In this document: positions 1 to 60,165 of the stretch, piece by piece
Position numbering within the stretch: the first letter of the stretch is position 1
Layout of the letters: each line of letters begins with the position of its first letter
Assembly: GCA_030591525.1 (NCBI GenBank)
Contig: JAUVAV010000017.1
Span: forward strand, 1 to 60,165
DNA from: a candidate division FCPU426 bacterium
Lineage (GTDB): Bacteria > Oederibacteriota > JAAXVQ01 > JAUVAV01
DNA length: 60,165 nucleotides
Reading direction: 5' to 3'
Made by a program: the position numbers and the translations under genes
Notes under the pieces: generated by a model
Databases searched by the model: none
Seen by the model: only the letters and a program-made list of their open reading frames with translations
Told to the model about the DNA's origin: nothing

Positions 1-2
1 AG

Positions 3-806
3 GGTGTGGATGTCTGGTTAAATACACCGCGCCGGCCCATGGAAGCTTCCGGAACTTCGGGCATGAAAGCCATCTTCAACGGAGGGTTGAACTGCTCGAT
101 TCTGGACGGCTGGTGGGATGAAGGGTATAACGGCGAGAATGGATGGGCCATCGGACGCGGGGAAGAATACACGGACCATCAGTACCAGGACCAGGTGGAG
201 AGCGCCGCGCTTTATCAGCTCATGGAGAACGAGATTGTCCCCTTGTTTTACGATCGGGGAGCGGATGATGTTCCTGAAAAATGGATTCGCCGGATGAAAA
301 AATCCATGACCAGTTTGGGCCCGGTTTTCAATACCAACCGGATGGTCAGTGAGTATACTGAGCGGTTTTATATTTCCCGGATAGAGCGCTTGGACCGGCT
401 GCGTGAGAATGAGTGTGCCGCAGTCCGGCGTCTGGCGGCCTGGAAATCCAAGGTAGCGGAAGAGTGGGGAAATATTAAAATCGTGAAAGTGGAAGCGGAT
501 ACGCAAAAGGAATTTCCCGTGGGGACGGAACTGCCGGTCAAGGCTTTGGTGGCCCTGGGATCATTGACGCCCCAGGATGTACGGGTTGAAATATTCTATG
601 GATTGGTTGACAGCAATCAGAATTTGTATAACTCGCGGATTATGGTCATGATACCCGGAAACGTGACTAAGAGCGGACGTGTGAATTTTACCGGAGCCAT
701 TCCCTGTCAGGCCACCGGTAATTTTGGTTTTACCATCCGGGTACTGCCCAGTCATCCGGACTTGGCCCAGCCCTTTGAGACCAATCTGATTACCTGGGGC
801 AAGTAA
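3..806 (+). CDS. glgP: Alpha-glucan phosphorylase, C-terminal part (5' truncated by window edge)
   Basis: The gene enters in frame from the left edge, so only the C-terminal part is present. GT35 phosphorylases release glucose-1-phosphate from alpha-1,4-glucans in the cytoplasm and use pyridoxal phosphate. Seen: EASGTSGMK at 13-21 (counting from the GTG at base 6) matches the PLP-binding motif, with Lys21 as the Schiff-base residue, followed by an NGG...DGWWDEGY stretch. The last ~100 residues form a beta-rich tail ending in an F-G-F-T-I-R-V-L-P-S-H-P segment, as in the short bacterial GlgP subfamily (TIGR02094 type). The stop lies 19 bases before the next start, so the two genes may be co-transcribed. 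Family assignment is secure; the preferred glucan cannot be told. Confidence 0.9.
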   Translation, partial: GVDVWLNTPRRPMEASGTSGMKAIFNGGLNCSILDGWWDEGYNGENGWAIGRGEEYTDHQYQDQVESAALYQLMENEIVPLFYDRGADDVPEKWIRRMKKSMTSLGPVFNTNRMVSEYTERFYISRIERLDRLRENECAAVRRLAAWKSKVAEEWGNIKIVKVEADTQKEFPVGTELPVKALVALGSLTPQDVRVEIFYGLVDSNQNLYNSRIMVMIPGNVTKSGRVNFTGAIPCQATGNFGFTIRVLPSHPDLAQPFETNLITWGK

Positions 807-825
807 GCATATGGGATAATCAATT

Positions 826-3800
826 GTGAAACCTGCCTTTGAATTCTTGAAAAATGCCTGCCCGCATGTTGATGAAAAGCTTATTCAGGCGCACTGGGAA
901 AGGTTGGATGAGAGGTATTTTAAGCGTTTCAGCCTGGAAGATATCTGTGGGCATTTAAACAGTCTAGCGCGCCTTTCATCTGAAAATCCGGTGGAAATAC
1001 TCTGGGACCCGCCCGCGGATAACCAAATCTCCTGCACTATCCTGGCTTTTGATTATACTTCGGAATTTTCCCTGATTACCGGGATCATGGCCGCGATGGG
1101 TTTTACCATTCTTTCCGGAGAGGTGCATACCTATGCCCCGGCCGGCCGGCCGGAACCAGTGCGGAGCACTCCCTCGCGCAAGAGCTCGGCCTCTGCGCGG
1201 GCAGTTCCGGATCAGTTTGAAAGAAGACGCATTATAGATTATTTTTCCGGCCGGCTGGATGCCCCGGCTGCCCCGGCCGGCTGGGCCGGGGATTTCCAGC
1301 GGAAACTGGTTGAGATCATACGCCTGCTGGAAAGCCGCCGGAATGAGGCCGTCGGAGAAGCCAAACACCGGGTAAATGAAATGGTGGCCAAGCGCCAGGC
1401 GGATTTATATGCCCGCATCCAACCGGTTTTATTTCCCCTGGAGATTTCCATCGATAATACCCAGGAAACTTTTACCCGCCTGAAAGTAGTTTCCGAGGAT
1501 ACTCCGGCTTTTCTTTACGCCTTGAGCAATGCGCTCTCGCTCCGCGGGATATCGATTGAGCATGTGCGAATTACCACCCGGCATAACCAGGTGGAGGACC
1601 TGATCGATTTTGTGGATGAGCGGGGTCATAAAATTACTGATTCCGTGGTACTGGATCAAGTGAAACTCTCGGTTTTGCTTACCAAGCAATTCACCGGATT
1701 TTTAGGCCAGGCGCCGGATCCTTGCGCCGCGCTTTCCCGCTTTGAAAAGATGGTGGAAAATCTTATTAGTCTGCCCCAGAGCGGGCAGTGGGTAAAGATG
1801 CTCTCCAATCCCCGTATACTTCAGGATCTGGCGCGTCTCTTGGGAGCCAGCGATTTTTTATGGGAAGATATTATTCGCGTGCAGTATGAGACCCTCCTGC
1901 CCATGCTGGGGCCACAGGTCGAAGGCCGCCGTTTTGCCGCCCCTTGGCAAACTATTCCGGAGAGGATGGAAAAAGCCCTGATCGGCGCCCGGGACCTGGA
2001 AACACAGAGAGAACGCCTCAATGAATTTAAGGACCAGGAAATTTTTCTCATTGATCTGGATCACATCCTTACTCCGGGTGTGGATTTTATGATTTTGGCT
2101 GAACATTTAACCCGCCTGGCGGAAGCGGTGGTTAACCGGACCATGCGGCTGAATTACCATCATCTGGCAGGGAAGTACGGGAGACCGCGGACTGTGGCCG
2201 GGATGGAGGCCGAATACGCGGTCTTGGGATTGGGTAAATTCGGCGGCGCTGATTTGGGATATGCTTCTGACATTGAGTTGTTGTTCGTGTACAGCGATAA
2301 CGGCCGGACCGACGGGGAAGAGTCTATTGATAATTCCGAATTTTATGACCGCCTGGTAAAAGCCGCTATCAAGTTTATTCAGGCCAAGCGGGAGGGTATT
2401 TTCAATATTGATCTCAGGCTGCGGCCGCATGGAGAGGATGGTCCCCTGGCTTGCAGCCTGGAGGCATTTTGTGGCTATTACGGCCCGGGCGGAACGGCGC
2501 ACGCTTATGAGCGTTTGGCCTTGGTTCGTTTGCGGGCCGTAGGCGGGGATGCCGAACTGGGCGCCCGGGTTGAACGGCTCCGCGACGAATTTGTTTATAC
2601 CGTGAAAAATATTGATTTTCCAGCTCTGCGGGAACTACGGGCCCGGCAGCTGGAAGAAAAAACCCAGGGCCATAAGCTTAATGCCAAATTCAGTCCGGGC
2701 GCCCTGGTGGACTTGGAATACGATGTTCAGATTTTACAGGTAATGTATGGCAAGGAGTATATCTATCTAAGGACTCCGCGTATCCAGGAAGCTTTACAGG
2801 AATTGCCCCAGGCCGGAGTTTTAAGCACGGAAGAGTCAGGCGCTTTAATCGCGGCCTATGGTTTCCTGCGCAACCTGATCAACGGATTGAGGATGCTGCG
2901 GGGCTCGGCCCGGGATCTTTTTTTACCGCCCCTGGGATCGAATGAATATACGCATCTGGCCCGGCGGCTGGGATATGAACCAACCCGGGATATGGATCCC
3001 GCGCAGCAGCTTCATCTGGAGTTCGAGACCCGGACCGCGGACATACGCGCCTTTATCGAGCGGCATTTCGGGAGGGATTCCCTGCCCGGACCGGAAATCG
3101 GCAATGCGGCTGATTTAATCCTTTCGGATAAAATCTCTCCGGAATTACGCCGGAAAATACTGGGGGAGGCCGGTTTCATGTTTCCGGAGCAGGCCTATGA
3201 GAATTTGCGGCGCATGGCCGGGGAAGCCGGGAGACGCCTGCTCCTGGCCAAGCTGGCAGTACTGGCTTGTGATATGTTCCGTCGCCAACCGGATCCGGAT
3301 ATGGCCTTGAATAACTGGGAACGGTTTGTCCGCGTCCTGCCGGATCCGGCCAAGCATTTTAAAAATCTGCTTTCCCAGCCTAAACGATTGGAAATCCTGC
3401 TGAGTATTTTTTCGAGCAGTCAATTTCTGGCCGACAGCCTGGTTCGGAACCCTGAATTTCTTGAGACGGCCACGGATCCCCGGAAAATATATCTGATCCG
3501 TGAGCGCGCGGAACATGCCCTTGCCTTGGAACGCATGGGAAGACTAACCACGGAAACGCCGGAATGGCTGAATGGAATTCGCTGCTACCGGCGGCAGGAA
3601 TTTCTGAGAATTGCCACCCGGGATATATGTTTGCATGTCTTGCTGCCGGAAATCACGCTGGAGCTCTCCAACCTGGCCGAAGCCCTTATCCAGGCGGCAC
3701 TGGACCGGGTTTGGTTCCAGATGCGTCAGAACGGTAATGTCCGCATGCCGGAAGGTGATGAGACGGTTCAACGATTTTGTGTTTTGGCTTTCGGGAAACT

Positions 3801-4653
3801 GGGCGGGAGTGAGCTTAATTATAGTTCGGACATCGACCTGGTGGGAATCTGCGACGACCATATTGGCGGAGAAACCAGCGGTTATATCAATAATCTGGGA
3901 TGGGATCCCTTTGCCAGGGTAATGGAAATGCTGAGGTCTCAGCTTTCCCAATATACTGACGAGGGATATGTCTACCGCGTGGATCTTCGTCTGCGGCCCT
4001 ATGGCATAGAAGGAGAACTGGTGCCTTCGCTTCCCAGCCTGGTCAAGTACTACCGGGAATCCGCGACCCTGAGTGAGCTCCAGGCTCTTTTGAAGATACG
4101 GCCCGTGGCGGGAAACCTGGAACTAGGATTAAAATTTATAGAACAGATTCGTCCCCTGCTGCTGCAGTCCCGGGAGCGGAAAAGTATTATTCAATCCGTC
4201 GAAAAAAACCGCGCCTTCGCCCGGAAGCAGTCAACGCAACGGCTGGTTTCAATAATGGATGTAAAGAGCGGCCTGGGAGGATTGCGCGATATAGAGTTCA
4301 TGACCCAGGGCCTGCAGCTTATCCATGCCTCGCGAGGCGCCGATATCCTGGAAGGCAACACTCTCCGGGCGCTCGCCGTCCTGGCACGGGAAAAAATCCT
4401 GCCGGATGAAATAGTTCTGAAATTAAAAGAAAATTATGTTTTTTTAAGGAAGATCGAGCATTATCTGCAAATACTTGAAGATCGGCAGACTCATACTCTA
4501 CCCCAAGAAAAATCTGAATTAACCGCCTTGGCAAAAAGACTTCTCGGTCCGGAGGCGAACGCCGACCGCTTTCTGGAAGACCTGCACCGCTGCCTGCAAA
4601 GCGTCCGGGAGGTCTATGCGGCTTATTTTTGTGGGCATACTCGTGAAAATTAA
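826..4653 (+). CDS. glnE: GlnE-type glutamine synthetase adenylyltransferase/deadenylylase with N-terminal ACT-like domains
   Basis: A 1275-residue cytoplasmic protein that should adenylylate and deadenylylate glutamine synthetase in response to nitrogen status. Two nucleotidyltransferase cores are visible. The first is GLGKFGG...YASDIEL near residue 470-490 and the second FGKLGG...YSSDIDL near 988-1008. Each is followed by a DLRLRP motif and an alpha-helical GlnE-type domain. The first core has SDIEL instead of SDIDL, a conservative Asp-to-Glu change in the metal-binding motif. Residues ~66-105 and ~205-290 look like ACT folds (for example SEDTPAFLYALSNALSLRGI). E. coli GlnE (946 residues) has no such domains; GlnD carries ACT domains at its C terminus. 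Translation starts at GTG 826. The ACT extension suggests direct small-molecule sensing, which is inference. Confidence 0.85.
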   Translation: MKPAFEFLKNACPHVDEKLIQAHWERLDERYFKRFSLEDICGHLNSLARLSSENPVEILWDPPADNQISCTILAFDYTSEFSLITGIMAAMGFTILSGEVHTYAPAGRPEPVRSTPSRKSSASARAVPDQFERRRIIDYFSGRLDAPAAPAGWAGDFQRKLVEIIRLLESRRNEAVGEAKHRVNEMVAKRQADLYARIQPVLFPLEISIDNTQETFTRLKVVSEDTPAFLYALSNALSLRGISIEHVRITTRHNQVEDLIDFVDERGHKITDSVVLDQVKLSVLLTKQFTGFLGQAPDPCAALSRFEKMVENLISLPQSGQWVKMLSNPRILQDLARLLGASDFLWEDIIRVQYETLLPMLGPQVEGRRFAAPWQTIPERMEKALIGARDLETQRERLNEFKDQEIFLIDLDHILTPGVDFMILAEHLTRLAEAVVNRTMRLNYHHLAGKYGRPRTVAGMEAEYAVLGLGKFGGADLGYASDIELLFVYSDNGRTDGEESIDNSEFYDRLVKAAIKFIQAKREGIFNIDLRLRPHGEDGPLACSLEAFCGYYGPGGTAHAYERLALVRLRAVGGDAELGARVERLRDEFVYTVKNIDFPALRELRARQLEEKTQGHKLNAKFSPGALVDLEYDVQILQVMYGKEYIYLRTPRIQEALQELPQAGVLSTEESGALIAAYGFLRNLINGLRMLRGSARDLFLPPLGSNEYTHLARRLGYEPTRDMDPAQQLHLEFETRTADIRAFIERHFGRDSLPGPEIGNAADLILSDKISPELRRKILGEAGFMFPEQAYENLRRMAGEAGRRLLLAKLAVLACDMFRRQPDPDMALNNWERFVRVLPDPAKHFKNLLSQPKRLEILLSIFSSSQFLADSLVRNPEFLETATDPRKIYLIRERAEHALALERMGRLTTETPEWLNGIRCYRRQEFLRIATRDICLHVLLPEITLELSNLAEALIQAALDRVWFQMRQNGNVRMPEGDETVQRFCVLAFGKLGGSELNYSSDIDLVGICDDHIGGETSGYINNLGWDPFARVMEMLRSQLSQYTDEGYVYRVDLRLRPYGIEGELVPSLPSLVKYYRESATLSELQALLKIRPVAGNLELGLKFIEQIRPLLLQSRERKSIIQSVEKNRAFARKQSTQRLVSIMDVKSGLGGLRDIEFMTQGLQLIHASRGADILEGNTLRALAVLAREKILPDEIVLKLKENYVFLRKIEHYLQILEDRQTHTLPQEKSELTALAKRLLGPEANADRFLEDLHRCLQSVREVYAAYFCGHTREN

Positions 4654-4672
4654 GACGGCGGAGGAAAATAAT

Positions 4673-5188
4673 ATGGAAGCAAAAATTGAACTATATGAAT
4701 CCGGGCAAGAGCAATATCCTAAATCCAGGATAGCCCTGGCCAACCTGTTCATGGTGCTATGGATTGCCGTAGGCACAGTGGGCTGCCGGTTATATAGTTC
4801 CTGGGCGGCCGGGCTGTATCTGGCCTTGGCAGTAGTAATGATTTATGCGGTTTTACGAAAACTGCTTTGCACCAACTGCTATTATTACGGCAAATGGTGC
4901 GGTGTGGGATGGGGAAAACTTTCCGCGGTTTTTTGCCAAAAGGGTGATATTAAAGAATTCCGTAAAAGCATCGGTGTGAAAATCGCCCCGATTACTTACG
5001 GGCTGCTAAGCTTGATTCCTATCATATTTATTGCTATTTCCATGATGCGGGAATTTCATGTTTCTCAGGCCGTGGTTTTAGCCTTGCTGCTGATAATATC
5101 TTTTTACAGCGGTACGGTCAGCCGCAAAAAGACATGTGCCGAATGTAAAATGAAATTAATTTGTCCGGGCAGCGCAGTGAGTTCGTAA
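4673..5188 (+). CDS. Small membrane protein with conserved cysteines, unknown function
   Basis: I do not recognise a named family. The start is ATG 4673, preceded by GGAGG with normal spacing; the open frame upstream of it lies inside glnE. The 171-residue product has two hydrophobic stretches (about residues 22-66), a cysteine- and tyrosine-rich central loop (CTNCYYYGKWCGVGWGKL), then two more hydrophobic stretches and a C-terminal CxxC-like cluster (TCAECKMKLICPG). The cysteine pairs resemble a metal or Fe-S site near the membrane, but that is inference. It follows glnE by 19 bases and is followed by a perfect palindrome, so it may be the last gene of that transcript. Confidence 0.7.
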   Translation: MEAKIELYESGQEQYPKSRIALANLFMVLWIAVGTVGCRLYSSWAAGLYLALAVVMIYAVLRKLLCTNCYYYGKWCGVGWGKLSAVFCQKGDIKEFRKSIGVKIAPITYGLLSLIPIIFIAISMMREFHVSQAVVLALLLIISFYSGTVSRKKTCAECKMKLICPGSAVSS

Positions 5189-5223
5189 TATATCAGCCCG
5201 TCGATATGGAATCAGCGGCAGTT

Positions 5224-5251
5224 GCAGGGGCGACGCATGCGTCGCCCCTGC
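5224..5251. repeat. 28-bp perfect palindrome of the GGGGCG family
   Basis: Arms GCAGGGGCGACGCA and TGCGTCGCCCCTGC are exact reverse complements with no loop. It lies 36 bases after the stop at 5188 and has no U-run, so it is not a classic intrinsic terminator. Related GTAGGGG-type palindromes recur at 11644, 16029, 20586, 31156 and 34857. Confidence 0.85.
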
Positions 5252-5317
5252 GTTTCGTGGGTGGAAAAACTCAGCTTTCGCAGGATTGAAAAAACAGCAT
5301 TTTATGAAAAAATCCAC

Positions 5318-5349
5318 TTGACTTATTATGGGCATATGCTCATAATAAG
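5318..5349 (+). promoter_or_regulatory. Promoter with embedded 28-bp palindromic operator upstream of the DUF134 regulator
   Basis: A -35 box TTGACT (5318-5323) and a -10 box CATAAT (5341-5346) are separated by exactly 17 bases. Superimposed is a palindrome at 5322-5349 with arms CTTATTATG and CATAATAAG around the core GGCATATGCT; only one base pair (5331/5340) breaks the symmetry. It covers the spacer and -10 box, so a bound dimer would block RNA polymerase. The next gene encodes a helix-turn-helix protein of the DUF134 family, which makes autoregulation the simplest reading. Confidence 0.8.
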
Positions 5350-5387
5350 ACCTGCAATTATAAAGAAACTTTAAAAGGAAAATTTTT

Positions 5388-5855
5388 ATGCCCAGACCCA
5401 GGTTCTACCGGCGGGTGGCGGGTTCGCCTTTTTGCACGGTTTTTAAGCCAGCCGGTATACCGGTCGGCTCATTAGCTGAAATACTGCTTACGCTGGATGA
5501 ATTTGAAGCAATTAGATTGGCGGATTACGAGGGGAAATACCAGGACCAGGCGGCGGAAGCCATGCATATTTCCCGGCAGACTTTCGGGAGGATTATTGAG
5601 TCGGCGCATAAAAAAATAAGCCAGGCCCTGGTCCAGGGCAAGGCTATCCGTATTGAGGGCGGTGAGGTGGAAGTCCAAGGCATGCGGACATTTTCCTGTC
5701 TGGATTGCAGGCATACCTGGAATGAGCCGTATGGAACAGGCTTTCCCGGCAACTGTCCGGCTTGTAGAGGATTAAGATTTGGACGGGCGGATAGCGGAAC
5801 AGGCCTGAGAAGAGGAAGACGTGGAGGTTTTCGGGGAGGACAAAATCAAGGCTGA
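5388..5855 (+). CDS. DUF134 (UPF0251) helix-turn-helix regulator
   Basis: A 155-residue protein of the DUF134 family. It begins MPRPRFYRRVAG and has TLDEFEAIRLADYEGKYQ followed by a helix-turn-helix (AAEAMHISRQTFGRIIESAH, residues ~52-71). This is the normal arrangement for the family. The C-terminal third has two CxxC pairs (CLDC near 101-104, CPAC near 124-127), likely a zinc ribbon or Fe-S sensor, then a glycine/arginine-rich tail. Start ATG 5388 follows AAAAGG. DUF134 genes commonly sit beside NifX/ORP-like and ferredoxin-MinD genes, as here, and I infer that it represses this operon through the palindrome at 5322-5349. Confidence 0.85.
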   Translation: MPRPRFYRRVAGSPFCTVFKPAGIPVGSLAEILLTLDEFEAIRLADYEGKYQDQAAEAMHISRQTFGRIIESAHKKISQALVQGKAIRIEGGEVEVQGMRTFSCLDCRHTWNEPYGTGFPGNCPACRGLRFGRADSGTGLRRGRRGGFRGGQNQG

Positions 5856-5884
5856 AAATAAGCAACTAGGAGGTAATAATTACC

Positions 5885-6247
5885 ATGAAAGTCGCGGTAA
5901 CAGCAGGGGATAAAAGCCTGGACAGCCCGGTTGATCAGCGTTTTGGAAGAGCCAAATTGTTTTTAATAGTTGATACTGATTCCGGAATGTTTACGGTGCA
6001 GGATAATTCGCAAAATTTAAACGCCATGCAGGGAGCCGGAATACAGGCCGCGAAAAATGTGCTGGATGCCGGAGTATCAGCTATAATTAGCGGGCATATC
6101 GGGCCTAAAGCCTTCAGTGCGCTGCAGGCCGCTGAAATAAAAATATACACCGGCGCCCAGGGAAGCGTGCGCGAGGCAATTGAAGAATTGAAGGCCGGAA
6201 AATTGCAGAGTCAGGATCAAGCGGATGTCGAAGGGCGTTGGATGTAA
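5885..6247 (+). CDS. NifX/ORP-like dinitrogenase iron-molybdenum cofactor family protein (copy 1)
   Basis: A 120-residue protein of the dinitrogenase Fe-Mo cofactor family (NifX/NifB C-terminal fold; also MTH1175 and the Desulfovibrio orange protein ORP). Motifs seen: SPVDQRFGRAKLFLIVD near residues 17-33, the signature start of the fold, and ISGHIGPKAFSALQAAEIKIYTG near 64-86. Proteins of this fold bind free metal clusters; ORP carries a Mo-Cu sulfide cluster. No nitrogenase genes are present, so a role in nitrogen fixation is unlikely. The gene follows a strong AGGAGG ribosome site and sits directly behind the DUF134 gene. A second, divergent copy lies at 8722. Confidence 0.85.
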   Translation: MKVAVTAGDKSLDSPVDQRFGRAKLFLIVDTDSGMFTVQDNSQNLNAMQGAGIQAAKNVLDAGVSAIISGHIGPKAFSALQAAEIKIYTGAQGSVREAIEELKAGKLQSQDQADVEGRWM

Positions 6248-6285
6248 AAGATAAGCGAAAATTGAATAAAAGGGGGGTGAGGTTT

Positions 6286-6507
6286 ATGCCGAGAGGAGAT
6301 GGGACCGGGCCAGGCGGCCAAGGTCCGGGTACGGGCAGAGGAATGGGGCCTTGTGGAAGTAGAAAGAAATTAAAATTTACTCCGGCACCGGGTCAGGGCG
6401 GAGGTCCTGGCAAGGGGCAAGGTCAAGGCGGCGGTTTGAAGGGTAATAGCCCTCAGGCAGGCGCAGGCCTGAAAAGACAAGGTCAAGGCAGGAAAAGAAA
6501 TCAATAA
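6286..6507 (+). CDS. DUF5320-type glycine-rich small protein (copy 1)
   Basis: A 73-residue basic protein starting MPRGDGTGPGGQGPGTGRG and then GPCG, the hallmark N terminus of DUF5320 proteins found in metal-cluster operons. The remainder is low-complexity Gly/Gln/Lys/Arg. I choose ATG 6286 because GGGGGG(T)GAGG lies just upstream and the family always starts with MP.GD.TGP; the open frame extends back to 6238 but overlaps the preceding gene. Function unknown. The single Cys after the Gly-rich start is shared with the next gene. Confidence 0.75.
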   Translation: MPRGDGTGPGGQGPGTGRGMGPCGSRKKLKFTPAPGQGGGPGKGQGQGGGLKGNSPQAGAGLKRQGQGRKRNQ

Positions 6508-6515
6508 TGAAATTA

Positions 6516-6535
6516 CCCCGCACTGAAGTGCGGGG
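6516..6535. repeat. Short hairpin between the two DUF5320 genes
   Basis: CCCCGCACT and AGTGCGGGG form a 9-bp stem with a GA loop. No T-run follows, so it may act as a partial attenuator or mRNA-processing stem between two co-directional genes rather than as a terminator. Confidence 0.6.
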
Positions 6536-6569
6536 ATGAAGCGACTAACGTATTAAGGAGGAAAAGATC

Positions 6570-6920
6570 ATGCCAGGAGGAGATAGAACAGGACCAGGAG
6601 GAATGGGGCCCATGACAGGACGCGGTGCGGGTTTCTGTGCCGGGAATTCAGCGCCGGGCTTTGCTAACCAAGGTTTTGGACGTTTTTTTCCAGGAGGGGG
6701 AAGAGGCAGAGGCGGAGGAAGAGGCCGCGGCTGGTCCCCATGGTTTAACCAGGCGGGATTTCCTGCCGGGCCAAGTGCCGGGGCCTATACCCAGCCAATG
6801 CAGCCGAATATTACCGGGCCGCAGGAGCTGGAATGGCTGAAAAATCAGGCGGCTGATATGGAAGCTGAACTGGCAGGAATTAAAAAGCGGATTGACGAAT
6901 TAGCCGGACCAGAAAAATAA
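6570..6920 (+). CDS. DUF5320 protein with C-terminal coiled coil (copy 2)
   Basis: A 116-residue protein beginning MPGGDRTGPGGMGPMTGRG and then GFC, the DUF5320 signature. It continues with a Gly/Arg-rich stretch (GGGRGRGGGRGRG) and ends in a charged helix (QELEWLKNQAADMEAELAGIKKRIDEL, roughly residues 86-112) with heptad spacing, a likely coiled coil for oligomerisation. A good AAGGAGG site precedes the ATG. The gene shares its first ~25 residues with the gene at 6286, so the pair arose by duplication or by sharing of a sorting or binding motif. Function unknown; association with ORP/NifX-like genes is well established for the family. Confidence 0.8.
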   Translation: MPGGDRTGPGGMGPMTGRGAGFCAGNSAPGFANQGFGRFFPGGGRGRGGGRGRGWSPWFNQAGFPAGPSAGAYTQPMQPNITGPQELEWLKNQAADMEAELAGIKKRIDELAGPEK

Positions 6921-6939
6921 ATCGAGGAGTGCTTACGGG

Positions 6940-7806
6940 ATGAAGATAGCTGTAGCCAGTGGCAAGGGCGGGACTGGTAAAACTACTATAGCCGTTAATC
7001 TGGCTTATGTGGCGTCGCATGCCGGGGAGAGAATCGCTTTATTGGATTGTGACGTGGAAGAGCCTAATGCCCATATATTTTTAAAACCCAAGATTAGGGA
7101 AAAACATTCAGTGGGCGTTTTAATCCCCGAGGTTGATCAAAAGAAATGTACGCTCTGTGGGAAATGCGGGGAAATCTGCCAATATAACGCCATTGTTTCG
7201 CTCCCTAAGAAGGTATTAGTATACCCGGAATTATGTCATTCCTGCGGAGGCTGCGCCTTGGTTTGTCCTGAGCAGGCGGTGGCAGAGATATCAAGAGAGA
7301 TCGGAAAGATAGAACAGGGCCAGGCCGGACATATTTGGTTTGCGCACGGAATATTAAATATTGGAGAAATCATGAGTCCTCCGATGATTAAAGCTGTCAA
7401 GCATGCCGCGCCCCCGGCGGAACTCATAATCATTGACGCCCCGCCGGGAACATCCTGTCCGGTAATTGAGGCCGTGCGCGGAGTGGATTATACCATCCTG
7501 GTAACCGAACCGACCCCTTTTGGATTGCATGATTTAAAGCTGGCAGTGGGAATGCTGCGAACCCTGGAAATAAATTTCGGCGTAGTTATAAATCGATCGG
7601 ATTTAGGTGATCAGGGGGTAAGGGAATATTGCGATGAAAATAGTATCAGGATACTGGCTGAAATTCCGGATGACCGCCGGATCGCGGAAAGCTATTCGCG
7701 CGGTGAAATCATCTGCGAATCATTGCCGGAATACCAATCGATTTTTAAAACCTTGATTCAGACGGTGGTAGCAAAAACCGGTAATAAACTGAAGGCGCGA
7801 GCATGA
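6940..7806 (+). CDS. MinD/Mrp-type P-loop ATPase with inserted 2x[4Fe-4S] ferredoxin domain (copy 1)
   Basis: A 288-residue cytoplasmic ATPase. The deviant Walker A GKGGTGKTT is at residues 8-16, as in MinD/ParA/Nbp35 proteins. A two-cluster ferredoxin is inserted near residues 67-112, with CTLCGKCGEIC and CHSCGGCALVCP. Later IDAPPGTSCP is the Walker B and switch region. Such ferredoxin-MinD proteins accompany ORP/NifX-like proteins in anaerobes (for example the Desulfovibrio orp cluster) and probably assemble or deliver a metal-sulfur cluster. The ATG follows GAGGAG. It overlaps the next gene by 4 bases (ATGA), which implies translational coupling. Confidence 0.87.
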   Translation: MKIAVASGKGGTGKTTIAVNLAYVASHAGERIALLDCDVEEPNAHIFLKPKIREKHSVGVLIPEVDQKKCTLCGKCGEICQYNAIVSLPKKVLVYPELCHSCGGCALVCPEQAVAEISREIGKIEQGQAGHIWFAHGILNIGEIMSPPMIKAVKHAAPPAELIIIDAPPGTSCPVIEAVRGVDYTILVTEPTPFGLHDLKLAVGMLRTLEINFGVVINRSDLGDQGVREYCDENSIRILAEIPDDRRIAESYSRGEIICESLPEYQSIFKTLIQTVVAKTGNKLKARA

Positions 7807-8699
7807 AAGAATTAGTGATAATAAGCGGCAAAGGCGGAACCGGCAAAACCTCCATAACCGGCGCTTTCGCTGCTTTGGCTGGAAATTCGGTATTGGCGGA
7901 TTGCGATGTGGATGCCGCGGATTTGCATTTGCTGCTCAAACCACGAATAATCCAAAAGCATGATTTTTACGGCGGTTCACGCGCATTGATCCGAAACGAA
8001 CTTTGTACTGATTGCGGAAAATGCCGGGAGGTTTGCCGTTTTGATGCTATTGAGATTAGAGGCCCGGTGTCCCCGCACCGCCAAAAAACTTATCAGGTCG
8101 ATCCGGTGGCTTGCGAAGGCTGCGGATTATGCGCTTATTTCTGTCCGGCCCAAGCGATTCAATTTGACCCGGCGCTTAACGGAGAATGGTATATTTCCGG
8201 GACGAATTATGGACCCATGGTTCATGCGCAATTAGGCATGGCCGAGGGAAATTCCGGAAAACTAGTCAGCCTGATACGCCAGGAAGCCAAAAAAATTGCG
8301 GAAGAAGAAAAAATAGAAAATTTATTGATTGATGGGTCGCCGGGCATAGGCTGTCCGGTAATTGCCTCGATTACCGGTGCGGACCAGGTGCTGATTATTA
8401 CGGAGCCGACTTTAAGCGGCCTGCATGATTTGCAAAGAGTGGCTGAACTTACGCGGCATTTTCATATACCTGCCATGGTGGGTATTAATAAATGGGATAT
8501 CAACGAAGAGTTAACCGGTGAAATTACGCGCCAGGCCGAAGAGTTAGGCCTGACTATGGCGGGGAAAATCCGTTATAGCCGCGCGGTTACCGAAGCCCAG
8601 GTAAAGCAAATGCCGATTGTAGAGTACACCAATGACGGTATCAGTCAAGATATCCGGGAACTTTGGCAGGTAGTTATGGGAGAATTGAATAAAAGTTAA
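7803..8699 (+). CDS. MinD/Mrp-type P-loop ATPase with inserted ferredoxin domain (copy 2)
   Basis: A 298-residue paralogue of the preceding protein, coupled to it by the ATGA overlap. Walker A GKGGTGKTS is near residues 9-17. The ferredoxin insert has CTDCGKCREVC and CEGCGLCAYFCP (about residues 64-110), and IDGSPGIGCPVIASI is the Walker B/switch region. MinD-family ATPases work as dimers, and adjacent diverged copies suggest a heterodimer, as in comparable operons of Desulfovibrio and methanogens. The expected role is ATP-driven handling of a metal-sulfur cluster for the NifX-like proteins encoded on both sides. Confidence 0.87.
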   Translation: MKELVIISGKGGTGKTSITGAFAALAGNSVLADCDVDAADLHLLLKPRIIQKHDFYGGSRALIRNELCTDCGKCREVCRFDAIEIRGPVSPHRQKTYQVDPVACEGCGLCAYFCPAQAIQFDPALNGEWYISGTNYGPMVHAQLGMAEGNSGKLVSLIRQEAKKIAEEEKIENLLIDGSPGIGCPVIASITGADQVLIITEPTLSGLHDLQRVAELTRHFHIPAMVGINKWDINEELTGEITRQAEELGLTMAGKIRYSRAVTEAQVKQMPIVEYTNDGISQDIRELWQVVMGELNKS

Positions 8700-8721
8700 T
8701 AAAATAAAGGAGAAACGTATT

Positions 8722-9060
8722 ATGCGTATTGCAATACCAGTAGCTAATGGCAAATTATCCATGCATTTCGCGCATTGTGAAGAATTTGTCCTGATTGATG
8801 TGGATGAACAGGAAAAGAAAATTACCGGCCAAGCGGGGCTTAAGCCGCCGGCGCACGAACCCGGCGTGCTTCCGCGCTGGCTGCATGAGCAGGGAGCTAA
8901 TATAATCATTGCCGGAGGCATGGGGCAGCGGGCCCAACAGCTTTTCGTCCAGAACGGAATAACCGTGATCGTAGGTGCGGATAGCGGGTCGCCGGAGGAA
9001 TTGGTCTCAGCTTATTTGAATAGTACTTTGCAGACCGGGGCTAATCTTTGTGATCACTAA
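8722..9060 (+). CDS. NifX/ORP-like family protein (copy 2)
   Basis: A 112-residue protein of the same Fe-Mo cofactor-binding fold as the one at 5885. It begins MRIAIPVANGKLSMHFAHCEEF; the S.HF..C segment replaces the S..D.RFG of copy 1, and the histidine/cysteine pair is typical of ORP-type members that may bind a metal cluster. IIAGGMGQRAQQLFVQNGI is the conserved core. An AAGGAG site precedes the ATG. The stop codon TAA (9058-9060) lies inside the terminal inverted repeat of the element that follows, so the last residues may have been altered by that insertion. Confidence 0.82.
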   Translation: MRIAIPVANGKLSMHFAHCEEFVLIDVDEQEKKITGQAGLKPPAHEPGVLPRWLHEQGANIIIAGGMGQRAQQLFVQNGITVIVGADSGSPEELVSAYLNSTLQTGANLCDH

Positions 9061-9329
9061 TTAGTATCTGTTGCGGAAGCGTGTTTTTTTAAGTTTGTCA
9101 TTCCGAACCCTTCGCATGTCATCTCGAGCTGTAGGCGAGGGATCTCCACGCATACTTGAAAATGTAGTCTATTGCTACATTCCAAAGTCGGCTCAGGACA
9201 GGCTCCGTGAGGAATCTCCACGAAAACGCCTGAATTATCAGGTCTCCTGGAGATTCTTCGCCTTCGGCTCAGAATGACAAAACGCGGGGAGCCCGCTAAA
9301 AATAGCTTTCCGCAACAGGAACTAATTAG
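9057..9329. mobile_element. MITE-like element with ~23-bp terminal inverted repeats
   Basis: The left end CTAATTAGTATCTGTTGCGG (9057-9076) and the right end CCGCAACAGGAACTAATTAG (9310-9329) are inverted repeats with only two or three mismatches. The ~225-base interior has its own inverted-repeat character: GTCATTCCGA...GAGGGATCTCC at left against GGAGATTCTTCGCC...CAGAATGACA at right. It has no transposase. Related ends occur at 25911 and 39208. The left end supplies the stop codon of the preceding gene. The weak open frame inside it is not a gene. Confidence 0.75.
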
Positions 9330-9451
9330 AAATTGATTTTATACCTTTTTAATGATATACTTTCATCCTGAAAAATATTTGTGCCAAAAGAGAAAGCATA
9401 ATGCGACTAAAGCACGATTGAATGGAGAAAAAAGTGGGTGAGAGTTGTAGT

Positions 9452-9859
9452 ATGCCGACTGCTTCGCCCGAAGCAGTGGAAGCGTTAAAAAATGTCAAGA
9501 CTATCGCGATTGTGGGGTTTTCTCCCAAGCCGGAGCGGCCTTCCCACCAAACAGCCCTTTACCTTAAACAGCGTGGTTATGAGGTTATTCCTATCCGGCC
9601 GGGAATAGCGGAAAGCATGGGCGAGAGAGCATATAGTTCTTTGACCGAATACGGCCGGGCCGTGGACGTAGTGAATATTTTTCGTCGTCCGGAGGCTGTG
9701 CCGGGAATCCTGGAAGAAGCAATACAATTGGGATGCCGCGTAATCTGGATGCAGGAAGGTATATGTCACGAGGAGGCGGCTAAAAAAGCGAAAGCTGCGG
9801 GGGTAAAAGTAGTGCAGAATAAATGTATTTTGAGAGTGCATCAAGGCATGTCGCGATAG
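9452..9859 (+). CDS. CoA-binding domain protein (YccU-like)
   Basis: A ~135-residue Rossmann-fold CoA-binding protein (CoA_binding_2). It has the VKTIAIVGFSPKPERPSH motif near the N terminus, followed by GYEVIPIRPG and VIWMQEGI...AAGVKVVQNKCI; the terminal Cys is conserved in the family. Cytoplasmic; the ligand is CoA or an acyl-CoA and the physiological role is unknown. I prefer ATG 9452, behind GGGTGAGAG, over ATG 9422, which lacks a ribosome site and gives an N-terminal tail unlike the family. It precedes a CoA-disulfide reductase gene, which fits a CoA-redox theme. Confidence 0.82.
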   Translation: MPTASPEAVEALKNVKTIAIVGFSPKPERPSHQTALYLKQRGYEVIPIRPGIAESMGERAYSSLTEYGRAVDVVNIFRRPEAVPGILEEAIQLGCRVIWMQEGICHEEAAKKAKAAGVKVVQNKCILRVHQGMSR

Positions 9860-9918
9860 ATGTAGGGGTGTCCCTATGAGGGCGCCCTAATAAATTAAAG
9901 AAAGGAATTAAAACATTT

Positions 9919-11589
9919 ATGAAAGTAGTTATCGTGGGCGGGGTTGCCGCCGGACCGAAAGCAGCATCCAAGATTATACGGCTTAATCCGGAGGCTGATG
10001 TTACCATCGTGGAAAAAGATAAATTTTTATCCTATGCCGGTTGTGGTCTCCCCTATTATATTTCCGGCGAGGTCAAGGAGCAGAAGGAGCTTATGTGTAC
10101 GCCGGTAGGGGTGGTTCGCGATCCGGTGTTTTTTCGAAAAGTAAAAAATGTTCATGTTTTAACTGAGACCGCGGCCAAGGAAATTGACCGCACGGGTAAA
10201 CGTCTGCGTGTCCAAAAACTAACCGACCAACAGGAACAATGGCTGGATTATGACAAATTAGTGTTAGCCACAGGAGCTGATCCTATAATGCCGCCGCTGC
10301 CTGGACATGATTTGGAAAATATTTTTACTCTGCACGGTGTCCATGATGCCGAGGCCATTAAAGCACTGCTGGCGGAAGATAAAGCCTGGGATGTGGTTAT
10401 CATTGGCGGCGGACTTATTGGCATTGAAATCACCGAGGCTTTAACCCATAAAGGCTGCCGGGTTACGATTGTGGAGAAATTCCCGCAGATATTCCGCATG
10501 CTGGATTGGGAAATGGCCAAGCTGGTGGCGCTGCATATGGAAACCAAGGGAGTGAAAATACTCACGGGAACCGAGGTGAAAGCTTTTAAGGGTCAGAACA
10601 AGGTTAAGGAAGTAGTGACTGACAAGAGTACGCTTCCCGCAGATGTGGTGATTATGTCAGTCGGCGTGCGGCCGCAGGTTCAATTGGCGCAAGCCGCCGG
10701 ACTGGACATCGGAGCATGGAAGGCCATAAAAGTTAACGCCCAAATGCAGACCTCGGATCCGGATATTTACGCGGCCGGGGATTGTGTGGAATGCCTTGAT
10801 CGGATAACCGGCAAAGCCTGTTACATGCCCATGGGTTCAACTGCCAACAAACAAGGACGCGTGGCGGCGAACAATATCTGCGGGCATGCGGATGCTTTCC
10901 CCGGCGTATTGGGAAGCACCATCTGTAAAGTTTTTGATTATGCCGTGGCCCGGACCGGATTAACCGAGAGCGCGGCTAAAGAGATGGGGAAAGAAGTGGT
11001 TAGCGTGATGGCGCCGGCTCCGGATAGAGCGCATTTTATGTCCGACGCCAAGCCATTACTGCTGAAATTGGTGGTGGATAAAGAAAACCGCAAGCTTTTA
11101 GGCGCGCAGGCTACGGGCCCGGGTGATGCCGATAAACGCATGGATGTAGCTGCCATGGCCCTCATGTCCGGCTGGACCGTGGATCAATTGGCGAATGCCG
11201 ATTTGTGTTACGCGCCGCCCTATGCGCCGGCCATGGACAATATCATTACCGCGGCCAATGTCGCCCGCAACAAACTTGACGGCTTTATGGAGGGTGTGGC
11301 CGCCCAGGAAGTCCATCAAATGCTGGAAGAGAAGAAAGAATTTATTTTTCTGGATGTGCGCAGTCCGGCCGAATATGAGGAAGTCCGCCTGCCGGAATCA
11401 ACTTTGATTCCCTTGGGAACGCTGCGCGGCCGGCTGAAGGAACTGCCAAAGGATATGGAGATAATCACTTTTTGCAGAATCTCCTTGAGAGGTTATGAGG
11501 CGGCTTTAATCCTGAAGGCGGCGGGATACCAGAAGGTAAGAGTTATGGACGGCGGGGTGCTTATGTGGCCGTATGAAAAGATTAAGTAG
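9919..11589 (+). CDS. CoA-disulfide reductase with C-terminal rhodanese domain (CoADR-RHD)
   Basis: A 556-residue flavoprotein. The FAD motif is VGGVAAGPKAA at 6-16. The single redox Cys42 in SYAGCGLPYYISG is diagnostic for CoA-disulfide reductases and NADH peroxidase relatives. The NAD(P)H motif VVIIGGGLIGIE is near 157-168, and the second FAD motif YAAGDC is near 290. Residues ~455-556 form a rhodanese domain with the active-site loop FCRISLRGYEA. Fused enzymes of this type reduce CoA-disulfide, CoA-persulfide or polysulfide with NAD(P)H and handle sulfane sulfur in the cytoplasm. Length is normal for the fused form. AAAGGAA lies 5' of the ATG. Confidence 0.9.
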   Translation: MKVVIVGGVAAGPKAASKIIRLNPEADVTIVEKDKFLSYAGCGLPYYISGEVKEQKELMCTPVGVVRDPVFFRKVKNVHVLTETAAKEIDRTGKRLRVQKLTDQQEQWLDYDKLVLATGADPIMPPLPGHDLENIFTLHGVHDAEAIKALLAEDKAWDVVIIGGGLIGIEITEALTHKGCRVTIVEKFPQIFRMLDWEMAKLVALHMETKGVKILTGTEVKAFKGQNKVKEVVTDKSTLPADVVIMSVGVRPQVQLAQAAGLDIGAWKAIKVNAQMQTSDPDIYAAGDCVECLDRITGKACYMPMGSTANKQGRVAANNICGHADAFPGVLGSTICKVFDYAVARTGLTESAAKEMGKEVVSVMAPAPDRAHFMSDAKPLLLKLVVDKENRKLLGAQATGPGDADKRMDVAAMALMSGWTVDQLANADLCYAPPYAPAMDNIITAANVARNKLDGFMEGVAAQEVHQMLEEKKEFIFLDVRSPAEYEEVRLPESTLIPLGTLRGRLKELPKDMEIITFCRISLRGYEAALILKAAGYQKVRVMDGGVLMWPYEKIK

Positions 11590-11643
11590 GAGCGGAATTC
11601 TATTTTATAATATATAAGTGCTAGTTATAATAAATCCGCAGTT

Positions 11644-11671
11644 GTAGGGGCGTTTAATTAAACGCCCCTAC
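11644..11671. repeat. 28-bp perfect GTAGGGGCG palindrome
   Basis: Arms GTAGGGGCGTTTAA and TTAAACGCCCCTAC are exact reverse complements. It is one of several GTAGGGG-type palindromes in the window and lies 55 bases behind the CoA-disulfide reductase stop. Confidence 0.85.
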
Positions 11672-11710
11672 AGCACGTGAGTAAAATATCTTATTGTGCC
11701 TCTGATTATC

Positions 11711-11742
11711 AAAACATCCCGCCCTGAAGGGCGGGATGTTTT
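11711..11742. terminator. Bidirectional intrinsic terminator
   Basis: AAAACATCCCGCCCT and AGGGCGGGATGTTTT enclose a 2-base loop. A G+C-rich 9-bp core flanked by A- and T-tracts works as an intrinsic terminator on either strand. It separates the CoA-disulfide reductase from the secreted-protein gene. Confidence 0.75.
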
Positions 11743-11853
11743 GATCCGCGATGTAGAAAAGCATTGTTCCTTATAGAGAAAACCCTTAATCATAAAATAT
11801 AAATCAAGCAACCATTTCGCTTGAATGGGGTTATAATATATAAGGAGGTTATG

Positions 11854-13611
11854 ATGCTAAAAAAATATTGCCCACCGTTTCTACTCCTGTTTATGCTTGC
11901 TTTTATATTAAATCACGCTGGATTTTCATCAGCCCAAATTAGTCAAAACCAATTATCCGAGGTAAAAGTTGGGGTTGTTTATGAAAGACTGAATGACAAT
12001 CGGCCGAAAAGAACCCTGACAGAGCATATTGAGATTCTAAAAGCAACGCACGCGGATCTGATATTTAGAGCTTCCTGGAGATGGAAACCATGTTTGAACA
12101 GTTGTTCCGAGCTTTCCACTCCCGAATTGCAGCAAGAGTGCGAGTTGACCGGCTATACCCACGAAAGCATGCAAAATACCATCCAGGAGATCAAAGGTGC
12201 GGTTCCGGATATTCTTATAGTGGGAGCTATCCCGGCGCAGAGGATCAACCAAGCGGGTGAACTTAACGAATTCACGGGCACGACATATAATGCCGTGCAA
12301 GTTTGGGATATGGCAGTGGATCCGGCCAAATGGGACATCACGAAAATATCCAAAGAGGATTTTCAAACCGGTGTAGCCAACTCCGGTTTTTCAGGTACGG
12401 ACGGGTATTATCCGGATATTACCAATCCGGTTTACCAAGAAATACTCTTAAGTTGGGCGAAAAAACAGATCGATTCTGGAATGGATGCCATATGGGTGGA
12501 TTTATTATATACCCAAGCCGGGTTGCTTGCAACAATCACGGAGGATGAGGAGCATGATGCGGTAAGAGAATCATTTAAAGCGGCATCAGATATGGTTGAT
12601 AAAATTCATCAATATGGAGAGTCAGTCGGCAAATATATTTATGTTGGAACTTGGTCTTCTTGTATGAACTATCCTTATGTCATGCCTAAACTCGATTTTG
12701 TAACCGTGACTCCTACCAGCATGGAAATAGTAAATAGGAATTTTAATGAAAACCAATGGACGGATACAAAAACCAAAATAAGCAATGCTTTTGGGGAAAT
12801 TCCCATATTTGCTTTTATAGATTGGGCCGGTGATGGCGCGCCGATTTCGGTATTCAGCCAGGAGTTGGATCAGGCAGGACAGCGGGAGGTGCTGGAAAAA
12901 GCGGATGTTTTTTTCACGGCCAAAGGTATGACTTTTGTATATCCAGTGCACGGAGGATCTTTGGGTGAGAGCGCAACTAAACTTGCTTACATGGGGATTT
13001 ATGATTATGGTTGGTACGATGCGCAGGCGCCGGAGTTCGATACCTATGGAAAAATCTGTGAACTGGCCCAAAATAAAGTGCCGCCCGAAGTATCGATTAT
13101 TACTCCGCAAGCGGGCGCCAAAGTTTTCGGGTTGGTCTCGATTGAGGCTGCGGCTACGGACAATTTGGGAGTTTCGAAAGTCGAATTTTATATCGACGGG
13201 CTTTTAAGCTTTACGGATACCGCCTCTCCCTATCAATGGTTATGGCCTTCCCGGGGATCTTCTTGGGGGGAACATAAGATAAAAGTCATTGCGTATGACA
13301 CAAATGATAACTTTAGCGAACAGGAGATTACAGTTCAGATAATAGATGCGGTAGTGTCCGGCGTTTATCCCAATCCTTATATCAAGGGGGAAAGCCCGGA
13401 AGACAAGATAAGGTTTATCAATTTACCGCAAGAGGCTGTGTTGAGAATTTTTACTATGTCCGGCGAATTGATTCAGACCATTAAACATAAGGCCCCCGCG
13501 GACGGAGGCAGCGAAGAATGGGATTTGTCGGGCATAGCCGGAGGAATATATATTTATACGATAGATTCATTCCAGGGATTGAAAAAAGGAAAATTAAGCG
13601 TAATTAAATGA
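11854..13611 (+). CDS. Secreted multidomain protein: TIM-barrel-like domain, Ig-like domain, FlgD/type-IX-like C-terminal module
   Basis: The precursor has a signal peptide (KKYCPPFLLLFMLAFILNHAG) with cleavage probably after FSSAQ. Residues ~35-410 form a large alpha/beta domain with glycosidase-like features, including GMDAIWVDLLY and IFAFIDWAGDG segments, resembling putative glycoside-hydrolase barrels; I cannot identify the catalytic acids. Next comes an Ig-like domain (VSIITPQAGAKVFG...VKVIAYDTNDN type), then ~75 residues with VYPNPY...LRIFTMSGELI...WDLSG...GIYIYTI, the FlgD-Ig or type IX sorting-like module. I choose ATG 11854 because AAGGAGG is 5 bases upstream; ATG 11851 is too close. 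Codon usage is more AT-rich than in the neighbours. Confidence 0.7.
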   Translation: MLKKYCPPFLLLFMLAFILNHAGFSSAQISQNQLSEVKVGVVYERLNDNRPKRTLTEHIEILKATHADLIFRASWRWKPCLNSCSELSTPELQQECELTGYTHESMQNTIQEIKGAVPDILIVGAIPAQRINQAGELNEFTGTTYNAVQVWDMAVDPAKWDITKISKEDFQTGVANSGFSGTDGYYPDITNPVYQEILLSWAKKQIDSGMDAIWVDLLYTQAGLLATITEDEEHDAVRESFKAASDMVDKIHQYGESVGKYIYVGTWSSCMNYPYVMPKLDFVTVTPTSMEIVNRNFNENQWTDTKTKISNAFGEIPIFAFIDWAGDGAPISVFSQELDQAGQREVLEKADVFFTAKGMTFVYPVHGGSLGESATKLAYMGIYDYGWYDAQAPEFDTYGKICELAQNKVPPEVSIITPQAGAKVFGLVSIEAAATDNLGVSKVEFYIDGLLSFTDTASPYQWLWPSRGSSWGEHKIKVIAYDTNDNFSEQEITVQIIDAVVSGVYPNPYIKGESPEDKIRFINLPQEAVLRIFTMSGELIQTIKHKAPADGGSEEWDLSGIAGGIYIYTIDSFQGLKKGKLSVIK

Positions 13612-13737
13612 ACGCCAATGAGCACGCCCGCGCAGGGCGATACCACCATTTAGAATGGAATGTTGATTTCCACAGGGTAATTGCAGAGACAGGTTGTAAA
13701 TCTGTTGCTACGGCAATTCACCAAAAGAAAATATTCT

Positions 13738-14817
13738 CTAATTCCAAACAAACTTCTGTTTAAGGTCATTGCCATATGAATGGGGAAAATATCCATCATG
13801 TTGAAGTCTGCCTACGACAATTCCTGGGGCAATACCTTGTGAGCCGGCAAAACGCTTGATAGCCGGCCTGCTTTTATCGCCTTTTTTAAGAAAGGACTTA
13901 TAGTCAGGCGGGGAAATCAAGGTGACTGAGGCAAATTTATCCGCAGCTTTTTCCAGCAAATCGCTTTTTGTATTATCTTCAATAAATACTGTTTTTTTTC
14001 CGTGCAGGAGAATATGCGCCGCTTCATGAAAGAAAGTAAACCAGAAATGATCATCTGTTTTATACCTTAAACTAAGCTGGATGAGCGCTTTATCACGAGT
14101 CAACCAGCGGGTGGCGCCGCTGGTATGGGTTTTAGGGAGTTCCGGAACAAAAACGAGAGCTACGCCCGCCTGGGCGCATAATTGCGTCAATTTTGGTAAA
14201 AATGTTGGTGGTGTTGTAAGAGAGAGTTTGCGTATAGAAGGGAGAACCTTGCGGAATTTATCAGAATTAAAAGCATTACAGACGATTTTTTGGGACTCGA
14301 GTTCTCCCTTTCTTAGCCAGGCGGCAATCGAAGCCGGTGCACTTTGAAAAACCGGAGATTTTCGAAAGGCCACATTCAACTGGTACAATTTCCGCCATTG
14401 TTCAGGTGAAGCTACGCCGAAGAAACTAAGCATAGCTTCCAATTGACGTGCTTTGTCTTTAAAGTGCGTGACCCAACCCGCGTTGATCATGGCCCGTAAA
14501 GGAAATTCTTTAAGCCAGGCTGATTGTTTTTTGATCCACTTTTGTTCATTCCTTTGAGCCAGAAATTCCCGGTAAGTCTGTTCGCGTTTATTCCAAAAAC
14601 CGGCCGGTACGCCTAGTACGCGTTCAAGTTGCAAAGCAGTTTCGGGAGTAATAGCGGTTTTTCCTTTGATTATCTCATTAATGGTTTTTTTAGGCCTGCC
14701 GGTCCGTTCAGCCAGCTCAGCTTGTGTCATTCCGAGCGCTTCCAACGTTTCGAGCAGCGTCTCTCCCGGCCGGGAGACAGAATCAGGAATATATTCATTT
14801 TTTATTTCGTCAATCAT
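13738..14817 (-). CDS. higA: HigA-type antitoxin with XRE helix-turn-helix and ImmA/IrrE (M78) domain
   Basis: A 359-residue protein. Residues ~18-75 form a HigA-type XRE helix-turn-helix (MTQAELAERTGRPKKTINEI) with ALQLERVLGVPAGFW, the HigA signature. Residues ~200-300 form an ImmA/IrrE-like metallopeptidase domain with FFHEAAHILLHG near 263-274; the HExxH zinc motif is intact as HEAAH. Fusion of a HigA antitoxin to an ImmA/IrrE domain is a known long-HigA arrangement, and the peptidase may cleave a partner under stress. The gene overlaps the upstream toxin gene by 8 bases. It is probably autoregulated through the palindrome at 15154-15170. Confidence 0.87.
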   Translation of the reverse strand: MIDEIKNEYIPDSVSRPGETLLETLEALGMTQAELAERTGRPKKTINEIIKGKTAITPETALQLERVLGVPAGFWNKREQTYREFLAQRNEQKWIKKQSAWLKEFPLRAMINAGWVTHFKDKARQLEAMLSFFGVASPEQWRKLYQLNVAFRKSPVFQSAPASIAAWLRKGELESQKIVCNAFNSDKFRKVLPSIRKLSLTTPPTFLPKLTQLCAQAGVALVFVPELPKTHTSGATRWLTRDKALIQLSLRYKTDDHFWFTFFHEAAHILLHGKKTVFIEDNTKSDLLEKAADKFASVTLISPPDYKSFLKKGDKSRPAIKRFAGSQGIAPGIVVGRLQHDGYFPHSYGNDLKQKFVWN

Positions 14818-15148
14818 GAGTATCAGCCACCTCGATTATTGTTATTGCTGTTACTTTAGTCCAGTCAAGCCCACCATCTTTCTTCTTCGGCAAAGGGTTA
14901 TGGCAGGGACAAAATATAAGTCTATAGGGGTGCTGGAGATCCACGGATAATTGACCGGCGCGATCTCCATGCAACTCATGGCAGCGTGTTTGGAGTAATT
15001 TTCGCATGATTTCAAGCGATTCCGCTGCTGTCAAGTCATCAAGCCGTCGTCTTAGTAATTTTGCCATAGTAGCGCCCCAATGTTTGCGAGCTCGTTTCTC
15101 ATCAAGGCAAGCTTTTTTTAATTTGCCAGTTTTAAAGATGATATTCAA
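14810..15148 (-). CDS. higB: HigB/RelE-type toxin
   Basis: A 112-residue basic protein of the HigB/RelE superfamily, ribosome-dependent mRNA interferases. It begins NIIFKTGKLKKACLDEKRARKHWG and has RLDDLTAAESLEIM, the LSVDLQHPYRLIF core strands and a final TAITIIEVADTHD strand, the usual HigB layout. The start appears to be TTG at 15148; GAAAGG on the same strand, inside the operator palindrome, is its ribosome site. It is the promoter-proximal gene of the toxin-antitoxin operon, in the order typical of higBA. Activity is inferred from family, not from visible catalytic residues. Confidence 0.8.
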   Translation of the reverse strand: MNIIFKTGKLKKACLDEKRARKHWGATMAKLLRRRLDDLTAAESLEIMRKLLQTRCHELHGDRAGQLSVDLQHPYRLIFCPCHNPLPKKKDGGLDWTKVTAITIIEVADTHD

Positions 15149-15153
15149 TGTCG

Positions 15154-15170
15154 TTAACCTTTCGGGTTAA
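15154..15170. promoter_or_regulatory. Operator-like palindrome of the higBA operon
   Basis: TTAACC and GGTTAA flank a 5-base spacer directly upstream of the toxin start and overlap its ribosome site. Antitoxin dimers of the HigA family bind such inverted repeats, so this is the likely autoregulatory operator. Confidence 0.6.
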
Positions 15171-15600
15171 TATATTTTACATAATATTAAAGTAGCTTGT
15201 CAAACAATATTTTTCGCGATATTTCCAAACTATGGTGAATTATTACACGCGCAAATGGTTACAAAATATATCCCGATGGTTGAATAATCGTAACCTTTTA
15301 ATCGGGTAGATTTTCTGGCTTTTCGCATATCGCATATTGTATATGACAGTTTTTTCATGAAAAAATTTCATACAAAATCGTAAATTGTAGGTAACGGTTG
15401 CGACCGTTCCCTACAATGAACATATGCACATGAAACGCAACAATGGAATTGACAAATTCCGCGGAAAGAGGGAAAGTAATAGAGTATTTTTATATAAATA
15501 GCAGGGAACAATCGAGACTGTTCCCTAAATATTAAATAAAGGACCCAAAAGCATGCGGTCTGAAAAACAAAAGCAATACAGAAAAAAGTGCAGCGATTGA
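15171..15600. other. Intergenic DNA with stem-loops; candidate small RNA region
   Basis: No convincing gene lies here. Structure seen: a 16-bp palindrome TTTTTTCATGAAAAAA (15349-15364); a hairpin at 15385-15416 (TTGTAGGTAACGGT against ACCGTTCCCTACAA, one mismatch); a hairpin at 15503-15526 (AGGGAACA / TGTTCCCT); then the strong terminator at 15601. Short basic frames (25 and 15 codons) exist without ribosome sites. A transcript of up to ~250 bases ending at 15638 is possible. The region is AT-rich and lies between higBA and Hachiman. Confidence 0.4.
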
Positions 15601-15638
15601 CCAGGAACACGTACAACACGTGTTCCTGGTTTTTTTTT
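15601..15638 (+). terminator. Strong intrinsic terminator (plus strand)
   Basis: CCAGGAACACGT (15601-15612) pairs with ACGTGTTCCTGG (15618-15629) around a 5-base loop, and nine T residues follow. No annotated plus-strand gene precedes it within the island, which suggests an unannotated transcript upstream or a decayed gene. Confidence 0.8.
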
Positions 15639-15766
15639 TAGGAATAAAAAAACAATAAGAGAACACGCACGATATCAAACCAAACGAGATTTTTTAATGA
15701 CGCAAACAACACTGTGCCAGGCACTCAAAAAAAATCATCGGCGGGATTGTTAGGTTTTTGAAATAG

Positions 15767-15997
15767 AGGCCCAGGCTCAATCAGGACTCAAGGCTGTGGT
15801 GGTGGGTAGAAAAGAAAGAGGGAAGTGAGTATGAACAGGTCAAGGAGGTCGGGCATTGGCATGATCTCTATGATACAGCCAAAACCGAGCAGATTTATAA
15901 AACCTCCATGAAAGAACCAGGAGAATACAAAATCTGTGTCCGTGCCCGGGAAATGGCCTATCCCCCCCCCCAGGCCAGCAACATCAGTCGAATATAG
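15767..15997 (+). pseudogene. Gene fragment, probable C-terminal piece of a fibronectin-III-like secreted protein
   Basis: An open frame without a start codon runs from a stop at 15764 to TAG 15995-15997. Its translation ends in KEPGEYKICVRAREMAYPP and then QASNISRI. This pattern (PGEYKxxVRA... S-N-I) resembles the last strands of Fn3-type domains in large secreted proteins. A ten-C tract lies inside and could mark a further frameshift. It is most likely debris left by insertion or deletion in the defence island. The 93-residue open frame on the opposite strand is its shadow. Confidence 0.4.
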
Positions 15998-16028
15998 GGG
16001 AGATTGATTTGATTGTTCAATGAGGTAG

Positions 16029-16049
16029 GGGCGAATATTGTATTCGCCC
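16029..16049. repeat. GGGGCG-type hairpin
   Basis: GGGCGAATA and TATTCGCCC flank a 3-base loop and are preceded by GTAG, as in the other GTAGGGG palindromes. It sits between the gene fragment and hamA. The remaining bases up to 16262 hold no recognisable feature except the hamA ribosome site GAGGGGG. Confidence 0.6.
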
Positions 16050-16262
16050 GATGGGTGAACAGGGGACATAATGGAAAGCGAGGGAATTGTCCGAGCGGCA
16101 TTGTGTACCCGGAGAAAACCATATTGAAGAGGGGAAAAGTATGTGGAGAATAATATTATCCTATTTCCAAATACCGTCGCCCTTCAACAATTATAATAAA
16201 AGACAATTTTAAACGGTTAATCGGATTACGTTCACTATTAATCACGAATTTGAGGGGGCTTC

Positions 16263-17120
16263 ATGGTTGAGCGCAAGAAAGCAACCAAAATATCAAAGGT
16301 GCGTAGATTTACTTGCGCTGATATTCTCGGAGATCATCCTCTTAAAACCCATCCTTTCGGTCGCTTGCTCAAGGCTGATGGTGAGTCGACCGAAAGTGGA
16401 GTCCGTCATAGAATGCTTTCAGAATACGATGGACAGAGAACGGCATTTGTTGAGTGTATGCGAGAGATACTCGCTCGACACCATGTTGGTCCTGAAGCTT
16501 TGGAGCGGGATAGGCAACGTCGTGAGGCTATGAGACGTCTTGGCTTTGAGGATGCTCAATCTCGCATGATGCGATTTCCTTCAAATATTTCTACGCAAAA
16601 GGGAAACCTCGCTGAAATTATGCTGGCAGAATATCTTGTTGCTGCAAGTAAAGTGTCTTTGCCTGTCTATCGTCTCAGATATAACCCGAATGTAGATCAG
16701 GCAATGAAAGGAGATGATGTCCTCGCTTTTGACCTGGACTCCAATCCTGCGCGTATAATCGTCGGCGAGTCGAAATTTCGAACAACATCATCCAAAACCG
16801 CTGTAACCGAAATCGTTGACGGGCTCGTTCGTTCACATAAGGGCGGTATCCCAGCATCATTGCAGTTTGTAGCGGATCGATTGTTTGAAACAGGCAAAGC
16901 TGATCTTGGAGGACGAGTTCTTGAATGTACAACCCTGTTCGCATTGGAAAAGCTACGGCTTGACTATGTAGGGTTGTTAATGAGTGATGCTCGAAGCGCC
17001 GAGAGGTTAAAGCAGCATACGGCCAATGACCTTCATCGACTTGCGGTGATTTCATTTAGCCTGGACTCGCCAGACTCAATTGTTGCCCCCTGCTATGATG
17101 GTCTGGAAGAACAGCTATGA
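16263..17120 (+). CDS. hamA: HamA, DUF1837-type nuclease of a Hachiman anti-phage system
   Basis: A 285-residue protein of the HamA (DUF1837) family. The PD-(D/E)XK-like nuclease centre is visible as GDDVLAFDLDS near residue 149-159 (the catalytic Asp) and VGESKFRT near 166-173 (Glu and Lys of the ExK motif). It overlaps hamB by 4 bases (ATGA), the standard two-gene Hachiman order. In characterised systems HamB holds HamA in check and HamA degrades DNA when the pair is triggered, causing abortive infection. The start ATG 16263 has GAGGGGG upstream. The N-terminal ~100 residues are helical and unassigned. G+C content is lower than in the flanking chromosome. Confidence 0.85.
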   Translation: MVERKKATKISKVRRFTCADILGDHPLKTHPFGRLLKADGESTESGVRHRMLSEYDGQRTAFVECMREILARHHVGPEALERDRQRREAMRRLGFEDAQSRMMRFPSNISTQKGNLAEIMLAEYLVAASKVSLPVYRLRYNPNVDQAMKGDDVLAFDLDSNPARIIVGESKFRTTSSKTAVTEIVDGLVRSHKGGIPASLQFVADRLFETGKADLGGRVLECTTLFALEKLRLDYVGLLMSDARSAERLKQHTANDLHRLAVISFSLDSPDSIVAPCYDGLEEQL

Positions 17121-20100
17121 CAATTCCTCTTGAGCAGGCGCACAGTGTTATCACATCAATGCAGTCCGGACCGATTCAAAACCTGTTTGCACAATCCCAC
17201 GCAAAACATGTTTTGCATGAGGTCAATGAATCTCCGGACAATTTTCCTGCCTTTGATGAGCGGCTCGAAGACAAGGTCACCTTTTCGGCTTATGCTTTAC
17301 TTGCTGCAAGTTGCAGCAAGTTGGAGCAACAGTCCATTGAAGGAGGGGCGGACGGACTTGAGACTGCGGCGGCCCTTCTGCAAAATGTTCACGGGCCATT
17401 TGTGGGAAAATTTCGTGAGAGCAACTTTCACGCGCTGGTCTCGTCAATGGCATTTTATGCCGCAGGACATTACTCTCGCGCCTTTGTTGCGATTCGCCAA
17501 GTGGAGAGTATCACAAAGGCCGCTGGCGTAATCGCAGCGTTTATCCGGAAAGATCTGAAGGCTCTGGTAAAACGACTCAACGGAATTCTGCTCCAGGATA
17601 CACCCGAATTCGAGAGTCAGGCCGATCTTGATGAGTGGGTCATTACGATAGCAATTGCACGTTCTTTAGCCTCGATTCTCGAATTCATCATCACAGGATC
17701 TGAGGATATCCTGGATGAGGTAAGTCTAACTCTCGAGGACGCTTCAGTGATTGCGGTGACGGGAATGTCACCTGCTCATTGGTGGATTGTCCGATTGTTG
17801 AAATTGATGCTACGGAATCTCGGGGATGCTTCTCTATGGAAAATCCTTCCTCCGTTTTTTGGCCCTGAAGCAAACATTAACCTTGATCGATACATCCGTT
17901 TGTTAGCCTTCTCAAAATTACCCGTTATCGAGCTATGGGCATCACAGCGTGCGGCACTGTCACTTGCGCTGAATCCCACGAACCGTGGGGGAGTTGTCAA
18001 TTTGCGAACCAGTGCAGGGAAGACTCGAGTAGCTGAACTAGCCATACTTCAAACGCTTTGCAGTGATCGCGCGACAAGAGTTATCTATCTCGCACCCTTC
18101 CGGTCTCTTGCATTCGAAGTGGAAAGAACTCTATCCTCGTCGTTCTTATGGCTCGGGTTCCAGGTGTCTCATTTGTACGGTGGTTCACGAGTAAGTTCCG
18201 TAGATACTGAACTGGTTTCTCAGTCGTCAATCACCATAGCGACACCAGAAAAAGCGAGGGCTCTGTTTCGGGCTGTCCCCGAACTTTTCGAAAACGTCAA
18301 GCTCATCATCATAGACGAAGGGCACTTGATCGGTCCGTCGGAGAGGTACGTGAGAAACGAGCTATTCGTCGACCACCTTCGGGCATTTGCTCAATCTACA
18401 GGGGCCAGGATGCTTCTTTTGTCTGCAGTGCTCCCTAACACCCAGGAACTCGCTGAATGGGTCGCTGGAGATCCGGGAGCTGTGGCGATTTCCCCGTGGA
18501 AGCCTTCTGCTGAACGGTTCGGTCTCTTGAGATGGAACGGCACAAGAGTTCGCATTGATTGGCTTGGTAAGGTTCAATCCTTTAATCGCTCATTCGTAGA
18601 AGCAAAACCGGTTAGCAAAAGAAAGAACAGCAGGGTTTTCCCTGCAAACAAGACAGATGCTGTTGCCGCGACTGCCGTTCGTTTAAGCAATCTCGGTACT
18701 GTTATGATCTTTGCCGGGCAGGCACAATGGGTTCCCTCAATGGCGAAGTCTGTATGGCAGGCTTTGGGGAGCGACACTCAAGAACATAAATGGCCCGAGC
18801 ATGAGTGGAAGGTATTTGAGGCTGTTTGTATTGAGGAGCTTGAACCAAACACAGTTGAATTGGAAGCTGCGAGAGTCGGTGTTATCTGCCATAGCAACCG
18901 TTTGACTACTCAAGTTCGATTAGCGATGGAAGTCTTGATGAGGTCGCATCCTGCCAAAATAATTATCGCTACAACTACATTGGGTCAAGGCGTTAACGTA
19001 GGAATTTCCTCAGTCATTGTCGCTACTCCATATATCGGGCAAAACAGGACCATCGATAAAAGAGACTTTTGGAACATTTGTGGTCGGGCTGGTCGTGCGT
19101 TCGTTGATGGTGAAGGTAAGATACTATATGCAATAGACGGTACCAGAAAGCCTGGGCAAATAAGAAGAGATGAATCGCTCGCCCGTTCATACTTTGATAT
19201 CAGTAGTACGAATCGTGTTGAAAGTGGTTTGCTTTATGTCATAAACTACTTACGGCGTATTGCCGACCAGGCTGGTGTTTCTTTTGATGTTTTGATCGAA
19301 CTAGTCGCAAATAACAATTTTAGTACTCTCGGCAAGCAAGGAGAACATTTTGAAGCGATTCTAGATCTTATTGACGATGAGCTATTGGCATTGCACGAGG
19401 ATGCGTCAGTCAATCAATTGGTTGATGATTCAGTCGAATGGGTTGACCAAGCTTTTCGAGAATCGCTTGCTGTGATCCAGGCATCCGCTGAAGTCTGTCA
19501 GTCGAACAAGGATGATGTGATCTCATTTTTAAAGGCCAGAGCGGCATTTACATTGAAGCGGGTACCCGATTGGGCTACTCGAAAGGCTGTCGTAGCTTCT
19601 GGCTTGCCTTTGAGCGTGGCTATAACAGCACATAGAGATTTGGATCTATTCAGAAAGTTGGCAGATGAATGTCTACAATCAGACATGTCGCTCTCTCCGC
19701 TGAATACTGTTGTTCAGAAGATTGAGGAATGGGCCAGAGAAAACGCATATTCGGTTACTGACGATATGCCCGAGAAATCGAAACTTGATAACCTACGTGA
19801 GAAATGGTTGGGAGGGGTTGGTCTACATGAGCTTATTGAACTGGATTCTGATGCCACTTTCATCTGCAAAGAGCTTTACGGCTATCACTTGCCTTGGATT
19901 ATTCATGCGATTTCGCAAAAACTAGATAAAGAGGAGGAAGAAGAACGTATCAATATCATGGCACGAATTGCTCTGCTTGTGGAAATCGGGGTGCCTACAG
20001 AAATGGCAGCTAGGATATTTCTTGCTGGTATCAGGTCACGTGTGGCTGCTACCGAACTTTCACGATTGGATATTCAATTTGGCACCAGTGTCTCTGCAAT

Positions 20101-20461
20101 AAGTAACAAGTTGCTTGACTCGGATTTTATAGACGCATTGATTTCACATGTGTCCATACCGACAGCAGAATGGTTGAGATTCATGCTGGCGGATGAATCT
20201 CGGCGGAAAATTACTGTGCCAAGCATTGCCCCATTCAAACTTAAGCAATCTCTTGATATGGATATGTTGTATGCCCGAAGCTTTGGAGAGAATGTATTCC
20301 TTTGCTCGTTGGATGGGAGGAAGAGAATTCGAGTGAAATCCACAGAAAGACGGCCTTTTAACCAGGTGGCTGATGATCCGAGATTTGTATTCGAGAAATC
20401 AGGTGAGACTTGGTTGTTGACCATCAGAGATCCACGCTGTGAACGAGTAAGTATTGAATAG
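17117..20461 (+). CDS. hamB: HamB, superfamily 2 DEAD/DEAH-box helicase of a Hachiman system
   Basis: A 1114-residue helicase translationally coupled to hamA. Motifs in order: Walker A LRTSAGKTRVAE near 296-307; motif Ia IYLAPFRSLAFEVE; motif II IIIDEGHLIG with DEGH near 400-403; motif III LSAVLPN near 434-440; then ATTTLGQGVNVG and CGRAGRAF (motif VI, near 655). The ~280-residue N-terminal and ~400-residue C-terminal helical regions are typical of HamB. It is thought to sense damaged or invading DNA and release HamA. All helicase motifs look intact and the frame is uninterrupted, so the system is probably functional. Confidence 0.87.
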   Translation: MTIPLEQAHSVITSMQSGPIQNLFAQSHAKHVLHEVNESPDNFPAFDERLEDKVTFSAYALLAASCSKLEQQSIEGGADGLETAAALLQNVHGPFVGKFRESNFHALVSSMAFYAAGHYSRAFVAIRQVESITKAAGVIAAFIRKDLKALVKRLNGILLQDTPEFESQADLDEWVITIAIARSLASILEFIITGSEDILDEVSLTLEDASVIAVTGMSPAHWWIVRLLKLMLRNLGDASLWKILPPFFGPEANINLDRYIRLLAFSKLPVIELWASQRAALSLALNPTNRGGVVNLRTSAGKTRVAELAILQTLCSDRATRVIYLAPFRSLAFEVERTLSSSFLWLGFQVSHLYGGSRVSSVDTELVSQSSITIATPEKARALFRAVPELFENVKLIIIDEGHLIGPSERYVRNELFVDHLRAFAQSTGARMLLLSAVLPNTQELAEWVAGDPGAVAISPWKPSAERFGLLRWNGTRVRIDWLGKVQSFNRSFVEAKPVSKRKNSRVFPANKTDAVAATAVRLSNLGTVMIFAGQAQWVPSMAKSVWQALGSDTQEHKWPEHEWKVFEAVCIEELEPNTVELEAARVGVICHSNRLTTQVRLAMEVLMRSHPAKIIIATTTLGQGVNVGISSVIVATPYIGQNRTIDKRDFWNICGRAGRAFVDGEGKILYAIDGTRKPGQIRRDESLARSYFDISSTNRVESGLLYVINYLRRIADQAGVSFDVLIELVANNNFSTLGKQGEHFEAILDLIDDELLALHEDASVNQLVDDSVEWVDQAFRESLAVIQASAEVCQSNKDDVISFLKARAAFTLKRVPDWATRKAVVASGLPLSVAITAHRDLDLFRKLADECLQSDMSLSPLNTVVQKIEEWARENAYSVTDDMPEKSKLDNLREKWLGGVGLHELIELDSDATFICKELYGYHLPWIIHAISQKLDKEEEEERINIMARIALLVEIGVPTEMAARIFLAGIRSRVAATELSRLDIQFGTSVSAISNKLLDSDFIDALISHVSIPTAEWLRFMLADESRRKITVPSIAPFKLKQSLDMDMLYARSFGENVFLCSLDGRKRIRVKSTERRPFNQVADDPRFVFEKSGETWLLTIRDPRCERVSIE

Positions 20462-20585
20462 TGATTGTGGATAAAAGGGCACGTTGCCCGAATAAATGTT
20501 TGACGCAAATGAGGACGTTCAAGCGCTGCGTAATAGTGATTGGGGACGTAGTCTTGCGTCAGGCAAAGTCTGGATAAAGGGGATG

Positions 20586-20615
20586 AGTAGGGGTTCGAAA
20601 TTTCGAACCCCTACT
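20586..20615. repeat. 30-bp perfect AGTAGGGG palindrome
   Basis: AGTAGGGGTTCGAAA and TTTCGAACCCCTACT are exact reverse complements. The GTTCGAA core is not a tRNA T-loop because no acceptor or anticodon arms flank it. It belongs to the GTAGGGG-type palindrome group and lies just before the intron-like RNA. Confidence 0.8.
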
Positions 20616-20629
20616 TTGTAATGAAATCT

Positions 20630-21015
20630 AGGGGGTAATCAACCCCGCCCGGCAAAGCAGGCCGGCAGCCGGAAGCGAGTCTTGCGCGATAGAGAGGTGA
20701 CTCTCTATCAAGAAGCGTATGATCAGCGTAGACAGCGAGTACGCAGGTCGTGTGATTGAGCCACGAAATACTCATAGCGGAAGCCGAAAAATGGAAACGC
20801 CGGAGGGAAACATGGCGAGGACACAGAACCTTGGTAACATGTAGACTGAAAACCAGCGGATAACGATTAATCGGATACGAATAGAAACGGTTACTTTGTT
20901 TGTGGCGAACACATAATCTGAGGAGCCGGATGCGTTAATTGTGCACGTTCGGATTTGTGGGAGCCTGGGGTGGGTGACCTCCCTAGGCCACTCGGCCGGA
21001 TGACCGGTTAACGTG
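20630..21015 (+). ncRNA. ORF-less group II intron-like RNA (domain V/VI visible)
   Basis: No protein is encoded. GAGCCGGATGCG (20923-20934), a TTAATT loop, GTGCA, a CG bulge and TTCGG match group II intron domain V: a helix, the two-base CG bulge on the 3' side, and the AGC triad. A domain-VI-like stem (GGAGCCTGGGG...CCTCCCTAGGCC) and CACTCGG follow. The upstream ~290 bases are rich in short GGAAG/GCGAA/GAAACGCC turns as in domains I-III, including GTCGTGTGATTGAGCC. There is no reverse-transcriptase frame between these parts. I could not fix the 5' boundary. Either a small intron mobilised in trans or a remnant. Confidence 0.5.
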
Positions 21016-21099
21016 TAGATTGGTGATGTAGTTACGAAATCAGAAAATTATTTAATTATATAATGGCATACCTGTTTCCTTTTGAATAAAGGAGTAAAT

Positions 21100-21681
21100 A
21101 TGTCCGGTATTTCCCCAAGTATAAAAGAAATTAAACGATACCTTGAAAAATGGGATTTATTGGAAAATTATGTATTGCAAGAAAATAGTTTGAAGAAACT
21201 ATTTTCTGTTACCTACCCGAAAAACAATTCGATGGATGATGTGCTTATCAAAGTATGTTCTTTGAATGATTTTTATAGCACCAATATTTATAATCCTTTC
21301 GCTGTGGCCAAACATATTGTTGGTTTGAAGATTGACGAAAAACTTACAAACAATGATTTGAATATTGTTAACCAGGTTGCGGATGTCGAAGTGAAAAAAG
21401 GGAAGAGGATTAATTTTTATTCCTTTGCCACGAAATACTGCAGCCATCATAAACCGATTGTATATCCGATCTATGATTTCTATGTTGAAAAAATGTTGGT
21501 GTACTTTAAAAAAAGAGACAAGTTTTATAATTTCAAACTAGCCGATTTAAAGGAATATTCCAAATATAGAAATATTTTGGATCACTTCCAGAAATACTAT
21601 GGCTTTCAACAGTTTAATTTGAAACAAATTGATAAATACATTTGGCAGATTGGAAAAGAGCAATTTCCCAGGAAATATTAA
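21100..21681 (+). CDS. Unknown protein in AT-rich defence-island pair (gene 1)
   Basis: A 193-residue protein I do not recognise with confidence. ATG 21100 is chosen because AAAGGAG precedes it. It is rich in Lys/Tyr/Phe, mostly helical, and has a striking central motif, INFYSFATKYCSHHKPIVYP followed by IYDFYV, that reads like a conserved family core; similar S-F-x-x-K-Y-C...H-x-P...Y-P-I-Y-D patterns occur in some small DNA-glycosylase-like proteins (a weak resemblance, inference only). It lies 21 bases before a PD-(D/E)XK-like gene in the same direction. Base composition is markedly AT-rich compared with the chromosome, which suggests horizontal transfer. Confidence 0.6.
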   Translation: MSGISPSIKEIKRYLEKWDLLENYVLQENSLKKLFSVTYPKNNSMDDVLIKVCSLNDFYSTNIYNPFAVAKHIVGLKIDEKLTNNDLNIVNQVADVEVKKGKRINFYSFATKYCSHHKPIVYPIYDFYVEKMLVYFKKRDKFYNFKLADLKEYSKYRNILDHFQKYYGFQQFNLKQIDKYIWQIGKEQFPRKY

Positions 21682-21702
21682 TCACATGAAAAGGAGGGCA
21701 TT

Positions 21703-22299
21703 ATGAGTGGGATTAGAAAAAAGGATTTCAAAATTGGATGTTTTCATGGGAAATTAAATCCAAATGAAAAAAGTATGGAAGCGCGGATGAGAAATTATCT
21801 CTATCTGATAGGGATGTTGAGAGTGAACCAAAATAGAAGCAAAACCATTAATATTAGGCTCATTGCTTATGAAATGCCTTTGATGGACGGGCAATCGAGA
21901 GGGAAGTGCGTTGATTTGTTTGGATATGATCAGAATAAACGACCATGGATTGTTGAATTGAAGAAAGAAGATTCAAGTGAAAACATAAACGAAGTAATAG
22001 GGCAAATTTGTAAATATAGTAAAATATTGGATAAGGACGACATTCGAAAAGCGATTGAGAAGGAAATAGCTGAGAAATATCATTGGGATAATTTTATGTT
22101 CTCCCCCGGGGTGGGAAAAATACTATTGGCACCCAGGAAATATTTTAAGGGCAAATCACTAACGATATGCAGTGAAATGCAGATAATGTGCTGTGCTTTT
22201 GCGTGGATTCAAAGTGGAGAAAAGCAAATGAAATTGTTGGCGGGATGTGGAAGTGCGGGAGTTGTAAACTTAAGGGTAGAAAATAAAAGAGACTTATAA
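21703..22299 (+). CDS. PD-(D/E)XK-like nuclease domain protein in AT-rich pair (gene 2)
   Basis: A 198-residue protein with a probable restriction-endonuclease-type fold. CVDLFGYDQNKRPWIVELKK (about residues 67-86) gives D-x(13)-E-x-K, the catalytic pattern, followed by the helix SSENINEVIGQICKYSKIL that normally carries the conserved Gln/Tyr of the fold. Upstream EARMRNYLYLIGML resembles the N-terminal Glu-bearing helix. The AAGGAGG site is strong. Partner of the preceding gene, with similar AT-rich composition. Function in DNA defence or repair is inferred from fold and location next to Hachiman. Confidence 0.65.
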   Translation: MSGIRKKDFKIGCFHGKLNPNEKSMEARMRNYLYLIGMLRVNQNRSKTINIRLIAYEMPLMDGQSRGKCVDLFGYDQNKRPWIVELKKEDSSENINEVIGQICKYSKILDKDDIRKAIEKEIAEKYHWDNFMFSPGVGKILLAPRKYFKGKSLTICSEMQIMCCAFAWIQSGEKQMKLLAGCGSAGVVNLRVENKRDL

Positions 22300-22480
22300 G
22301 TGGGGGGAGTCCATTTTTTTGGATAACCGGATAACGAAGGAAATAGTTGCTATCACGCTGTCATCAAATACCATCACCTTGTGACTTGCCCGAGAAAAAG
22401 GCCACTCAGGAGAACAGGGACAAAATCATTCGGGTATGACAAAACGTACTAATTGCTCAATCTTCTAGGACTGCCCTGCC

Positions 22481-22621
22481 TGGGATCGCCGAGCTCCAGC
22501 TCGGCAATTCAATCAGTTATTGATTTGCCACGCCGTATATGTGATCAGCGTCGCTATAGGGCAAGCAGCCGTGCGAGAGTGCCGGCCGGATTTATTGCCG
22601 AGCTGGAGCTCGGCGATCCCA
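22481..22621. repeat. 141-bp element bounded by 28-bp perfect inverted repeats
   Basis: The left arm begins TGGGATCGCCGAGCTCCAGC and runs 22481-22508. The right arm 22594-22621 is its exact reverse complement. Each arm also contains its own hairpin, GCCGAGCT/AGCTCGGC. The 85-base interior is unremarkable. The structure could be a MITE-like insertion or a large cruciform. The 22300-22480 stretch holds no recognisable feature, and 22622-22750 holds only a CCCCGG/CCGGGG hairpin near 22720-22738. The open frame across this region is not a gene. Confidence 0.8.
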
Positions 22622-22751
22622 GAATACCGTTGACCGCTCTCAGTTATTTGCCGGGTTTTCCGACAAGCTCCCAGGAGAAGTTTCTTAGAAGGAATCTGAA
22701 TTTTAAAGCTTTTTTTGGACCCCGGTTTTCACCGGGGTGACGAATAATACC

Positions 22752-22779
22752 TAAAACAGACTAAATCCTCAGGCTCCTA
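22752..22779 (-). repeat. Partial TAGGAGCC element (arm only) at the 3' end of the LhgO-like gene
   Basis: Read on the minus strand it is TAGGAGCCTGAGGATTTAGT followed by CTGTTTTA, matching the right arm of the element at 43706-43850. The minus-strand oxidoreductase gene ends inside it: the last codons and the TGA stop are element sequence. Confidence 0.6.
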
Positions 22780-23890
22780 CCTCTATTTCACGAACCAGGT
22801 CTTCCACCATATCGGCGATGGAGAGGCAGCAAGTTAGTCCGGGAGACTCGATACCGATAAGGTTGATTAATCCCTCTAAGCCGCGGTCAGCTTCATGCCG
22901 GATCACGAAATCCCGGAAACCGTCATCCGGGCCCTGGAGTTTGGGACGGATACCAGAGGTATCCGGATATAAATCTTCGGGCCGAAGCCGGGGAAGATAG
23001 CGGCGCACGGCGTCGCAGAAAGAAGTTTTTTTATTTTCATCCACGGTATAATCCGGGCCGGTAACATAATAAGCATCCGGCCCGAAACGGATGCCGCCCC
23101 CCAGATCCCGGGTTAAATGGATTCCCAAACTTCGGCCCTGCAGGGTTGGTACGGGATAAATAAGTCTTTCAACCTTTAGGGTTTTTGAAGTTCTGAAATA
23201 ATCTCCTTTGCAATAATGGAGACCATAACCGGCTTTTTGGGGATTAATGCCGGCCAACTCTGCGACATAATCGGAAGCCAGTCCTGCGCAATTAATAACT
23301 ACTCTTGATTTAAACTTAAAGCCCTCCTTTTTCAAAGTGATTTTAAAACCGGAATCAGTCTTTTCCAGACCGGATATTTCTGAATCATAGGTGATAAGTG
23401 CGCCTTGAGCCTCGGCGGCCAGAGACAATTTATGCATGAGTGCATGCGTGTCAATGATGCCGGTTGAGGGGGAGTATAGTCCTGCCAGGCACTGGATCTC
23501 AGGCTCGAGCGTGTTAACCTCGCTTTGGTCTAAAAGCGTTAGTCCGGGGACTTGGTTTTCTCTGCCATTATGGTAAAGTTCTTCAAGTTGCCGGACTTCC
23601 GGGGGGGTAGTAGCAATAATTATTTTTTCCAGCCGGGCATGCGAAACGGCCGCCTGTTCACAGTAGGCATAGAGGAGAGGGTTACCGGCTACGCACAGGC
23701 GCGCCTTGAGCGATCCGGGAGGGTAATATATACCGCTATGAATAACCTCGCTGTTCCGGCTGGAGATTTCCTGCCCGCAACGGGAATGTCTTTCCAGGAC
23801 CGCCACGGAGCGCCGGGAATTGGCAGTCCGGGCGGCCACGGCCAGGCCGATTACACCTGCGCCGATAATCGTAATATCAATATTTTCCAT
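22769..23890 (-). CDS. lhgO: FAD-dependent oxidoreductase, L-2-hydroxyglutarate oxidase (LhgO) family
   Basis: A 373-residue DAO-fold flavoprotein. The FAD motif IIGAGVIGLAVA is at 8-19, with the ribose-binding acid in VLERH; SSRNSEVIHSGIYYPPGSLKARLC (43-66) is the signature of LhgO/YgaF proteins. The C-terminal GIESPGLTCCLSIA is the second FAD-contact region. LhgO oxidises L-2-hydroxyglutarate to 2-oxoglutarate and passes electrons to the quinone pool; related proteins act on other 2-hydroxy acids, so the substrate is not certain. It lies 18 bases after an HD-domain gene, so the two form a minus-strand operon. The extreme C terminus is encoded by repeat sequence. Confidence 0.85.
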   Translation of the reverse strand: MENIDITIIGAGVIGLAVAARTANSRRSVAVLERHSRCGQEISSRNSEVIHSGIYYPPGSLKARLCVAGNPLLYAYCEQAAVSHARLEKIIIATTPPEVRQLEELYHNGRENQVPGLTLLDQSEVNTLEPEIQCLAGLYSPSTGIIDTHALMHKLSLAAEAQGALITYDSEISGLEKTDSGFKITLKKEGFKFKSRVVINCAGLASDYVAELAGINPQKAGYGLHYCKGDYFRTSKTLKVERLIYPVPTLQGRSLGIHLTRDLGGGIRFGPDAYYVTGPDYTVDENKKTSFCDAVRRYLPRLRPEDLYPDTSGIRPKLQGPDDGFRDFVIRHEADRGLEGLINLIGIESPGLTCCLSIADMVEDLVREIEVGA

Positions 23891-23908
23891 AGTAACCAGA
23901 CCGGATGT

Positions 23909-25147
23909 TCAATCAAAGTCCGCGTAAATTTCCCCGAAATTGATGCCGCCGATGTTCTTGATTTCATTCTGGTATTTATTGTCCAGGCTTACTCTGGCCC
24001 GCCAAAGTTCCTGGTTGGCGCTCCCATTGCGGATGGCTACGTAAGCTTCGATGAAGGCGGCCAGTTCATCGGCGGCCTTTACCAGGCTGCCGTCCCGCGG
24101 GTTGAATATATCTTTATTGTATTCGGCGTTGATGAGTTCACTGGCGTCCCCAGCGGGATTTTGGGCGGAGGCAGCAGTTTTTTGGGTACCCAGAATTTTG
24201 ATTTTGCCATTCCGGGTTATGCGGGTTTCAAACTCCTTTTCCGCGAACATTTTAATCTCCGGATGCCAGGCCGAAGGGATGAGGCCGTAGACCTCTTTTT
24301 CCAGGAGTTCTTTTTCATATTCCTTAATCAGGTCATCCAGGCCGGCTACGGATTTTTTTACCGGTGAAATAATATCCCGGGTAAGCACTTCGGGCAAATC
24401 GTGAAACAAACCGGTTAGGTAGTTATTAATCCGTCTCTGCTTACACGCCCCGATCTCCAGCGAGAATAGATAGACCAGGATGGCTACAAATAACAGGTGG
24501 CCGATGACCGAGGTTTTAGGGATGCGGTGAAGATTGGACCAGCGGGTTTGAAAGCGAAGCTCACCGCATAAACTAATGAAACGCCGGTACTCGGCATGAG
24601 AGTTTAGCTGGGCAATGCCCGGGAGTTCGGCGTATTTTTTCTGCTTGGCATCCAGATCTTTCTGGATCTCCGCGATGTCATAGCCGTCAGGGTTGGCCTG
24701 CCGGATAATGGCGAATTCGAGTTTGGTGGCGTAGAAGTGGGCCGCGCTCAGAATACGGGTATTCACATTTTCTTCCCTGCGGCTGAAATGCTTCCGGAAG
24801 CGGTGGCAGAACGGTTTGCCCAGCGGAGCGATAAAAGGCTCCAGCTCATTATAAACCCAATCATTCAGAAGTTTGTACTTTACGGCATCGGCTTTAATCT
24901 TATGAAAAATAGGCGGCTTTAAATCCGTCAGGACAATCCGCTGCAGAAGTTCGAACAGGCCGCCTTCAATAATCTCCAGCCAGTCAAAACCCGGCGTGTT
25001 TTCCTCGAATTTTCCTAGAAAGTAGGCGATGACCATCTTATGGGCCTGTTTATCCAATTCTGTGAATTCCATGGGACGGGCCTTGTCATTCCAGCGTTGC
25101 ATGAAAGCGGCATCAAATAATTTCAGGAGCAGGGATTTTCTTATCAT
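23909..25147 (-). CDS. HD-domain phosphohydrolase
   Basis: A 412-residue cytoplasmic protein. GHLLFVAILVYLF near residue 215 carries the first His, NNYLTGLFHDLPEVLTRDI near 242-260 carries the HD pair, and later Asp residues complete the HD-superfamily metal site. Preceding residues include a conserved RFISLCGELRFQTRW segment. HD proteins of this size hydrolyse nucleotides or phosphoesters; the substrate is unknown. It is the first gene of a minus-strand pair with the LhgO-like oxidase. The start ATG 25147 is clear of the divergent gene at 25309. Confidence 0.8.
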   Translation of the reverse strand: MIRKSLLLKLFDAAFMQRWNDKARPMEFTELDKQAHKMVIAYFLGKFEENTPGFDWLEIIEGGLFELLQRIVLTDLKPPIFHKIKADAVKYKLLNDWVYNELEPFIAPLGKPFCHRFRKHFSRREENVNTRILSAAHFYATKLEFAIIRQANPDGYDIAEIQKDLDAKQKKYAELPGIAQLNSHAEYRRFISLCGELRFQTRWSNLHRIPKTSVIGHLLFVAILVYLFSLEIGACKQRRINNYLTGLFHDLPEVLTRDIISPVKKSVAGLDDLIKEYEKELLEKEVYGLIPSAWHPEIKMFAEKEFETRITRNGKIKILGTQKTAASAQNPAGDASELINAEYNKDIFNPRDGSLVKAADELAAFIEAYVAIRNGSANQELWRARVSLDNKYQNEIKNIGGINFGEIYADFD

Positions 25148-25308
25148 GCGCGGGAGCCTCCGGGGCGAAAATAAACTTCTTATATCTTTGCAAAAACCTG
25201 GGTTGGTTGCAAGCGGAAACTTAATTTAATTTTTTAGTACCCGAAAGTAAGTAAATATACTAATATATTCCCGCTGAACTGTATTCCAACCGAAGGAAGC
25301 TTTTTATC

Positions 25309-25896
25309 ATGGGAACGCATCATTCGCTTTTTGAACAACCGGATTCGGGGCCGCCCCGTATGGTGGTTATCGCCATCAGCCTGCTGGCATTGTTGTTTTT
25401 AAGCGGAGCGGTTTATTTGCTTATCTCCGGCCCTTTTGCCAGGATCGAGGTTATGGAAGCTCGCGAGCTTTCTGAAAGTACAGTAGCGGTAATGGAATAC
25501 GAGGGGGCGCTTCCGGGAATAGAGAAAGCCCGGCGCCAGGTAGCCCGGGAATTGGAGCAGCGGGGCCTTTCCGGCGGGCAGCCCTTCACAATTTTTTATA
25601 CCAGTCCCTTTAAAATGCGGCCGATTGCCGTGAAATGCCAGGTTGGTTATATGCTGCCTTTGGGCTATAATATCGGCGGGTTGTCCGAGCCGGTGCAGAT
25701 GGTGAAGATAAAACCGGGCCGCCGCGTGATAGTGCGGGTACGGGGAAAAGGTAATTTTACCGGCAGTAAAGCCTACCGTGCGGCGGAAAAACAATTAAGC
25801 AAGCATGGACTTCGTCCCGGGAGCGGTAAGCGATTTGAGCTAAAAATCCGCCAGGACAATAAAAAAAATGTGGAACATTGGATCCCCGTACAATAG
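25309..25896 (+). CDS. Membrane-anchored GyrI-like domain protein
   Basis: A 195-residue protein with a single transmembrane helix (about 18-41) followed by a GyrI/SOUL-like small-molecule-binding fold. EARELSESTVAVMEYEGALP is the typical first strand and helix of the GyrI fold, with a second half MVKIKPGRRVIVRVRGKGNF. The domain would face the periplasm. GyrI-like domains bind hydrophobic or cationic ligands in transcription factors; free-standing anchored forms are of unknown role. A second, soluble GyrI-like protein is encoded at 44918. Confidence 0.65.
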   Translation: MGTHHSLFEQPDSGPPRMVVIAISLLALLFLSGAVYLLISGPFARIEVMEARELSESTVAVMEYEGALPGIEKARRQVARELEQRGLSGGQPFTIFYTSPFKMRPIAVKCQVGYMLPLGYNIGGLSEPVQMVKIKPGRRVIVRVRGKGNFTGSKAYRAAEKQLSKHGLRPGSGKRFELKIRQDNKKNVEHWIPVQ

Positions 25897-25910
25897 GTGT
25901 CTGTTACGAA

Positions 25911-26072
25911 TTAGTTTCTGTTGCGGAAAGGTTGTTTTAGGAGCTTGAGCATTTAGTCGGTTTTTTGAGAGTAGATAGTAGAAAGTAGACCGCATTTGAG
26001 ATATTTTATCTAATTTCTACTATCGAATCTCAAATGCTCTGGAGCCTGAGCAACTAAATGCTCAGGCTCCTA
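25911..26072. repeat. Composite repeat: MITE end plus full TAGGAGCC element (reverse orientation)
   Basis: Bases 25911-25932 match the terminal repeat of the 9057 element (GAATTAGTTTCTGTTGCGG). Bases 25938-26072 are a TAGGAGCC element on the minus strand: an arm hairpin (GGAGCCTGAGCA / TGCTCAGGCTCC at 26041-26070), two interleaved 11-bp stems, and a third arm copy at 25938-25957. Stem 1 is GCATTTGAGAT (25992-26002) with ATCTCAAATGC (26027-26037). Stem 2 is GATAGTAGAAA (25974-25984) with TTTCTACTATC (26014-26024). Confidence 0.75.
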
Positions 26073-26100
26073 GAACCCCTGACTGGAGGTTTTTAATCTC

Positions 26101-27006
26101 ATGAAAATCGCTGACACCGTACTTGACCTAATCGGCCATACTCCCATGGTTCGTTTAAACCGGATCACCGGAGCTGCGGAGATCCTGGTTAAATTGGAGT
26201 ATTTTAATCCCTGTGCCAGTATTAAAGACCGTATTGCCCTGGCCATGATCGAGGCGGCCGAGCAGAGCGGGGAATTGCAACCCGGAGGAACGGTGATTGA
26301 ATCCACCAGCGGGAATACCGGCATCGGGCTGGCCATGGTTTGCGCTGTAAAAGGATACCGCCTGATTCTAACCATGCCGGACAACATGAGTATGGAGCGC
26401 CGCCGGATATTAAGCGTTTTAGGCGCGGAACTGGTTTTAACGCATGGGACCGAGGGGATGACAGGCGCGATCAAGAAGGCCGAACAGTTGGCAGCTGAGA
26501 CTGTGAAATCCTACCAACCCCGGCAATTTAAAAATCCTGTCAATCCGGAGATCCACAGAAAGACCACTGCCGAGGAAATTTGGGAGGACGCCGGCGGAAA
26601 AATTGACATGCTAGTTGTGGGGGTAGGTACGGGCGGGACCTTGACCGGAGTGGCCGAGGTATTGAAACAACGCCATCCGGCTTTGAAAACCGTAGCCGTC
26701 GAACCGGCGGCTTCTCCGGTTTTATCAGATGGGAAGCCCGGGCCGCATAAGATTCAGGGGATCGGCGGCGGTTTTATTCCGGAAATCCTGAATCGTAATA
26801 TTATAGACGAGGTACTTACAGTTACTGACCGGGAGGCTGAGATCATGGCCGGGCGCTTAGCCAGGGAAGAAGGTATCCTGGCAGGGATTTCTTCCGGGGC
26901 TAATGTACAGGCCGCCCTGCTCCTGGCACAGCGGCCGGAGAATAAAGCGTTGCGCATAGTGACTTTTGCCCCGGATACCGGGGAACGGTATTTAATGCGC
27001 AGTTAA
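26101..27006 (+). CDS. cysK: Cysteine synthase (O-acetylserine sulfhydrylase)
   Basis: A 301-residue PLP enzyme of fold type II that makes cysteine from O-acetylserine and sulfide in the cytoplasm. It has SIKDR with the Schiff-base Lys42, the substrate loop STSGNTG at 68-74 and the phosphate-binding loop VGTGGTLTG near 177-185. The usual GGSVKDR is CASIKDR here, a modest variation. GGAGG lies 5' of the ATG. It is followed after 13 bases by metY, so the pair forms a sulfide-assimilation operon. Confidence 0.92.
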   Translation: MKIADTVLDLIGHTPMVRLNRITGAAEILVKLEYFNPCASIKDRIALAMIEAAEQSGELQPGGTVIESTSGNTGIGLAMVCAVKGYRLILTMPDNMSMERRRILSVLGAELVLTHGTEGMTGAIKKAEQLAAETVKSYQPRQFKNPVNPEIHRKTTAEEIWEDAGGKIDMLVVGVGTGGTLTGVAEVLKQRHPALKTVAVEPAASPVLSDGKPGPHKIQGIGGGFIPEILNRNIIDEVLTVTDREAEIMAGRLAREEGILAGISSGANVQAALLLAQRPENKALRIVTFAPDTGERYLMRS

Positions 27007-27019
27007 AAGGAGAAAAAAC

Positions 27020-28306
27020 ATGCCCAAGTCCAATTATCGTTTTGAAACTTTAGCTCTGCATGCCGGTCAGGAACCGGATCCAACTACCCTGGCCCGGGCG
27101 GTGCCCATATACCGGAGCAGCAGTTATGTATTCCGCAGTTCCAAGCATGCGGCAAATCTTTTTAATTTAAAGGAAAAGGGGAATATCTATACCCGCATAG
27201 GCAATCCCACCCAGGAGGTTTTAGAGAAAAGAGTAGCGGCCTTGGAAGGGGGCGCAGCCGGCTTGGCTCATGCCTCAGGCACGGCAGTGATTTTCAATGC
27301 TATTATAAATATATGCAGCAATGGTGATGAGGTCGTATCAGCGAATAATCTTTACGGCGGAACTTACACTATGTTCGACTCCGTTCTCCCGCAATTCGGG
27401 ATTAAAGTTAAATTTGCCGACTTTAGCGAAGAAAAACATATCCGGAGCGCTATCACTGAAAAAACCCGGGCGATTTTTGTGGAGACCATCGGGAATCCGG
27501 TATTGGATGTGGCGGATCTGGACGCCATAGCTGAAGTTGCGCGTAGTGAACACCTGCCTTTAATCGTGGACTCGACTTTTACCACGCCTTATCTGCTTAA
27601 GCCGCTGGAACACGGCGCTGATATTGTTGTTCATTCACTGACCAAGTGGCTGGGCGGACATGGGACCAGTATCGGCGGAATAGTTGTCGATGCTGGAAAG
27701 TTTGATTGGACCGATAAAAAATTCAAATTATATAACGAACCCGACAAAAGTTACCATGGCCTGCGGTTTGCCCATGATTTGGGAGAACTGAATTCCCAGG
27801 CTTATATTACGCGGATGCGCCTGGTGCCTTTAAAAAATCTCGGGGCCTGCATCTCGCCGGATAATGCCTGGCAATTCCTGCAAGGGATTGAGACCTTGCC
27901 CTTGCGCATGTCAAGGCATTGCGCGAATGCTCAGGCTGTGGCGGAATACTTATCCCGCCATCCCAAGGTTGCCTGGGTCCGCTACCCGGGTCTGCCGGAT
28001 GATCCCGGCCACCAGGTTGCTTCCCGTTATTTGAAGGATGGATTTGGAGGCATGGTGGTATTTGGGATCCAGGGAGGAAAATCAGCCGGCCAGGCCTTTA
28101 TAGAGGCCTTGAATCTGTTTTCGCACCTGGCTAATGTAGGTGATGCCAAGAGCCTGGCGCTCCATCCGTCCTCGACTACGCATTTACAGCTGAGCGAGGA
28201 ACAACAGCGGGCCGGCGGGCTGACTCCGGATTTGGTGCGTTTATCCATCGGGATCGAGAATATAGATGATATACTGGAGGATATTGCGCAGGCTTTGAAG
28301 CAATAG
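27020..28306 (+). CDS. metY: O-acetylhomoserine sulfhydrylase (homocysteine synthase)
   Basis: A 428-residue PLP enzyme of the Cys/Met metabolism family that converts O-acetylhomoserine and sulfide to homocysteine (MET17/MetY type). FETLALHAGQEPDPTTLARA is the characteristic start, YTRIGNPTQEVLEKRVAALEGG follows, and VVHSLTKWLGGHGTSIGG carries the PLP Lys209. The length and the large insert before LGELNSQAYITR favour MetY over cystathionine synthases. AAAAGGAG precedes the ATG. With cysK it gives the cell direct sulfide incorporation into both sulfur amino acids. Confidence 0.92.
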   Translation: MPKSNYRFETLALHAGQEPDPTTLARAVPIYRSSSYVFRSSKHAANLFNLKEKGNIYTRIGNPTQEVLEKRVAALEGGAAGLAHASGTAVIFNAIINICSNGDEVVSANNLYGGTYTMFDSVLPQFGIKVKFADFSEEKHIRSAITEKTRAIFVETIGNPVLDVADLDAIAEVARSEHLPLIVDSTFTTPYLLKPLEHGADIVVHSLTKWLGGHGTSIGGIVVDAGKFDWTDKKFKLYNEPDKSYHGLRFAHDLGELNSQAYITRMRLVPLKNLGACISPDNAWQFLQGIETLPLRMSRHCANAQAVAEYLSRHPKVAWVRYPGLPDDPGHQVASRYLKDGFGGMVVFGIQGGKSAGQAFIEALNLFSHLANVGDAKSLALHPSSTTHLQLSEEQQRAGGLTPDLVRLSIGIENIDDILEDIAQALKQ

Positions 28307-28337
28307 CCTGGCAACATCTCAGTTATGGTTTGCACCT

Positions 28338-28488
28338 GTACCGGGGATGACTGCTTCTCCTTCGCCGCGCTAAAGGGCCATGGGGCAAGCGGGTGACTGA
28401 AATACCGGAAAATTTATGGCAGACCGGCAATTTGACTTCAATCCGCAAGACCCATTCTCCGCTGCGGATAAGCAGTCATCCCCGGTAC
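28338..28488. repeat. 151-bp element with 19-bp perfect inverted ends
   Basis: GTACCGGGGATGACTGCTT (28338-28356) and AAGCAGTCATCCCCGGTAC (28470-28488) are exact reverse complements. The interior has no gene. It fills most of the gap between metY and the PP-loop gene and could be a MITE or a cruciform-forming repeat. Confidence 0.75.
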
Positions 28489-28543
28489 GGATACCGTAGG
28501 CGCCATGCTTTTGCGTTCTACTATAAAAGGATAAGTTAAAAGC

Positions 28544-29536
28544 ATGAAAGCCATAGTACTTTATTCCGGCGGACTGGACAGCGTGCTGGCTCTGGGTTTA
28601 ATTCACCGGCTAGGGATCGAGGTGCAGCCTCTGCACTTAGCCCTGCCCTTTCAACCCTCTCCCCCAAAAAAGAGCGGTTCGACCATGGCGGAAAATCTTT
28701 TCCGGGAATTTGGTTTAAAGCTTAAAACCCTTGCGCTGGAAGAGGAATTTCTGAGGATGGTGGAACATCCGCGTTTTGGACGGGGCAAGCAGCTTAATCC
28801 CTGTATTGATTGCCGCGTTCTCATGCTGGAAACCTGCGGAGCTATGCTCCCGGAATTTAAAGCTGATTTTATCGTGACCGGTGAGGTTCTGGGACAGCGC
28901 CCCATGAGTCAGCATAGACAGGCCCTGGAACTGATTGACCGGAAATCCGGCTTGCAAGGACTTGTGCTGCGTCCGCTTTCTGCCCGCTGTCTGGAACCTA
29001 CCATTCCGGAGTTAAAAGGCTGGGTGTCCCGGGAAGCTCTTCTGGGGATTAGCGGACGGGGCCGGAAGGAGCAATTAGCTTTGGCCCGGGAATGGAATAT
29101 TCATGGTTTTGATGCTCCGGGGGGAGGGTGCCTGCTGACAGATGCGGGTTATGTCCGGAAATTGCGGAATTTGATGAAAGCGGATATGCTGAACATTTCC
29201 AACCTTCGTTGGATTCAGTACGGCCGCTATTTTAGCCTGGACCAGGAATGTAAAATGATGGTGGCGCGGAATGAGAGAGAGTGCGAGCTGCTGGCCGCGC
29301 AAGCACTGGACCAGGATATTCTGTTGAGACCGGAAAATACCAGCGGTCCCACGGCCCTGATACGCGGGGAGAGCAGGTCTGAACATCTTGATCTGGCCGC
29401 CGCTATTGTGGCCTATTATTGCCGCGCTGGCGCGCAGGCTGAAATATCAATCCGGCGGGTTTCAAGCCGGGAAGAGAAACGGGTTTTTCGCGAGCCGCTG
29501 CCCGAGTCCAGGCTCAGATCGATGTTGATAAGTTAA
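28544..29536 (+). CDS. PP-loop ATP pyrophosphatase, ThiI/MnmA-like thiolation protein
   Basis: A 330-residue cytoplasmic protein. The PP-loop motif YSGGLDS is at 7-13. GKQLNPCIDCRVLML (about 82-96) has a CxxC pair that could take a persulfide or hold a cluster, GEVLGQRPMSQH follows, and GGGCLLTD is another conserved segment. This resembles the thiouridylase-like branch of ThiI/MnmA found in anaerobes without THUMP or rhodanese domains. It probably adenylates a carbonyl for sulfur insertion into tRNA or a cofactor; the substrate is unknown. Its position behind cysK-metY and ahead of thi4 supports a sulfur-transfer role. Confidence 0.75.
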   Translation: MKAIVLYSGGLDSVLALGLIHRLGIEVQPLHLALPFQPSPPKKSGSTMAENLFREFGLKLKTLALEEEFLRMVEHPRFGRGKQLNPCIDCRVLMLETCGAMLPEFKADFIVTGEVLGQRPMSQHRQALELIDRKSGLQGLVLRPLSARCLEPTIPELKGWVSREALLGISGRGRKEQLALAREWNIHGFDAPGGGCLLTDAGYVRKLRNLMKADMLNISNLRWIQYGRYFSLDQECKMMVARNERECELLAAQALDQDILLRPENTSGPTALIRGESRSEHLDLAAAIVAYYCRAGAQAEISIRRVSSREEKRVFREPLPESRLRSMLIS

Positions 29537-29639
29537 GGCGAAGTCTTCTTCACCTCTTGTGGTAATATATTAGTCTGATGGATGTCATAACGAACTGTTA
29601 TTACATCACTTACATAGTACGAATTTTCGGATTTTAAGC

Positions 29640-29668
29640 TTGTTTTTGCTTAAAAAATAGTGTATAAG
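29640..29668 (+). promoter_or_regulatory. Probable sigma-70-type promoter for the PilZ gene
   Basis: TTGTTT (29640-29645) and TATAAG (29663-29668) are separated by 17 bases in AT-rich DNA, 38 bases upstream of the PilZ start. The surrounding 29537-29706 gap holds nothing else recognisable. Confidence 0.45.
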
Positions 29669-29706
29669 GTAATTGTAATCCAGGTTGGGGTTGGGAGGAA
29701 GATACA

Positions 29707-30147
29707 ATGATCAGGACTAATGAAACCGGAAGTGAACGCCGAAATTATCCCCGCTTACCGCTTAAACTGAGATTACAATATAACTCTATACAGAAAGGGA
29801 ATATTTCTTCATTAGTCGAGACCCAGTCTGAGGATTTAGGAACCGGTGGTCTTACCATGCCGAGCAAAGAGAGGATGAAAACCGGACAGGTACTGATGGT
29901 TACTCTCTTGCTGCCGCCCCGCCGCAAGAATAAAAACCCCGGACCAGCCGGGTCCCCGGGTACTTTGCAGGCAAAGGAACTGCCAGTGGCTGTCCTCTCA
30001 CGCGTAGCCTGGTGCCGATATTTACTCCAAAAGGAATACCAGCTGGGAGTCCAGTTTCTCGCCCTTACGTTTGCTAATCGGCAATCATTAAAAGAGTTTT
30101 TCACGGATAATAATCTGGACTGGAAAAATTCCCCCCTGATTAATTAA
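29707..30147 (+). CDS. PilZ domain protein (c-di-GMP receptor type)
   Basis: A 146-residue protein with a single PilZ domain. The RxxxR motif is R12-R16 (ERRNYPR), followed by PLKLRLQY. The second motif (D/N)xSxxG appears as DLGTGG at 43-48, with Ser replaced by Gly. The rest follows the PilZ barrel: GQVLMVTLLLPP, AVLSRVAWCR, YQLGVQFLAL. PilZ proteins bind c-di-GMP and control motility, secretion or exopolysaccharide; the changed second motif may weaken binding. A chemoreceptor is encoded at 47.6 kb. GGGAGGAAG precedes the ATG. Confidence 0.82.
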   Translation: MIRTNETGSERRNYPRLPLKLRLQYNSIQKGNISSLVETQSEDLGTGGLTMPSKERMKTGQVLMVTLLLPPRRKNKNPGPAGSPGTLQAKELPVAVLSRVAWCRYLLQKEYQLGVQFLALTFANRQSLKEFFTDNNLDWKNSPLIN

Positions 30148-30199
30148 AGCAAGAATTTTGTATTCATAAAAAACAAGGAGCATCTGCAATTAGTCTGAT

Positions 30200-30256
30200 T
30201 TTCAGTTTGTCATTCCGGCGAAAGCCGGGAGTCAGATTAATTTGGACAGTAATGAG
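30200..30256. repeat. GTCATTCCGGCGAAAGCCGG repeat, copy 1
   Basis: It contains GTCATTCCGGCGAAAGCCGG and then GATTAATTTGGACAGTAATGA, nearly repeated at 43878-43925 (GATTAATTTGGGCAGTAATGA). It runs up to the DUF89 start and may supply part of its leader. Confidence 0.7.
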
Positions 30257-30265
30257 GATGGTGTG

Positions 30266-31159
30266 ATGAAAACTTATTTTGAATGTATATCATGTTTTGT
30301 TCGTCAGACCCTCGATGCCGTTCGTTTGGTAACTGAGGATGAGGCGATGCAAGAACACGTGCTCCGGCAGGCTTTGCATGAATTCAGTAAGATGGACTTG
30401 CGGCAATCGCCTCCGGTCATGGGACAGCGTATTCATCGCCTGATCAGAAAGTTGACAAGCCAAAAGGACCCTTACCGCGGGATCAAAGACCGTTTCAATG
30501 CTTTGGCCTTGGAGCTCTATCCCCAGCTTAAACAAACAGTGGAAGCGTCATCCCGGCCGCGGGAGACAGCCATGCGTTTGGCTATAGCCGGCAATATTAT
30601 AGACTTCGGCGTAAACAGCCAGATTGACAGCGGGCATGTACATGAGGCGATTGAACATGCTTTGACAACACCCTTGGAGGGTGAAGTGGAGGCTTTTTAT
30701 GAGGCTGTTTCGCAGGCTTCCAGTATCCTCTATGTGGCGGATAACGCCGGCGAGATAGTATTTGATAAATTATTGCTGGAACAAATGCCCCGGGAGAAGG
30801 TGATAGTCAGCGTCAAGGGCTTTCCGATTATTAACGATGCCACCATGATTGATGTCAGGGATACCGGTCTTGACCAGTTGGTTAAAGTAATTGATAATGG
30901 TTCTGATGCGCCGGGAACCATTCTGGAGGAGTGTCATGAGGAATTCCGGCGGCATTTCAATGAGACGGAGTTGATCATTGCCAAGGGACAGGGAAATTAC
31001 GAGACTCTGAGCGAAACGGAAAAGGATATCTTCTTTCTGCTTAAAGCCAAATGTCCGGTAGTGGCCAAACATCTGGGGTGCCGGATCGGCAGCCTGGTTC
31101 TGAGAAGATCGGACCGGGTGCGTACCTCGGCCGGCATTTACCACGAGGGCCCGGCGTAG
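30266..31159 (+). CDS. DUF89/ARMT1-like metal-dependent phosphatase
   Basis: A 297-residue protein of the DUF89 (damage-control phosphatase) family. CISCFVRQTLDA at 7-18 gives the N-terminal CxxC pair typical of prokaryotic members. YVADNAGEIVFDKLLLE near 158-174 is the hallmark DNAGE motif with metal-binding Asp and Asn, and GQGNYETL near 239-246 is the third motif. Family members hydrolyse damaged sugar phosphates or nucleotide by-products with divalent metals. I prefer ATG 30266 because the family begins at this MKTYFEC; the frame extends back to TTG 30242 within repeat DNA. The TAG stop lies in a GTAGGGG palindrome. Confidence 0.85.
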   Translation: MKTYFECISCFVRQTLDAVRLVTEDEAMQEHVLRQALHEFSKMDLRQSPPVMGQRIHRLIRKLTSQKDPYRGIKDRFNALALELYPQLKQTVEASSRPRETAMRLAIAGNIIDFGVNSQIDSGHVHEAIEHALTTPLEGEVEAFYEAVSQASSILYVADNAGEIVFDKLLLEQMPREKVIVSVKGFPIINDATMIDVRDTGLDQLVKVIDNGSDAPGTILEECHEEFRRHFNETELIIAKGQGNYETLSETEKDIFFLLKAKCPVVAKHLGCRIGSLVLRRSDRVRTSAGIYHEGPA

Positions 31160-31183
31160 GGGCACGGCGCGCCGTGCCTCTGC
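31156..31183. repeat. GTAGGGGC palindrome overlapping the DUF89 stop codon
   Basis: GGCACGGCG and CGCCGTGCC (31161-31178) form a perfect stem preceded by GTAGG. The stop codon TAG of the preceding gene is bases 31157-31159 of this element. Confidence 0.7.
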
Positions 31184-31231
31184 CAGGACTTCTGACGAAC
31201 ACCTAATATCTTACGGAGAACAGAACTTACC

Positions 31232-32080
31232 TTGAATAAAACTATTCGTATTACTACTCTGGTAGAGAACGTTTCCCCAGATCCCCGGCTGGAGGCTGAA
31301 CATGGCTTGGCCTTCTGGATTGAAACCGGGTCGGGAAACGTGCTTTTTGATACCGGACAAGGCAAAGCTCTTTTCAGTAATGCCCGGAGTCTGGGGATAA
31401 ATCTCGAGCAGACAGCAGCAGTTGTTCTGAGCCATGGGCATTATGACCATACCGGGGGTCTTGAAAAATTATTGCAAGCCGCCCATAGAGTCAAGGTATA
31501 TGCCCATCCGGCCGCTTTTCGGCCTAAAACCGCCCGCATGGGAGCCGGCCGATTTCATAGTATTGGGATGCCTTTTTTAAACCCGGAAGCTATCCGGAAG
31601 CAAGCGGAAGAATTAATCTGGACAGAACAGGCTTCAGAGATTGGACACGGATTGCGGGTTACCGGAACGATTCCCCGGGTGACGGAGTTTGAAAACCACC
31701 CGGATGATCGGTTTTTTCTTGATGCCGAAGGCCGGCAGCCCGATAGCATGATGGATGACCAGGCCTTATTCTTCGAAGCCTCCCGGGGAGTGGTAGTGCT
31801 GCTGGGATGTGCGCATGCCGGTGTGATCAATACACTTAAATATATCTCGCAATTGACACGGCATAAGCCGATTTACACGGTAATGGGCGGGATGCACCTG
31901 GGAAATGCCGCTCCCGGACGTATCAAGAGTACGATTGGAGCTTTGCGCGATTTTAAAATTGAACGTCTGGGACCGGCCCATTGTACCGGCAGGGAAGCCA
32001 CGCTGGAATTTTTCGCCGCCTTTCCGGAAAAGTGTTTTAACTGTTCAGTGGGGACAGTGACGGAATTCGAAGTTAATTAA
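31232..32080 (+). CDS. MBL-fold metallohydrolase, MptA/dihydropterin-synthase-like branch
   Basis: A 282-residue metallo-beta-lactamase-fold protein. SHGHYDHTGG carries HGHYDH at 68-73. GCAHAGVINTL near 191-201 has the third His, and a C-terminal GPAHCTGREA has the last. This branch includes proteins annotated as 7,8-dihydropterin-6-methyl-aminobenzene-phosphate synthase. In bacteria the substrate is unknown; many members work on phosphodiesters or thioesters. The start is TTG 31232 behind GGAGAAC, which fits the family N terminus (TIRITTLVEN). It is 17 bases ahead of thi4. Confidence 0.8.
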   Translation: MNKTIRITTLVENVSPDPRLEAEHGLAFWIETGSGNVLFDTGQGKALFSNARSLGINLEQTAAVVLSHGHYDHTGGLEKLLQAAHRVKVYAHPAAFRPKTARMGAGRFHSIGMPFLNPEAIRKQAEELIWTEQASEIGHGLRVTGTIPRVTEFENHPDDRFFLDAEGRQPDSMMDDQALFFEASRGVVVLLGCAHAGVINTLKYISQLTRHKPIYTVMGGMHLGNAAPGRIKSTIGALRDFKIERLGPAHCTGREATLEFFAAFPEKCFNCSVGTVTEFEVN

Positions 32081-32097
32081 TCTCAAGGAGTAATTAT

Positions 32098-32874
32098 ATG
32101 CCCGGTTTAGAAGAAACCGAAATATCCAAAGCCATTATTACCGCTTATCATGAAAAATTATTGGACCGGCTGCAAAACGACGTTATTATTGTCGGCGCCG
32201 GTCCGGCCGGTCTGATGGGAGGGATGCGGCTGGCCCGGCAAGGGATGAAAGTGACTATTATAGAGAAAAGATTATCCCCGGGCGGGGGCATCTGGGGAGG
32301 CGGGATGACCATGAATGAGGCCGTAATCCAGGATAAGGCTTTGCCGCTGCTGGATGAGATTGGCATAAGGCATAGGCCCAGCCCGGAAGGTTTGCATACC
32401 ACGGACGCTGTGGAGTTGGCATCCGGGCTTTGCTTCCGCGCCTTGCAGTCCGGAGTCGTTCTCTTCAATCTGATGACTGTAGAGGATGTTTGTGTGCATC
32501 AAAAACGCGTTACCGGCGTAGTGGTGAACCGTACGATGGTGGCCGGGGCCCTGCCGGTTGATCCGATTACGCTTAAGGCCAAAGCCGTGGTGGATGCTAC
32601 GGGTCATGAGGCCGTGGTAATTGAATCTCTTCGCAAGCGGCGTCTCCTGGCGGATATCAATGAATCGGTCGGGGAAGGGCCCATGGATGCCGGAGCCGGC
32701 GAGGATTTTGTGGCTGAGAGAGTTGCGGAAGTATTTCCCGGGCTCTGGGTTTCGGGCATGAGCGTCTGCGCCGCGTTGGGTGGTCCGCGCATGGGTCCGA
32801 TATTCGGCGGCATGCTGCTTTCCGGCGTCCGCATGGCTGAATTGGTCTCAGCTGCTGTGAGCAAGACGGTCTGA
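32098..32874 (+). CDS. thi4: Sulfide-dependent ADP-thiazole synthase (Thi4)
   Basis: A 258-residue FAD/NAD-binding-fold protein. The dinucleotide motif VGAGPAGL is at 32-39 with IIEKRLSPGGGIWGGGM, which is diagnostic for Thi4. DATGHEAVV has the conserved His near 170, and RMGPIFGGMLLSG ends the family core. Thi4 builds the thiazole of thiamine from NAD and glycine; the eukaryotic form donates sulfur from its own Cys and is suicidal, while archaeal and anaerobic bacterial forms use free sulfide. No Cys lies in the segment around His170, which favours the sulfide-using type. No TPP riboswitch was seen upstream, and no other thiamine gene is in the window. Confidence 0.88.
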   Translation: MPGLEETEISKAIITAYHEKLLDRLQNDVIIVGAGPAGLMGGMRLARQGMKVTIIEKRLSPGGGIWGGGMTMNEAVIQDKALPLLDEIGIRHRPSPEGLHTTDAVELASGLCFRALQSGVVLFNLMTVEDVCVHQKRVTGVVVNRTMVAGALPVDPITLKAKAVVDATGHEAVVIESLRKRRLLADINESVGEGPMDAGAGEDFVAERVAEVFPGLWVSGMSVCAALGGPRMGPIFGGMLLSGVRMAELVSAAVSKTV

Positions 32875-32891
32875 AAGGATTTAAGACTGAC

Positions 32892-33431
32892 ATGGCTAAA
32901 CTTTTTACTATCGGCCATTCGAATTTGAAATTCGATGCCTTTCTGGAAATTTTGCGAGAGGCCGGAATCCAGATCCTGGCGGATGTCCGCAGCCTGCCGC
33001 GTTCCAAACATGTTCCGCACTTCAACCGGAAGGAGCTGATAGAAGCTCTTCCGGCCCTGGGTATAACTTATCATCATATAAAAGAATTGGGAGGTTATGG
33101 CCGTGAATCTCTATTACGGTCTCCCAATACCGGATTGCCCTCGGCTTGGCAAGCTTATGCCGATTACATGCTGAGCGAGGATTTTGAACGCGGGATAAGG
33201 CAGATCCAGGCCCTGGCGTCCCTGGGTTTAGTGGCGCTATTTTGCGCCGAGGCGGATTGGGGAAAGTGTCACCGGCGTTTTATCGCCGATGCCTTGAAAG
33301 TGCGCGGCTACCAGGTTTTTCACCTGGATAGCGGGGGCCAAAGCTTTAAACATGAACTGCCGCCTCAGGTTGAGATCAAAAAGAAGCGGATTATTTATCC
33401 GGCCTTGGGAGAACAATTAAGTTTTTTCTGA
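32892..33431 (+). CDS. DUF488 family protein
   Basis: A 179-residue DUF488 protein. TIGHSNLKFDAFLEIL at the N terminus, LADVRSLPRSKHVPHFNR, YHHIKELGG and ALFCAEADWGKCHRRFIAD are all family hallmarks; the CAE...CHR segment places a Cys next to conserved Arg and His. The fold resembles a nucleotide or nucleic-acid-binding Rossmann variant. Function is not established. The start is ATG 32892, 17 bases after thi4, so it belongs to the same run of genes. Confidence 0.85.
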   Translation: MAKLFTIGHSNLKFDAFLEILREAGIQILADVRSLPRSKHVPHFNRKELIEALPALGITYHHIKELGGYGRESLLRSPNTGLPSAWQAYADYMLSEDFERGIRQIQALASLGLVALFCAEADWGKCHRRFIADALKVRGYQVFHLDSGGQSFKHELPPQVEIKKKRIIYPALGEQLSFF

Positions 33432-33482
33432 TGGGTCTGTAAAAAGTGGCGGGTATGGCAATCATCCGGTAGGAGCGATGAC

Positions 33483-34859
33483 TTGAAGTCTATGGAAATT
33501 AACCGCGATAAACTCGATAATATGCACCAGCAATTAATTGCTGTCATCCAGAGGGGCGACGACCGGGGAGCCAAACAGATGCTTTCCAAGCTGCATCCGG
33601 TGGATGCCGCCCGCTTGACGGCCTTGCTGAAAGAGGAAGAACGCCGGGTGCTTTTCCAGGCTTTAAGCAGCGGGATAGCGGCGGATATCGTGGAACGCAT
33701 GACTGACAGCGACCAGGTTACCGTGGTCAGCGCTCTGGAACCGGACGTAGCTTCCGATATTATTGAACAGATGGATTCGGATGAAGCCGCTGACGTGCTG
33801 GGAGACCTGCCCCCGGAAAAAACCGACGCCATCCTGGCAGCCATGCCCAGCACCCGGGCGGCTAAAACCCGGGAATTGATCGCTTATCCCGAGGACACGG
33901 CGGGCGGAATCATGGCCACGGAATTTATTGCGCTGAAAGAAACCCAGCCGGTCCGGGAAGCCATCAAGACCCTGAGAGCCAAATACGCCCGGCTGGGTGA
34001 TGAGAGGGCCGCCTACGTATATACTGTGGACCGGGCCGGAGTATTGACCGGGGTATTGCAGTTGCGTCATCTGGTTACCCGGCAAGCGGGAGAAACCCTG
34101 GAGAATATAAAAATCCGGACGGTTAAATCCGTGCCGGTGGGCATGAATAAATACGATGTGGCCCGGTTCTTCCGGCGTTATAAATACCTGGCCCTGCCGG
34201 TAGTAGATGAGGAAAACAAAATGGTCGGGGTTATCACGGCCGACGATGTGGTGAATCTGACGCAAGAGATTACCACCGAGGAAATGCTGAAACTCCAGGG
34301 TGTGGCCACGGATGAAACCCGCGCCATGTCTTTAATCCAGGTTGTCCGGCGCCGGGTTTCATGGCTCTCGATCAATATTTTTTTAAATGTTATCGCTGCT
34401 TCGGTGATAGCTTTCTATACTGATACTTTGAAAGCGGTTATCGCGCTGGCGGTTTTTTTACCCATCATTTCCGATATGAGCGGCGTGTCCGGAATGCAGG
34501 CCGTGGCGGTTTCGATTCGCGATCTGGCCCTGGGCCGGACCAGTTCCCGGGAATTATGGAAAGTGCTTTGGAAAGAATCACGGATCGGTTTTTTTAACGG
34601 CCTCATTCTGGGAACCGAGATCGGTCTGGTGGCGTACTTCTGGAAAGGGATGGCCTGGCTGGGACTGGTAGTGGCGGTCAGCCTCTGGATTAATACTATC
34701 CTGTCCGTATGCCTGGGCAGCAGCCTGCCGTTAATTCTAAAGCGATTCAACATAGATCCGGCGATTGCCTCCGGGCCCATGCTTACCACGGTAACGGACC
34801 TGATGGGTTTTTTAATTGTGCTGTCGTTGGCTACCCGGTTTATTCATTACCTGCAGTAG
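33483..34859 (+). CDS. mgtE: Magnesium transporter MgtE
   Basis: A 458-residue Mg2+ channel. The N-terminal helical superhelical domain covers ~10-135 (VDAARLTALLKEEERRVLFQ, MDSDEAADVLGDLPPEKTDAIL). Two CBS domains span ~140-260 (YPEDTAGGIMATEFIALKE, FFRRYKYLALPVVDEENKMV). Five transmembrane helices follow (~285-458), with LPIISDMSGVSGMQAVAVSIRDLALG as the pore signature. Cytoplasmic Mg2+ binding between the domains closes the pore in known homologues. I use TTG 33483, 7 bases behind AGGAG; ATG 33492 is the alternative. No Mg2+ riboswitch was seen. The TAG stop opens the following GTAGGGG repeat. Confidence 0.92.
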   Translation: MKSMEINRDKLDNMHQQLIAVIQRGDDRGAKQMLSKLHPVDAARLTALLKEEERRVLFQALSSGIAADIVERMTDSDQVTVVSALEPDVASDIIEQMDSDEAADVLGDLPPEKTDAILAAMPSTRAAKTRELIAYPEDTAGGIMATEFIALKETQPVREAIKTLRAKYARLGDERAAYVYTVDRAGVLTGVLQLRHLVTRQAGETLENIKIRTVKSVPVGMNKYDVARFFRRYKYLALPVVDEENKMVGVITADDVVNLTQEITTEEMLKLQGVATDETRAMSLIQVVRRRVSWLSINIFLNVIAASVIAFYTDTLKAVIALAVFLPIISDMSGVSGMQAVAVSIRDLALGRTSSRELWKVLWKESRIGFFNGLILGTEIGLVAYFWKGMAWLGLVVAVSLWINTILSVCLGSSLPLILKRFNIDPAIASGPMLTTVTDLMGFLIVLSLATRFIHYLQ

Positions 34860-34905
34860 GGGCGCAGGGCACCCTGCGGGCGGCTTCGGTCGTACGCCTC
34901 TGTGC
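34857..34905. repeat. GTAGGGGCG repeat overlapping the mgtE stop
   Basis: It starts with the mgtE stop TAG, has GCAGGG-CA-CCCTGC at 34864-34877, then GGGCGGCTTCGGTCGTACGCC. It lies between convergent genes and may serve as their terminator. Confidence 0.6.
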
Positions 34906-34917
34906 ATAATATTACAG

Positions 34918-36720
34918 TTATTTTCCAGTAGTTGGCGTAAGCACGAAAGGTCCCCGGGGAGACGATGATTTATCCTGCCCCAGATGCAAGGCCTCTTTGC
35001 GGATCCATTCCGGCACCGATGGGGACTCTGCTTTATCAGCTTTAGAGTTCGGCAGGTCTTCCTCCCAGGCGGTTGGCGTCGGGCCAGTGGCGGGTGTTGG
35101 CAAGAAGCGGGGAGCCCCGGCCGGTCCTTTTAGTTGCTGTAGTTCCATGGCGAGCCATCCCCGGGAGGTGGCTAGAAATATATCCAAATACGGGATCGAC
35201 ATACCGGCCGGGCCGTAAACATGGTTTCCGATCTGCTTCCAGGCGCCCTTGGCTTTCAAACCGGAGAGTCCGTCCCCTTCATCCCATTCGAGATGCAGGC
35301 CGCAGGCCGGACTGATTTTACCCCGGAAAGCAATATGCTGCCAGCGGCACCATCCCCGCAACTTAAGTTTTTGAATAGGCCTTCTGGTTTGCCGGATTTC
35401 GAGAAGAAAAATCCCTTTGCTGGTTCCCAATTCCCAGGGTGAAGGGCCGGGATCTCTCAATTCCAGGAGATTGGCCCGGAGACTTCCCTCCTGGGTTATA
35501 AGTTCGACCGGACCGGTTACCCGGGAGCCCTGGGATAAATGGAAGAGAATACCGCCGCGCCGCGAATTAACCCGCAAGGCGCCGATGCGGCTGGGAACAG
35601 AAACGTCGCCGATCAAAATATTCATATCGGCATTTTCCGAATCAAGCAGGAGCGATAAATCTTTCCTTAAAATAAAGGTAATCTTTCCTTTTCTCTCGGT
35701 AATCCAGCGATTAAAGGTTAATTGCAGGGAAGCGGTCAGGGTCTTGCCCGTGGTTTTAGTGGACAGCAATCCCTGGAGGCGCAGCTTGGGAAAACCAAAA
35801 CCCCTTAAGTCGGCACGTACTCTGAGGGCGGGAATTTGTTCGGCATGTATGATCCGGATTTCCTCCCGGTTCAGGGGAAGCTGCAATCGAACAGCGGTTA
35901 AATTCGGGGAGCCGGTTACCTGGCCCGACCATTTTTTATGAAAAGGGGTTGCCAGCAGGAAAAAAAGCGTTGTAAGTGTCACGGATACTCCGAGGACAAT
36001 CCATGCCAATCCTTTCCGCAATCGGGAAGGAGGTGAAATCTGGTCTTGAGGAGACGCTTTTGCGTTGGACAGAACAACGTGATGCAGCATGGCGGCGCTT
36101 AAGTAGGTTAGTCCGCCGGACCAGAGAACATCCGAAGCAAAATGAGCCCCTTGGGCCATGCGTCCGATACCCATCAGTGTGCCGTAGCCCAGGCCGATTC
36201 CGAGCCACGCTGCGCGGTGTCTCCGCGAGCGTTTAACAAAATACAGAGCAACTAGTATAAAGCCGACCGAGGCATGTCCACAGGGAAAGGATTTTCCCTG
36301 GCCCGGAATTCCGGGTTTAATAAAGCGTTGGAATGTTGCGTTGCCTTTAAATTCAACCACATCCCGGGGGCGGGGGCGTCCCCAGTAGCCTTTTCCCAGC
36401 ACATTGACGAATAAACCCGGACCGATCAGCATGGTCAACACCAGCAGAGCGGCCGGTTGCCTCCAGTTTCGCAAACGTGCCCAGATCAGGCTGCCTATAA
36501 ATATGACCAGGCCGGCTATGGAGAGCAGAAGACCGGGAAGAGTACCTAACCGGAAAAGCAGACGCCAGGGCTGGGAATTTCCCAGGAACCATCCCTTGTT
36601 GTAAAACCATGAAGCAATAGTCAAATCCAGATTGCTGAAGATGAACGGCAGACTGAGCAGAAACAATATACCCGCGCCGATCCAGATATCGGGGTGGAAT
36701 GCTTTTTTTAGACGGGGCAT
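34918..36720 (-). CDS. PAP2-family membrane phosphatase with long extracytoplasmic C-terminal domain
   Basis: A 600-residue protein. Residues ~10-215 contain five or six transmembrane helices and the three PAP2 signatures: K110-GYWGRPRP, CGHAS at 147-151 with His149, and R187-MAQGAHFASD with His193 and Asp197. This is the catalytic site of lipid phosphate phosphatases such as LpxE or undecaprenyl-pyrophosphate phosphatases. After another helix (~237-258) come ~340 residues of beta-rich sequence with no recognisable motif and a Pro/Ser-rich tail. This extension is unusual for PAP2 enzymes, which are ~200-250 residues long, and its role is unknown. The gene is convergent with mgtE. Confidence 0.8.
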   Translation of the reverse strand: MPRLKKAFHPDIWIGAGILFLLSLPFIFSNLDLTIASWFYNKGWFLGNSQPWRLLFRLGTLPGLLLSIAGLVIFIGSLIWARLRNWRQPAALLVLTMLIGPGLFVNVLGKGYWGRPRPRDVVEFKGNATFQRFIKPGIPGQGKSFPCGHASVGFILVALYFVKRSRRHRAAWLGIGLGYGTLMGIGRMAQGAHFASDVLWSGGLTYLSAAMLHHVVLSNAKASPQDQISPPSRLRKGLAWIVLGVSVTLTTLFFLLATPFHKKWSGQVTGSPNLTAVRLQLPLNREEIRIIHAEQIPALRVRADLRGFGFPKLRLQGLLSTKTTGKTLTASLQLTFNRWITERKGKITFILRKDLSLLLDSENADMNILIGDVSVPSRIGALRVNSRRGGILFHLSQGSRVTGPVELITQEGSLRANLLELRDPGPSPWELGTSKGIFLLEIRQTRRPIQKLKLRGWCRWQHIAFRGKISPACGLHLEWDEGDGLSGLKAKGAWKQIGNHVYGPAGMSIPYLDIFLATSRGWLAMELQQLKGPAGAPRFLPTPATGPTPTAWEEDLPNSKADKAESPSVPEWIRKEALHLGQDKSSSPRGPFVLTPTTGK

Positions 36721-36825
36721 AAGTTGAGTTCCTTTGGTATCTTTAACCAGATTAATTAAATCCTATCCTAAATCAGAGCGTGAAGCAATGACTTTTTTAA
36801 CGTCCCCGGCTGCTCACTAAAGGGA

Positions 36826-36854
36826 TTGACATTCTGAAACATAAAATATAATAT
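36826..36854 (+). promoter_or_regulatory. Promoter of the cobalamin riboswitch-btu transcript
   Basis: TTGACA (36826-36831) and TAATAT (36849-36854) are 17 bases apart in AT-rich DNA. The riboswitch begins about 10 bases after the -10 box, so the promoter is well placed. Confidence 0.7.
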
Positions 36855-36864
36855 TTCTCCACAA

Positions 36865-37035
36865 TTCGCAGGTTCTCCAAGCGGAGATGAAAAGGGAACC
36901 CCGTGTAAATCGGGGACGGGCCCGCCGCTGTAACCGGGGACGGCTGCCGCAGTATTGCCACTGTTCATAAGAACGGGAAGGCGCGGCACCAGCCGGATGA
37001 TCCGGAAGTCAGAAGACCTGCCTGCGGATGCAGTA
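36865..37035 (+). ncRNA. Cobalamin (B12) riboswitch
   Basis: Features of the adenosylcobalamin aptamer in order: GCAGGT near the 5' side, AAGGGAACCCCGTGTAAAT, CGGGGACGGGCCCGCCGCTG and TAACCGGGGACGG (the B12-box region), then GGAAGTCAGAAGACCTGCC pairing back to the 5' GCAGG to close P1. In the presence of cobalamin it should repress btuB and the uptake genes downstream. The 37036-37244 leader up to btuB holds the probable expression platform, including an AAAATGCGG...TTTTAAAA hairpin-prone stretch before the ribosome site; I cannot fold it reliably. Confidence 0.9.
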
Positions 37036-37244
37036 ATGGTTTATTGCCTCTCGGAATCAGGGGCGGATATCATACACCGGTTATTTTCCAGGTTAGGGCT
37101 GGTTTGTGTACGCTTTCGAGCAAGCGTATGGCTCTGTCCACCAAGGGAGAGGCTTGGTTCTCAAGGCCAACAGGGACGCCTTGGGCTGCATTTTTTTAAA
37201 ATGCGGTTCAAGGCGTTTTTTATTTTAAAAAGGGGGATTATACG

Positions 37245-39194
37245 ATGAGATTTAAAAAGCTATTCAAGCAAACCGGTTTGATTATGGGAATTAGCATGGC
37301 GGGCCTGGCTGCACCCGTGTACCTTCCGGCCTATGTTGAGATGGAGCCTGTGATGGTAAAAGCTTCCCGCATTGAAACCCGCGTTTCCGAGGCGCCCGGT
37401 TCGGTTACTGTAATCACGGCGGAAGAGATTGCGGCTAAGCAGGTGCACAACGTAGCAGAGGTAGTAAAGGGGATCATGGGAGTGGAGGTGTCGGGAAACG
37501 GAGGCCCCGGCCAAAGCGTCTCGGTTTTTATCCGGGGCGCGGCCTCGGAACGCACTCTGATAATGTTAAACGGTATACCTTTGAATGATCCGGTTTCTCC
37601 GGCCCGGAGTACGGACCTTTCCAAAATAACCGTGGATAATATCGAAAGGATAGAAGTTATCCGCGGACCGCAAAGCGTGGTTTACGGTTCCAGCGCTATG
37701 GGCGGCGTGATCAACATTATTACGAAGAAAGGGGGTAAAGCCTGGACCGGGTCACTCAGCGCGGAAGCCGGCAAGTACTCCTTCTGGCTGGGTAAACTTG
37801 CGGCTTCCGGATCTATATCGAATCTGGACATCGCGCTGGGCGCTTCATTGGAAAATACCCGGGGATTTTCCGCGGCCAAACGGAAGGAAGAGTACGCGCA
37901 ATCGCAGCCGGCCATGGACCCGGACGGGTATCGCAACCTGAGCATTGATTTAAACCTGGATTACCGCCCTTTATCTAATCTCGGCTTCAGTCTGAAGAAC
38001 CGTTATTTGACCGGAGATAATGATTTGGATAATTTTGCCGGAGATTTCGGAGATGATCCGGATTATAAAATGAGGTTTGTACAAACTATTAGCGGCTTCA
38101 ATACGCAATGGGATATGCTGGAGGGATTCTGGCAGCAGGAATTAAACCTGGGATTAAGCCAAACCGACCGAGCTTATAATAATCCCCAGGATCCGGATCA
38201 TCCTTTTGATCTCACGCGCAGTGAATACCGCTCCCGGAATCTGACCTTTGATTGGCAGAATAAATTGAATATCCATGAAAATGAAAAACTTGCCGTGGGA
38301 ATATGCTATCAGCAGGAACAAGGGATGTACAATTTTTATTCGGAATATCTCGACTACTATACTTCAATGCCGGCGGTCTGGGAGGACTCCCTCGAAGCTT
38401 GTTCGGCCCACCTGGCCGGAGGGTATTTAGAGAGTCAAACCCGGCTCGACCCGGTATTGGTCATGCTGGGTCTTCGCTATGATGAGCATGACCAGTATGG
38501 CGAATTCTTGACTTATCGGGCAGCCTTGTCGTGGCTGCTAGAAGGACTGGGAACCCGGATTAAAGCCGCGTACGGAACAGCTTTTAACGTACCGTCCCTT
38601 TACCAGCGTTACTCTAATTACGGAAATGAAGATATAAAGGCCGAGTTTTCCCGGGGCGGAGAGGCGGGATTTGAAACTACCTGGTGGAAAAACCGGGTTG
38701 ATTTGGGTGCTGCTTATTTCCGGAACGATTATCAGGACCAGGTGGGGTTTGATTACGCGAACTATAAGTATCTTAATTTAAACCGGGTCAATATCCAGGG
38801 ATGGGAGACCTTTGTCAAGGTGAGGCCCAGGGAAAATATCAGGCTGCAAGTAACCTATACCCGGCTGGTGGCCCGGGATTTGACTTTTGAGGAGATCATG
38901 GGGCCGCAGCCGCTGCTAAGAAGAGCTGATTACCAATTCGGATTTCAGGCGGGATATGATTTTGCGGACGCGGGCATCAACCTGTATGTCCGGCATGTCG
39001 GTCCCCGTTGGGATTTAAACCAAACCTTGCTGGAACCCTATACTCTGGTGAACGTGGCAGCTACCTACCGGGTAATACCCAGGGCCGAGATCCATATCCG
39101 GGTGGATAATCTTTTGGATGTGGATTATGAGGAGGTCATGGGGTATAATACTTCCCGCTTGGCCGTTTATGCGGGGGTTAAAGTAAGCCTGTAG
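37245..39194 (+). CDS. btuB: TonB-dependent outer-membrane cobalamin receptor
   Basis: A 649-residue outer-membrane receptor. A signal peptide ends near PAYVE. A plug domain spans ~35-150 (EAPGSVTVITAEEIAAKQVHNVAEVVKGIMG, FIRGAASERTLIMLNGIPLNDP, IEVIRGPQSVVYGSSAMGGVINIITKK), followed by a 22-strand-type barrel rich in aromatic girdles. The barrel ends ...YAGVKVSL; the last residue is Leu rather than the usual Phe. The location directly behind a B12 riboswitch and ahead of btuF-btuD-btuC makes cobalamin or cobinamide the likely substrate. TonB-ExbBD must be encoded elsewhere. Confidence 0.9.
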   Translation: MRFKKLFKQTGLIMGISMAGLAAPVYLPAYVEMEPVMVKASRIETRVSEAPGSVTVITAEEIAAKQVHNVAEVVKGIMGVEVSGNGGPGQSVSVFIRGAASERTLIMLNGIPLNDPVSPARSTDLSKITVDNIERIEVIRGPQSVVYGSSAMGGVINIITKKGGKAWTGSLSAEAGKYSFWLGKLAASGSISNLDIALGASLENTRGFSAAKRKEEYAQSQPAMDPDGYRNLSIDLNLDYRPLSNLGFSLKNRYLTGDNDLDNFAGDFGDDPDYKMRFVQTISGFNTQWDMLEGFWQQELNLGLSQTDRAYNNPQDPDHPFDLTRSEYRSRNLTFDWQNKLNIHENEKLAVGICYQQEQGMYNFYSEYLDYYTSMPAVWEDSLEACSAHLAGGYLESQTRLDPVLVMLGLRYDEHDQYGEFLTYRAALSWLLEGLGTRIKAAYGTAFNVPSLYQRYSNYGNEDIKAEFSRGGEAGFETTWWKNRVDLGAAYFRNDYQDQVGFDYANYKYLNLNRVNIQGWETFVKVRPRENIRLQVTYTRLVARDLTFEEIMGPQPLLRRADYQFGFQAGYDFADAGINLYVRHVGPRWDLNQTLLEPYTLVNVAATYRVIPRAEIHIRVDNLLDVDYEEVMGYNTSRLAVYAGVKVSL

Positions 39195-39207
39195 AAAAAT
39201 ATTAGCC

Positions 39208-39345
39208 GGTTCCTGTTGCAGAAAGGCCGTTTTAGTTTTTTGTTATTCCGAGGAAGCGAAGCGACCGAGGAATCTCCTAGTGTACTTGTTAATCAAGCGT
39301 GTTCTTGGAGATTCCTCGTTTCACTCGGAATGACAGTTCTGGCAA
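39208..39345. repeat. MITE-related repeat between btuB and btuF
   Basis: TTCCTGTTGCAGAAAGG at the left resembles the terminal repeat of the 9057 element. Inside, GTTATTCCGAGGAAGCG...GAGGAATCTCC mirrors GGAGATTCCTCG...CGGAATGACA at the right. It separates btuB from btuF and might lower expression of the distal genes. The open frame that begins in it and runs into btuF is not a gene. Confidence 0.65.
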
Positions 39346-39378
39346 AAGATTATTGGAGATATTCCCAGGAAGGGATAA

Positions 39379-40323
39379 ATGATGCTGCGATCATTGAAGC
39401 TGCATATGAAAATAATACTCGCTCTGGCCGGGTCGGCAATTTTCATAACTTCGGCCTGGGCTTTTATCATACCCGGCGGAACCATGGGCCGGTTAAAATT
39501 CCGGCCTCTGGCACACGGAGCAATGCCCCGGCGGATTGTTTCCATGGCGCCGGCGATTACAGAAACCCTGTTCGCCATCGGAGCGAAGGATTTGGTCAAG
39601 GGCGTGACAAATTATTGCGTCTATCCGCCGGAAGTGAAAAAACTCCCTAAAATCGGCGGCTACTATGATCCCAATTATGAAGCCATCATGGCCTTAAACC
39701 CGGATTTAGTTATCATTTTGCCGGAACATCGGGAGCATCGCCTTAGATTTCAGCAATTAAATATCTCTACTTTAACCATGGAAATGCATTCCCTGGCCGG
39801 CGTGATAAGTACTTTTATCCAATTGGGGAGCCTCTGCCATTGCGAGTTTCAGGGGGCCAGGCTGGCGGACTCCTTTAGCCGGCGCCTGATTAAAGCCCGG
39901 GAACAAACCCGGAATCTTACCCGGAAGAAAGTTATGCTGGTTATTGGACGGGATTACAGCCGGGAGGGAATCAGCGAGGTTTATATTGCCGGTCAGGGGG
40001 AATTTTACCAGGAACTCCTGGAACTGACAGGAGGAGAAAACGTCTATCAAAGAGCTGCGCCCAAGTATCCCCAGGTCTCGGTGGAAGGCATTTTGGCCAT
40101 GAATCCGGAGGTGGTGATTGAACTTATTCCGGATCCGGAGGGAATCGGGAAGACGATTGAGGAAATTCGCGCCGACTGGTCCGGACTTCCCGGTCTGCCC
40201 GCGGTCCAACAGAAACAGATTAAAATTCTAACCGGCGGATTTCTGGTGGTTCCCGGCCCCCGGATGATGTTATTGCTCAAAGCGCTGGGAGAGGCCCTTC
40301 ACCCGGAGTTGGAGTGGGAATAA
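39379..40323 (+). CDS. btuF: Periplasmic cobalamin-binding protein
   Basis: A 314-residue substrate-binding protein of the BtuF/FhuD class. A signal peptide (MKIILALAGSAIFITSAWAF) follows a short leader. RRIVSMAPAITETLFAIGAKDLVKGVT is the class III binding-protein N-lobe hallmark, and VYPPEVKKLPKIGGYYDPNYEAIMALNPDLVI is the conserved region. A rigid inter-lobe helix and a C lobe (GGENVYQRAA...NPEVVIELIP) follow. AGGAAGGG precedes ATG 39379. The gene overlaps btuD by 10 bases. It would deliver cobalamin to BtuCD at the inner membrane. Confidence 0.88.
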   Translation: MMLRSLKLHMKIILALAGSAIFITSAWAFIIPGGTMGRLKFRPLAHGAMPRRIVSMAPAITETLFAIGAKDLVKGVTNYCVYPPEVKKLPKIGGYYDPNYEAIMALNPDLVIILPEHREHRLRFQQLNISTLTMEMHSLAGVISTFIQLGSLCHCEFQGARLADSFSRRLIKAREQTRNLTRKKVMLVIGRDYSREGISEVYIAGQGEFYQELLELTGGENVYQRAAPKYPQVSVEGILAMNPEVVIELIPDPEGIGKTIEEIRADWSGLPGLPAVQQKQIKILTGGFLVVPGPRMMLLLKALGEALHPELEWE

Positions 40324-41087
40324 TCCTGGCGGCCAGGGGATTCTCCTACCGTCTGGGAAAAAAAGCTCTTTTGGAAGAAATTAATTTTGAAGTCCGGGCT
40401 GGCGAGCGCTGGGCAATAATCGGTCCGAACGGCGCCGGCAAGTCCACACTTTTAAAAGCTTTTTGCCGGATTCTGGCTTCCGGAGAAGGTCTGCTACTGG
40501 TCGGCGATAAACCCTTGTCTCAATACAAGCAAAAAGCCCTGGCCCGCTGGATATCATATGTACCGCAGGCCTCGGGCCGGGATGATCTTTTCACTGTACG
40601 GGAGTTTGTAGTCATGGGGCGTTACCCCCACCTATCGGCTTTTTCAGCACTGACCCGGAGGGATTGGGAAGAGGTCGAGCGCGTCCTGGATTTAACCGGC
40701 ATGGCGGATTTTGCGGAGCGCCGGGTCTGTACGCTCTCAGGCGGCGAACAGCAAAAAACCCTGATCGCAGCGGCTCTGGTGCAAGGCGCCAATATAATGC
40801 TGCTGGACGAACCTACGGCTTTTTTAGATCCCTATCAACAATCTCAGATTCATGACCTTTTAGAGACCCTGCATCAGGATGCCGGAGTGACTCTGGTCGA
40901 GGTTACCCATGATATCAACCAGGCCGCTCTGGGCCATGACCGGATACTGGGACTGAGAGCGGGCAGGGTAGTGTTTACGGGTTCTCCGGAGGAGTTAATG
41001 ACAGGCAGGGTGTTGCAGGAGATATACGGCCGGTCATTTAACTTGTTTCCGCATCCTGAAACCGGAAGGAGTATGGTGCTGCCGTGA
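40314..41087 (+). CDS. btuD: Cobalamin ABC transporter ATPase
   Basis: A 257-residue ABC ATPase. Walker A GPNGAGKST at 37-45, the Q-loop in YVPQAS, the signature LSGGEQQ near 140-146, Walker B MLLDEPTAFLD near 161-171 and the H-loop VTHDINQA are all intact. GTG 40314 lies in btuF, which implies translational coupling. It overlaps btuC by 4 bases. It belongs to the iron-siderophore/B12 importer family; the riboswitch and BtuF context assign it to cobalamin. Confidence 0.9.
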   Translation: MGIILAARGFSYRLGKKALLEEINFEVRAGERWAIIGPNGAGKSTLLKAFCRILASGEGLLLVGDKPLSQYKQKALARWISYVPQASGRDDLFTVREFVVMGRYPHLSAFSALTRRDWEEVERVLDLTGMADFAERRVCTLSGGEQQKTLIAAALVQGANIMLLDEPTAFLDPYQQSQIHDLLETLHQDAGVTLVEVTHDINQAALGHDRILGLRAGRVVFTGSPEELMTGRVLQEIYGRSFNLFPHPETGRSMVLP

Positions 41088-42088
41088 GCATGGATACGGG
41101 AAAATATATATTTATCCTGGTCATGCTGCTTGGCCTGTTCATGCTTTCCCTCGTGATTTTTCCTTTTATCGGCATTGAGGGGATTACGCCCGGCGAGGTT
41201 TTAAGTGATCCGGCGTCCCGGGGATCGGAAATTTTCTGGAAGCTTCGTATGCCCCGCGTACTGGCCGGCATGCTTTGCGGCGGGGTTTTATCCGCGGTCG
41301 GGCTGACTTTTCAAGCCATGTTTCGGAATCCCCTGGCCACGCCCTTTACCCTGGGAACGGCTTCCGGAGCCAGCCTGGGAGCGAGTGTTTATATCTGGGC
41401 CGGATGGTCTTTCAGCCTGGCAGGAATATCCGGCTTGACGTTTATGGCTTTTTTAGGCGCTTCAGCCGCCTTGAGCCTGGTCTACGGTTTTTCACGCTGG
41501 CGGCGAGGTATGCCTTCCGAGATCATGCTGCTGAGCGGCGTAGCGATTAGTATTTTCTTTTCCAGCCTTATTTTACTCTTGCAGTATATGAGCAACCAGG
41601 CTCACAGTTTAAGGATACTGCGCTGGCTCATGGGCGGGTTGGAAATAGTGGGATATCGGGAGATACTGGAACCTCTGCCCTTGGCTCTGGTTGGTTTGGC
41701 CGTAATCTTCCTTAAGCGGTTAGACTTGAATCTGTTGTCCACTGGCGAGGATCTGGCGGCCGCGCGCGGGGTAAATGTCGATCAAACCAAACTAATGCTT
41801 CTGCTTTCCACCGGCTTGATGGTGGGAGCTGTGGTCGCTGTTGCCGGACCGGTGGCCTTTGTAGGCTTGATAGTGCCGCATATCTGCCGTTTGTTTTTTG
41901 GTCCGGATCATCGGATACTGGTAATTGCCAGTATATTAATGGGGGCGGTTTTTCTTTCCGGATGCGATGCCCTGGCGCGTATCGTACTGGCGCCGGCCGA
42001 ACTGCCGGTGGGCATTATTACCTCCCTGCTGGGAGGGCCGTTTTTTATCTGGATGCTGCTGCGGGACGGGGGACGGACAAGCTCCTAG
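41084..42088 (+). CDS. btuC: Cobalamin ABC transporter permease
   Basis: A 334-residue FecCD-family permease with about ten transmembrane helices. KLRMPRVLAGMLCGGVLSAVGLTFQAMFRNPLATPFTLG is the family N-terminal signature (quoted in part: RMPRVLAGMLCGG then FRNPLATP). AGPVAFVGLIVPHICR is the coupling-helix region that touches the ATPase. GTG 41084 overlaps btuD by 4 bases. It is the last gene of the riboswitch-controlled operon and is followed 7 bases later by a convergent gene. Confidence 0.9.
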   Translation: MSMDTGKYIFILVMLLGLFMLSLVIFPFIGIEGITPGEVLSDPASRGSEIFWKLRMPRVLAGMLCGGVLSAVGLTFQAMFRNPLATPFTLGTASGASLGASVYIWAGWSFSLAGISGLTFMAFLGASAALSLVYGFSRWRRGMPSEIMLLSGVAISIFFSSLILLLQYMSNQAHSLRILRWLMGGLEIVGYREILEPLPLALVGLAVIFLKRLDLNLLSTGEDLAAARGVNVDQTKLMLLLSTGLMVGAVVAVAGPVAFVGLIVPHICRLFFGPDHRILVIASILMGAVFLSGCDALARIVLAPAELPVGIITSLLGGPFFIWMLLRDGGRTSS

Positions 42089-42095
42089 CCGGAGA

Positions 42096-42404
42096 TTAAG
42101 CTTCGAAAATACCGTAAACCGGGGGGCCTACCATGAATTCCTGGAAAGGAAATTTATGCAGATGGAAGTGCTCCTGCAGGGCATGGGTGCATTCGGCCAG
42201 GCATTTCAGGTCGTCGTACTCGGCATAAACCAGAACGGTCTGGTTATCCAGATAGGGAAGAGAAGAATCCTTAACCATGGAATTAACTACAGCTGTCCGG
42301 CAACCCGGCCGGATACGCTTGAAAGCGGCGTAGTGTTCGAATATCTGCACGGCTTCATCACAGATTTCTGATTTTAGTTTAAAAATAGCAACTTCTCTTA
42401 CCAT
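42096..42404 (-). CDS. Small Dabb-like (dimeric alpha/beta barrel) protein
   Basis: A 102-residue protein with VREVAIFKLKSEICDEAVQIFEHYAAFKRIRPGC at the N terminus, typical of the stress-response A/B barrel (Dabb) or ferredoxin-like fold. The middle and end (VLVYAEYDDLKCLAECTHALQEHF) fit the second half. GGAGG lies 8 bases upstream of the ATG. Such proteins are dimeric enzymes or ligand binders; function is unknown. It is convergent with btuC and its last residues lie beside the btuC stop. Confidence 0.55.
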   Translation of the reverse strand: MVREVAIFKLKSEICDEAVQIFEHYAAFKRIRPGCRTAVVNSMVKDSSLPYLDNQTVLVYAEYDDLKCLAECTHALQEHFHLHKFPFQEFMVGPPVYGIFEA

Positions 42405-42422
42405 AAGAAGAGCCTCCGGGTA

Positions 42423-42580
42423 GTAACCTGTCAGTCATGGTACTTATATGACTGACAGGTTACAAAGCATTTGAACCTTAAACACAGAAAATAATATTCA
42501 AATGCGGTCAATTTTCGGTTTTCTATTCTCAACGCTCACTTTATCACAATGCGGTTTTAGTACCGTAACTGATGGGTTAC
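42423..42580 (+). repeat. Divergent member of the TAGGAGCC element class with unrelated arm sequence
   Basis: The arm hairpin GTAACCTGTCAGTCAT (42423-42438) / ATGACTGACAGGTTAC (42448-42463) is perfect. It is followed directly by AAAGCATTTGAA; GCATTTGAA (42467-42475) pairs with TTCAAATGC (42497-42505), then GGTC. A short second stem is AGAAAA (42486-42491) with TTTTCT (42519-42524). A third arm-like copy GTAACTGATGGGTTAC ends it (42565-42580). The layout is the same as in the 43706 element, but the arm sequence is different. The rest of the 42405-42787 gap is AT-rich, with a TATAAT at 42711. Confidence 0.55.
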
Positions 42581-42787
42581 TCCGGGTATGCTTGGCTATA
42601 ATATACCGAAACCACTCCGGGCGGTCAATCCTTTTGTGTTTTTTTACGTTGGGGCGCAAAATAATTTAAAAAATACTAAAAAAATGATTTATTAGATTAA
42701 TAAAGCACTTTATAATGCTTAAGTGATGAAAAGCCTGACCGGCTTCGATGAGGCTGAATAAGAAACCAGGAAAAGGGGTGGAGAAGA

Positions 42788-43708
42788 ATGTTCATAAGCG
42801 GTGGACAAAAGTCGAATCAAATGGCGCTCTACTATTTAAGGCTGGGATTAGGTTTTATTACTTTGTGGTCGGCTTGGGATGTAATAGTTCATCAGCAGCA
42901 ATGGAACGCCTTTTTTGCCGCTTTTCCCCTGGGGGGGCTGCTGGCCGGTGTAATAACCTTAGTCTGGTTTTTTATTCTATTGGTTGCCGGTCTGGCTTTG
43001 CTGACAGGATGGTACTTCCGGGAAGCGGCCGCAGGACTGGGAATCTTAATCTGCCTTTCTATTATTTTGTTCTCTTTCTTTACACCCAAAGTGAATGCCG
43101 TACTGGGGCCGTTTCGTCCTCTGGTGATTAAAAATCTGGTGTGGCTGGGAGCTTGTCTGACGCTGTTTATCCAGCCGACAGATCCTTATAATCCCGAACG
43201 CCGCGATCCCCAAGGGATGCCGGTCTATGCGGAAAAAGCTCATTTTAGCTTCCGATTGCTGGTGGGAATTTATTTAATTTGGGATGGAATACTCAAGGCC
43301 GTTAATGCGCATGGGTATTTTACTCTTCTGGAACGCGCCCTGGCCAAGATTCCATTAATTCCGGATGCCTTGGCGCCCGGAATGCTTATGGTCATTTGTG
43401 TCATCCAAATAGGCGCCGGTCTGCTGTTCCTGACGGGAATAAAGTTTCGCTGGGCGGTTGTGGCTTTAATCGCCTTGGCGTTGCTTAACCTATTGGGTTT
43501 AAACTGGTTCGCCACCAAAGGTCTTTTACGGGCCGGAGGGCGTTTTATGATGAGAGATTTCCTGGTGTTGGCAAGCGGGGTGTATTTCTGGTTGTCAGGA
43601 CCGGGGTTGCCGATTCTGCAAGTGCTAATTAAAAAAAGCCGGCCGTCTTTCGGAGACCGGAACTTAAATTCATCGACCGGGGAAAATATGCCGCCTCCGG
43701 CCCTCTAG
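42788..43708 (+). CDS. DoxX-like membrane protein
   Basis: A 306-residue polytopic membrane protein with about eight hydrophobic helices in two similar halves. ALYYLRLGLGFITLWSAWDV begins the first and SFRLLVGIYLIWDGILKAVN the second, both typical of the DoxX/DoxD-like fold. Known relatives include thiosulfate:quinone oxidoreductase subunits and proteins in oxidative-stress membrane complexes; no catalytic residues can be named here. The protein ends in a short hydrophilic tail, and its TAG stop is the first three bases of the following repeat element. An AGGGGTGGAG site precedes the ATG. Confidence 0.7.
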   Translation: MFISGGQKSNQMALYYLRLGLGFITLWSAWDVIVHQQQWNAFFAAFPLGGLLAGVITLVWFFILLVAGLALLTGWYFREAAAGLGILICLSIILFSFFTPKVNAVLGPFRPLVIKNLVWLGACLTLFIQPTDPYNPERRDPQGMPVYAEKAHFSFRLLVGIYLIWDGILKAVNAHGYFTLLERALAKIPLIPDALAPGMLMVICVIQIGAGLLFLTGIKFRWAVVALIALALLNLLGLNWFATKGLLRAGGRFMMRDFLVLASGVYFWLSGPGLPILQVLIKKSRPSFGDRNLNSSTGENMPPPAL

Positions 43709-43850
43709 GAGCCTGGGCAATTAGTTGCCCAGGCTCCAGAGCAATTGAGAATAGAGCAATAGAGCAATAGAAAAAACTCAATTGCGGTCTATTTTCTATT
43801 GTTCAATTGCTCAGGAATTAAAAAAAACAGACTAAATGCCCAGGCTCCTA
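43706..43850 (+). repeat. Full TAGGAGCC structured repeat element
   Basis: It begins with the stop codon of the preceding gene. The arm hairpin is GGAGCCTGGGCAA / TTGCCCAGGCTCC (43708-43720 / 43725-43737). Stem 1 is GCAATTGAG (43741-43749) with CTCAATTGC (43777-43785), followed by GGTCTA. Stem 2 is GAGCAATAGAAAA (43762-43774) with TTTTCTATTGTTC (43792-43804), with one G-U pair. A third arm copy TGCCCAGGCTCCTA (43837-43850) ends it. The two stems interleave. Confidence 0.75.
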
Positions 43851-43873
43851 GAGACTGTGTCGTAATAGCCTTT

Positions 43874-43960
43874 TTAGGTTGTCATTCCGGCGAAAGCCGT
43901 ACCCGGATTAATTTGGGCAGTAATGATCTGTTCAATTTCCCCGCTCTGAAGAGCGGGGAA
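43874..43960. repeat. GTCATTCCGGCGAAAGCC repeat, copy 2, with adjacent CCCCGCTC hairpin
   Basis: GTCATTCCGGCGAAAGCC then GATTAATTTGGGCAGTAATGA matches the repeat at 30200. It is followed by the hairpin TTCCCCGCTCT / AGAGCGGGGAA near 43936-43961. The rest up to 44080 contains a GTCCTGATGTC...AAAGCCGGGGAATTC stretch and no gene. Confidence 0.65.
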
Positions 43961-44080
43961 TTGGATATGATTTGTAGAAAACCATTATTACTGTCCCGCT
44001 TCATCCCCGGCTTGCCTGTCCTGATGTCTTTATCAGGGAAAGCCGGGGAATTCGCGGTTAACATATTAAGGAGGTCTAAC

Positions 44081-44752
44081 GTGTACGGGAAATATTGGTT
44101 AATTGCGGTTCTGCTTATGGGGCCGATGGGTTTAAGTTTTGGCGCTTCCGCCCGGCAAGGGAAATCTGAATCCAAAACGCGATTGGTTATGGTAAAGATA
44201 GATCACTGGAAAACCACGTTTTTTAATCTTCCCAAGGAATTGCCTCTGCTTCTGAAACCGGGAAAGAACTTTGATGCCCGGGCGCGCCGATACGACTTTA
44301 GCGAGGGCCTGCCGGCCATGGAGGTTTTATTAAGCCTGCGGCCCAAGGATAAATATGCTCCGGCTTTCCGTCGCTTCATTAAAAAATGGCCGGTGTACCA
44401 GAAATTTTTCAAGGCCGTGGATGAAGAAAACTATAAGTCCGCGCGCAAGCTGATAAATGAAATTTTAAAAATAGATCCCCGGGAGCCGGGAGCTCATTTT
44501 TATCTGGGTAGTTTAAACACCCAGGCGGGTAATTTTGCCGAGGCGGAAAAAAATTACCGGGCTTGCATTAAAGCCTATCCGGAATATGGTCCGGCTTATA
44601 TTAATCTGGCTCGCCTGGTAAAAGCCAGGGGCGATTTACCGGAAGCACGGCGCTTTCTCCTGGAAGCTATCCGTTGTTTCAAGCAAAAGCAACGGAAAGA
44701 TGACCAGGAAATCGCGGAAAAAATGCTGGAGAGCTTAAATACAAAAAAGTAA
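44081..44752 (+). CDS. Secreted tetratricopeptide-repeat protein
   Basis: A 223-residue protein starting at GTG 44081 behind AAGGAGG; the open frame upstream to 43799 is repeat DNA. The N terminus MYGKYWLIAVLLMGPMGLSFG is a signal peptide with cleavage near GASA. About 75 residues without known motifs follow, then two to three TPR units (AHFYLGSLNTQAGNFAEAEK, AYINLARLVKARGDLPEARR). It probably acts as a periplasmic scaffold for protein-protein contacts. No partner is evident from the neighbours. Confidence 0.75.
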   Translation: MYGKYWLIAVLLMGPMGLSFGASARQGKSESKTRLVMVKIDHWKTTFFNLPKELPLLLKPGKNFDARARRYDFSEGLPAMEVLLSLRPKDKYAPAFRRFIKKWPVYQKFFKAVDEENYKSARKLINEILKIDPREPGAHFYLGSLNTQAGNFAEAEKNYRACIKAYPEYGPAYINLARLVKARGDLPEARRFLLEAIRCFKQKQRKDDQEIAEKMLESLNTKK

Positions 44753-44778
44753 AAAGACCATAAACAATAAATGAATCT

Positions 44779-44798
44779 CCGCACAGATTGCTGTGCGG
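44779..44798. terminator. Hairpin behind the TPR gene
   Basis: CCGCACAG and CTGTGCGG pair around an ATTG loop 26 bases after the stop. No T-run follows immediately, so termination is uncertain. A second CCCCCTTT/AAAGGGGG hairpin lies near 44839-44856. Confidence 0.45.
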
Positions 44799-44917
44799 CA
44801 TATAAACATGATTAATTATTTTTAAATCCCCCTATCCCCCTTTTCCAAAGGGGGAAGGCAATTAAGGTAACCGTATAGCAAGCCGATGCGGAATTGTAAA
44901 GGTAAAGGAGAATGGGT

Positions 44918-45403
44918 ATGCCTGAGATCAAACAAATCGATTCTGGTAAGCTGTTATGTTTGGAGGAGACCGGGCCCTACTCCGGGCTGGAAGTGATTTT
45001 TAAACGAATACGGGATTTTATTGAAAGGCGGCGGGTTTCTTTCAAGGGAGATCGAATCGTGATTTTTTATAATGACCCGGAAAAATTTAATCACGAGCGG
45101 GCGCATTATGCCGCAGCATATGAATTGGCCGGCGAGACGGCCGGTGACGGGGAGGTAACAGTAGTTATACAACCCGCCATGCTGGTAGCCTGCGAAACCT
45201 ATGAGGGGGTTTACTCCGAAATACGGAAAGCATACGATCAATTACTGGCATGGATCCGTGAAAAAGGATACCGGATTTCAGGACCGGCGCGGGAATATTT
45301 TCTTTCCGGTCCCGGACCGGATGGAGCCGGGGATATGACAGTGGGCATGGTTGAAATTCAAATTCCGATTGAGCGGTCGGGCGGCATAGTCCATGGAGCT
45401 TAA
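44918..45403 (+). CDS. GyrI-like small-molecule-binding protein
   Basis: A 161-residue cytoplasmic protein with the AraC-effector/GyrI fold. LLCLEETGPYSGLEVIFKRI is the first strand-helix unit and YEGVYSEIRKAYDQLLAWI...REYFLSGP...VEIQIPI the second, as in SbmC/Rob C-terminal domains. ATG 44918 is preferred because AAAGGAG lies 7 bases upstream; ATG 44912 is too close. It overlaps the GNAT gene by 11 bases, so the two are coupled. Ligand unknown. Confidence 0.8.
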   Translation: MPEIKQIDSGKLLCLEETGPYSGLEVIFKRIRDFIERRRVSFKGDRIVIFYNDPEKFNHERAHYAAAYELAGETAGDGEVTVVIQPAMLVACETYEGVYSEIRKAYDQLLAWIREKGYRISGPAREYFLSGPGPDGAGDMTVGMVEIQIPIERSGGIVHGA

Positions 45404-46199
45404 GCCGGTTGACTCGGAATATTTGGGGAAATGGCGCAAAGAATATCAGGCCGGCTTGGGAATACCGGTTATTCCGGAGTTTCATGACGCTCTCTGCCGG
45501 CTCGGACAGGCTTACTTGGTTGAGGAGGTCGGGAAGACGCTGGGTTATGTAATTTTCGCGCAAGAGACTTTTATTCCCGGCTGGGCTCCGGTAATTCCAG
45601 AATTTTACCTGGGGCTGGCGCAGACGAAATTTGTTCGTCAGATATTGCAGCGAATTTTGGAGCAGCTGCGGCCTCATACTATCATCGGCCGTACTGATGA
45701 CCGGATGGGATTTCCGATTTTAATGGATCTTCAAATTCCCAACCAGGTTTCATCGCCCTTATATATTCTGGAAAAAGGGCCTTTTTGGGTGGAAAATAAG
45801 GATCTGGCAATTAAGCAGAGCGGCATTGAGGACGCGCTTGATTTACTGCCCATATATTCTTCGCTGCCAGCCGAAGCGGGAGGATTTCCGGATGCCTCGG
45901 CTTTAACTAAAAGCCTGGCTATTTGGCGTCATTACCAGCTGGTGAATGGACGGGAAGTAGTGGCGGTTGCTTATGTTGTGCCCCAAGGACGGGATTACGT
46001 TACGGTAAATCCTATTGTAGTGGAAGGGGCACGCGGAAAAGGATTAGGCCGTTATCTTACCGCTTATGCTGCAAAACGAGAGCTGGCCGAAGGTAAGATA
46101 TGCGTGGCTACCATGAGTCCGGATAATCAGGCCGGCCGGAATTTAATGGAGTCACTGGGTTCGCGTCTGACCGCCCATTTCGTTTATTTTAAACCGTAA
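45393..46199 (+). CDS. GNAT-family N-acetyltransferase
   Basis: A 268-residue protein. The C-terminal half is a GNAT domain: EVVAVAYVVPQGRDYVTVNPIVV, then ARGKGLGRYLTAYAAKREL (the acetyl-CoA pyrophosphate loop G-x-G-x-G near 211-217), then CVATMSPDNQAGRNLMESLGSRL. The N-terminal half looks like a second, degenerate acetyltransferase-like or GyrI-partner domain (GYVIFAQETFIPGW). It is translationally coupled to the GyrI-like gene, which suggests the pair senses and modifies a small amine. Acceptor unknown. Confidence 0.75.
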   Translation: MELKPVDSEYLGKWRKEYQAGLGIPVIPEFHDALCRLGQAYLVEEVGKTLGYVIFAQETFIPGWAPVIPEFYLGLAQTKFVRQILQRILEQLRPHTIIGRTDDRMGFPILMDLQIPNQVSSPLYILEKGPFWVENKDLAIKQSGIEDALDLLPIYSSLPAEAGGFPDASALTKSLAIWRHYQLVNGREVVAVAYVVPQGRDYVTVNPIVVEGARGKGLGRYLTAYAAKRELAEGKICVATMSPDNQAGRNLMESLGSRLTAHFVYFKP

Positions 46200-46217
46200 G
46201 CGGAAACGGGAAATCGG

Positions 46218-46568
46218 ATGAAAAATCATAAACCTTGGCAGCTTTTGCTCCTGATGGGCATAGGTATTTTTATCGGGGCTTTTTGGTTTACCTTTGGGTT
46301 TTTATCAGTGCTGGGAAGTTCGGTATGGTGGCATTATCCGGCCGCTCTGGCGCCCGGGTCGGCTGTGGTTTTTTTAGTACTTAAAAGCCGGGAATGCCCC
46401 CTGCCTTACGGAACGGGTTTAATCCTGCTGGGGCTTATTCCTTGGTTTTTGCGGGTTTCGAGAAATTCCTGGATTATGGGAGTAGCTATCGGGATTCCGA
46501 TATGCATAATAGGATTGCTTTTTATTATTTGGAGGCGTAAAATCCTTTTTGGAAATGATATCCCTTGA
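46218..46568 (+). CDS. Small integral membrane protein, unknown function
   Basis: A 116-residue protein with four hydrophobic segments (about 7-32, 35-52, 62-78 and 83-107) and a short basic tail. No family recognised. It follows the GNAT gene by 18 bases and is preceded by a weak ribosome site. Codon use matches the neighbours. Confidence 0.65.
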   Translation: MKNHKPWQLLLLMGIGIFIGAFWFTFGFLSVLGSSVWWHYPAALAPGSAVVFLVLKSRECPLPYGTGLILLGLIPWFLRVSRNSWIMGVAIGIPICIIGLLFIIWRRKILFGNDIP

Positions 46569-46619
46569 AAAAACGGCTTAATATTTAAGAACACGTCTGG
46601 AAGATAGGAGAGGTTGAGA

Positions 46620-47525
46620 ATGAAGCGAAGGATGATCATGCTGGTTGTTTTTGCCGGTATTATCATGCCGGCCGGTGAAGGATGGGCAAAAAACGTCGCG
46701 GTGGTTTTGAGTAAAACCACCCGGCTGTATCAGGAAGCGTTGCAAGGTTTGCAAGCCACGGATTCCTTCCAACTGGAGAAATTCAACCTGCAGGGTTCGC
46801 CGGCCCAAGGCCGGAAGATTATGCACTATCTGAGATCGCATAAAGAAGATTTTAACTTGGTGGTAGTCATCGGATCTGGAGCTGTAAAAGCAGCTCAAAT
46901 CCATTCACCCGGCATCCCGTTGCTATTCACTATGGTACTTAAGCAGCCAACCTTTTCCGGGAAAGTCCCGGGAGTAATAATGCAGATCCAACTGGACGAT
47001 CAGTTTTTACGGATAAAGAAATTGTTGCCTTCCGCGGTTAAAATTGGGGTAATATATAATCCCGCCCATACGAAAAAAACCATAAATCAGGCTGAGCGTT
47101 CCGCGAAAAAAAATGGTTTGACGTTGGTACCGGTTATGGTTGCCAATTCGGAGGGGATTTCCGCAGCTTTAGAAAAACTCAGCCGGAAAAAAATAGATGT
47201 TTTATGGTCAGTGCTGGATAGAACCGTGATTCATCCGGTGGTAATTGAAAAAATAATCAGGTATACGCTGGAGAAGAAGATGCCTTATATCGCTTTGACG
47301 GAGTATCAGGTTAAAGCCGGGGCGCTGGCCGCATTTTCCGTGGATTGCCGGGATATTGGCTTACAAACCGCGAAAATAGCGGAAGCCATGCTGGTTACCA
47401 GTAAGAAACCGGCAGGAAGAGTAGAGAGTCCGCGTAAAATAATAACCTATATAAATCCTAAAACCCGGAAACACTTGGGAATACAAGACATATCCCGGAT
47501 AGACAATATTCGTTTCCAAGAGTGA
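46620..47525 (+). CDS. Periplasmic substrate-binding protein of the ABC_sub_bind family
   Basis: A 301-residue precursor with a signal peptide (MIMLVVFAGIIMPAGEGWA). The mature part is a two-lobe type I binding fold of the ABC_sub_bind (TrpX/YnjB-like) family: NLVVVIGSGAVKAAQ, IGVIYNPAHTKKTINQAERSA, DVLWSVLDRTVI and the C-terminal AAFSVDCRDIGLQTAKIAEAML. ATG 46620 is chosen because AGGAGAGG is 6 bases upstream. No permease or ATPase follows. Its proximity to a chemoreceptor gene suggests it may instead present a ligand to signalling proteins, which is inference. Confidence 0.75.
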   Translation: MKRRMIMLVVFAGIIMPAGEGWAKNVAVVLSKTTRLYQEALQGLQATDSFQLEKFNLQGSPAQGRKIMHYLRSHKEDFNLVVVIGSGAVKAAQIHSPGIPLLFTMVLKQPTFSGKVPGVIMQIQLDDQFLRIKKLLPSAVKIGVIYNPAHTKKTINQAERSAKKNGLTLVPVMVANSEGISAALEKLSRKKIDVLWSVLDRTVIHPVVIEKIIRYTLEKKMPYIALTEYQVKAGALAAFSVDCRDIGLQTAKIAEAMLVTSKKPAGRVESPRKIITYINPKTRKHLGIQDISRIDNIRFQE

Positions 47526-47629
47526 GTTTGGCATTATTGTTTCTCTATTACGAGCATTCCGGAATGACGATCCTAAAACATTAACCACTGAGTTTGCGAT
47601 GTGCTGGATAAGGGGTAACTCACAGTTTG

Positions 47630-49369
47630 ATGAAAAAAAATACTGTCCATAAAAAAACCCTGAAACGCGCGATCTTTCTTTTTATTTATATTCTCATCCT
47701 GGGAATGGGAGCGTGTTTTTTTATTCCCGGCTTTATCCGGCAACGCGCCGCCCTGCAAACGGAGTTTCTGGAACGCGGTAAGGCTTTGACCAGGAATTTG
47801 AGCTTGAATATGCAGACCGCCTTACAGGGCGGGAATATGGAGATGGTTTATGCTTTAGTCGACAGCCTGATGAAGGAAATGGATGTTTGCTGGGTGGTTA
47901 TTTTTAATAATAAGGGTCAGATTATCGCCCAGAACGGCACGGCGGGGATGGACTGGGAGGGAAGTGAACTGGGCAGCTCGGAAATAGACAACCAGGTAAA
48001 AGTTCAAGAAAAGATCCTGTCCCAAGGCCAAACCGTATATAATATTTCTACCGGTATCCTGAAATCCGCCGGGTTGGCTGCTGCGATGGCGGCCGAAGAA
48101 CTGATGCTGCTGGACGCGATGGAGGGAGACGATCCCGGCCAAAGCGGCAGCAGCTTTTTTGGGATATCACATGTTGGTATGTCAAACCAAAGGCTTAAAG
48201 CCGATCTGCGCAAGAATGCCCTGTATTCGGTAATGGTGTTGCTCTTGGCCCTGGGCGCGAGTACGGCCGCTGGTTTTTATTTTGCCAGATACCTTTTGAC
48301 TCCGGTGGGACAACTAACCACCATTTTAAAGGATATCTCGTCGCGTAAGGGTGATTTGACCCGAAAGATTAAACTTCAGCGGGAAGATGAATTGGGGGAG
48401 CTGGCGGAATATTTCAATGTATTTATGGAAAATATTTCGCAAATCGTAAAAAACACCGTGGGGCTGGTAAATGAGATGAACATTTCCTTAGAAGAGGCTG
48501 CCATTACGTCGGAAGAAATTAATGCCAGAGCGGAGGAGATTAATAATACCATGCAGGGCGTCACGGCTAATTTGGAAATGCAAGAGAAAGCATATGCCGA
48601 AACCCACGAGACTATCGATCAGGTTACTAAAACGGCTCTAAGTGTCGATAAAAAGGCAAAAGAAGCGTGCGATATTTCCGCCCGGGCCCAGGACGTTTCC
48701 CAAGAAGGCGGGAAGGCGATGAAGGAATCCAGCGCCATTGTGAACCAAATTTCCGAGAGAATGGCCGCCATTGGGGAACGTATACAGCGGCTTAATAAAT
48801 CTTCGCAGGGGATACTGGAATTTGTAACTTCGATTCGGGCCATTGCCCGCCAGACTAATTTGCTCTCCTTGAATGCGGCGATCGAAGCCGCCCGGGCCGG
48901 TGAAAGCGGAAAAGGATTTTCAGTAGTGGCGGAAGAAGTCAGGAAACTTGCTGAAAAAACCACCTTGGCTTCCGGGCAGATACAAGGCCTGGTTGGCGGA
49001 ATCCAGACTGAGACGGTTGAAATCAGTGAGGCTACGCGCCAGGGAAACGAAGTAGTGCAGATCGGATGCCGGATGATAGACCGGACACGAGTGGCTATGG
49101 ATAATATCATGATCGGCGCCCAAGCCACTACGGAGGTGTCGGGAGATATATCCCAATCCTTGCATCTGCACTCGGGGTATATGAAGAAGATGATCCAACA
49201 GGTACAAAATGTAAGATCTTTACTTAAAAATAATTTTTCCGCCACTCAATCAGTGGCGGCAGCGGTGGAGGAACAAACGGCATCTTTAGAACAGATCACC
49301 TCGGCGCTTAGGCGATTGGCGGAGAATGGGCAGCATGTAAAAAAAAACGTGGTGGAATTCAGGGTTTGA
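47630..49369 (+). CDS. Methyl-accepting chemotaxis protein
   Basis: A 579-residue chemoreceptor. The first transmembrane helix is at ~13-36. A periplasmic sensor of ~160 residues with a [27 protein letters not shown]-like strand set follows. The second transmembrane helix is near 196-218, HAMP at ~220-272 ([20 protein letters not shown]) and the long cytoplasmic coiled coil at ~290-575, with the conserved hairpin tip [19 protein letters not shown] then [17 protein letters not shown]. It should control a CheA-dependent flagellar or pilus pathway; no che genes are in the window. The start is ATG 47630 (TTG 47627 also possible). Confidence 0.92.
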
Positions 49370-49476
49370 TTGGACACGATAGCGGAATAGTCCGCAGCTG
49401 TGACGGAAAGCCGGTTAAGTTTGCCGCCCCCCCGGAAGCCGTGGTCTGGGATGTGGTTTTCCGCAACGGCAACTAA
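49366..49476 (+). other. Micro-ORF or gene remnant overlapping the MCP stop codon
   Basis: A 36-codon frame starts at TTG 49366 across the MCP stop and reads [19 protein letters not shown], then AAPPEAVVWDVVFRNGN. The composition is protein-like and the codons match those of the chromosome, but it has no ribosome site and no recognised family. It could be the remnant of a frameshifted extension or of a lost downstream gene. The rest of the 49477-49599 gap shows no feature except the ribosome site of the next gene. Confidence 0.25.
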
Positions 49477-49599
49477 TTTAAAAAGATGCTTGCTTTAACC
49501 GGTCAGGACAGATATTATTAAAATATAAATCAATTGTCTGCTCCGGCCCTCACCGGCAAATATCAAACCAGGAAAATTTTCAGCAAGGAGTGATGACTT

Positions 49600-50166
49600 A
49601 TGCATAGAGTAAAGCAGTTTTGGAATCGTATGATTTTTCGTGAAGAAGTGGACCCGGAAACCGTATTTGAGAATCGGCTTTCCGGTACGGAAATCAAGGA
49701 TGGCTACCTTAATTTATCCAACATGGATATACCGCTCAACTATATTAAAGATGAAATGATTTCCGTAGTAATGATCGATGTTGACGGCAAAACCGAAGAA
49801 CCGGTCATTTTCCGGTGCCATCAGCGTCAGGCGCCGGGCAAAAAAGGGGTGGTTTTTAAGCGCCAACGTTTCTGGCCGGTGGGTTTTGGGCTCAAAGAAT
49901 GGTTTAAGCAGCAGGAAATTTTGGCTGGAGATTTTATCCTCATGGCGGTTGCCTTCAAGAATCCCTATATGATTTTTCGCGCTTTTCGTCCCAAGACCAT
50001 GCTTATATTAAATGATCGCCGGGCTTCCTTGCGCCGGGATCTCGAGCGGCGTTTTGAGGAGCGCCGGCGCACCCTGCTGCATACCAGCTTGGAACGCCGA
50101 AAAAAAGAGCGCCGGAGCACGGAGCGCCGCAACCTTGAACGCCGGCTGAAGGACCGGTTGGATTAA
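49600..50166 (+). CDS. Unknown protein with arginine/glutamate-rich repetitive C terminus
   Basis: A 188-residue protein. Residues ~1-135 are a compact domain without a recognised family (NMDIPLNYIKDEMISVVMID...GLKEWFKQQEILAGDFILMA). The last ~50 residues are a highly charged helix of repeated E-R-R units: RRDLERRFEERRRTL, then LERRKKERRSTERRNLERR. The repeat is also visible in the DNA as recurring GAGCGCCG/GAACGCCG words, which points to expansion by slippage. A strong AGCAAGGAG site precedes the ATG. It is followed 72 bases later by the archaemetzincin-like gene, with an extra AAGGAGG in between. Nucleic-acid or lipid binding by the basic tail is possible. Confidence 0.65.
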   Translation: MHRVKQFWNRMIFREEVDPETVFENRLSGTEIKDGYLNLSNMDIPLNYIKDEMISVVMIDVDGKTEEPVIFRCHQRQAPGKKGVVFKRQRFWPVGFGLKEWFKQQEILAGDFILMAVAFKNPYMIFRAFRPKTMLILNDRRASLRRDLERRFEERRRTLLHTSLERRKKERRSTERRNLERRLKDRLD

Positions 50167-50238
50167 GGAGGATTACAGGTTGAAATCTGCATTACGGAAG
50201 AATCAGCACCTAAAGGCTGATCAAGGAGGAGTTTAGTG

Positions 50239-51048
50239 ATGGAAAGATCGAGGGAACAAAGAAGAGAGATTTTACTGGTGCCGATCGGCCGCGTACTGGT
50301 GGAAATTTTAGAGGAAATCGCCGTCGCCTTGCGAAAAGCGTATCGGTTTCACGTGCGGATTGGGCGTTCCGAAGAGCCGGATAATGAAATGTATTCCGAC
50401 CAACGGCGGCAGTATAACGCCGCCAGTTTGCTTAACTTGCTGGCCGGACGCCGGCGGGATAATTTGGCCGCGGTCCTGGGCGTGGTAGAAGGCGATATGT
50501 TTGCCGGCGATAAAAGTTTTGTGTTCGGGATAAACCTTTCCGGCCAAAGAACCGGGGTTATCGCTTTGGCACGTTTGCGGGACGAATTCTACAAAAAAAG
50601 AAGTCAGCGGGAACTTTTTTTGCGGCGGGCGGTAACCGAGGCGATTTGTCAGGTGGGACTGGCAGTGGGAATACCTCCGTGTTCACAGAAAAAGTGCGTG
50701 CTTTTAACGACCTCCACGCTCTGGCGTATGGATGAAAAGGGACAGTCTTTTTGCAAGTTTTGTCAGGAGCGGATGGAGCTAAAGCTTCATCCGGGTCGTG
50801 CCGCTGCTCCTGAATCTGCGCCGATCGGGATGGAGACTGCCGGCCAGGGACCGGAAGGCGAAGCCTTGGTAGCTCCGCAAATGGAAGAACATAAAACCCG
50901 GCCCGAACGGGAGGATGAGTCCCAGCTCTCGGCGGAAATTATTGAACCGGAGGGGCCCCCTTCCGCCGAAGAGGCCGCTTTGCATACTCAAAACGAAGAG
51001 GCCGATGAACCGCTGGTGGCGGATGCGTTAAAACAGGAGGAAGTTTAG
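50239..51048 (+). CDS. Archaemetzincin-like protein lacking the HExxHxxGxxH protease motif
   Basis: A 269-residue protein. LLVPIGRVLVEILEEIAVAL, RRQYNAASLLNLLAG, NLAAVLGVVEGDMFAGDK and SFVFGINL track the archaemetzincin (AmzA) fold in order. Where the zinc motif should be, residues 136-148 read ICQVGLAVGIPPC. Against HExxHxxGxxHC this gives Cys for His1, Gln for the catalytic Glu, Leu for His2, Gly144 kept, Pro for His3, and the trailing Cys kept. The second zinc site is intact: C148, C153 and C172-KF-C175. So the scaffold persists without the protease centre. An acidic ~85-residue tail of low complexity follows. GTG 50236 is an alternative start. It overlaps nothing, and pgmB starts at the next base. 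Confidence 0.7.
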   Translation: MERSREQRREILLVPIGRVLVEILEEIAVALRKAYRFHVRIGRSEEPDNEMYSDQRRQYNAASLLNLLAGRRRDNLAAVLGVVEGDMFAGDKSFVFGINLSGQRTGVIALARLRDEFYKKRSQRELFLRRAVTEAICQVGLAVGIPPCSQKKCVLLTTSTLWRMDEKGQSFCKFCQERMELKLHPGRAAAPESAPIGMETAGQGPEGEALVAPQMEEHKTRPEREDESQLSAEIIEPEGPPSAEEAALHTQNEEADEPLVADALKQEEV

Positions 51049-51729
51049 TTGTCGGAAAGCAAGCAAGGAGTAATTTTTGATCTGGACGGAGTGATTGTCG
51101 ATACCGCGGTTTTTCATTATCAAGCCTGGAAAAAACTGGCGGATGAACTGGGGATTTCCTTCGATGAACCGGCCAATGAAAAACTGCGGGGAATCCCGCG
51201 CCGGGAATCTTTGTTGGCGCTTATGGGTTTCAACCCCGGGGAAGAAAAGATCCGCGAGTATATGGATCGCAAGAATGTATACTACCTCGAGATGGTCAAG
51301 ACGATAAAAAGCGGAGAAATGCTTCCCGGAGTGGGAAACCTGCTGGCGGAACTTAAGTCCCAAGGTTATAAACTGGCTTTGGCTTCTTCCTCGAAAAACG
51401 CCCGCCTGGTACTGGAAAAGCTCGGCATAACTCCGGTTTTTGAAGCCATTGTAGACGGCAATGAAACTACTAAAGGAAAACCGGATCCGGAACTTTTTCT
51501 TAAAGCTGCGCTCAAACTCGATGTTTTGCCGTCTGATTGCCTGGTGGTTGAGGACGCGGAGTCCGGTATCGCGGCCGGCATCGCAGCTGGCATGCACACT
51601 ATCGGCGTGGGTAACCCGCAGGCTCTGGCACGCGCGGATTGTATTGTGTCCCGCACGGCGCAGATAGACAGCGCGATGGTGCGGGAGTTTCTGTTGGGGG
51701 ATTCCAAATCCGGACCTGATGCCGGCTGA
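51049..51729 (+). CDS. pgmB: Beta-phosphoglucomutase (HAD superfamily)
   Basis: A 226-residue HAD enzyme. FDLDGVIVDTA carries the nucleophile Asp11 and general acid Asp13. FHYQAWKKLADELGI and LRGIPRRESL are the cap-domain features of beta-phosphoglucomutases, ASSSKNA is motif II and VVEDAESGIAAGIAAGM motif IV. It converts beta-glucose-1-phosphate to glucose-6-phosphate, linking maltose or trehalose phosphorolysis to glycolysis. The start is TTG 51049 behind GGAGGAAG. It overlaps the glycosyltransferase gene by 11 bases. The glucan phosphorylase at the window start makes alpha- rather than beta-G1P, so the substrate source lies elsewhere. Confidence 0.87.
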   Translation: MSESKQGVIFDLDGVIVDTAVFHYQAWKKLADELGISFDEPANEKLRGIPRRESLLALMGFNPGEEKIREYMDRKNVYYLEMVKTIKSGEMLPGVGNLLAELKSQGYKLALASSSKNARLVLEKLGITPVFEAIVDGNETTKGKPDPELFLKAALKLDVLPSDCLVVEDAESGIAAGIAAGMHTIGVGNPQALARADCIVSRTAQIDSAMVREFLLGDSKSGPDAG

Positions 51730-52873
51730 ATCTATTCGAAATCTCCAGGTTATTTCCTCTCCCGGGGTGGGGGGGCGGGAAATAGATGTTCCGGTGCTGG
51801 CGCGCAAACTAATTTCCCGGGGGCATCCCACCTGGGTTATGTGCCGGCCGGATACTCTCGTAGCACGACTTGTCCAGGCCTGGAACCTGCCTTCCGAGCC
51901 CACGCATATGCGGGGCTACCTGGATCCCCTTAATATTTTAGCTTTGGCCCGGTGGTTGAAGCGAAATAAGATAGAAATTATCCATGCTCATTGGTCGCGG
52001 GATCTTTCTAATCTGATTCTCGCTTCGGGCCTGGCCGGCAATATCCCCATTGTACTGACCAAGCATGTATATGCGACGGAGAACAAGCATGATCTCTTTC
52101 ACGCCTGGGTATATCGGCATACGAACCTAGTCATCGCCATCTCCGATTTAGTGGCCGAAAATGTGCATCAAACGCTCCGCCTGCCCCGGGAAAAAATTCT
52201 GACCATCTATAACGGTATTGAATTGAACCAGCAATGGAATCCGGGGTTAACCGGAGATTCCGACCTGCGGGCGAAATTTAAAGTACCGGCGGGGAATCCG
52301 ATACTAGGTTATGTCGGACGATTAAACCGCGGCAAGCGGCCGGATTTGATTATGGAGGCTTTTGCCCGCTTATCCGGGAGATTTGCGGACTGGCATTTCG
52401 TGCTGGCCGGAAAGGCGGTAGGGCGGAGCGAGGAACATTACGCCGAAGGTTTAAAACAAAAGATCCGTGATCTCGGTTTGACGGAGCGAGTACACTTTAT
52501 CGGTTATCAAACGGATATGCCGGAGGTAATGCATACCTTTAATATCCTGGCGTGTGCTTCGGAATTTGAATCTCTGGGCATGGTGATGGTGGAAGCCATG
52601 GCCATGCAACGACCGGTAGTGGGTCCTGACTCGGGAGGTGTTCCGGAAATAATTGAACCCGGTAAAAACGGAGAAATATTTCGCTCCGGCGACATTGCGG
52701 ATCTGACAGAAAAGCTGGCCGGACTTATGGCGGATCCGGACCGGTGCGGGAAAATGGGAGGCCTCGGCCGGGAAATCGCGAAACGTAAATTCAATCTTGA
52801 TTTAATGGCGGAACAAGTGGCCGGGGTTTTTCAAAAGGTGCTGAACATGAGGGGGAAAAAATCCGGGCGATGA
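51719..52873 (+). CDS. GT4-family glycosyltransferase
   Basis: A 384-residue GT-B enzyme of family GT4. The N lobe has SSPGVGGREIDVPVLARKLISRGH, a typical glycine-rich start, and IEIIHAHWSRD. The C lobe has GYVGRLNRGKRPDLIMEAFARL and the nucleotide-sugar motif EFESLGMVMVEAMAMQRPVV (the E-x7-E signature), followed by SGGVPEIIEPG. It transfers a sugar to a lipid or polysaccharide acceptor at the cytoplasmic face. Sugar and acceptor are unknown. It is coupled to pgmB by an 11-base overlap. Confidence 0.87.
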   Translation: MPAESIRNLQVISSPGVGGREIDVPVLARKLISRGHPTWVMCRPDTLVARLVQAWNLPSEPTHMRGYLDPLNILALARWLKRNKIEIIHAHWSRDLSNLILASGLAGNIPIVLTKHVYATENKHDLFHAWVYRHTNLVIAISDLVAENVHQTLRLPREKILTIYNGIELNQQWNPGLTGDSDLRAKFKVPAGNPILGYVGRLNRGKRPDLIMEAFARLSGRFADWHFVLAGKAVGRSEEHYAEGLKQKIRDLGLTERVHFIGYQTDMPEVMHTFNILACASEFESLGMVMVEAMAMQRPVVGPDSGGVPEIIEPGKNGEIFRSGDIADLTEKLAGLMADPDRCGKMGGLGREIAKRKFNLDLMAEQVAGVFQKVLNMRGKKSGR

Positions 52874-52880
52874 AAAATCC

Positions 52881-52936
52881 GCGGGCCGGCCCTTCGGCTA
52901 CGCTCAGGACAAGCAGGATAAAGCAGCCGGCCCCTA
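52881..52936. terminator. GGGCCGGC inverted repeat between convergent genes
   Basis: GGGCCGGC (52883-52890) and GCCGGCCC (52926-52933) flank a CCTTCGGCTACGCTCAGGAC-type repeat. It lies between convergent genes and may serve both. The minus-strand stop codon (TAG on that strand, 52934-52936) directly precedes GGGGCCGGC. Confidence 0.5.
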
Positions 52937-53638
52937 ACGAATATGCAGCGAACCTTTTTTACCGGCCGCAGCCGGAAGTTTTAATTTCACACCGGGTGGG
53001 CGATGCATATCGGTCAGGGTGACTTTTTCCGGATTAACCTTAAAAGTATAGCCGCCGGCTTGAAATTGAAACGGCATAGTTCCTTTTATACCGCATACAA
53101 ACACTTCATTTTCTTTTCCCGCCGGCAGTATAAGTTCAGCCGGAGTAAAATCGTGAGTATGGGCAATCCAGGCCGAACGATAAATAATATCATCTCCCGG
53201 CCAGGAACCGGCCCGAATAAGGCAGCGGAGTTTATCAGGAATCTCGGCATGACGGCAATCCTGCTCCAGGATGATATTCACGTAGAAAACATGTTCGCCC
53301 GGCTTTAAATTTCCCAAATTAATTTTTTCATATTGGCCCGGATGTAAAGTGAAAAAGCGCCGGGGATTATTGAATTGCAACTGGATTTTTCTGTCCGCGA
53401 GATTTAAAACGTGCAGCCGAACCCGGTATCCGGCCGGGCAAGTAAATACTGCCGGATAAAGCGCTCCCGTATTAAAAATCATGGCGAATTCCCAAACCAC
53501 GTCCCGGGATGCCGGCAGACGGGTGGCGGAAGACAGCGGGGCATGTTCCCAAACCGCTAAGACTTCGGAAGCCAAGGGCGGGGAAGCTGATAGAAGAAAT
53601 AAAATCAACAGAAATTTTGGCAGACAGCTATAATTCAT
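52934..53638 (-). CDS. Secreted protein with cupredoxin-like beta domains, unknown function
   Basis: A ~234-residue precursor. I choose the ATG at 53638, giving MNYSCLPKFLLILFLLSASP as signal peptide; the frame extends to 53695 but that would bury the signal. The mature protein is beta-rich, with two repeats resembling cupredoxin or copper-chaperone folds: FTCPAGYRVRLHVLNLADRKIQL and LILPAGKENEVFVCGI...QFQAGGYTFKVNPEKV. The usual copper ligands (Cys-x-x-x-x-His, Met) are not arranged canonically, so metal binding is doubtful. Confidence 0.55.
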   Translation of the reverse strand: MNYSCLPKFLLILFLLSASPPLASEVLAVWEHAPLSSATRLPASRDVVWEFAMIFNTGALYPAVFTCPAGYRVRLHVLNLADRKIQLQFNNPRRFFTLHPGQYEKINLGNLKPGEHVFYVNIILEQDCRHAEIPDKLRCLIRAGSWPGDDIIYRSAWIAHTHDFTPAELILPAGKENEVFVCGIKGTMPFQFQAGGYTFKVNPEKVTLTDMHRPPGVKLKLPAAAGKKGSLHIR

Positions 53639-53714
53639 TTTTTTATCTTGCCATCTGGACACAGGCTTGGCAAGCATATATTCGCAATATGCCATAAAAG
53701 CAGTTTTAAAGCGT

Positions 53715-53744
53715 TTGACAGGTAGTGGATTTCTTTGTTAGCAT
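53715..53744 (+). promoter_or_regulatory. Probable promoter of the hydrolase-folE2 operon
   Basis: TTGACA (53715-53720) and TAGCAT (53739-53744) are 18 bases apart, 100 bases before the hydrolase start. The leader between contains no recognisable riboswitch. Confidence 0.45.
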
Positions 53745-53844
53745 AGCACGTAATTTTTCGCCGGAGTAATGTCCTTGCTCAGGAAATAATATTCACGGTA
53801 CTCAAGTGCGGGATACCTTTAATATCCTGAAAGGGAGAAAAAGC

Positions 53845-54753
53845 ATGCGGCTGGGACGCTCTATTCTAATTATATTTCTCTTGTTTTTTTTGGGGTGGGG
53901 AATCGCTTATCTGGGCCGATTTCATAGTAAGGAAATTATTTTACCGGTGCGGGGGGAGTATATAACCATTGCCGGAAGGAAGTTATATATAAATGTCAGG
54001 GGGGAAGGCCGCAATATACTGTTGCTGCACGGTTTTCCTTACAATTCTGATAGTTTTAACGGGTTAACCGCGCGACCTTGGCCCGGATATCGCCTGATCA
54101 CCTTTGATTTTCCCGGACTGGGAATTTCAGAAAAGCCTGCCGGACGGCCGATTGGACCTGATGATCTGGCCCTGACCGTAAAACTTCTCATGGATAAGCT
54201 GGAAATTAAGGAGGTCGATATAATAGGGCATGATCTCGGCGGGGGGGTGGCCATCATCTGCGCGGCGCGATATCCCCAAATGGTTAAGAGCTTGGTATTG
54301 ATTGCACCGGATTCCTCGGTGGGAATGGCCGGAACGAGCTTGGGCATATGGTGGAGAACACCGGCTGTCGGAGAAACCTGGGCGGTTATACGGTTGGGCA
54401 GGAGTTTTATTCGAAGTATGCTGAAAAAGGCCTGTGCGCCGGGAAGCTCGGACTGGAAGCGATGGGTGGAGCGGTATTATAGGTCTTTGAATACCAGGTG
54501 TGGACGCCAAGGGTTTCTGAATCTGAATCGGGGACGATATCCCTTCGAATATTTGCCTTATGAGGAACAATTGCGAGTCAGGACTCTGATAATCTGGGGA
54601 GAGAAGGACCGGATAGTACCGATAGACGCCGGGGAAAAAATAGTCCGGAAACTTCACCAAGCCCGGCTGGAAATTATTCCCGAAGCCGGTCATCTCCCCC
54701 AGGAAGAAGCGCCGGAAAAGGTATACGGTATTATTAAGGATTTTTTAAAATGA
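53845..54753 (+). CDS. Membrane-anchored alpha/beta hydrolase with Asp nucleophile
   Basis: A 302-residue protein; ATG 53845 behind AAAGGGAGA is preferred to the earlier in-frame codon at 53806. A single N-terminal hydrophobic helix (SILIIFLLFFLGWGIAYLG) anchors it. The oxyanion motif LLLHGFPYN is near 55-63. The nucleophile elbow is GHDLGGG with Asp130 in place of Ser, as in haloalkane dehalogenases and epoxide hydrolases. GEKDRIVP and EAGHLPQEEAP supply the acid and the His. The reaction is therefore probably hydrolysis of an epoxide or a C-halogen bond, or the Asp may have another role. It is followed 16 bases later by folE2. Confidence 0.8.
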   Translation: MRLGRSILIIFLLFFLGWGIAYLGRFHSKEIILPVRGEYITIAGRKLYINVRGEGRNILLLHGFPYNSDSFNGLTARPWPGYRLITFDFPGLGISEKPAGRPIGPDDLALTVKLLMDKLEIKEVDIIGHDLGGGVAIICAARYPQMVKSLVLIAPDSSVGMAGTSLGIWWRTPAVGETWAVIRLGRSFIRSMLKKACAPGSSDWKRWVERYYRSLNTRCGRQGFLNLNRGRYPFEYLPYEEQLRVRTLIIWGEKDRIVPIDAGEKIVRKLHQARLEIIPEAGHLPQEEAPEKVYGIIKDFLK

Positions 54754-54769
54754 CAGGAGTACCTGGCCA

Positions 54770-55549
54770 GTGAAAGATATTCAGGATCAAGCAGATAATC
54801 GTCAGGTCGCGATAAATAAAGTGGGTATCAGGAATATCAGATATCCCATCCGGGTACTGGATAAGGCCTACCAGGCTCAGCATACCGTGGCGGATATTAA
54901 TATGTATGTTCACTTACCGGAGCATTTTCGCGGCACCCATATGAGCCGTTTTATAGAGGTGCTTAATCGCTACCAGCGTGAAATCGATATACGCAATCTG
55001 GATGAAATACTCGAGGCGCTGCGCAGCACGCTTAAATCGGAGGCGGCGTATTTGGAGATGTCATTTCCATATTTTATTGAAAAAGCGGCGCCCATATCCC
55101 GGGCGGTTAGTATAATGGAATACCATTGTTCCATGGCCGCGACCCAGCACCGCAACGGCGAAAAAGATTTTGTCCTTACAGTTTGCGTACCTATCATGAC
55201 CCTGTGCCCCTGTTCCAAGGAAATTAGTGACCGCGGCGCGCATAACCAGAGATCCTTGGTTACCACATCCGTGCGTATGAATACCCTGGTCTGGATCGAG
55301 GATATCATCAATCTGGTCGAGCAAGCCGCAGTCTGCGATCTTTACGCCCTGCTTAAGCGGGAGGATGAGAAATATATTACGGAACGGGCATATGACAATC
55401 CCGCCTTTGTCGAGGATATTGTAAGAGAAATAGCCGTAAAACTTCAGGCGGATGAACGCCTGACCTGGTTTACGGTGGAAAGTGAAAATATGGAAAGCAT
55501 CCATAATCATAATGCCTATGCCTTTGTGGAAGGAAAGCGGAAGACATGA
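54770..55549 (+). CDS. folE2: GTP cyclohydrolase FolE2 (type IB)
   Basis: A 259-residue enzyme that makes 7,8-dihydroneopterin triphosphate from GTP, the first step of folate and queuosine-type pathways. Family hallmarks: VGIRNIRYPIRVLD, INMYVHLPEHFRGTHMSRFIE, SIMEYHCSM and the Cys region MTLCPCSKEISDRGAHNQRS. FolE2 uses Mn2+ or Fe2+ rather than requiring Zn2+, and often replaces FolE under zinc limitation. The start is GTG 54770 behind AGGAG. No zinc-responsive site was recognised. Confidence 0.93.
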   Translation: MKDIQDQADNRQVAINKVGIRNIRYPIRVLDKAYQAQHTVADINMYVHLPEHFRGTHMSRFIEVLNRYQREIDIRNLDEILEALRSTLKSEAAYLEMSFPYFIEKAAPISRAVSIMEYHCSMAATQHRNGEKDFVLTVCVPIMTLCPCSKEISDRGAHNQRSLVTTSVRMNTLVWIEDIINLVEQAAVCDLYALLKREDEKYITERAYDNPAFVEDIVREIAVKLQADERLTWFTVESENMESIHNHNAYAFVEGKRKT

Positions 55550-55561
55550 AAAAAGTTTGCA

Positions 55562-55590
55562 TTGCGACCGGTGGACGTTTAAGCTATAAT
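55562..55590 (+). promoter_or_regulatory. Sigma-70-type promoter
   Basis: TTGCGA (55562-55567) and a perfect TATAAT (55585-55590) are 17 bases apart, 45 bases ahead of the 55635 gene. It is among the clearest promoters in the window and starts a new transcript after folE2. Confidence 0.65.
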
Positions 55591-55634
55591 ATAAAAAAAT
55601 ATTTGCGGGTTTAAAAGCGAGAGGGGGATTAACC

Positions 55635-56258
55635 ATGAGTTGGACCTCAGGCGGAGACCGGATTAAGGAAGTGAAATTTCTGGTGGATCTGGCCCAGCAT
55701 ACTTATATCAGCGAGAAAAGCCATCAAGAGATTATCGGCCGTGCCGGCTTGAATCCCAGCGGGTTTGATAATTACCTTAAAGGCTGGGTAAAATCCGACG
55801 GTACTATCAAGATATGGGTGGAAAGCATAGAAGATATCGTATTCCGGTACTGGGATCAAATCAAACTCGGCTTTCGCTTGTTGATAAAGGAAAACCTGAC
55901 CCGGAAAAAATCCAAGCTTTATGCCATCGTCAACCGGGTGGAGCGATATGCCGGGATAATTCAGGATTTCATGGTCACCAGGAGTAAGCAGTCTTATTTT
56001 AACAAAAAAATTGGATATGCCGTGCATTATTACGGTCAGCCTAAAGTCGCCAAGGGCCGGCCGGTTATCATGCTGGCCAATTATAAGCTGGGGGGGAATC
56101 GTTACGTTTTCGCCGGCACCAAGGGAAAGGTTCTGGTTCCGGCATCCGGCCAGGCCAAGCGGATACGGGTTAAATGGCTAAGCAGCAGCACCGGCTATAT
56201 GAAAACACGCGGCAGTGTGGATCTTCTGACCGACCGCCGATTGCTTTCATTGATATAG
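55635..56258 (+). CDS. Unknown soluble protein
   Basis: A 207-residue protein I do not recognise. The N-terminal ~55 residues are helical with a helix-turn-helix-like cadence (IIGRAGLNPSGFDNYLKGWV). The C-terminal ~110 residues are basic and beta-rich (YAVHYYGQPKVAKGRPVIML, VLVPASGQAKRIRVKWLSSS). GAGAGGGGG and a clear promoter precede ATG 55635. It leads a run with the metallophosphoesterase, transglycosylase and nadE genes, 18 bases or less apart. A DNA-binding or envelope role is speculation. Confidence 0.65.
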   Translation: MSWTSGGDRIKEVKFLVDLAQHTYISEKSHQEIIGRAGLNPSGFDNYLKGWVKSDGTIKIWVESIEDIVFRYWDQIKLGFRLLIKENLTRKKSKLYAIVNRVERYAGIIQDFMVTRSKQSYFNKKIGYAVHYYGQPKVAKGRPVIMLANYKLGGNRYVFAGTKGKVLVPASGQAKRIRVKWLSSSTGYMKTRGSVDLLTDRRLLSLI

Positions 56259-56276
56259 AATTAAGGGGGGGCGGGT

Positions 56277-57038
56277 ATGCAGATTCTTGTGTTTTCAGAC
56301 TTGAGAGGGGAGATCGCAAATCTTAAAACGCTGGTTGCTCAAACCAAAAAATATTCGCTGGATGCTATCTGTTTTTGCGGTAATATCGTACAGGGGCACG
56401 CGCGTCTGGATGAATGGGTCGGCGCGAAGCTGAGCGGGCGGGTTCCCAACCGTAACCAGGTGGAGATCCTGGAGGAGGCGTTGGAGGATTTAAAAATTTA
56501 CCAGGAGTTTTGCAACCTGGTTGATTCGCTGGGCATACCCGTCATGCTGATTCCCGGTAAACTTGACGCTTCCGAGGAACGTTATTTTGTATTTATGCAG
56601 CAGGCGGCCTTTGTTTCCGATAATATTATCCTTTTGCATGAAAACTTAACGAAATTGGGAACTTATGTTTTTACCGGTTTTGGCGGGGAACTCCGGGAGA
56701 ATGAGAAGGAGGATTATTTTGTGCTTCAGTATTCGCGGCGGGAAATTAATTTTGGCACCCGGCGAATGTGTTTTCTTAAACCGCCGCGTATCCTGCTTTT
56801 ACATTCGCCGCCCGTTTCCTCCCTGGATTTGGAGGGGGGGATTCATAAAGGGTCGCAGATAGTTAATGATATTATAGCCGCCGTCTCTCCCGAGTTTTTG
56901 TTTTGCGGTCATGTGTCCGCCGCGTACGGCAGGGAAAAGATTAATCAGACTACAGTCGTGAATCCCGGCGCCCTGGCGGATGGCCGCTTCGCCATAGTGG
57001 ACACCCAAAAGCACGAAGTCAATTTAATGCAGATCTGA
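56277..57038 (+). CDS. Metallophosphoesterase-like protein with altered metal ligands
   Basis: A 253-residue protein of the calcineurin-like fold. The expected motifs are recognisable but changed: FSDLRGE (D8, R10) for D-x-H, FCGNIV (Asn36) for GD, PGKLD for GNHD, LLHSPP kept, and CGHVSAAYG for GHxH. NPGALADGRFAIVD matches the family C terminus. Loss of His10, Asp36 and the Asn-His pair would weaken or abolish the di-metal site, so it may be a regulatory or ligand-binding relative rather than an active phosphodiesterase. GGGGGGCGGGT precedes the ATG. It lies 10 bases before mltD. Confidence 0.7.
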   Translation: MQILVFSDLRGEIANLKTLVAQTKKYSLDAICFCGNIVQGHARLDEWVGAKLSGRVPNRNQVEILEEALEDLKIYQEFCNLVDSLGIPVMLIPGKLDASEERYFVFMQQAAFVSDNIILLHENLTKLGTYVFTGFGGELRENEKEDYFVLQYSRREINFGTRRMCFLKPPRILLLHSPPVSSLDLEGGIHKGSQIVNDIIAAVSPEFLFCGHVSAAYGREKINQTTVVNPGALADGRFAIVDTQKHEVNLMQI

Positions 57039-57048
57039 TAATTAAAAA

Positions 57049-58368
57049 ATGAAGAAAATAATTCTATTATCGCTTTTATGCTTCGCGGGTGCGGGCTGTG
57101 CTAATCTGACGTTGGCGTTGCCGGTCCAGACCGACAAAAGGCGGGCCCCCCTGACCGAGAAGCTCTTAGATGACGCTCAGACGGAATTGGAACTGGCCCA
57201 GGAGAGTTATGCGGCCGGAGATATGGCGGGCTCGGAACAAGCCGCCATCCGCGCCGCCCGCATAATCTATACCGCCGATTTTCCCGATAACGGGCAAGGG
57301 AAACGTTATGCTGAAATATCTTCCCGGTTGTCGCTGCTCACGGTACGCTTGAATCGTTTTTTACACGGGGTTTCTCCTGATTTGGAACCAGAATCTTTTA
57401 CCATGCCGATTCCCCATAATCTCCGAATTGAACGCCAAATTGATTATTATTTAACCCGGGGGAGCAAAGAATTTGCGCGCTGGCTGCGCCGTTCCGGGCG
57501 ATATGTTCCGGTACTAAAAGAATATTTCATCCAGCAAGGCCTGCCCGGTGAGATGGTTTACCTGGCTTTAGTGGAATCAGGATTTAACCCCCGGAATCGG
57601 TCTCCCAAGCACGCCGTCGGTCTGTTTCAGTTTATCAAAGGAACCGCCGAAATGGTCGGTTTAAAGGAAAGCTATTGGCTGGATGAGCGCCGGCATCCGG
57701 ATAAAGCCGCGCGGGCCGCGGTTAAGCATCTTAAATCGCTCTACCGGGAATTCCACGACTGGGATTTAAGCTTGGCGGCCTATAATGCCGGTTCCGGAAG
57801 GGTGAAAAGGGCGATGCGTGCCCAAGGGATTAAAGATTACTGGGGGTTGGCACTTCCGCCGGAAACCGAAGCCTACGTGCCTAAATTTTACGCTACCCTG
57901 ATAATCGCCCAAGAGCCGGAACTATATGGATTCAATCCGGATAGGGAAGCGGAAATCGAGACCGAGGAAGCAGAGGTCCCGGGCAGTGTTGATTTAAAAG
58001 TAATTGCAGAATGTCTGGGAACCAGTCTGTCAGTAGTGGTTGATTTGAATCCTGAATTAACCAAAGGCTGCACCCCGCCCGGTCCGGAAACATATCTTCT
58101 CCGCCTGCCCAAGAACACCGGCGAAAAATTCCGGACTAGGTTTGCGGGCCTGCCGGATAAGAAAAAATATCTCAGCCCGGAAGAGCTCAGCCGGAGAAAA
58201 TACAAAGGCGTATACTTTGTATATAAAATCAGATCCGGCGACTCGCTGTATATCATCGCCCGCAAACACCATACCACGGTAGCCAAACTCCGGCAATGGA
58301 ATCCCAGCACGCGCAGAAGCAAGTATATTCATCCCGGAAAAAAATTAAGAATTTACCGCTGCCGCTGA
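57049..58368 (+). CDS. mltD: MltD-like membrane-bound lytic transglycosylase with LysM domain
   Basis: A 439-residue envelope protein. The N terminus MKKIILLSLLCFAGAGC is a lipoprotein-type signal, with Cys17 as the likely lipidation site although the lipobox is imperfect. A helical region follows to ~125. The SLT domain (~145-270) has EMVYLALVESGFNPRNRSP with catalytic Glu176, GLFQFIKGTAEMVGL and LSLAAYNAGSGRV. A region with a degenerate LysM-like repeat comes next (~300-345). The final ~50 residues form a clear LysM (YKIRSGDSLYIIARKHHTTV). It cleaves peptidoglycan glycan strands to 1,6-anhydro ends in the periplasm. Confidence 0.9.
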   Translation: MKKIILLSLLCFAGAGCANLTLALPVQTDKRRAPLTEKLLDDAQTELELAQESYAAGDMAGSEQAAIRAARIIYTADFPDNGQGKRYAEISSRLSLLTVRLNRFLHGVSPDLEPESFTMPIPHNLRIERQIDYYLTRGSKEFARWLRRSGRYVPVLKEYFIQQGLPGEMVYLALVESGFNPRNRSPKHAVGLFQFIKGTAEMVGLKESYWLDERRHPDKAARAAVKHLKSLYREFHDWDLSLAAYNAGSGRVKRAMRAQGIKDYWGLALPPETEAYVPKFYATLIIAQEPELYGFNPDREAEIETEEAEVPGSVDLKVIAECLGTSLSVVVDLNPELTKGCTPPGPETYLLRLPKNTGEKFRTRFAGLPDKKKYLSPEELSRRKYKGVYFVYKIRSGDSLYIIARKHHTTVAKLRQWNPSTRRSKYIHPGKKLRIYRCR

Positions 58369-58373
58369 GTAAC

Positions 58374-60083
58374 ATGAGTAGCTTACGGATTGCCTTGGCC
58401 CAGATCAATCCTACCATGGGCGATTTCAAAACTAATACCGCAAAAATAAAGCGGAACATTATTCAGGCCCGGAAGGCGGACGCTGATTTGGTGGTTTGCC
58501 CGGAAATGGTTATTTGCGGTTATCCTCCGGAGGACTTGCTCTTGCAGTCCGGTTTTCTTGCCGCTAATGAAGCGGCCCGGCAGGAAGTGGCCCGTGAAAC
58601 GCAAGCGATAACCACGGTGGTGGGACTCGCGTACGGGGGACATGGCAAGACATTCAACTCGGCTGCGCTGATGGACGAAGGCAAGCTGTTGGATGTTTAC
58701 CATAAAATTGAATTGCCTAATTATGGAGTGTTTGATGAGAAACGCTATTTCGCGCCGGGCCGCCAACCATGCTTTTTCGAGTTGGGTAGTTGGCGCATAG
58801 CGATCACTATTTGTGAAGACCTATGGATCGAGAACGGAGTGGCGGAGAGCGTTATTCAACGGCAGAAAGTGGATTTGATTGTTAATTTGGCAGCTTCGCC
58901 TTTCCATGCCGGTAAGCAGAGCGTCCGGCAAAAAATCTTAAACCGGATAGCCCAGCGCAGCCGGGCGTATGTGGCGTATGTCAACCTGGTAGGCGGCCAG
59001 GATGAATTGGTTTTTGACGGCAACAGCATGATCATAAATCCCCGGGGAGAAATCGTGGCCGGCGCCGGGAGTTTTAGCGAGGAGCTTCTGCTGGCGGATA
59101 TTGAAAAGCCGTCCCGCCTTGCCTCGCCCCGGCCGGCTTCTCCGAAAAGCGGGGAATACGACGGAGGTTTAAGGATTAAGCGTCCGCTTAAATCCAACCG
59201 GAAAGCAATTCGCATAAAACCGGTTGCAAAAAAAAACCGCTTGGAAAATATTTATTCAGCGCTGGTGTTAGGAACGAGGGACTATGTTAAAAAAAACGGC
59301 TTTAAAAAAGCGGTTATTGGATTAAGCGGAGGGATAGATTCTTCGCTGACCGCGGCCATAGCCACGGCAGCTTTGGGCTGCGAAAACGTCATAGGCCTCA
59401 CCATGCCGTCGCAATATACTTCCGTTGCCACCCGTTCCGACGCAGGTCGGATTGCGGAGAATTTCAGGATACGCTTGTTTACCGTTCCCATTAAACCCAT
59501 ATTTGCCGCTTATCAGAAAACTCTATCAGGATCTTGGGGACCGGCGCCGGGAGGCATTGCAAACGAGAATCTGCAGGCCCGCATACGCGGCAATATCTTA
59601 ATGGCCTTTTCAAACCGTTTTGGATGGCTGGTTTTAACCACGGGCAACAAGAGCGAGGTAGCGGTGGGATATTGCACACTGTACGGGGATATGGCCGGTG
59701 GTTTAGCTGTAATCAAGGATGTTCCCAAGACCCTGGTATATGAGCTGGCACAGCATGTAAATGAAGCAGCCGGCCGGGAACTTATTCCGCAGAGTATTAT
59801 GGAACGTCCGCCTTCAGCGGAATTGCGTCCGGACCAAAAGGACGAGGATAGCCTGCCGCCATATGGCGTGCTTGATCCAATATTGAAGGAGTACGTGGAG
59901 GAGGACCGAGCTCTGGAAGAAATAATAGCTGAGGATTTTAAAAAGTCCACTGTGCTGGAAATTATCCAACGGGTAGACCGGAGTGAATACAAGCGCCGTC
60001 AGTCTCCGCCGGGAATCAAAATCACGCCCAAGGCCTTTGGCCGGGACCGGCGTCTGCCTATCACCAATCAATACCGGCCCTAG
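58374..60083 (+). CDS. nadE: Glutamine-dependent NAD+ synthetase
   Basis: A 569-residue enzyme for the last step of NAD synthesis. The N-terminal nitrilase (glutaminase) domain has RIALAQINPTMGDFKTN, the Glu region CPEMVICGYPPEDL, Lys in YHKIELPNYGVFDE and Cys in ITICEDLW. The C-terminal synthetase has the PP-loop AVIGLSGGIDSSL, TGNKSEVAVGYCTLYGDMAG and RPPSAELRPDQKDEDSLPPY. I choose ATG 58374, which starts MSSLRIALAQINP; the open frame back to 58296 overlaps mltD. The TAG stop is the first three bases of a TAGGAGCC repeat. Expression probably follows mltD. Confidence 0.93.
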   Translation: MSSLRIALAQINPTMGDFKTNTAKIKRNIIQARKADADLVVCPEMVICGYPPEDLLLQSGFLAANEAARQEVARETQAITTVVGLAYGGHGKTFNSAALMDEGKLLDVYHKIELPNYGVFDEKRYFAPGRQPCFFELGSWRIAITICEDLWIENGVAESVIQRQKVDLIVNLAASPFHAGKQSVRQKILNRIAQRSRAYVAYVNLVGGQDELVFDGNSMIINPRGEIVAGAGSFSEELLLADIEKPSRLASPRPASPKSGEYDGGLRIKRPLKSNRKAIRIKPVAKKNRLENIYSALVLGTRDYVKKNGFKKAVIGLSGGIDSSLTAAIATAALGCENVIGLTMPSQYTSVATRSDAGRIAENFRIRLFTVPIKPIFAAYQKTLSGSWGPAPGGIANENLQARIRGNILMAFSNRFGWLVLTTGNKSEVAVGYCTLYGDMAGGLAVIKDVPKTLVYELAQHVNEAAGRELIPQSIMERPPSAELRPDQKDEDSLPPYGVLDPILKEYVEEDRALEEIIAEDFKKSTVLEIIQRVDRSEYKRRQSPPGIKITPKAFGRDRRLPITNQYRP

Positions 60084-60165
60084 GAGCCTGAGCAATTAGT
60101 TGCTCAGGCTCCAGAGCATTTGAGATTCGATAGTAGAAATTAGATAAAATATCTCAAATGCGGTC
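60081..60165 (+). repeat. TAGGAGCC structured repeat element, cut by the window edge
   Basis: It starts with the nadE stop codon. The arm hairpin is GGAGCCTGAGCAA / TTGCTCAGGCTCC. Stem 1 is GCATTTGAGAT with ATCTCAAATGC, followed by GGTC at the edge. It is almost identical to the reverse-oriented copy at 25938-26072. The third arm and the second-stem partner lie outside the window. Confidence 0.75.

Follow-up and report, generated by a model that had tools for sequence, protein, structure and literature searches.

A covarying structured core shared by MITE-like mobile elements and by elements at the 3' ends of tRNA and tmRNA genes in a candidate division FCPU426 bacterium and other phyla

Selfish insertions in or beside the genes of stable RNAs have been described from quite different organisms. 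The intervening sequence (IVS) of Coxiella is a selfish element with inverted ends, which carries an S23p ORF preceded by heptamer repeats and is excised by RNase III (PMC4990558). Neither the function of the S23/IVP proteins and their rRNA intervening sequences nor the way in which they move is known (PMC4990558). On the eukaryotic side, the Dictyostelium retrotransposons TRE3 and Skipper-2 insert just downstream of tRNA genes (PMC5911963). Here we describe a family of structured repeats that resembles these systems in part and that is also carried by short elements of the kind known as miniature inverted-repeat transposable elements (MITEs).

The window analysed is a stretch of 60,165 nucleotides that makes up an entire contig (G000:C52). 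It comes from the genome of a candidate division FCPU426 bacterium, hereafter the focal genome, which is 2.70 Mb in size and 96% complete. An initial sequence-only reading had picked out three elements with a common layout (25938-26072 on the minus strand, 43706-43850 and 60081-60165 on the plus strand), and their sequences do read as it stated. The layout holds for all three; however, the third copy is incomplete, being cut off by the contig end, and the family is far larger than three. That reading also missed a second type of element in the window, the association with tRNA and tmRNA 3' ends, and a linked clade of S23 genes (see below). The features of the window elements are collected in Table 1.

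Table 1. Positions of the elements and their parts in the window.
Feature	Position	Strand	Remarks
MITE-1 element, core type 1	25938-26072	-	MFE z-score -8.2; absent from the equivalent site in same-genus G001
MITE-1 element, core type 2	43706-43850	+	MFE z-score -9.8
Left hairpin A-loop-A'	43707-43737	+	A and loop together make up the left terminal inverted repeat
Stem 1 left, X = GCAATTGAG	43741-43749	+	covariation
Stem 2 left, Y = GAGCAATAGAAAA	43762-43774	+	covariation
Stem 1 right, X' = CTCAATTGC	43777-43785	+
Fixed GGTC	43786-43789	+	conserved in cores whose stems otherwise differ
Stem 2 right Y', then X''	43792-43812	+	X'' is a second complement of X
Third arm	43831-43850	+	right terminal inverted repeat
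MITE-1 element, truncated by contig end	60081-60165	+
MITE-2 element	42423-42580	+	order hairpin, core, third arm; terminal repeats GTAACCTGTCAGTCATGGTACT / AGTACCGTAACTGATGGGTTAC, unrelated to those of MITE-1
X of the MITE-2 element, GCATTTGAA	42467-42475
Left 8-bp target duplication of the MITE-2 element	42415-42422	.	TCCGGGTA
Right 8-bp target duplication of the MITE-2 element	42581-42588	.	TCCGGGTA

The three elements first noticed, which we term MITE-1, consist of a hairpin A-loop-A' (GGAGCCTGAGCA ATTAGT TGCTCAGGCTCC) followed by AGA, X, Y, X', GGTC, Y', X'' and a third arm, and complete copies read TAGGAGCCTGAGCAATTAG-TTGCTCAGGCTCC-AGA-X-Y-X'-GGTC-Y'-X''-AAAAAA-CCGACTAATTGCTCAAGCTCCTA. 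The third arm reverse-complements A plus the loop and so is a terminal inverted repeat, which bears out the earlier suggestion that it could compete with the first arm. These repeats are about 20 nt long in the window copies, and the complementary ends form a stem. A pattern search recovered about 59 copies of the terminal hairpin in the focal genome (none with the pattern written backwards), and a strict core pattern, GAGCANNTGAG-N15..45-CTCANNTGCGGTC, recovered 69 cores, with none in the reversed control. Solo hairpins devoid of a core (L037, L046, L053 and L055) also occur, and two copies (L035 and L057) combine core type 1 with core type 2. Separately, a MITE-1 copy on contig C46 (L100:890-949) has its right half swapped for unrelated DNA after GATAGTAGAA. 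This copy, which had the look of a candidate autonomous element, may be a longer relative or may have arisen by recombination. Both flanks of MITE-1 are CTAG-like; a longer duplication is absent, and a TA or CTAG duplication is inseparable from the terminal repeat itself.

The second type, MITE-2, has different ends around its core. Besides the copy in Table 1, three copies show 8-bp duplications (GTAACCCG, GCTTACCT and CCCTGCTT at L004, L244 and L359, four copies in all), while a copy situated beside a MITE-1 end (L018) has none; the duplications indicate that MITE-2 moved as the derivative of a DNA transposon. In Omnitrophota the core is borne by a third type of terminal repeat (TAGTGCGCTGTTA...). 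The window further holds an inverted-repeat pair, CTAATTAGTATCTGTTGCGGAA / TTCCGCAACAGGAACTAATTAG, at 9057-9329 with 209 nt in between, perhaps another MITE family. The window elements are thus short, ORF-less, multicopy and bounded by terminal inverted repeats and, given these properties and the 8-bp duplication at 42423-42580, are MITE-like mobile elements, in keeping with the earlier proposal of a mobilisable element. DDE_3, the IS630/Tc1-type partner and the sole transposase family profile tried as a MITE parent, had no match in the focal genome.

Compensatory change had been proposed for both stems, and covariation tests on cases chosen without selecting on pairing itself support it beyond chance. 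Two bases of stem 1 were left free in the pattern, and these are complementary in 73 of the 79 matches listed (chance 1/16), in five combinations among those matches (AT/AT, TT/AA, GT/AC, GG/CC and AC/GT). Another set, lying behind tRNAs (see below), was picked solely by its hairpin, GA-G start and GGTC. Here eight or nine of the nine positions are Watson-Crick paired in 19 of 26 distinct X/X' pairs, with 16 different X sequences; mean pairing is 7.0 as against 4.8 upon re-pairing, and 0 of 2000 permutations, which take no account of sequence relatedness, reach 7.0. The X sequences themselves range from that of the type 2 element in Table 1 to GAATCGAAA, GCAGGTGAG, GCAATGGGT and GTCCCGCAC. For stem 2, complementarity is greater within cores than between re-paired halves (z 12 overall; 4.7 and 3.3 inside the two main X classes). 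Templated correction of quasi-palindromes may have contributed to these signals. Both stems covary, so the outcome that the initial reading had named as refuting its proposal did not occur; it is the folding pattern that is conserved in these repeats and not the sequence.

None of 200 shuffles folded as well as either of the two complete MITE-1 elements of the window (z-scores in Table 1), and their minimum-energy fold is a single long hairpin closed by the terminal repeats. The core taken alone has two options, pairing of X with X' or of XY with Y'X''. With X:X' enforced the mean energy is -12.7 kcal/mol in the focal genome and -16.4 kcal/mol in others, against -20.5 and -21.1 kcal/mol with X' left single; the long form has the lower energy in 19/23 of the focal and 65/88 of the other cores. 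The interleaved stems had been read as either a pseudoknot or alternative hairpins, and energies and loop length side with the latter. From pseudoknot geometry, simultaneous formation of both stems would be sterically unlikely, since only the 4-nt GGTC would be available to span a stem of 9-11 bp. This short linker, along with the lower energy of the long hairpin in most cores, disfavours a full pseudoknot, and we favour two mutually exclusive hairpins as the better reading of the predicted folds. X' is dispensable for the long hairpin, yet it is kept complementary to X, suggesting that the second state is probably used; X'' tolerates divergence from X, whereas X' does not.

The core, with the general formula AGA-X-heptads-X'-GGTC-heptads', is not confined to the window elements. 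It recurs in the phylum of the focal genome as well as in Omnitrophota, in Planctomycetota and in others, 22-43 nt past the 3' ends of tRNA or tmRNA genes and on the same strand. Among 85 cores in named contigs, 27 have an upstream tRNA on the same strand, as against two on the opposite strand, and none of 57 MITE cores has a tRNA upstream. A perfect hairpin separates tRNA and core in 31/34 cases, starting at -5 to +1 of the tRNA end, that is, in the unpaired discriminator-CCA (NCCA) tail. Its arms are 8-22 nt long, its loop usually 3 nt and its sequence specific to the locus. Many of these hairpins have the T-tract first (TTTTTTCGCC nnn GGCGAAAAAA) and so are not intrinsic terminators in either direction. 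Such a hairpin is mostly missing from tRNAs without a core, the exception being native terminators in some genomes. Hairpin and core follow about 15 of the 45 tRNAs of the focal genome by eye, or 10 by a strict criterion. Behind tRNAs a paired arm precedes GGTC in 42/140 instances, as against 863/39174 for other tetramers. The X type GCATTTGAG is common to tRNA-linked and MITE cores of the focal genome. For the tRNA-linked element, the right end is located only approximately, and no target duplication was seen there.

Several loci show these units in arrays. Contig C37 has arrays of tRNA plus element, in which a degenerate copy of tRNA-Arg lies between two elements. At L259:369-446, a degenerate tRNA-Arg (called as His, anticodon atg) has a hairpin and a core of its own and adjoins an intact tRNA-Arg with element; tRNA and element were apparently duplicated as one. 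In the relative G004, hairpin-core units with differing stems surround a tmRNA gene, beside a Y1 transposase gene (L101:4967-5700). Behind a tRNA-Gln and its hairpin, L203 (G002:C36) bears the octad GAACAGCA many times in succession, which gives the impression that the core's heptad/octad units can expand.

Some tRNA-linked elements contain a gene. A PF05635 search of 21 genomes, combined with inspection of the upstream DNA, revealed two kinds of S23 protein, one of which forms a clade (support 98/99) that spans the focal phylum, Omnitrophota and Planctomycetota and is typified by the N-terminus M-[APS]-F-[MLI]-F-E-[NK]-L-x-V-Y. All 15 genes of this clade follow a tRNA or tmRNA, a hairpin and a core, compared with 0/11 for S23 proteins outside it. 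The core pattern itself had led to six of the 15; the remaining contrast, 9/9 versus 0/11, is free of that bias, with two of the nine (L201 and L333) coming from one genus. For three of the 15 (L203, L210 and L213) the core was recognised by eye and not by the strict scan. The S23 domain lies 119-571 nt from the tRNA in these 15 loci, and in several the core ends about 20 nt ahead of the S23 start codon, which would make it the leader of the gene. The clade proteins match TIGR02436 with E of about 1e-28 to 1e-30 and the solved structure 2GSC, which one protein outside the clade matches equally well; their NCBIfam match to Avd is weak and below the cut-off. The S23 gene is missing from most tRNA-linked copies and from the window copies.

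Comparison of genomes shows presence and absence of both forms at corresponding sites. Between the two genes that flank the MITE-1 element at 25938-26072, G001 has no element, and the intergenic DNA is too diverged for the target to be read. From tRNA-Ser(gga) to the next tRNA gene there are about 105 nt in the focal genome versus 2-4 nt in G001, which is missing the element at several orthologous tRNAs, has decayed versions behind the Val, Pro, Ser(gct) and Glu tRNAs, and has no counterpart of the degenerate tRNA-Arg, hairpin and core of L259. The tRNA-Gln/glmU neighbourhood occurs without the element (L256, in the focal genome), with it (L127, L135 and L144), and with element and S23 gene (L134). 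We also noted in the window a perfect 30-nt palindrome (11643-11672, TGTAGGGGCGTTTAATTAAACGCCCCTACA), close variants of which stand a few nucleotides behind two tRNA-Arg genes of G001, where the focal genome has the element.

The strict-pattern matches listed come mostly from Omnitrophota, with others from the focal phylum, Planctomycetota (including Kuenenia, Phycisphaerales and Sedimentisphaerales among the matches listed), Auribacterota and Elusimicrobia. Matches in Prevotellaceae and Pseudonocardia look like chance, as their stems do not pair. In one sample, 12 of 45 genomes of the focal phylum (the focal genome included) and none of 244 others have the pattern. It has no match in 2.9 million viral contigs, which rules against a viral origin. 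Rfam matches at gathering score comprise, over the window, only a cobalamin riboswitch (128 bits; 36853-37039 on the plus strand, with the ORF at 37245-39194 downstream of it), with none over an element, and, over 12 related loci, only tRNA and tmRNA. An earlier description of the family was not found in the literature searched, which took in few subscription papers or preprints and is thus weak evidence of novelty.

With moderate confidence, we interpret these repeats as a family of presumably selfish elements, with tRNA and tmRNA 3' ends as its home, and the window elements as ORF-less carriers of its core that were amplified as DNA. The home form would be a perfect hairpin at the NCCA tail, followed by the core and, in coding members, by the S23-clade gene. 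The tRNA promoter may drive a transcript of tRNA, hairpin, core and, where present, S23, such that the core would be both trailer of the tRNA and leader of S23. In this RNA the core could adopt X:X' pairing or form the long XY:Y'X'' hairpin, with both states probably in use. By analogy with RNase III and the S23 intervening sequences of 23S rRNA (PMC4990558), processing of the tRNA precursor might remove the insert; the tRNA 3' end would then be a cheap and safe insertion site. S23 may bind the core and support its spread. The window copies would be ORF-less derivatives, moved as DNA by a transposase recognising their terminal inverted repeats. The direction of descent, from the tRNA form to the MITEs or the reverse, is something we infer, since most tRNA-linked copies have no S23 gene and the MITEs are not near tRNAs. 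Arms that invade the acceptor stem may be selected against, or copying may stop at the folded tRNA, and either would account for hairpins that halt at the NCCA tail. The second option would fit a more specific version of this proposal, which we put forward tentatively: a new tRNA-targeted class of bacterial mobile element, in which an S23 protein and its structured RNA would integrate at tRNA 3' ends and every insertion would make a hairpin of its own by fold-back copying of the trailer. If so, copying up to the folded tRNA would explain the locus-specific arms, the usual 3-nt loops and the arms that stop in the NCCA tail.

Alternatively, the repeats could be plain MITEs, with the core as passive cargo, and the covariation could stem from inverted-repeat correction by template switching, with no function in RNA or DNA. 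Terminal repeats, 8-bp duplications, high copy number and the lack of an ORF would all be expected of them, and templated correction can alter both arms together without selection. We nevertheless consider this unlikely, as cores with the same fixed AGA and GGTC and unrelated stems stand behind tRNAs in several phyla and before the S23 clade, and as uniform correction would not give an X'' that diverges from X alongside an X' that does not. Another scenario is a domesticated tRNA trailer: the host would use hairpin and core as an RNA element in the processing of tRNA 3' ends or in read-through, and MITEs would have captured them later. It draws on the exact position at the NCCA tail on the same strand, on the T-tract-first hairpins that are not terminators, and on the decayed versions behind orthologous tRNAs, which show inheritance. 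It is distinctly unlikely given the patchy occurrence (about 15 of 45 focal tRNAs, with G001 wanting it at several orthologous ones), the linkage to S23 and the tandem copies.

Recombination sites akin to integron attC, recognised in folded single-stranded form and with tRNA genes taking the part of cassettes, would also keep structure while varying in sequence, and the arrays on C37, with their degenerate tRNA-Arg between two elements, could be viewed in this light; attC sites are likewise devoid of sequence conservation (PMC2727003). However, the RYYYAAC / GTTRRRY box pair occurs in 0/104 cores, and we regard such sites as very improbable. The least probable account is that of REP-like elements moved by RAYT (Y1) transposases, which had been raised as partners by the sequence-only reading. 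Core-rich relatives do have Y1 genes, as does the focal genome with four, and one in G004 starts 113 nt from a core; however, of the Y1 loci inspected, this is the sole one with a core nearby. The sequence of the hairpin is not conserved, and a conserved palindrome flanking the Y1 gene was not seen at the inspected loci, G004 being the one exception. Moreover, Y1 transposition does not produce 8-bp duplications, and MITE-2 makes them. A diversity-generating retroelement (DGR) is ruled against by the absence of an RVT_1 (reverse transcriptase) match in the 96% complete focal genome; some relatives have one. By these tests, the elements are not REP sequences, attC sites or DGRs.

Set against the known systems, the family resembles in its parts the S23p-encoding intervening sequences of 23S rRNA in Coxiella and Leptospira (PMC4990558): like these, it is a presumably selfish element of stable-RNA genes, with, in coding members, an ORF for an S23p four-helix bundle, complementary ends that form a long stem, and tandem heptamers ahead of the ORF. 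The Coxiella heptamers (GACAGAT; PMC4990558) resemble the heptads of the core. The S23p protein is present in 15 tRNA-linked relatives and absent from the window copies. Unlike the 23S IVS, the elements here lie behind tRNA or tmRNA genes or between protein genes and not inside rRNA, and have a conserved core of their own (AGA-X-X'-GGTC), many ORF-less copies and other members of the S23 family as their clade. We therefore do not file them as IVS, as the rRNA location is lacking, even if they may work like one. The window elements resemble MITEs in that they measure ~135-160 bp, have terminal inverted repeats and no ORF, exist in many near-identical copies and, in the case of MITE-2, show the 8-bp duplication. 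They differ in their left end, a self-complementary hairpin, and in the covarying core behind it, which is also found outside MITEs. With integron attC they share a conserved structure of varying sequence placed behind genes, and not the attC boxes. As for DGRs, the S23 protein belongs to the same four-helix-bundle superfamily as Avd, in contrast to the missing reverse transcriptase noted above. TRE3 and Skipper-2 likewise sit just past tRNA genes, TRE3 in the same orientation, at a safe site in a compact genome (PMC5911963). These insert 8-150 bp away (PMC5911963), as against the NCCA tail here, where the elements are bacterial and no reverse transcriptase was seen in the focal genome. If our interpretation is correct, the family would be an example from bacteria of elements that find shelter behind tRNA genes, and some of the repetitive DNA between the genes of Omnitrophota and Planctomycetota may stem from it. 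Its tRNA-end location, dedicated S23 clade, presence and absence between genomes and ORF-less copies make it a testable system for S23 function, and among the systems compared here these S23-associated selfish elements possibly form a class of their own.

Follow-up and report, generated by a model that had tools for sequence, protein, structure and literature searches.

In the window, that is, the whole stretch of 60,165 nucleotides analysed here, the gene for a pseudo-archaemetzincin (P0001) lies between the gene for a basic protein (hereafter the 49600 protein) and the genes for a HAD hydrolase and a GT4 glycosyltransferase. The features of the locus are as follows:

49600-50166, forward strand: gene for an order-specific basic protein of 188 aa, the candidate partner
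50223-50231, forward strand: Shine-Dalgarno sequence AAGGAGGAG, read from the sequence, 7 nt 5′ of the pseudo-archaemetzincin ATG
50239-51048, forward strand: pseudo-archaemetzincin gene, ATG start, TAG stop, 269 aa
50257-50793, forward strand: archaemetzincin-fold domain, residues 7-185 (hhalign, residues 1-185; Pfam, residues 46-180)
50647-50682, forward strand: substituted active-site motif CQVGLAVGIPPC, residues 137-148; the canonical motif is HExxHxxGxxHC
50680-50763, forward strand: Cys4 structural-zinc site, invariant in 8/8 orthologues, with the ligands C148 (50680-50682), C153 (50695-50697), C172 (50752-50754) and C175 (50761-50763)
50794-50904, forward strand: poorly conserved linker, mean pairwise identity 26%
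50905-51027, forward strand: conserved core of the acidic tail, mean pairwise identity 57%
51049-51729, forward strand: HAD hydrolase gene, between the pseudo-archaemetzincin and GT4 genes, its start abutting the pseudo-archaemetzincin stop
51719-52873, forward strand: GT4 glycosyltransferase gene, downstream neighbour of the pseudo-archaemetzincin gene in 8/8 genomes

The first-pass annotation had described an intact reading frame with its ribosome site and an added acidic tail of 85 residues, and both descriptions hold. The frame extends from the ATG at 50239 to the stop codon that ends at 51048, with AAGGAGGAG 7 nt upstream, and the tail comprises residues 185-269, with a net charge of about -17 in the window's protein. 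Between the 49600 and pseudo-archaemetzincin genes there is also an open frame of 18 codons (50180-50236), with a TTG start and its own AGGAGG upstream, which stops two bases 5′ of the pseudo-archaemetzincin ATG and may be a product of chance.

Few metzincins are as poorly understood as the archaemetzincins. The archaemetzincin fold, proposed earlier from the letters of the sequence, was borne out by profile comparisons, and by homology (PF07998, hhalign and PDB 2x7m) the protein belongs to family M54. The Pfam model PF07998 (M54) matched it with 58 bits (E = 1.6e-15), for a cut-off of 24.4 bits. The NCBIfam archaemetzincin model (NF033823) gave 116.6 bits (E = 1.1e-33), which does not reach its curated cut-off of 145, and the archaemetzincins of the PDB were matched at E values between 1e-15 and 2e-8 (2x7m, 1.1e-15). 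When a profile of the eight orthologues was compared by hhalign with canonical-only bacterial archaemetzincin rows, a reference from which the pseudo-archaemetzincin itself was excluded, the match covered 185 residues (99.9%, E = 1.7e-32). AlphaFold2, run on the single sequence only, gave a pLDDT of 42. The window's protein resembles the archaemetzincins (MEROPS M54, PF07998, NF033823; AfAmzA, 3zvs; MkAmzA, 2x7m) in fold, as judged by the profiles, in the YxxxRxQY region and in the Cys4 zinc site, the spacing of which is identical. Unlike them, it has other residues in place of the Met-turn Met, the catalytic Glu and the three zinc-binding His, carries the added acidic tail and scores below the NCBIfam cut-off.

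The canonical HExxHxxGxxH has become CQxxLxxGxxP in the window's protein, which removes the three zinc His and the catalytic Glu, and the Met-turn Met is likewise replaced, by Leu155. The earlier statement that residues on the side of the Met-turn had been retained is correct for the four cysteines, C148, C153, C172 and C175, which keep the canonical spacing C-x4-C-x18-C-x2-C, but does not extend to the Met itself. In a comparison with 12 canonical bacterial archaemetzincins, 20 of the 34 near-invariant columns were kept and 14 were lost. The lost columns include the whole of the active site, with its five columns (H, E, H, H and the Met-turn M; hypergeometric p = 0.007), whereas the four Cys were all retained. 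The loss of the zinc His and of the catalytic Glu, first noticed in this one protein, was found again in every orthologue, none of the eight having any of the four residues of an active protease (HExxHxxGxxH with its catalytic Glu; 0/4). The catalytic Glu is replaced by Gln in 8/8 orthologues, Q138 being invariant, and the three His positions are occupied by C/C/F/Y/F/Y/F/F, L/L/M/Q/L/M/Q/L and P/P/P/P/A/P/E/E, respectively. The second metal site, CxxxxC-(18)-CxxC, is present at residues 148/153/172/175 in all eight, and the same four Cys are the zinc ligands of a plain structural site in solved and active archaemetzincins (PMC3427221). As judged from these residues, the status of pseudoprotease is well supported and the protein would lack metal-dependent proteolysis.

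Each of the eight genomes sampled from the window's order has one such gene, and together these genomes represent two families and six genera. Another genome of the window's genus is a MAG that was deposited under the name Candidatus Firestonebacteria. Among the other 37 genomes of the phylum, an M54 gene was found in one only, where it has the canonical HELGH; the assembly of that genome is incomplete, and the contig with the gene is short. The dN/dS ratio between two congeners, calculated by the NG86 method, was 0.174 for the pseudo-archaemetzincin gene and thus no higher than for its neighbours, the 49600 gene (0.255) and the GT4 gene (0.219). Mean identity among the orthologues was 66% in the domain, 26% in the linker and 57% in the acidic-tail core, where dN was 0.09 against a dS of 0.35. 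The alignment of the orthologues gave for this core the consensus EDE[ST]-(x)n-EPExP-AE-A-H-(x)n-EEPL-AD, in which EDE, PE, AE, A, H and EPL are invariant. The net charge of the tail ranges from -10 to -22 across the eight genomes, and a profile of the tail had the pseudo-archaemetzincin as its sole match in each genome of the order. The possibility of a lone degenerate case is refuted by the presence of the substituted motif in all eight sampled genomes with a dN/dS of 0.17, and the proposal of a pseudo-protease that is maintained rather than decaying was confirmed on the same grounds. The conclusion from these findings is that the order keeps the pseudo-archaemetzincin under purifying selection, domain and tail alike.

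The 49600 protein consists of a conserved N-terminal domain (residues 1-136) and a tail, of net charge +8 to +13, in which eight Arg pairs are invariant and recur mostly at intervals of five residues. It had no significant match in Pfam, NCBIfam, PHROGs or the PDB. A two-row model of its N-terminal domain reached a pLDDT of 50, and a Foldseek search with this low-confidence model yielded nothing of significance, the lowest E value being 0.08, in the PDB. The third match was the B3 DNA-binding domain of AtVAL1 (E = 0.12), and the order of strands and helices in the model is B3-like. A B3-like DNA-binding fold for this domain is only a lead.

The 49600 protein had been put forward as a possible partner on account of its opposite charge, with co-occurrence as a check. 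The co-occurrence turned out to be exact, since the two proteins are found in the identical 8 of the 45 genomes of the phylum, which within one order amounts to a single phylogenetic event. The opposite charge of the acidic and the Arg-rich tails was conserved in all genomes measured, which taken alone is a weak sign of binding. The 49600 gene lies upstream at the pseudo-archaemetzincin locus in seven of the eight genomes, and in the eighth (G005) the two genes are near the ends of different contigs. The arrangement of the pair speaks less clearly for a partnership, given that in four or more of the eight genomes one or two genes lie between them. A half-length TauE/SafE gene, absent from the window, intervenes in five relatives (L018:7074-7433, L019:3336-3719, L020:5892-6332, L021:11197-11631 and L023:7172-7597), and in G004 a carbon-starvation-type permease-like gene does so in addition, so the adjacency is loose. 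The GT4 gene, which apart from the HAD gene always comes next downstream, is the tighter neighbour, and in most genomes it is located near the end of the pseudo-archaemetzincin gene or slightly overlaps it; a HAD gene is found at this position in the window's genus only. Further, the 49600 protein was not found in another phylum rich in M54 genes, which argues against a general partner of such proteins. Viral contigs were scanned for extra rows and none were found.

The closest term of comparison is CarG of Myxococcus, which carries HQxxHxxExxHC, has no protease activity, contains two zinc atoms and binds the protein CarD and not DNA (PMC8156234; PMC4374960). The CarG literature places this non-proteolytic form in one suborder of myxobacteria only (PMC9304148), and CarG was the only characterised non-proteolytic bacterial relative in the literature found. 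Both CarG (Myxococcus xanthus; NF033824, Myxo_non_zincin) and the window's protein are bacterial archaemetzincin derivatives of non-proteolytic type, with the Glu changed to Gln and the Cys4 retained, with domains of about equal size and with a gene for a basic-tailed protein nearby. Of HQxxHxxExxHC, however, the window's protein has retained the Gln and lost the His, whereas in CarG, which binds two zinc atoms, all three His are still in place. The acidic tail of the window's protein has no counterpart described for CarG in the literature found. The score of the window's protein with NF033824 was 75.5 for a cut-off of 250, and its scores are closer to the general archaemetzincin model. The partner of CarG, CarD, is missing too: neither CarD nor CdnL was found in the window's genome, where the sole CarD_TRCF_RID domain belongs to an ORF of Mfd length (1159 aa), and in the rest of the order the RID domain is likewise confined to an ORF of Mfd length (a cut fragment in G004, no match in G007). 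A CarD-CarG partnership is therefore ruled out, the mechanism of CarG is not literally transferable, and the protein is not a member of the CarG group. By analogy, it may work like CarG with a different partner.

Protease-dead archaemetzincins are not confined to this order. An M54-type gene was present in 61 of 384 sampled genomes and HExxH was retained in most of them, but forms that are protease-dead and show the Cys4 pattern were found in several further lineages, including REIALLLGLSLC (L160) and a group with SSxxFxxGIxRC (L156, L167, L169 and L170). The proteins of this group and L172, which come from several families, are protease-dead, mostly with SSxxFxxGIxRC, and have kept the Cys4; their N-terminal region is longer. 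In the M54-rich phylum, 121 of 133 genomes had an M54 gene, and many copies, chosen partly by score and thus implying no frequency, were HQ-type or had lost the His. The forms of that phylum (L102-L117) and those of L167, L169, L170, L172 and L156 share with the window's protein the loss of most or all active-site His, the retention of the Cys4 and the conservation within their own lineages. They lie, however, on separate branches of the tree, and the acidic tail is absent from L102-L117. In trees calculated without the motif columns, from the later of which a mis-trimmed row (L004) was left out, the window's order formed one clade (support 99) apart from the other protease-dead forms. A single clade of His-lost proteins was rejected (p-AU 1e-44; 1e-7 in an earlier set that pooled all degenerate rows), with groups that were defined by motif after the sequences had been seen. 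The tree and the AU test thus speak against an origin shared with the other protease-dead archaemetzincins and indicate that inactivation has recurred. Long branches qualify this rejection and, together with uneven sampling, limit the exact count of losses.

A further observation concerns the neighbourhood of the degenerate archaemetzincins (HQ-type or His lost, with Cys4) in L102, L103, L104, L107, L108 and L110-L114. In most of these loci the gene adjoins that of an MrfA/Hrq1-like helicase of about 758 aa, with a DEAD-box and an MZB zinc domain, and deoC is often found on the opposite side. It is possible that the degenerate archaemetzincin and the MrfA-like helicase form a functional pair.

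Because the catalytic residues have been lost and the structural zinc site has been kept throughout the order, a binding or regulatory role of the pseudo-archaemetzincin, rather than an enzymatic one, is most likely. The Cys4 of the C-terminal subdomain very probably still binds a structural zinc, as the same four Cys do in solved archaemetzincins, and would hold the domain together. The former substrate cleft and the conserved acidic tail would most likely serve as protein-binding surfaces, and the acidic tail may contact the arginine-rich tail of the 49600 protein. The protein would then most likely be an adaptor or regulator acting on its partner, as CarG acts on CarD, which binds DNA and RNA polymerase. 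Co-occurrence and charge point to the 49600 protein as the best candidate for this partner, and adjacency points to the GT4 enzyme. Taken as a whole, the proposal of a protease-dead archaemetzincin maintained by the order as a CarG-like adaptor or regulator that acts by binding another protein, with the 49600 protein as the best candidate, has in our judgement an even chance of being correct.

The constant downstream position of the GT4 gene, close or overlapping in most genomes and separated only by the HAD gene in the window's genus, would also fit a pseudoprotease that regulates or scaffolds this glycosyltransferase, with a role in the synthesis of envelope glycans or glycolipids and not in nucleic-acid transactions. 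This is unlikely, considering that enzymes of the ubiquitous GT4 type do not require a partner of this kind, that the 49600 protein, by contrast, is order-specific, and that operon neighbours often have just transcription in common. The four Cys, which do not vary even though the former catalytic positions do, might instead constitute a redox- or zinc-responsive switch that changes the binding partner. We consider this quite improbable, because the zinc site formed by the Cys4 in active archaemetzincins is simply a structural one (PMC3427221), so that its retention is expected for the stability of the fold, and because the neighbour genes include none related to sensing.

The invariance of Q138 in 8/8 orthologues, although the His positions drift, raises in turn the question of whether the old cleft has acquired a new active site, around Gln138 for instance, so that the protein would have remained an enzyme. 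The former ligand positions (C/F/Y, L/M/Q and P/A/E) conserve no nucleophile or set of metal ligands, and the non-proteolytic CarG also has the change from Glu to Gln, which makes a new enzyme very improbable. As for a decaying protease relic that has stayed open by chance, the free variation of the active-site positions between genera is what could be cited in its favour. The frame is nevertheless intact in 8/8 genomes, dN/dS is about 0.17, the Cys4 and Q138 are invariant and the tail motifs are conserved, and on this evidence decay can be discarded with hardly any reservation.

A change of the CarG type has here been fixed across another bacterial order and has been taken further, with the loss of all zinc His. 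The order-wide fixation, together with the independent cases in other phyla, suggests that the scaffold with its Cys4 has been repeatedly reused as a binding module. More tentatively, Cys4-only protease-dead archaemetzincins may represent a recurrent and unrecognised class of bacterial adaptors with several origins in phyla unrelated to each other, in which the window's order would have evolved its own CarD/CarG-like regulatory module of two proteins, the acidic-tailed pseudo-archaemetzincin and an unrelated basic partner, the order-specific Arg-rich protein; we regard this wider view as possible, if rather doubtful. The conserved sets of neighbours (the basic protein, the GT4 enzyme and the MrfA-like helicase) provide handles on what the scaffold binds, and annotation by homology alone could mislabel such proteins as zinc-dependent proteases.
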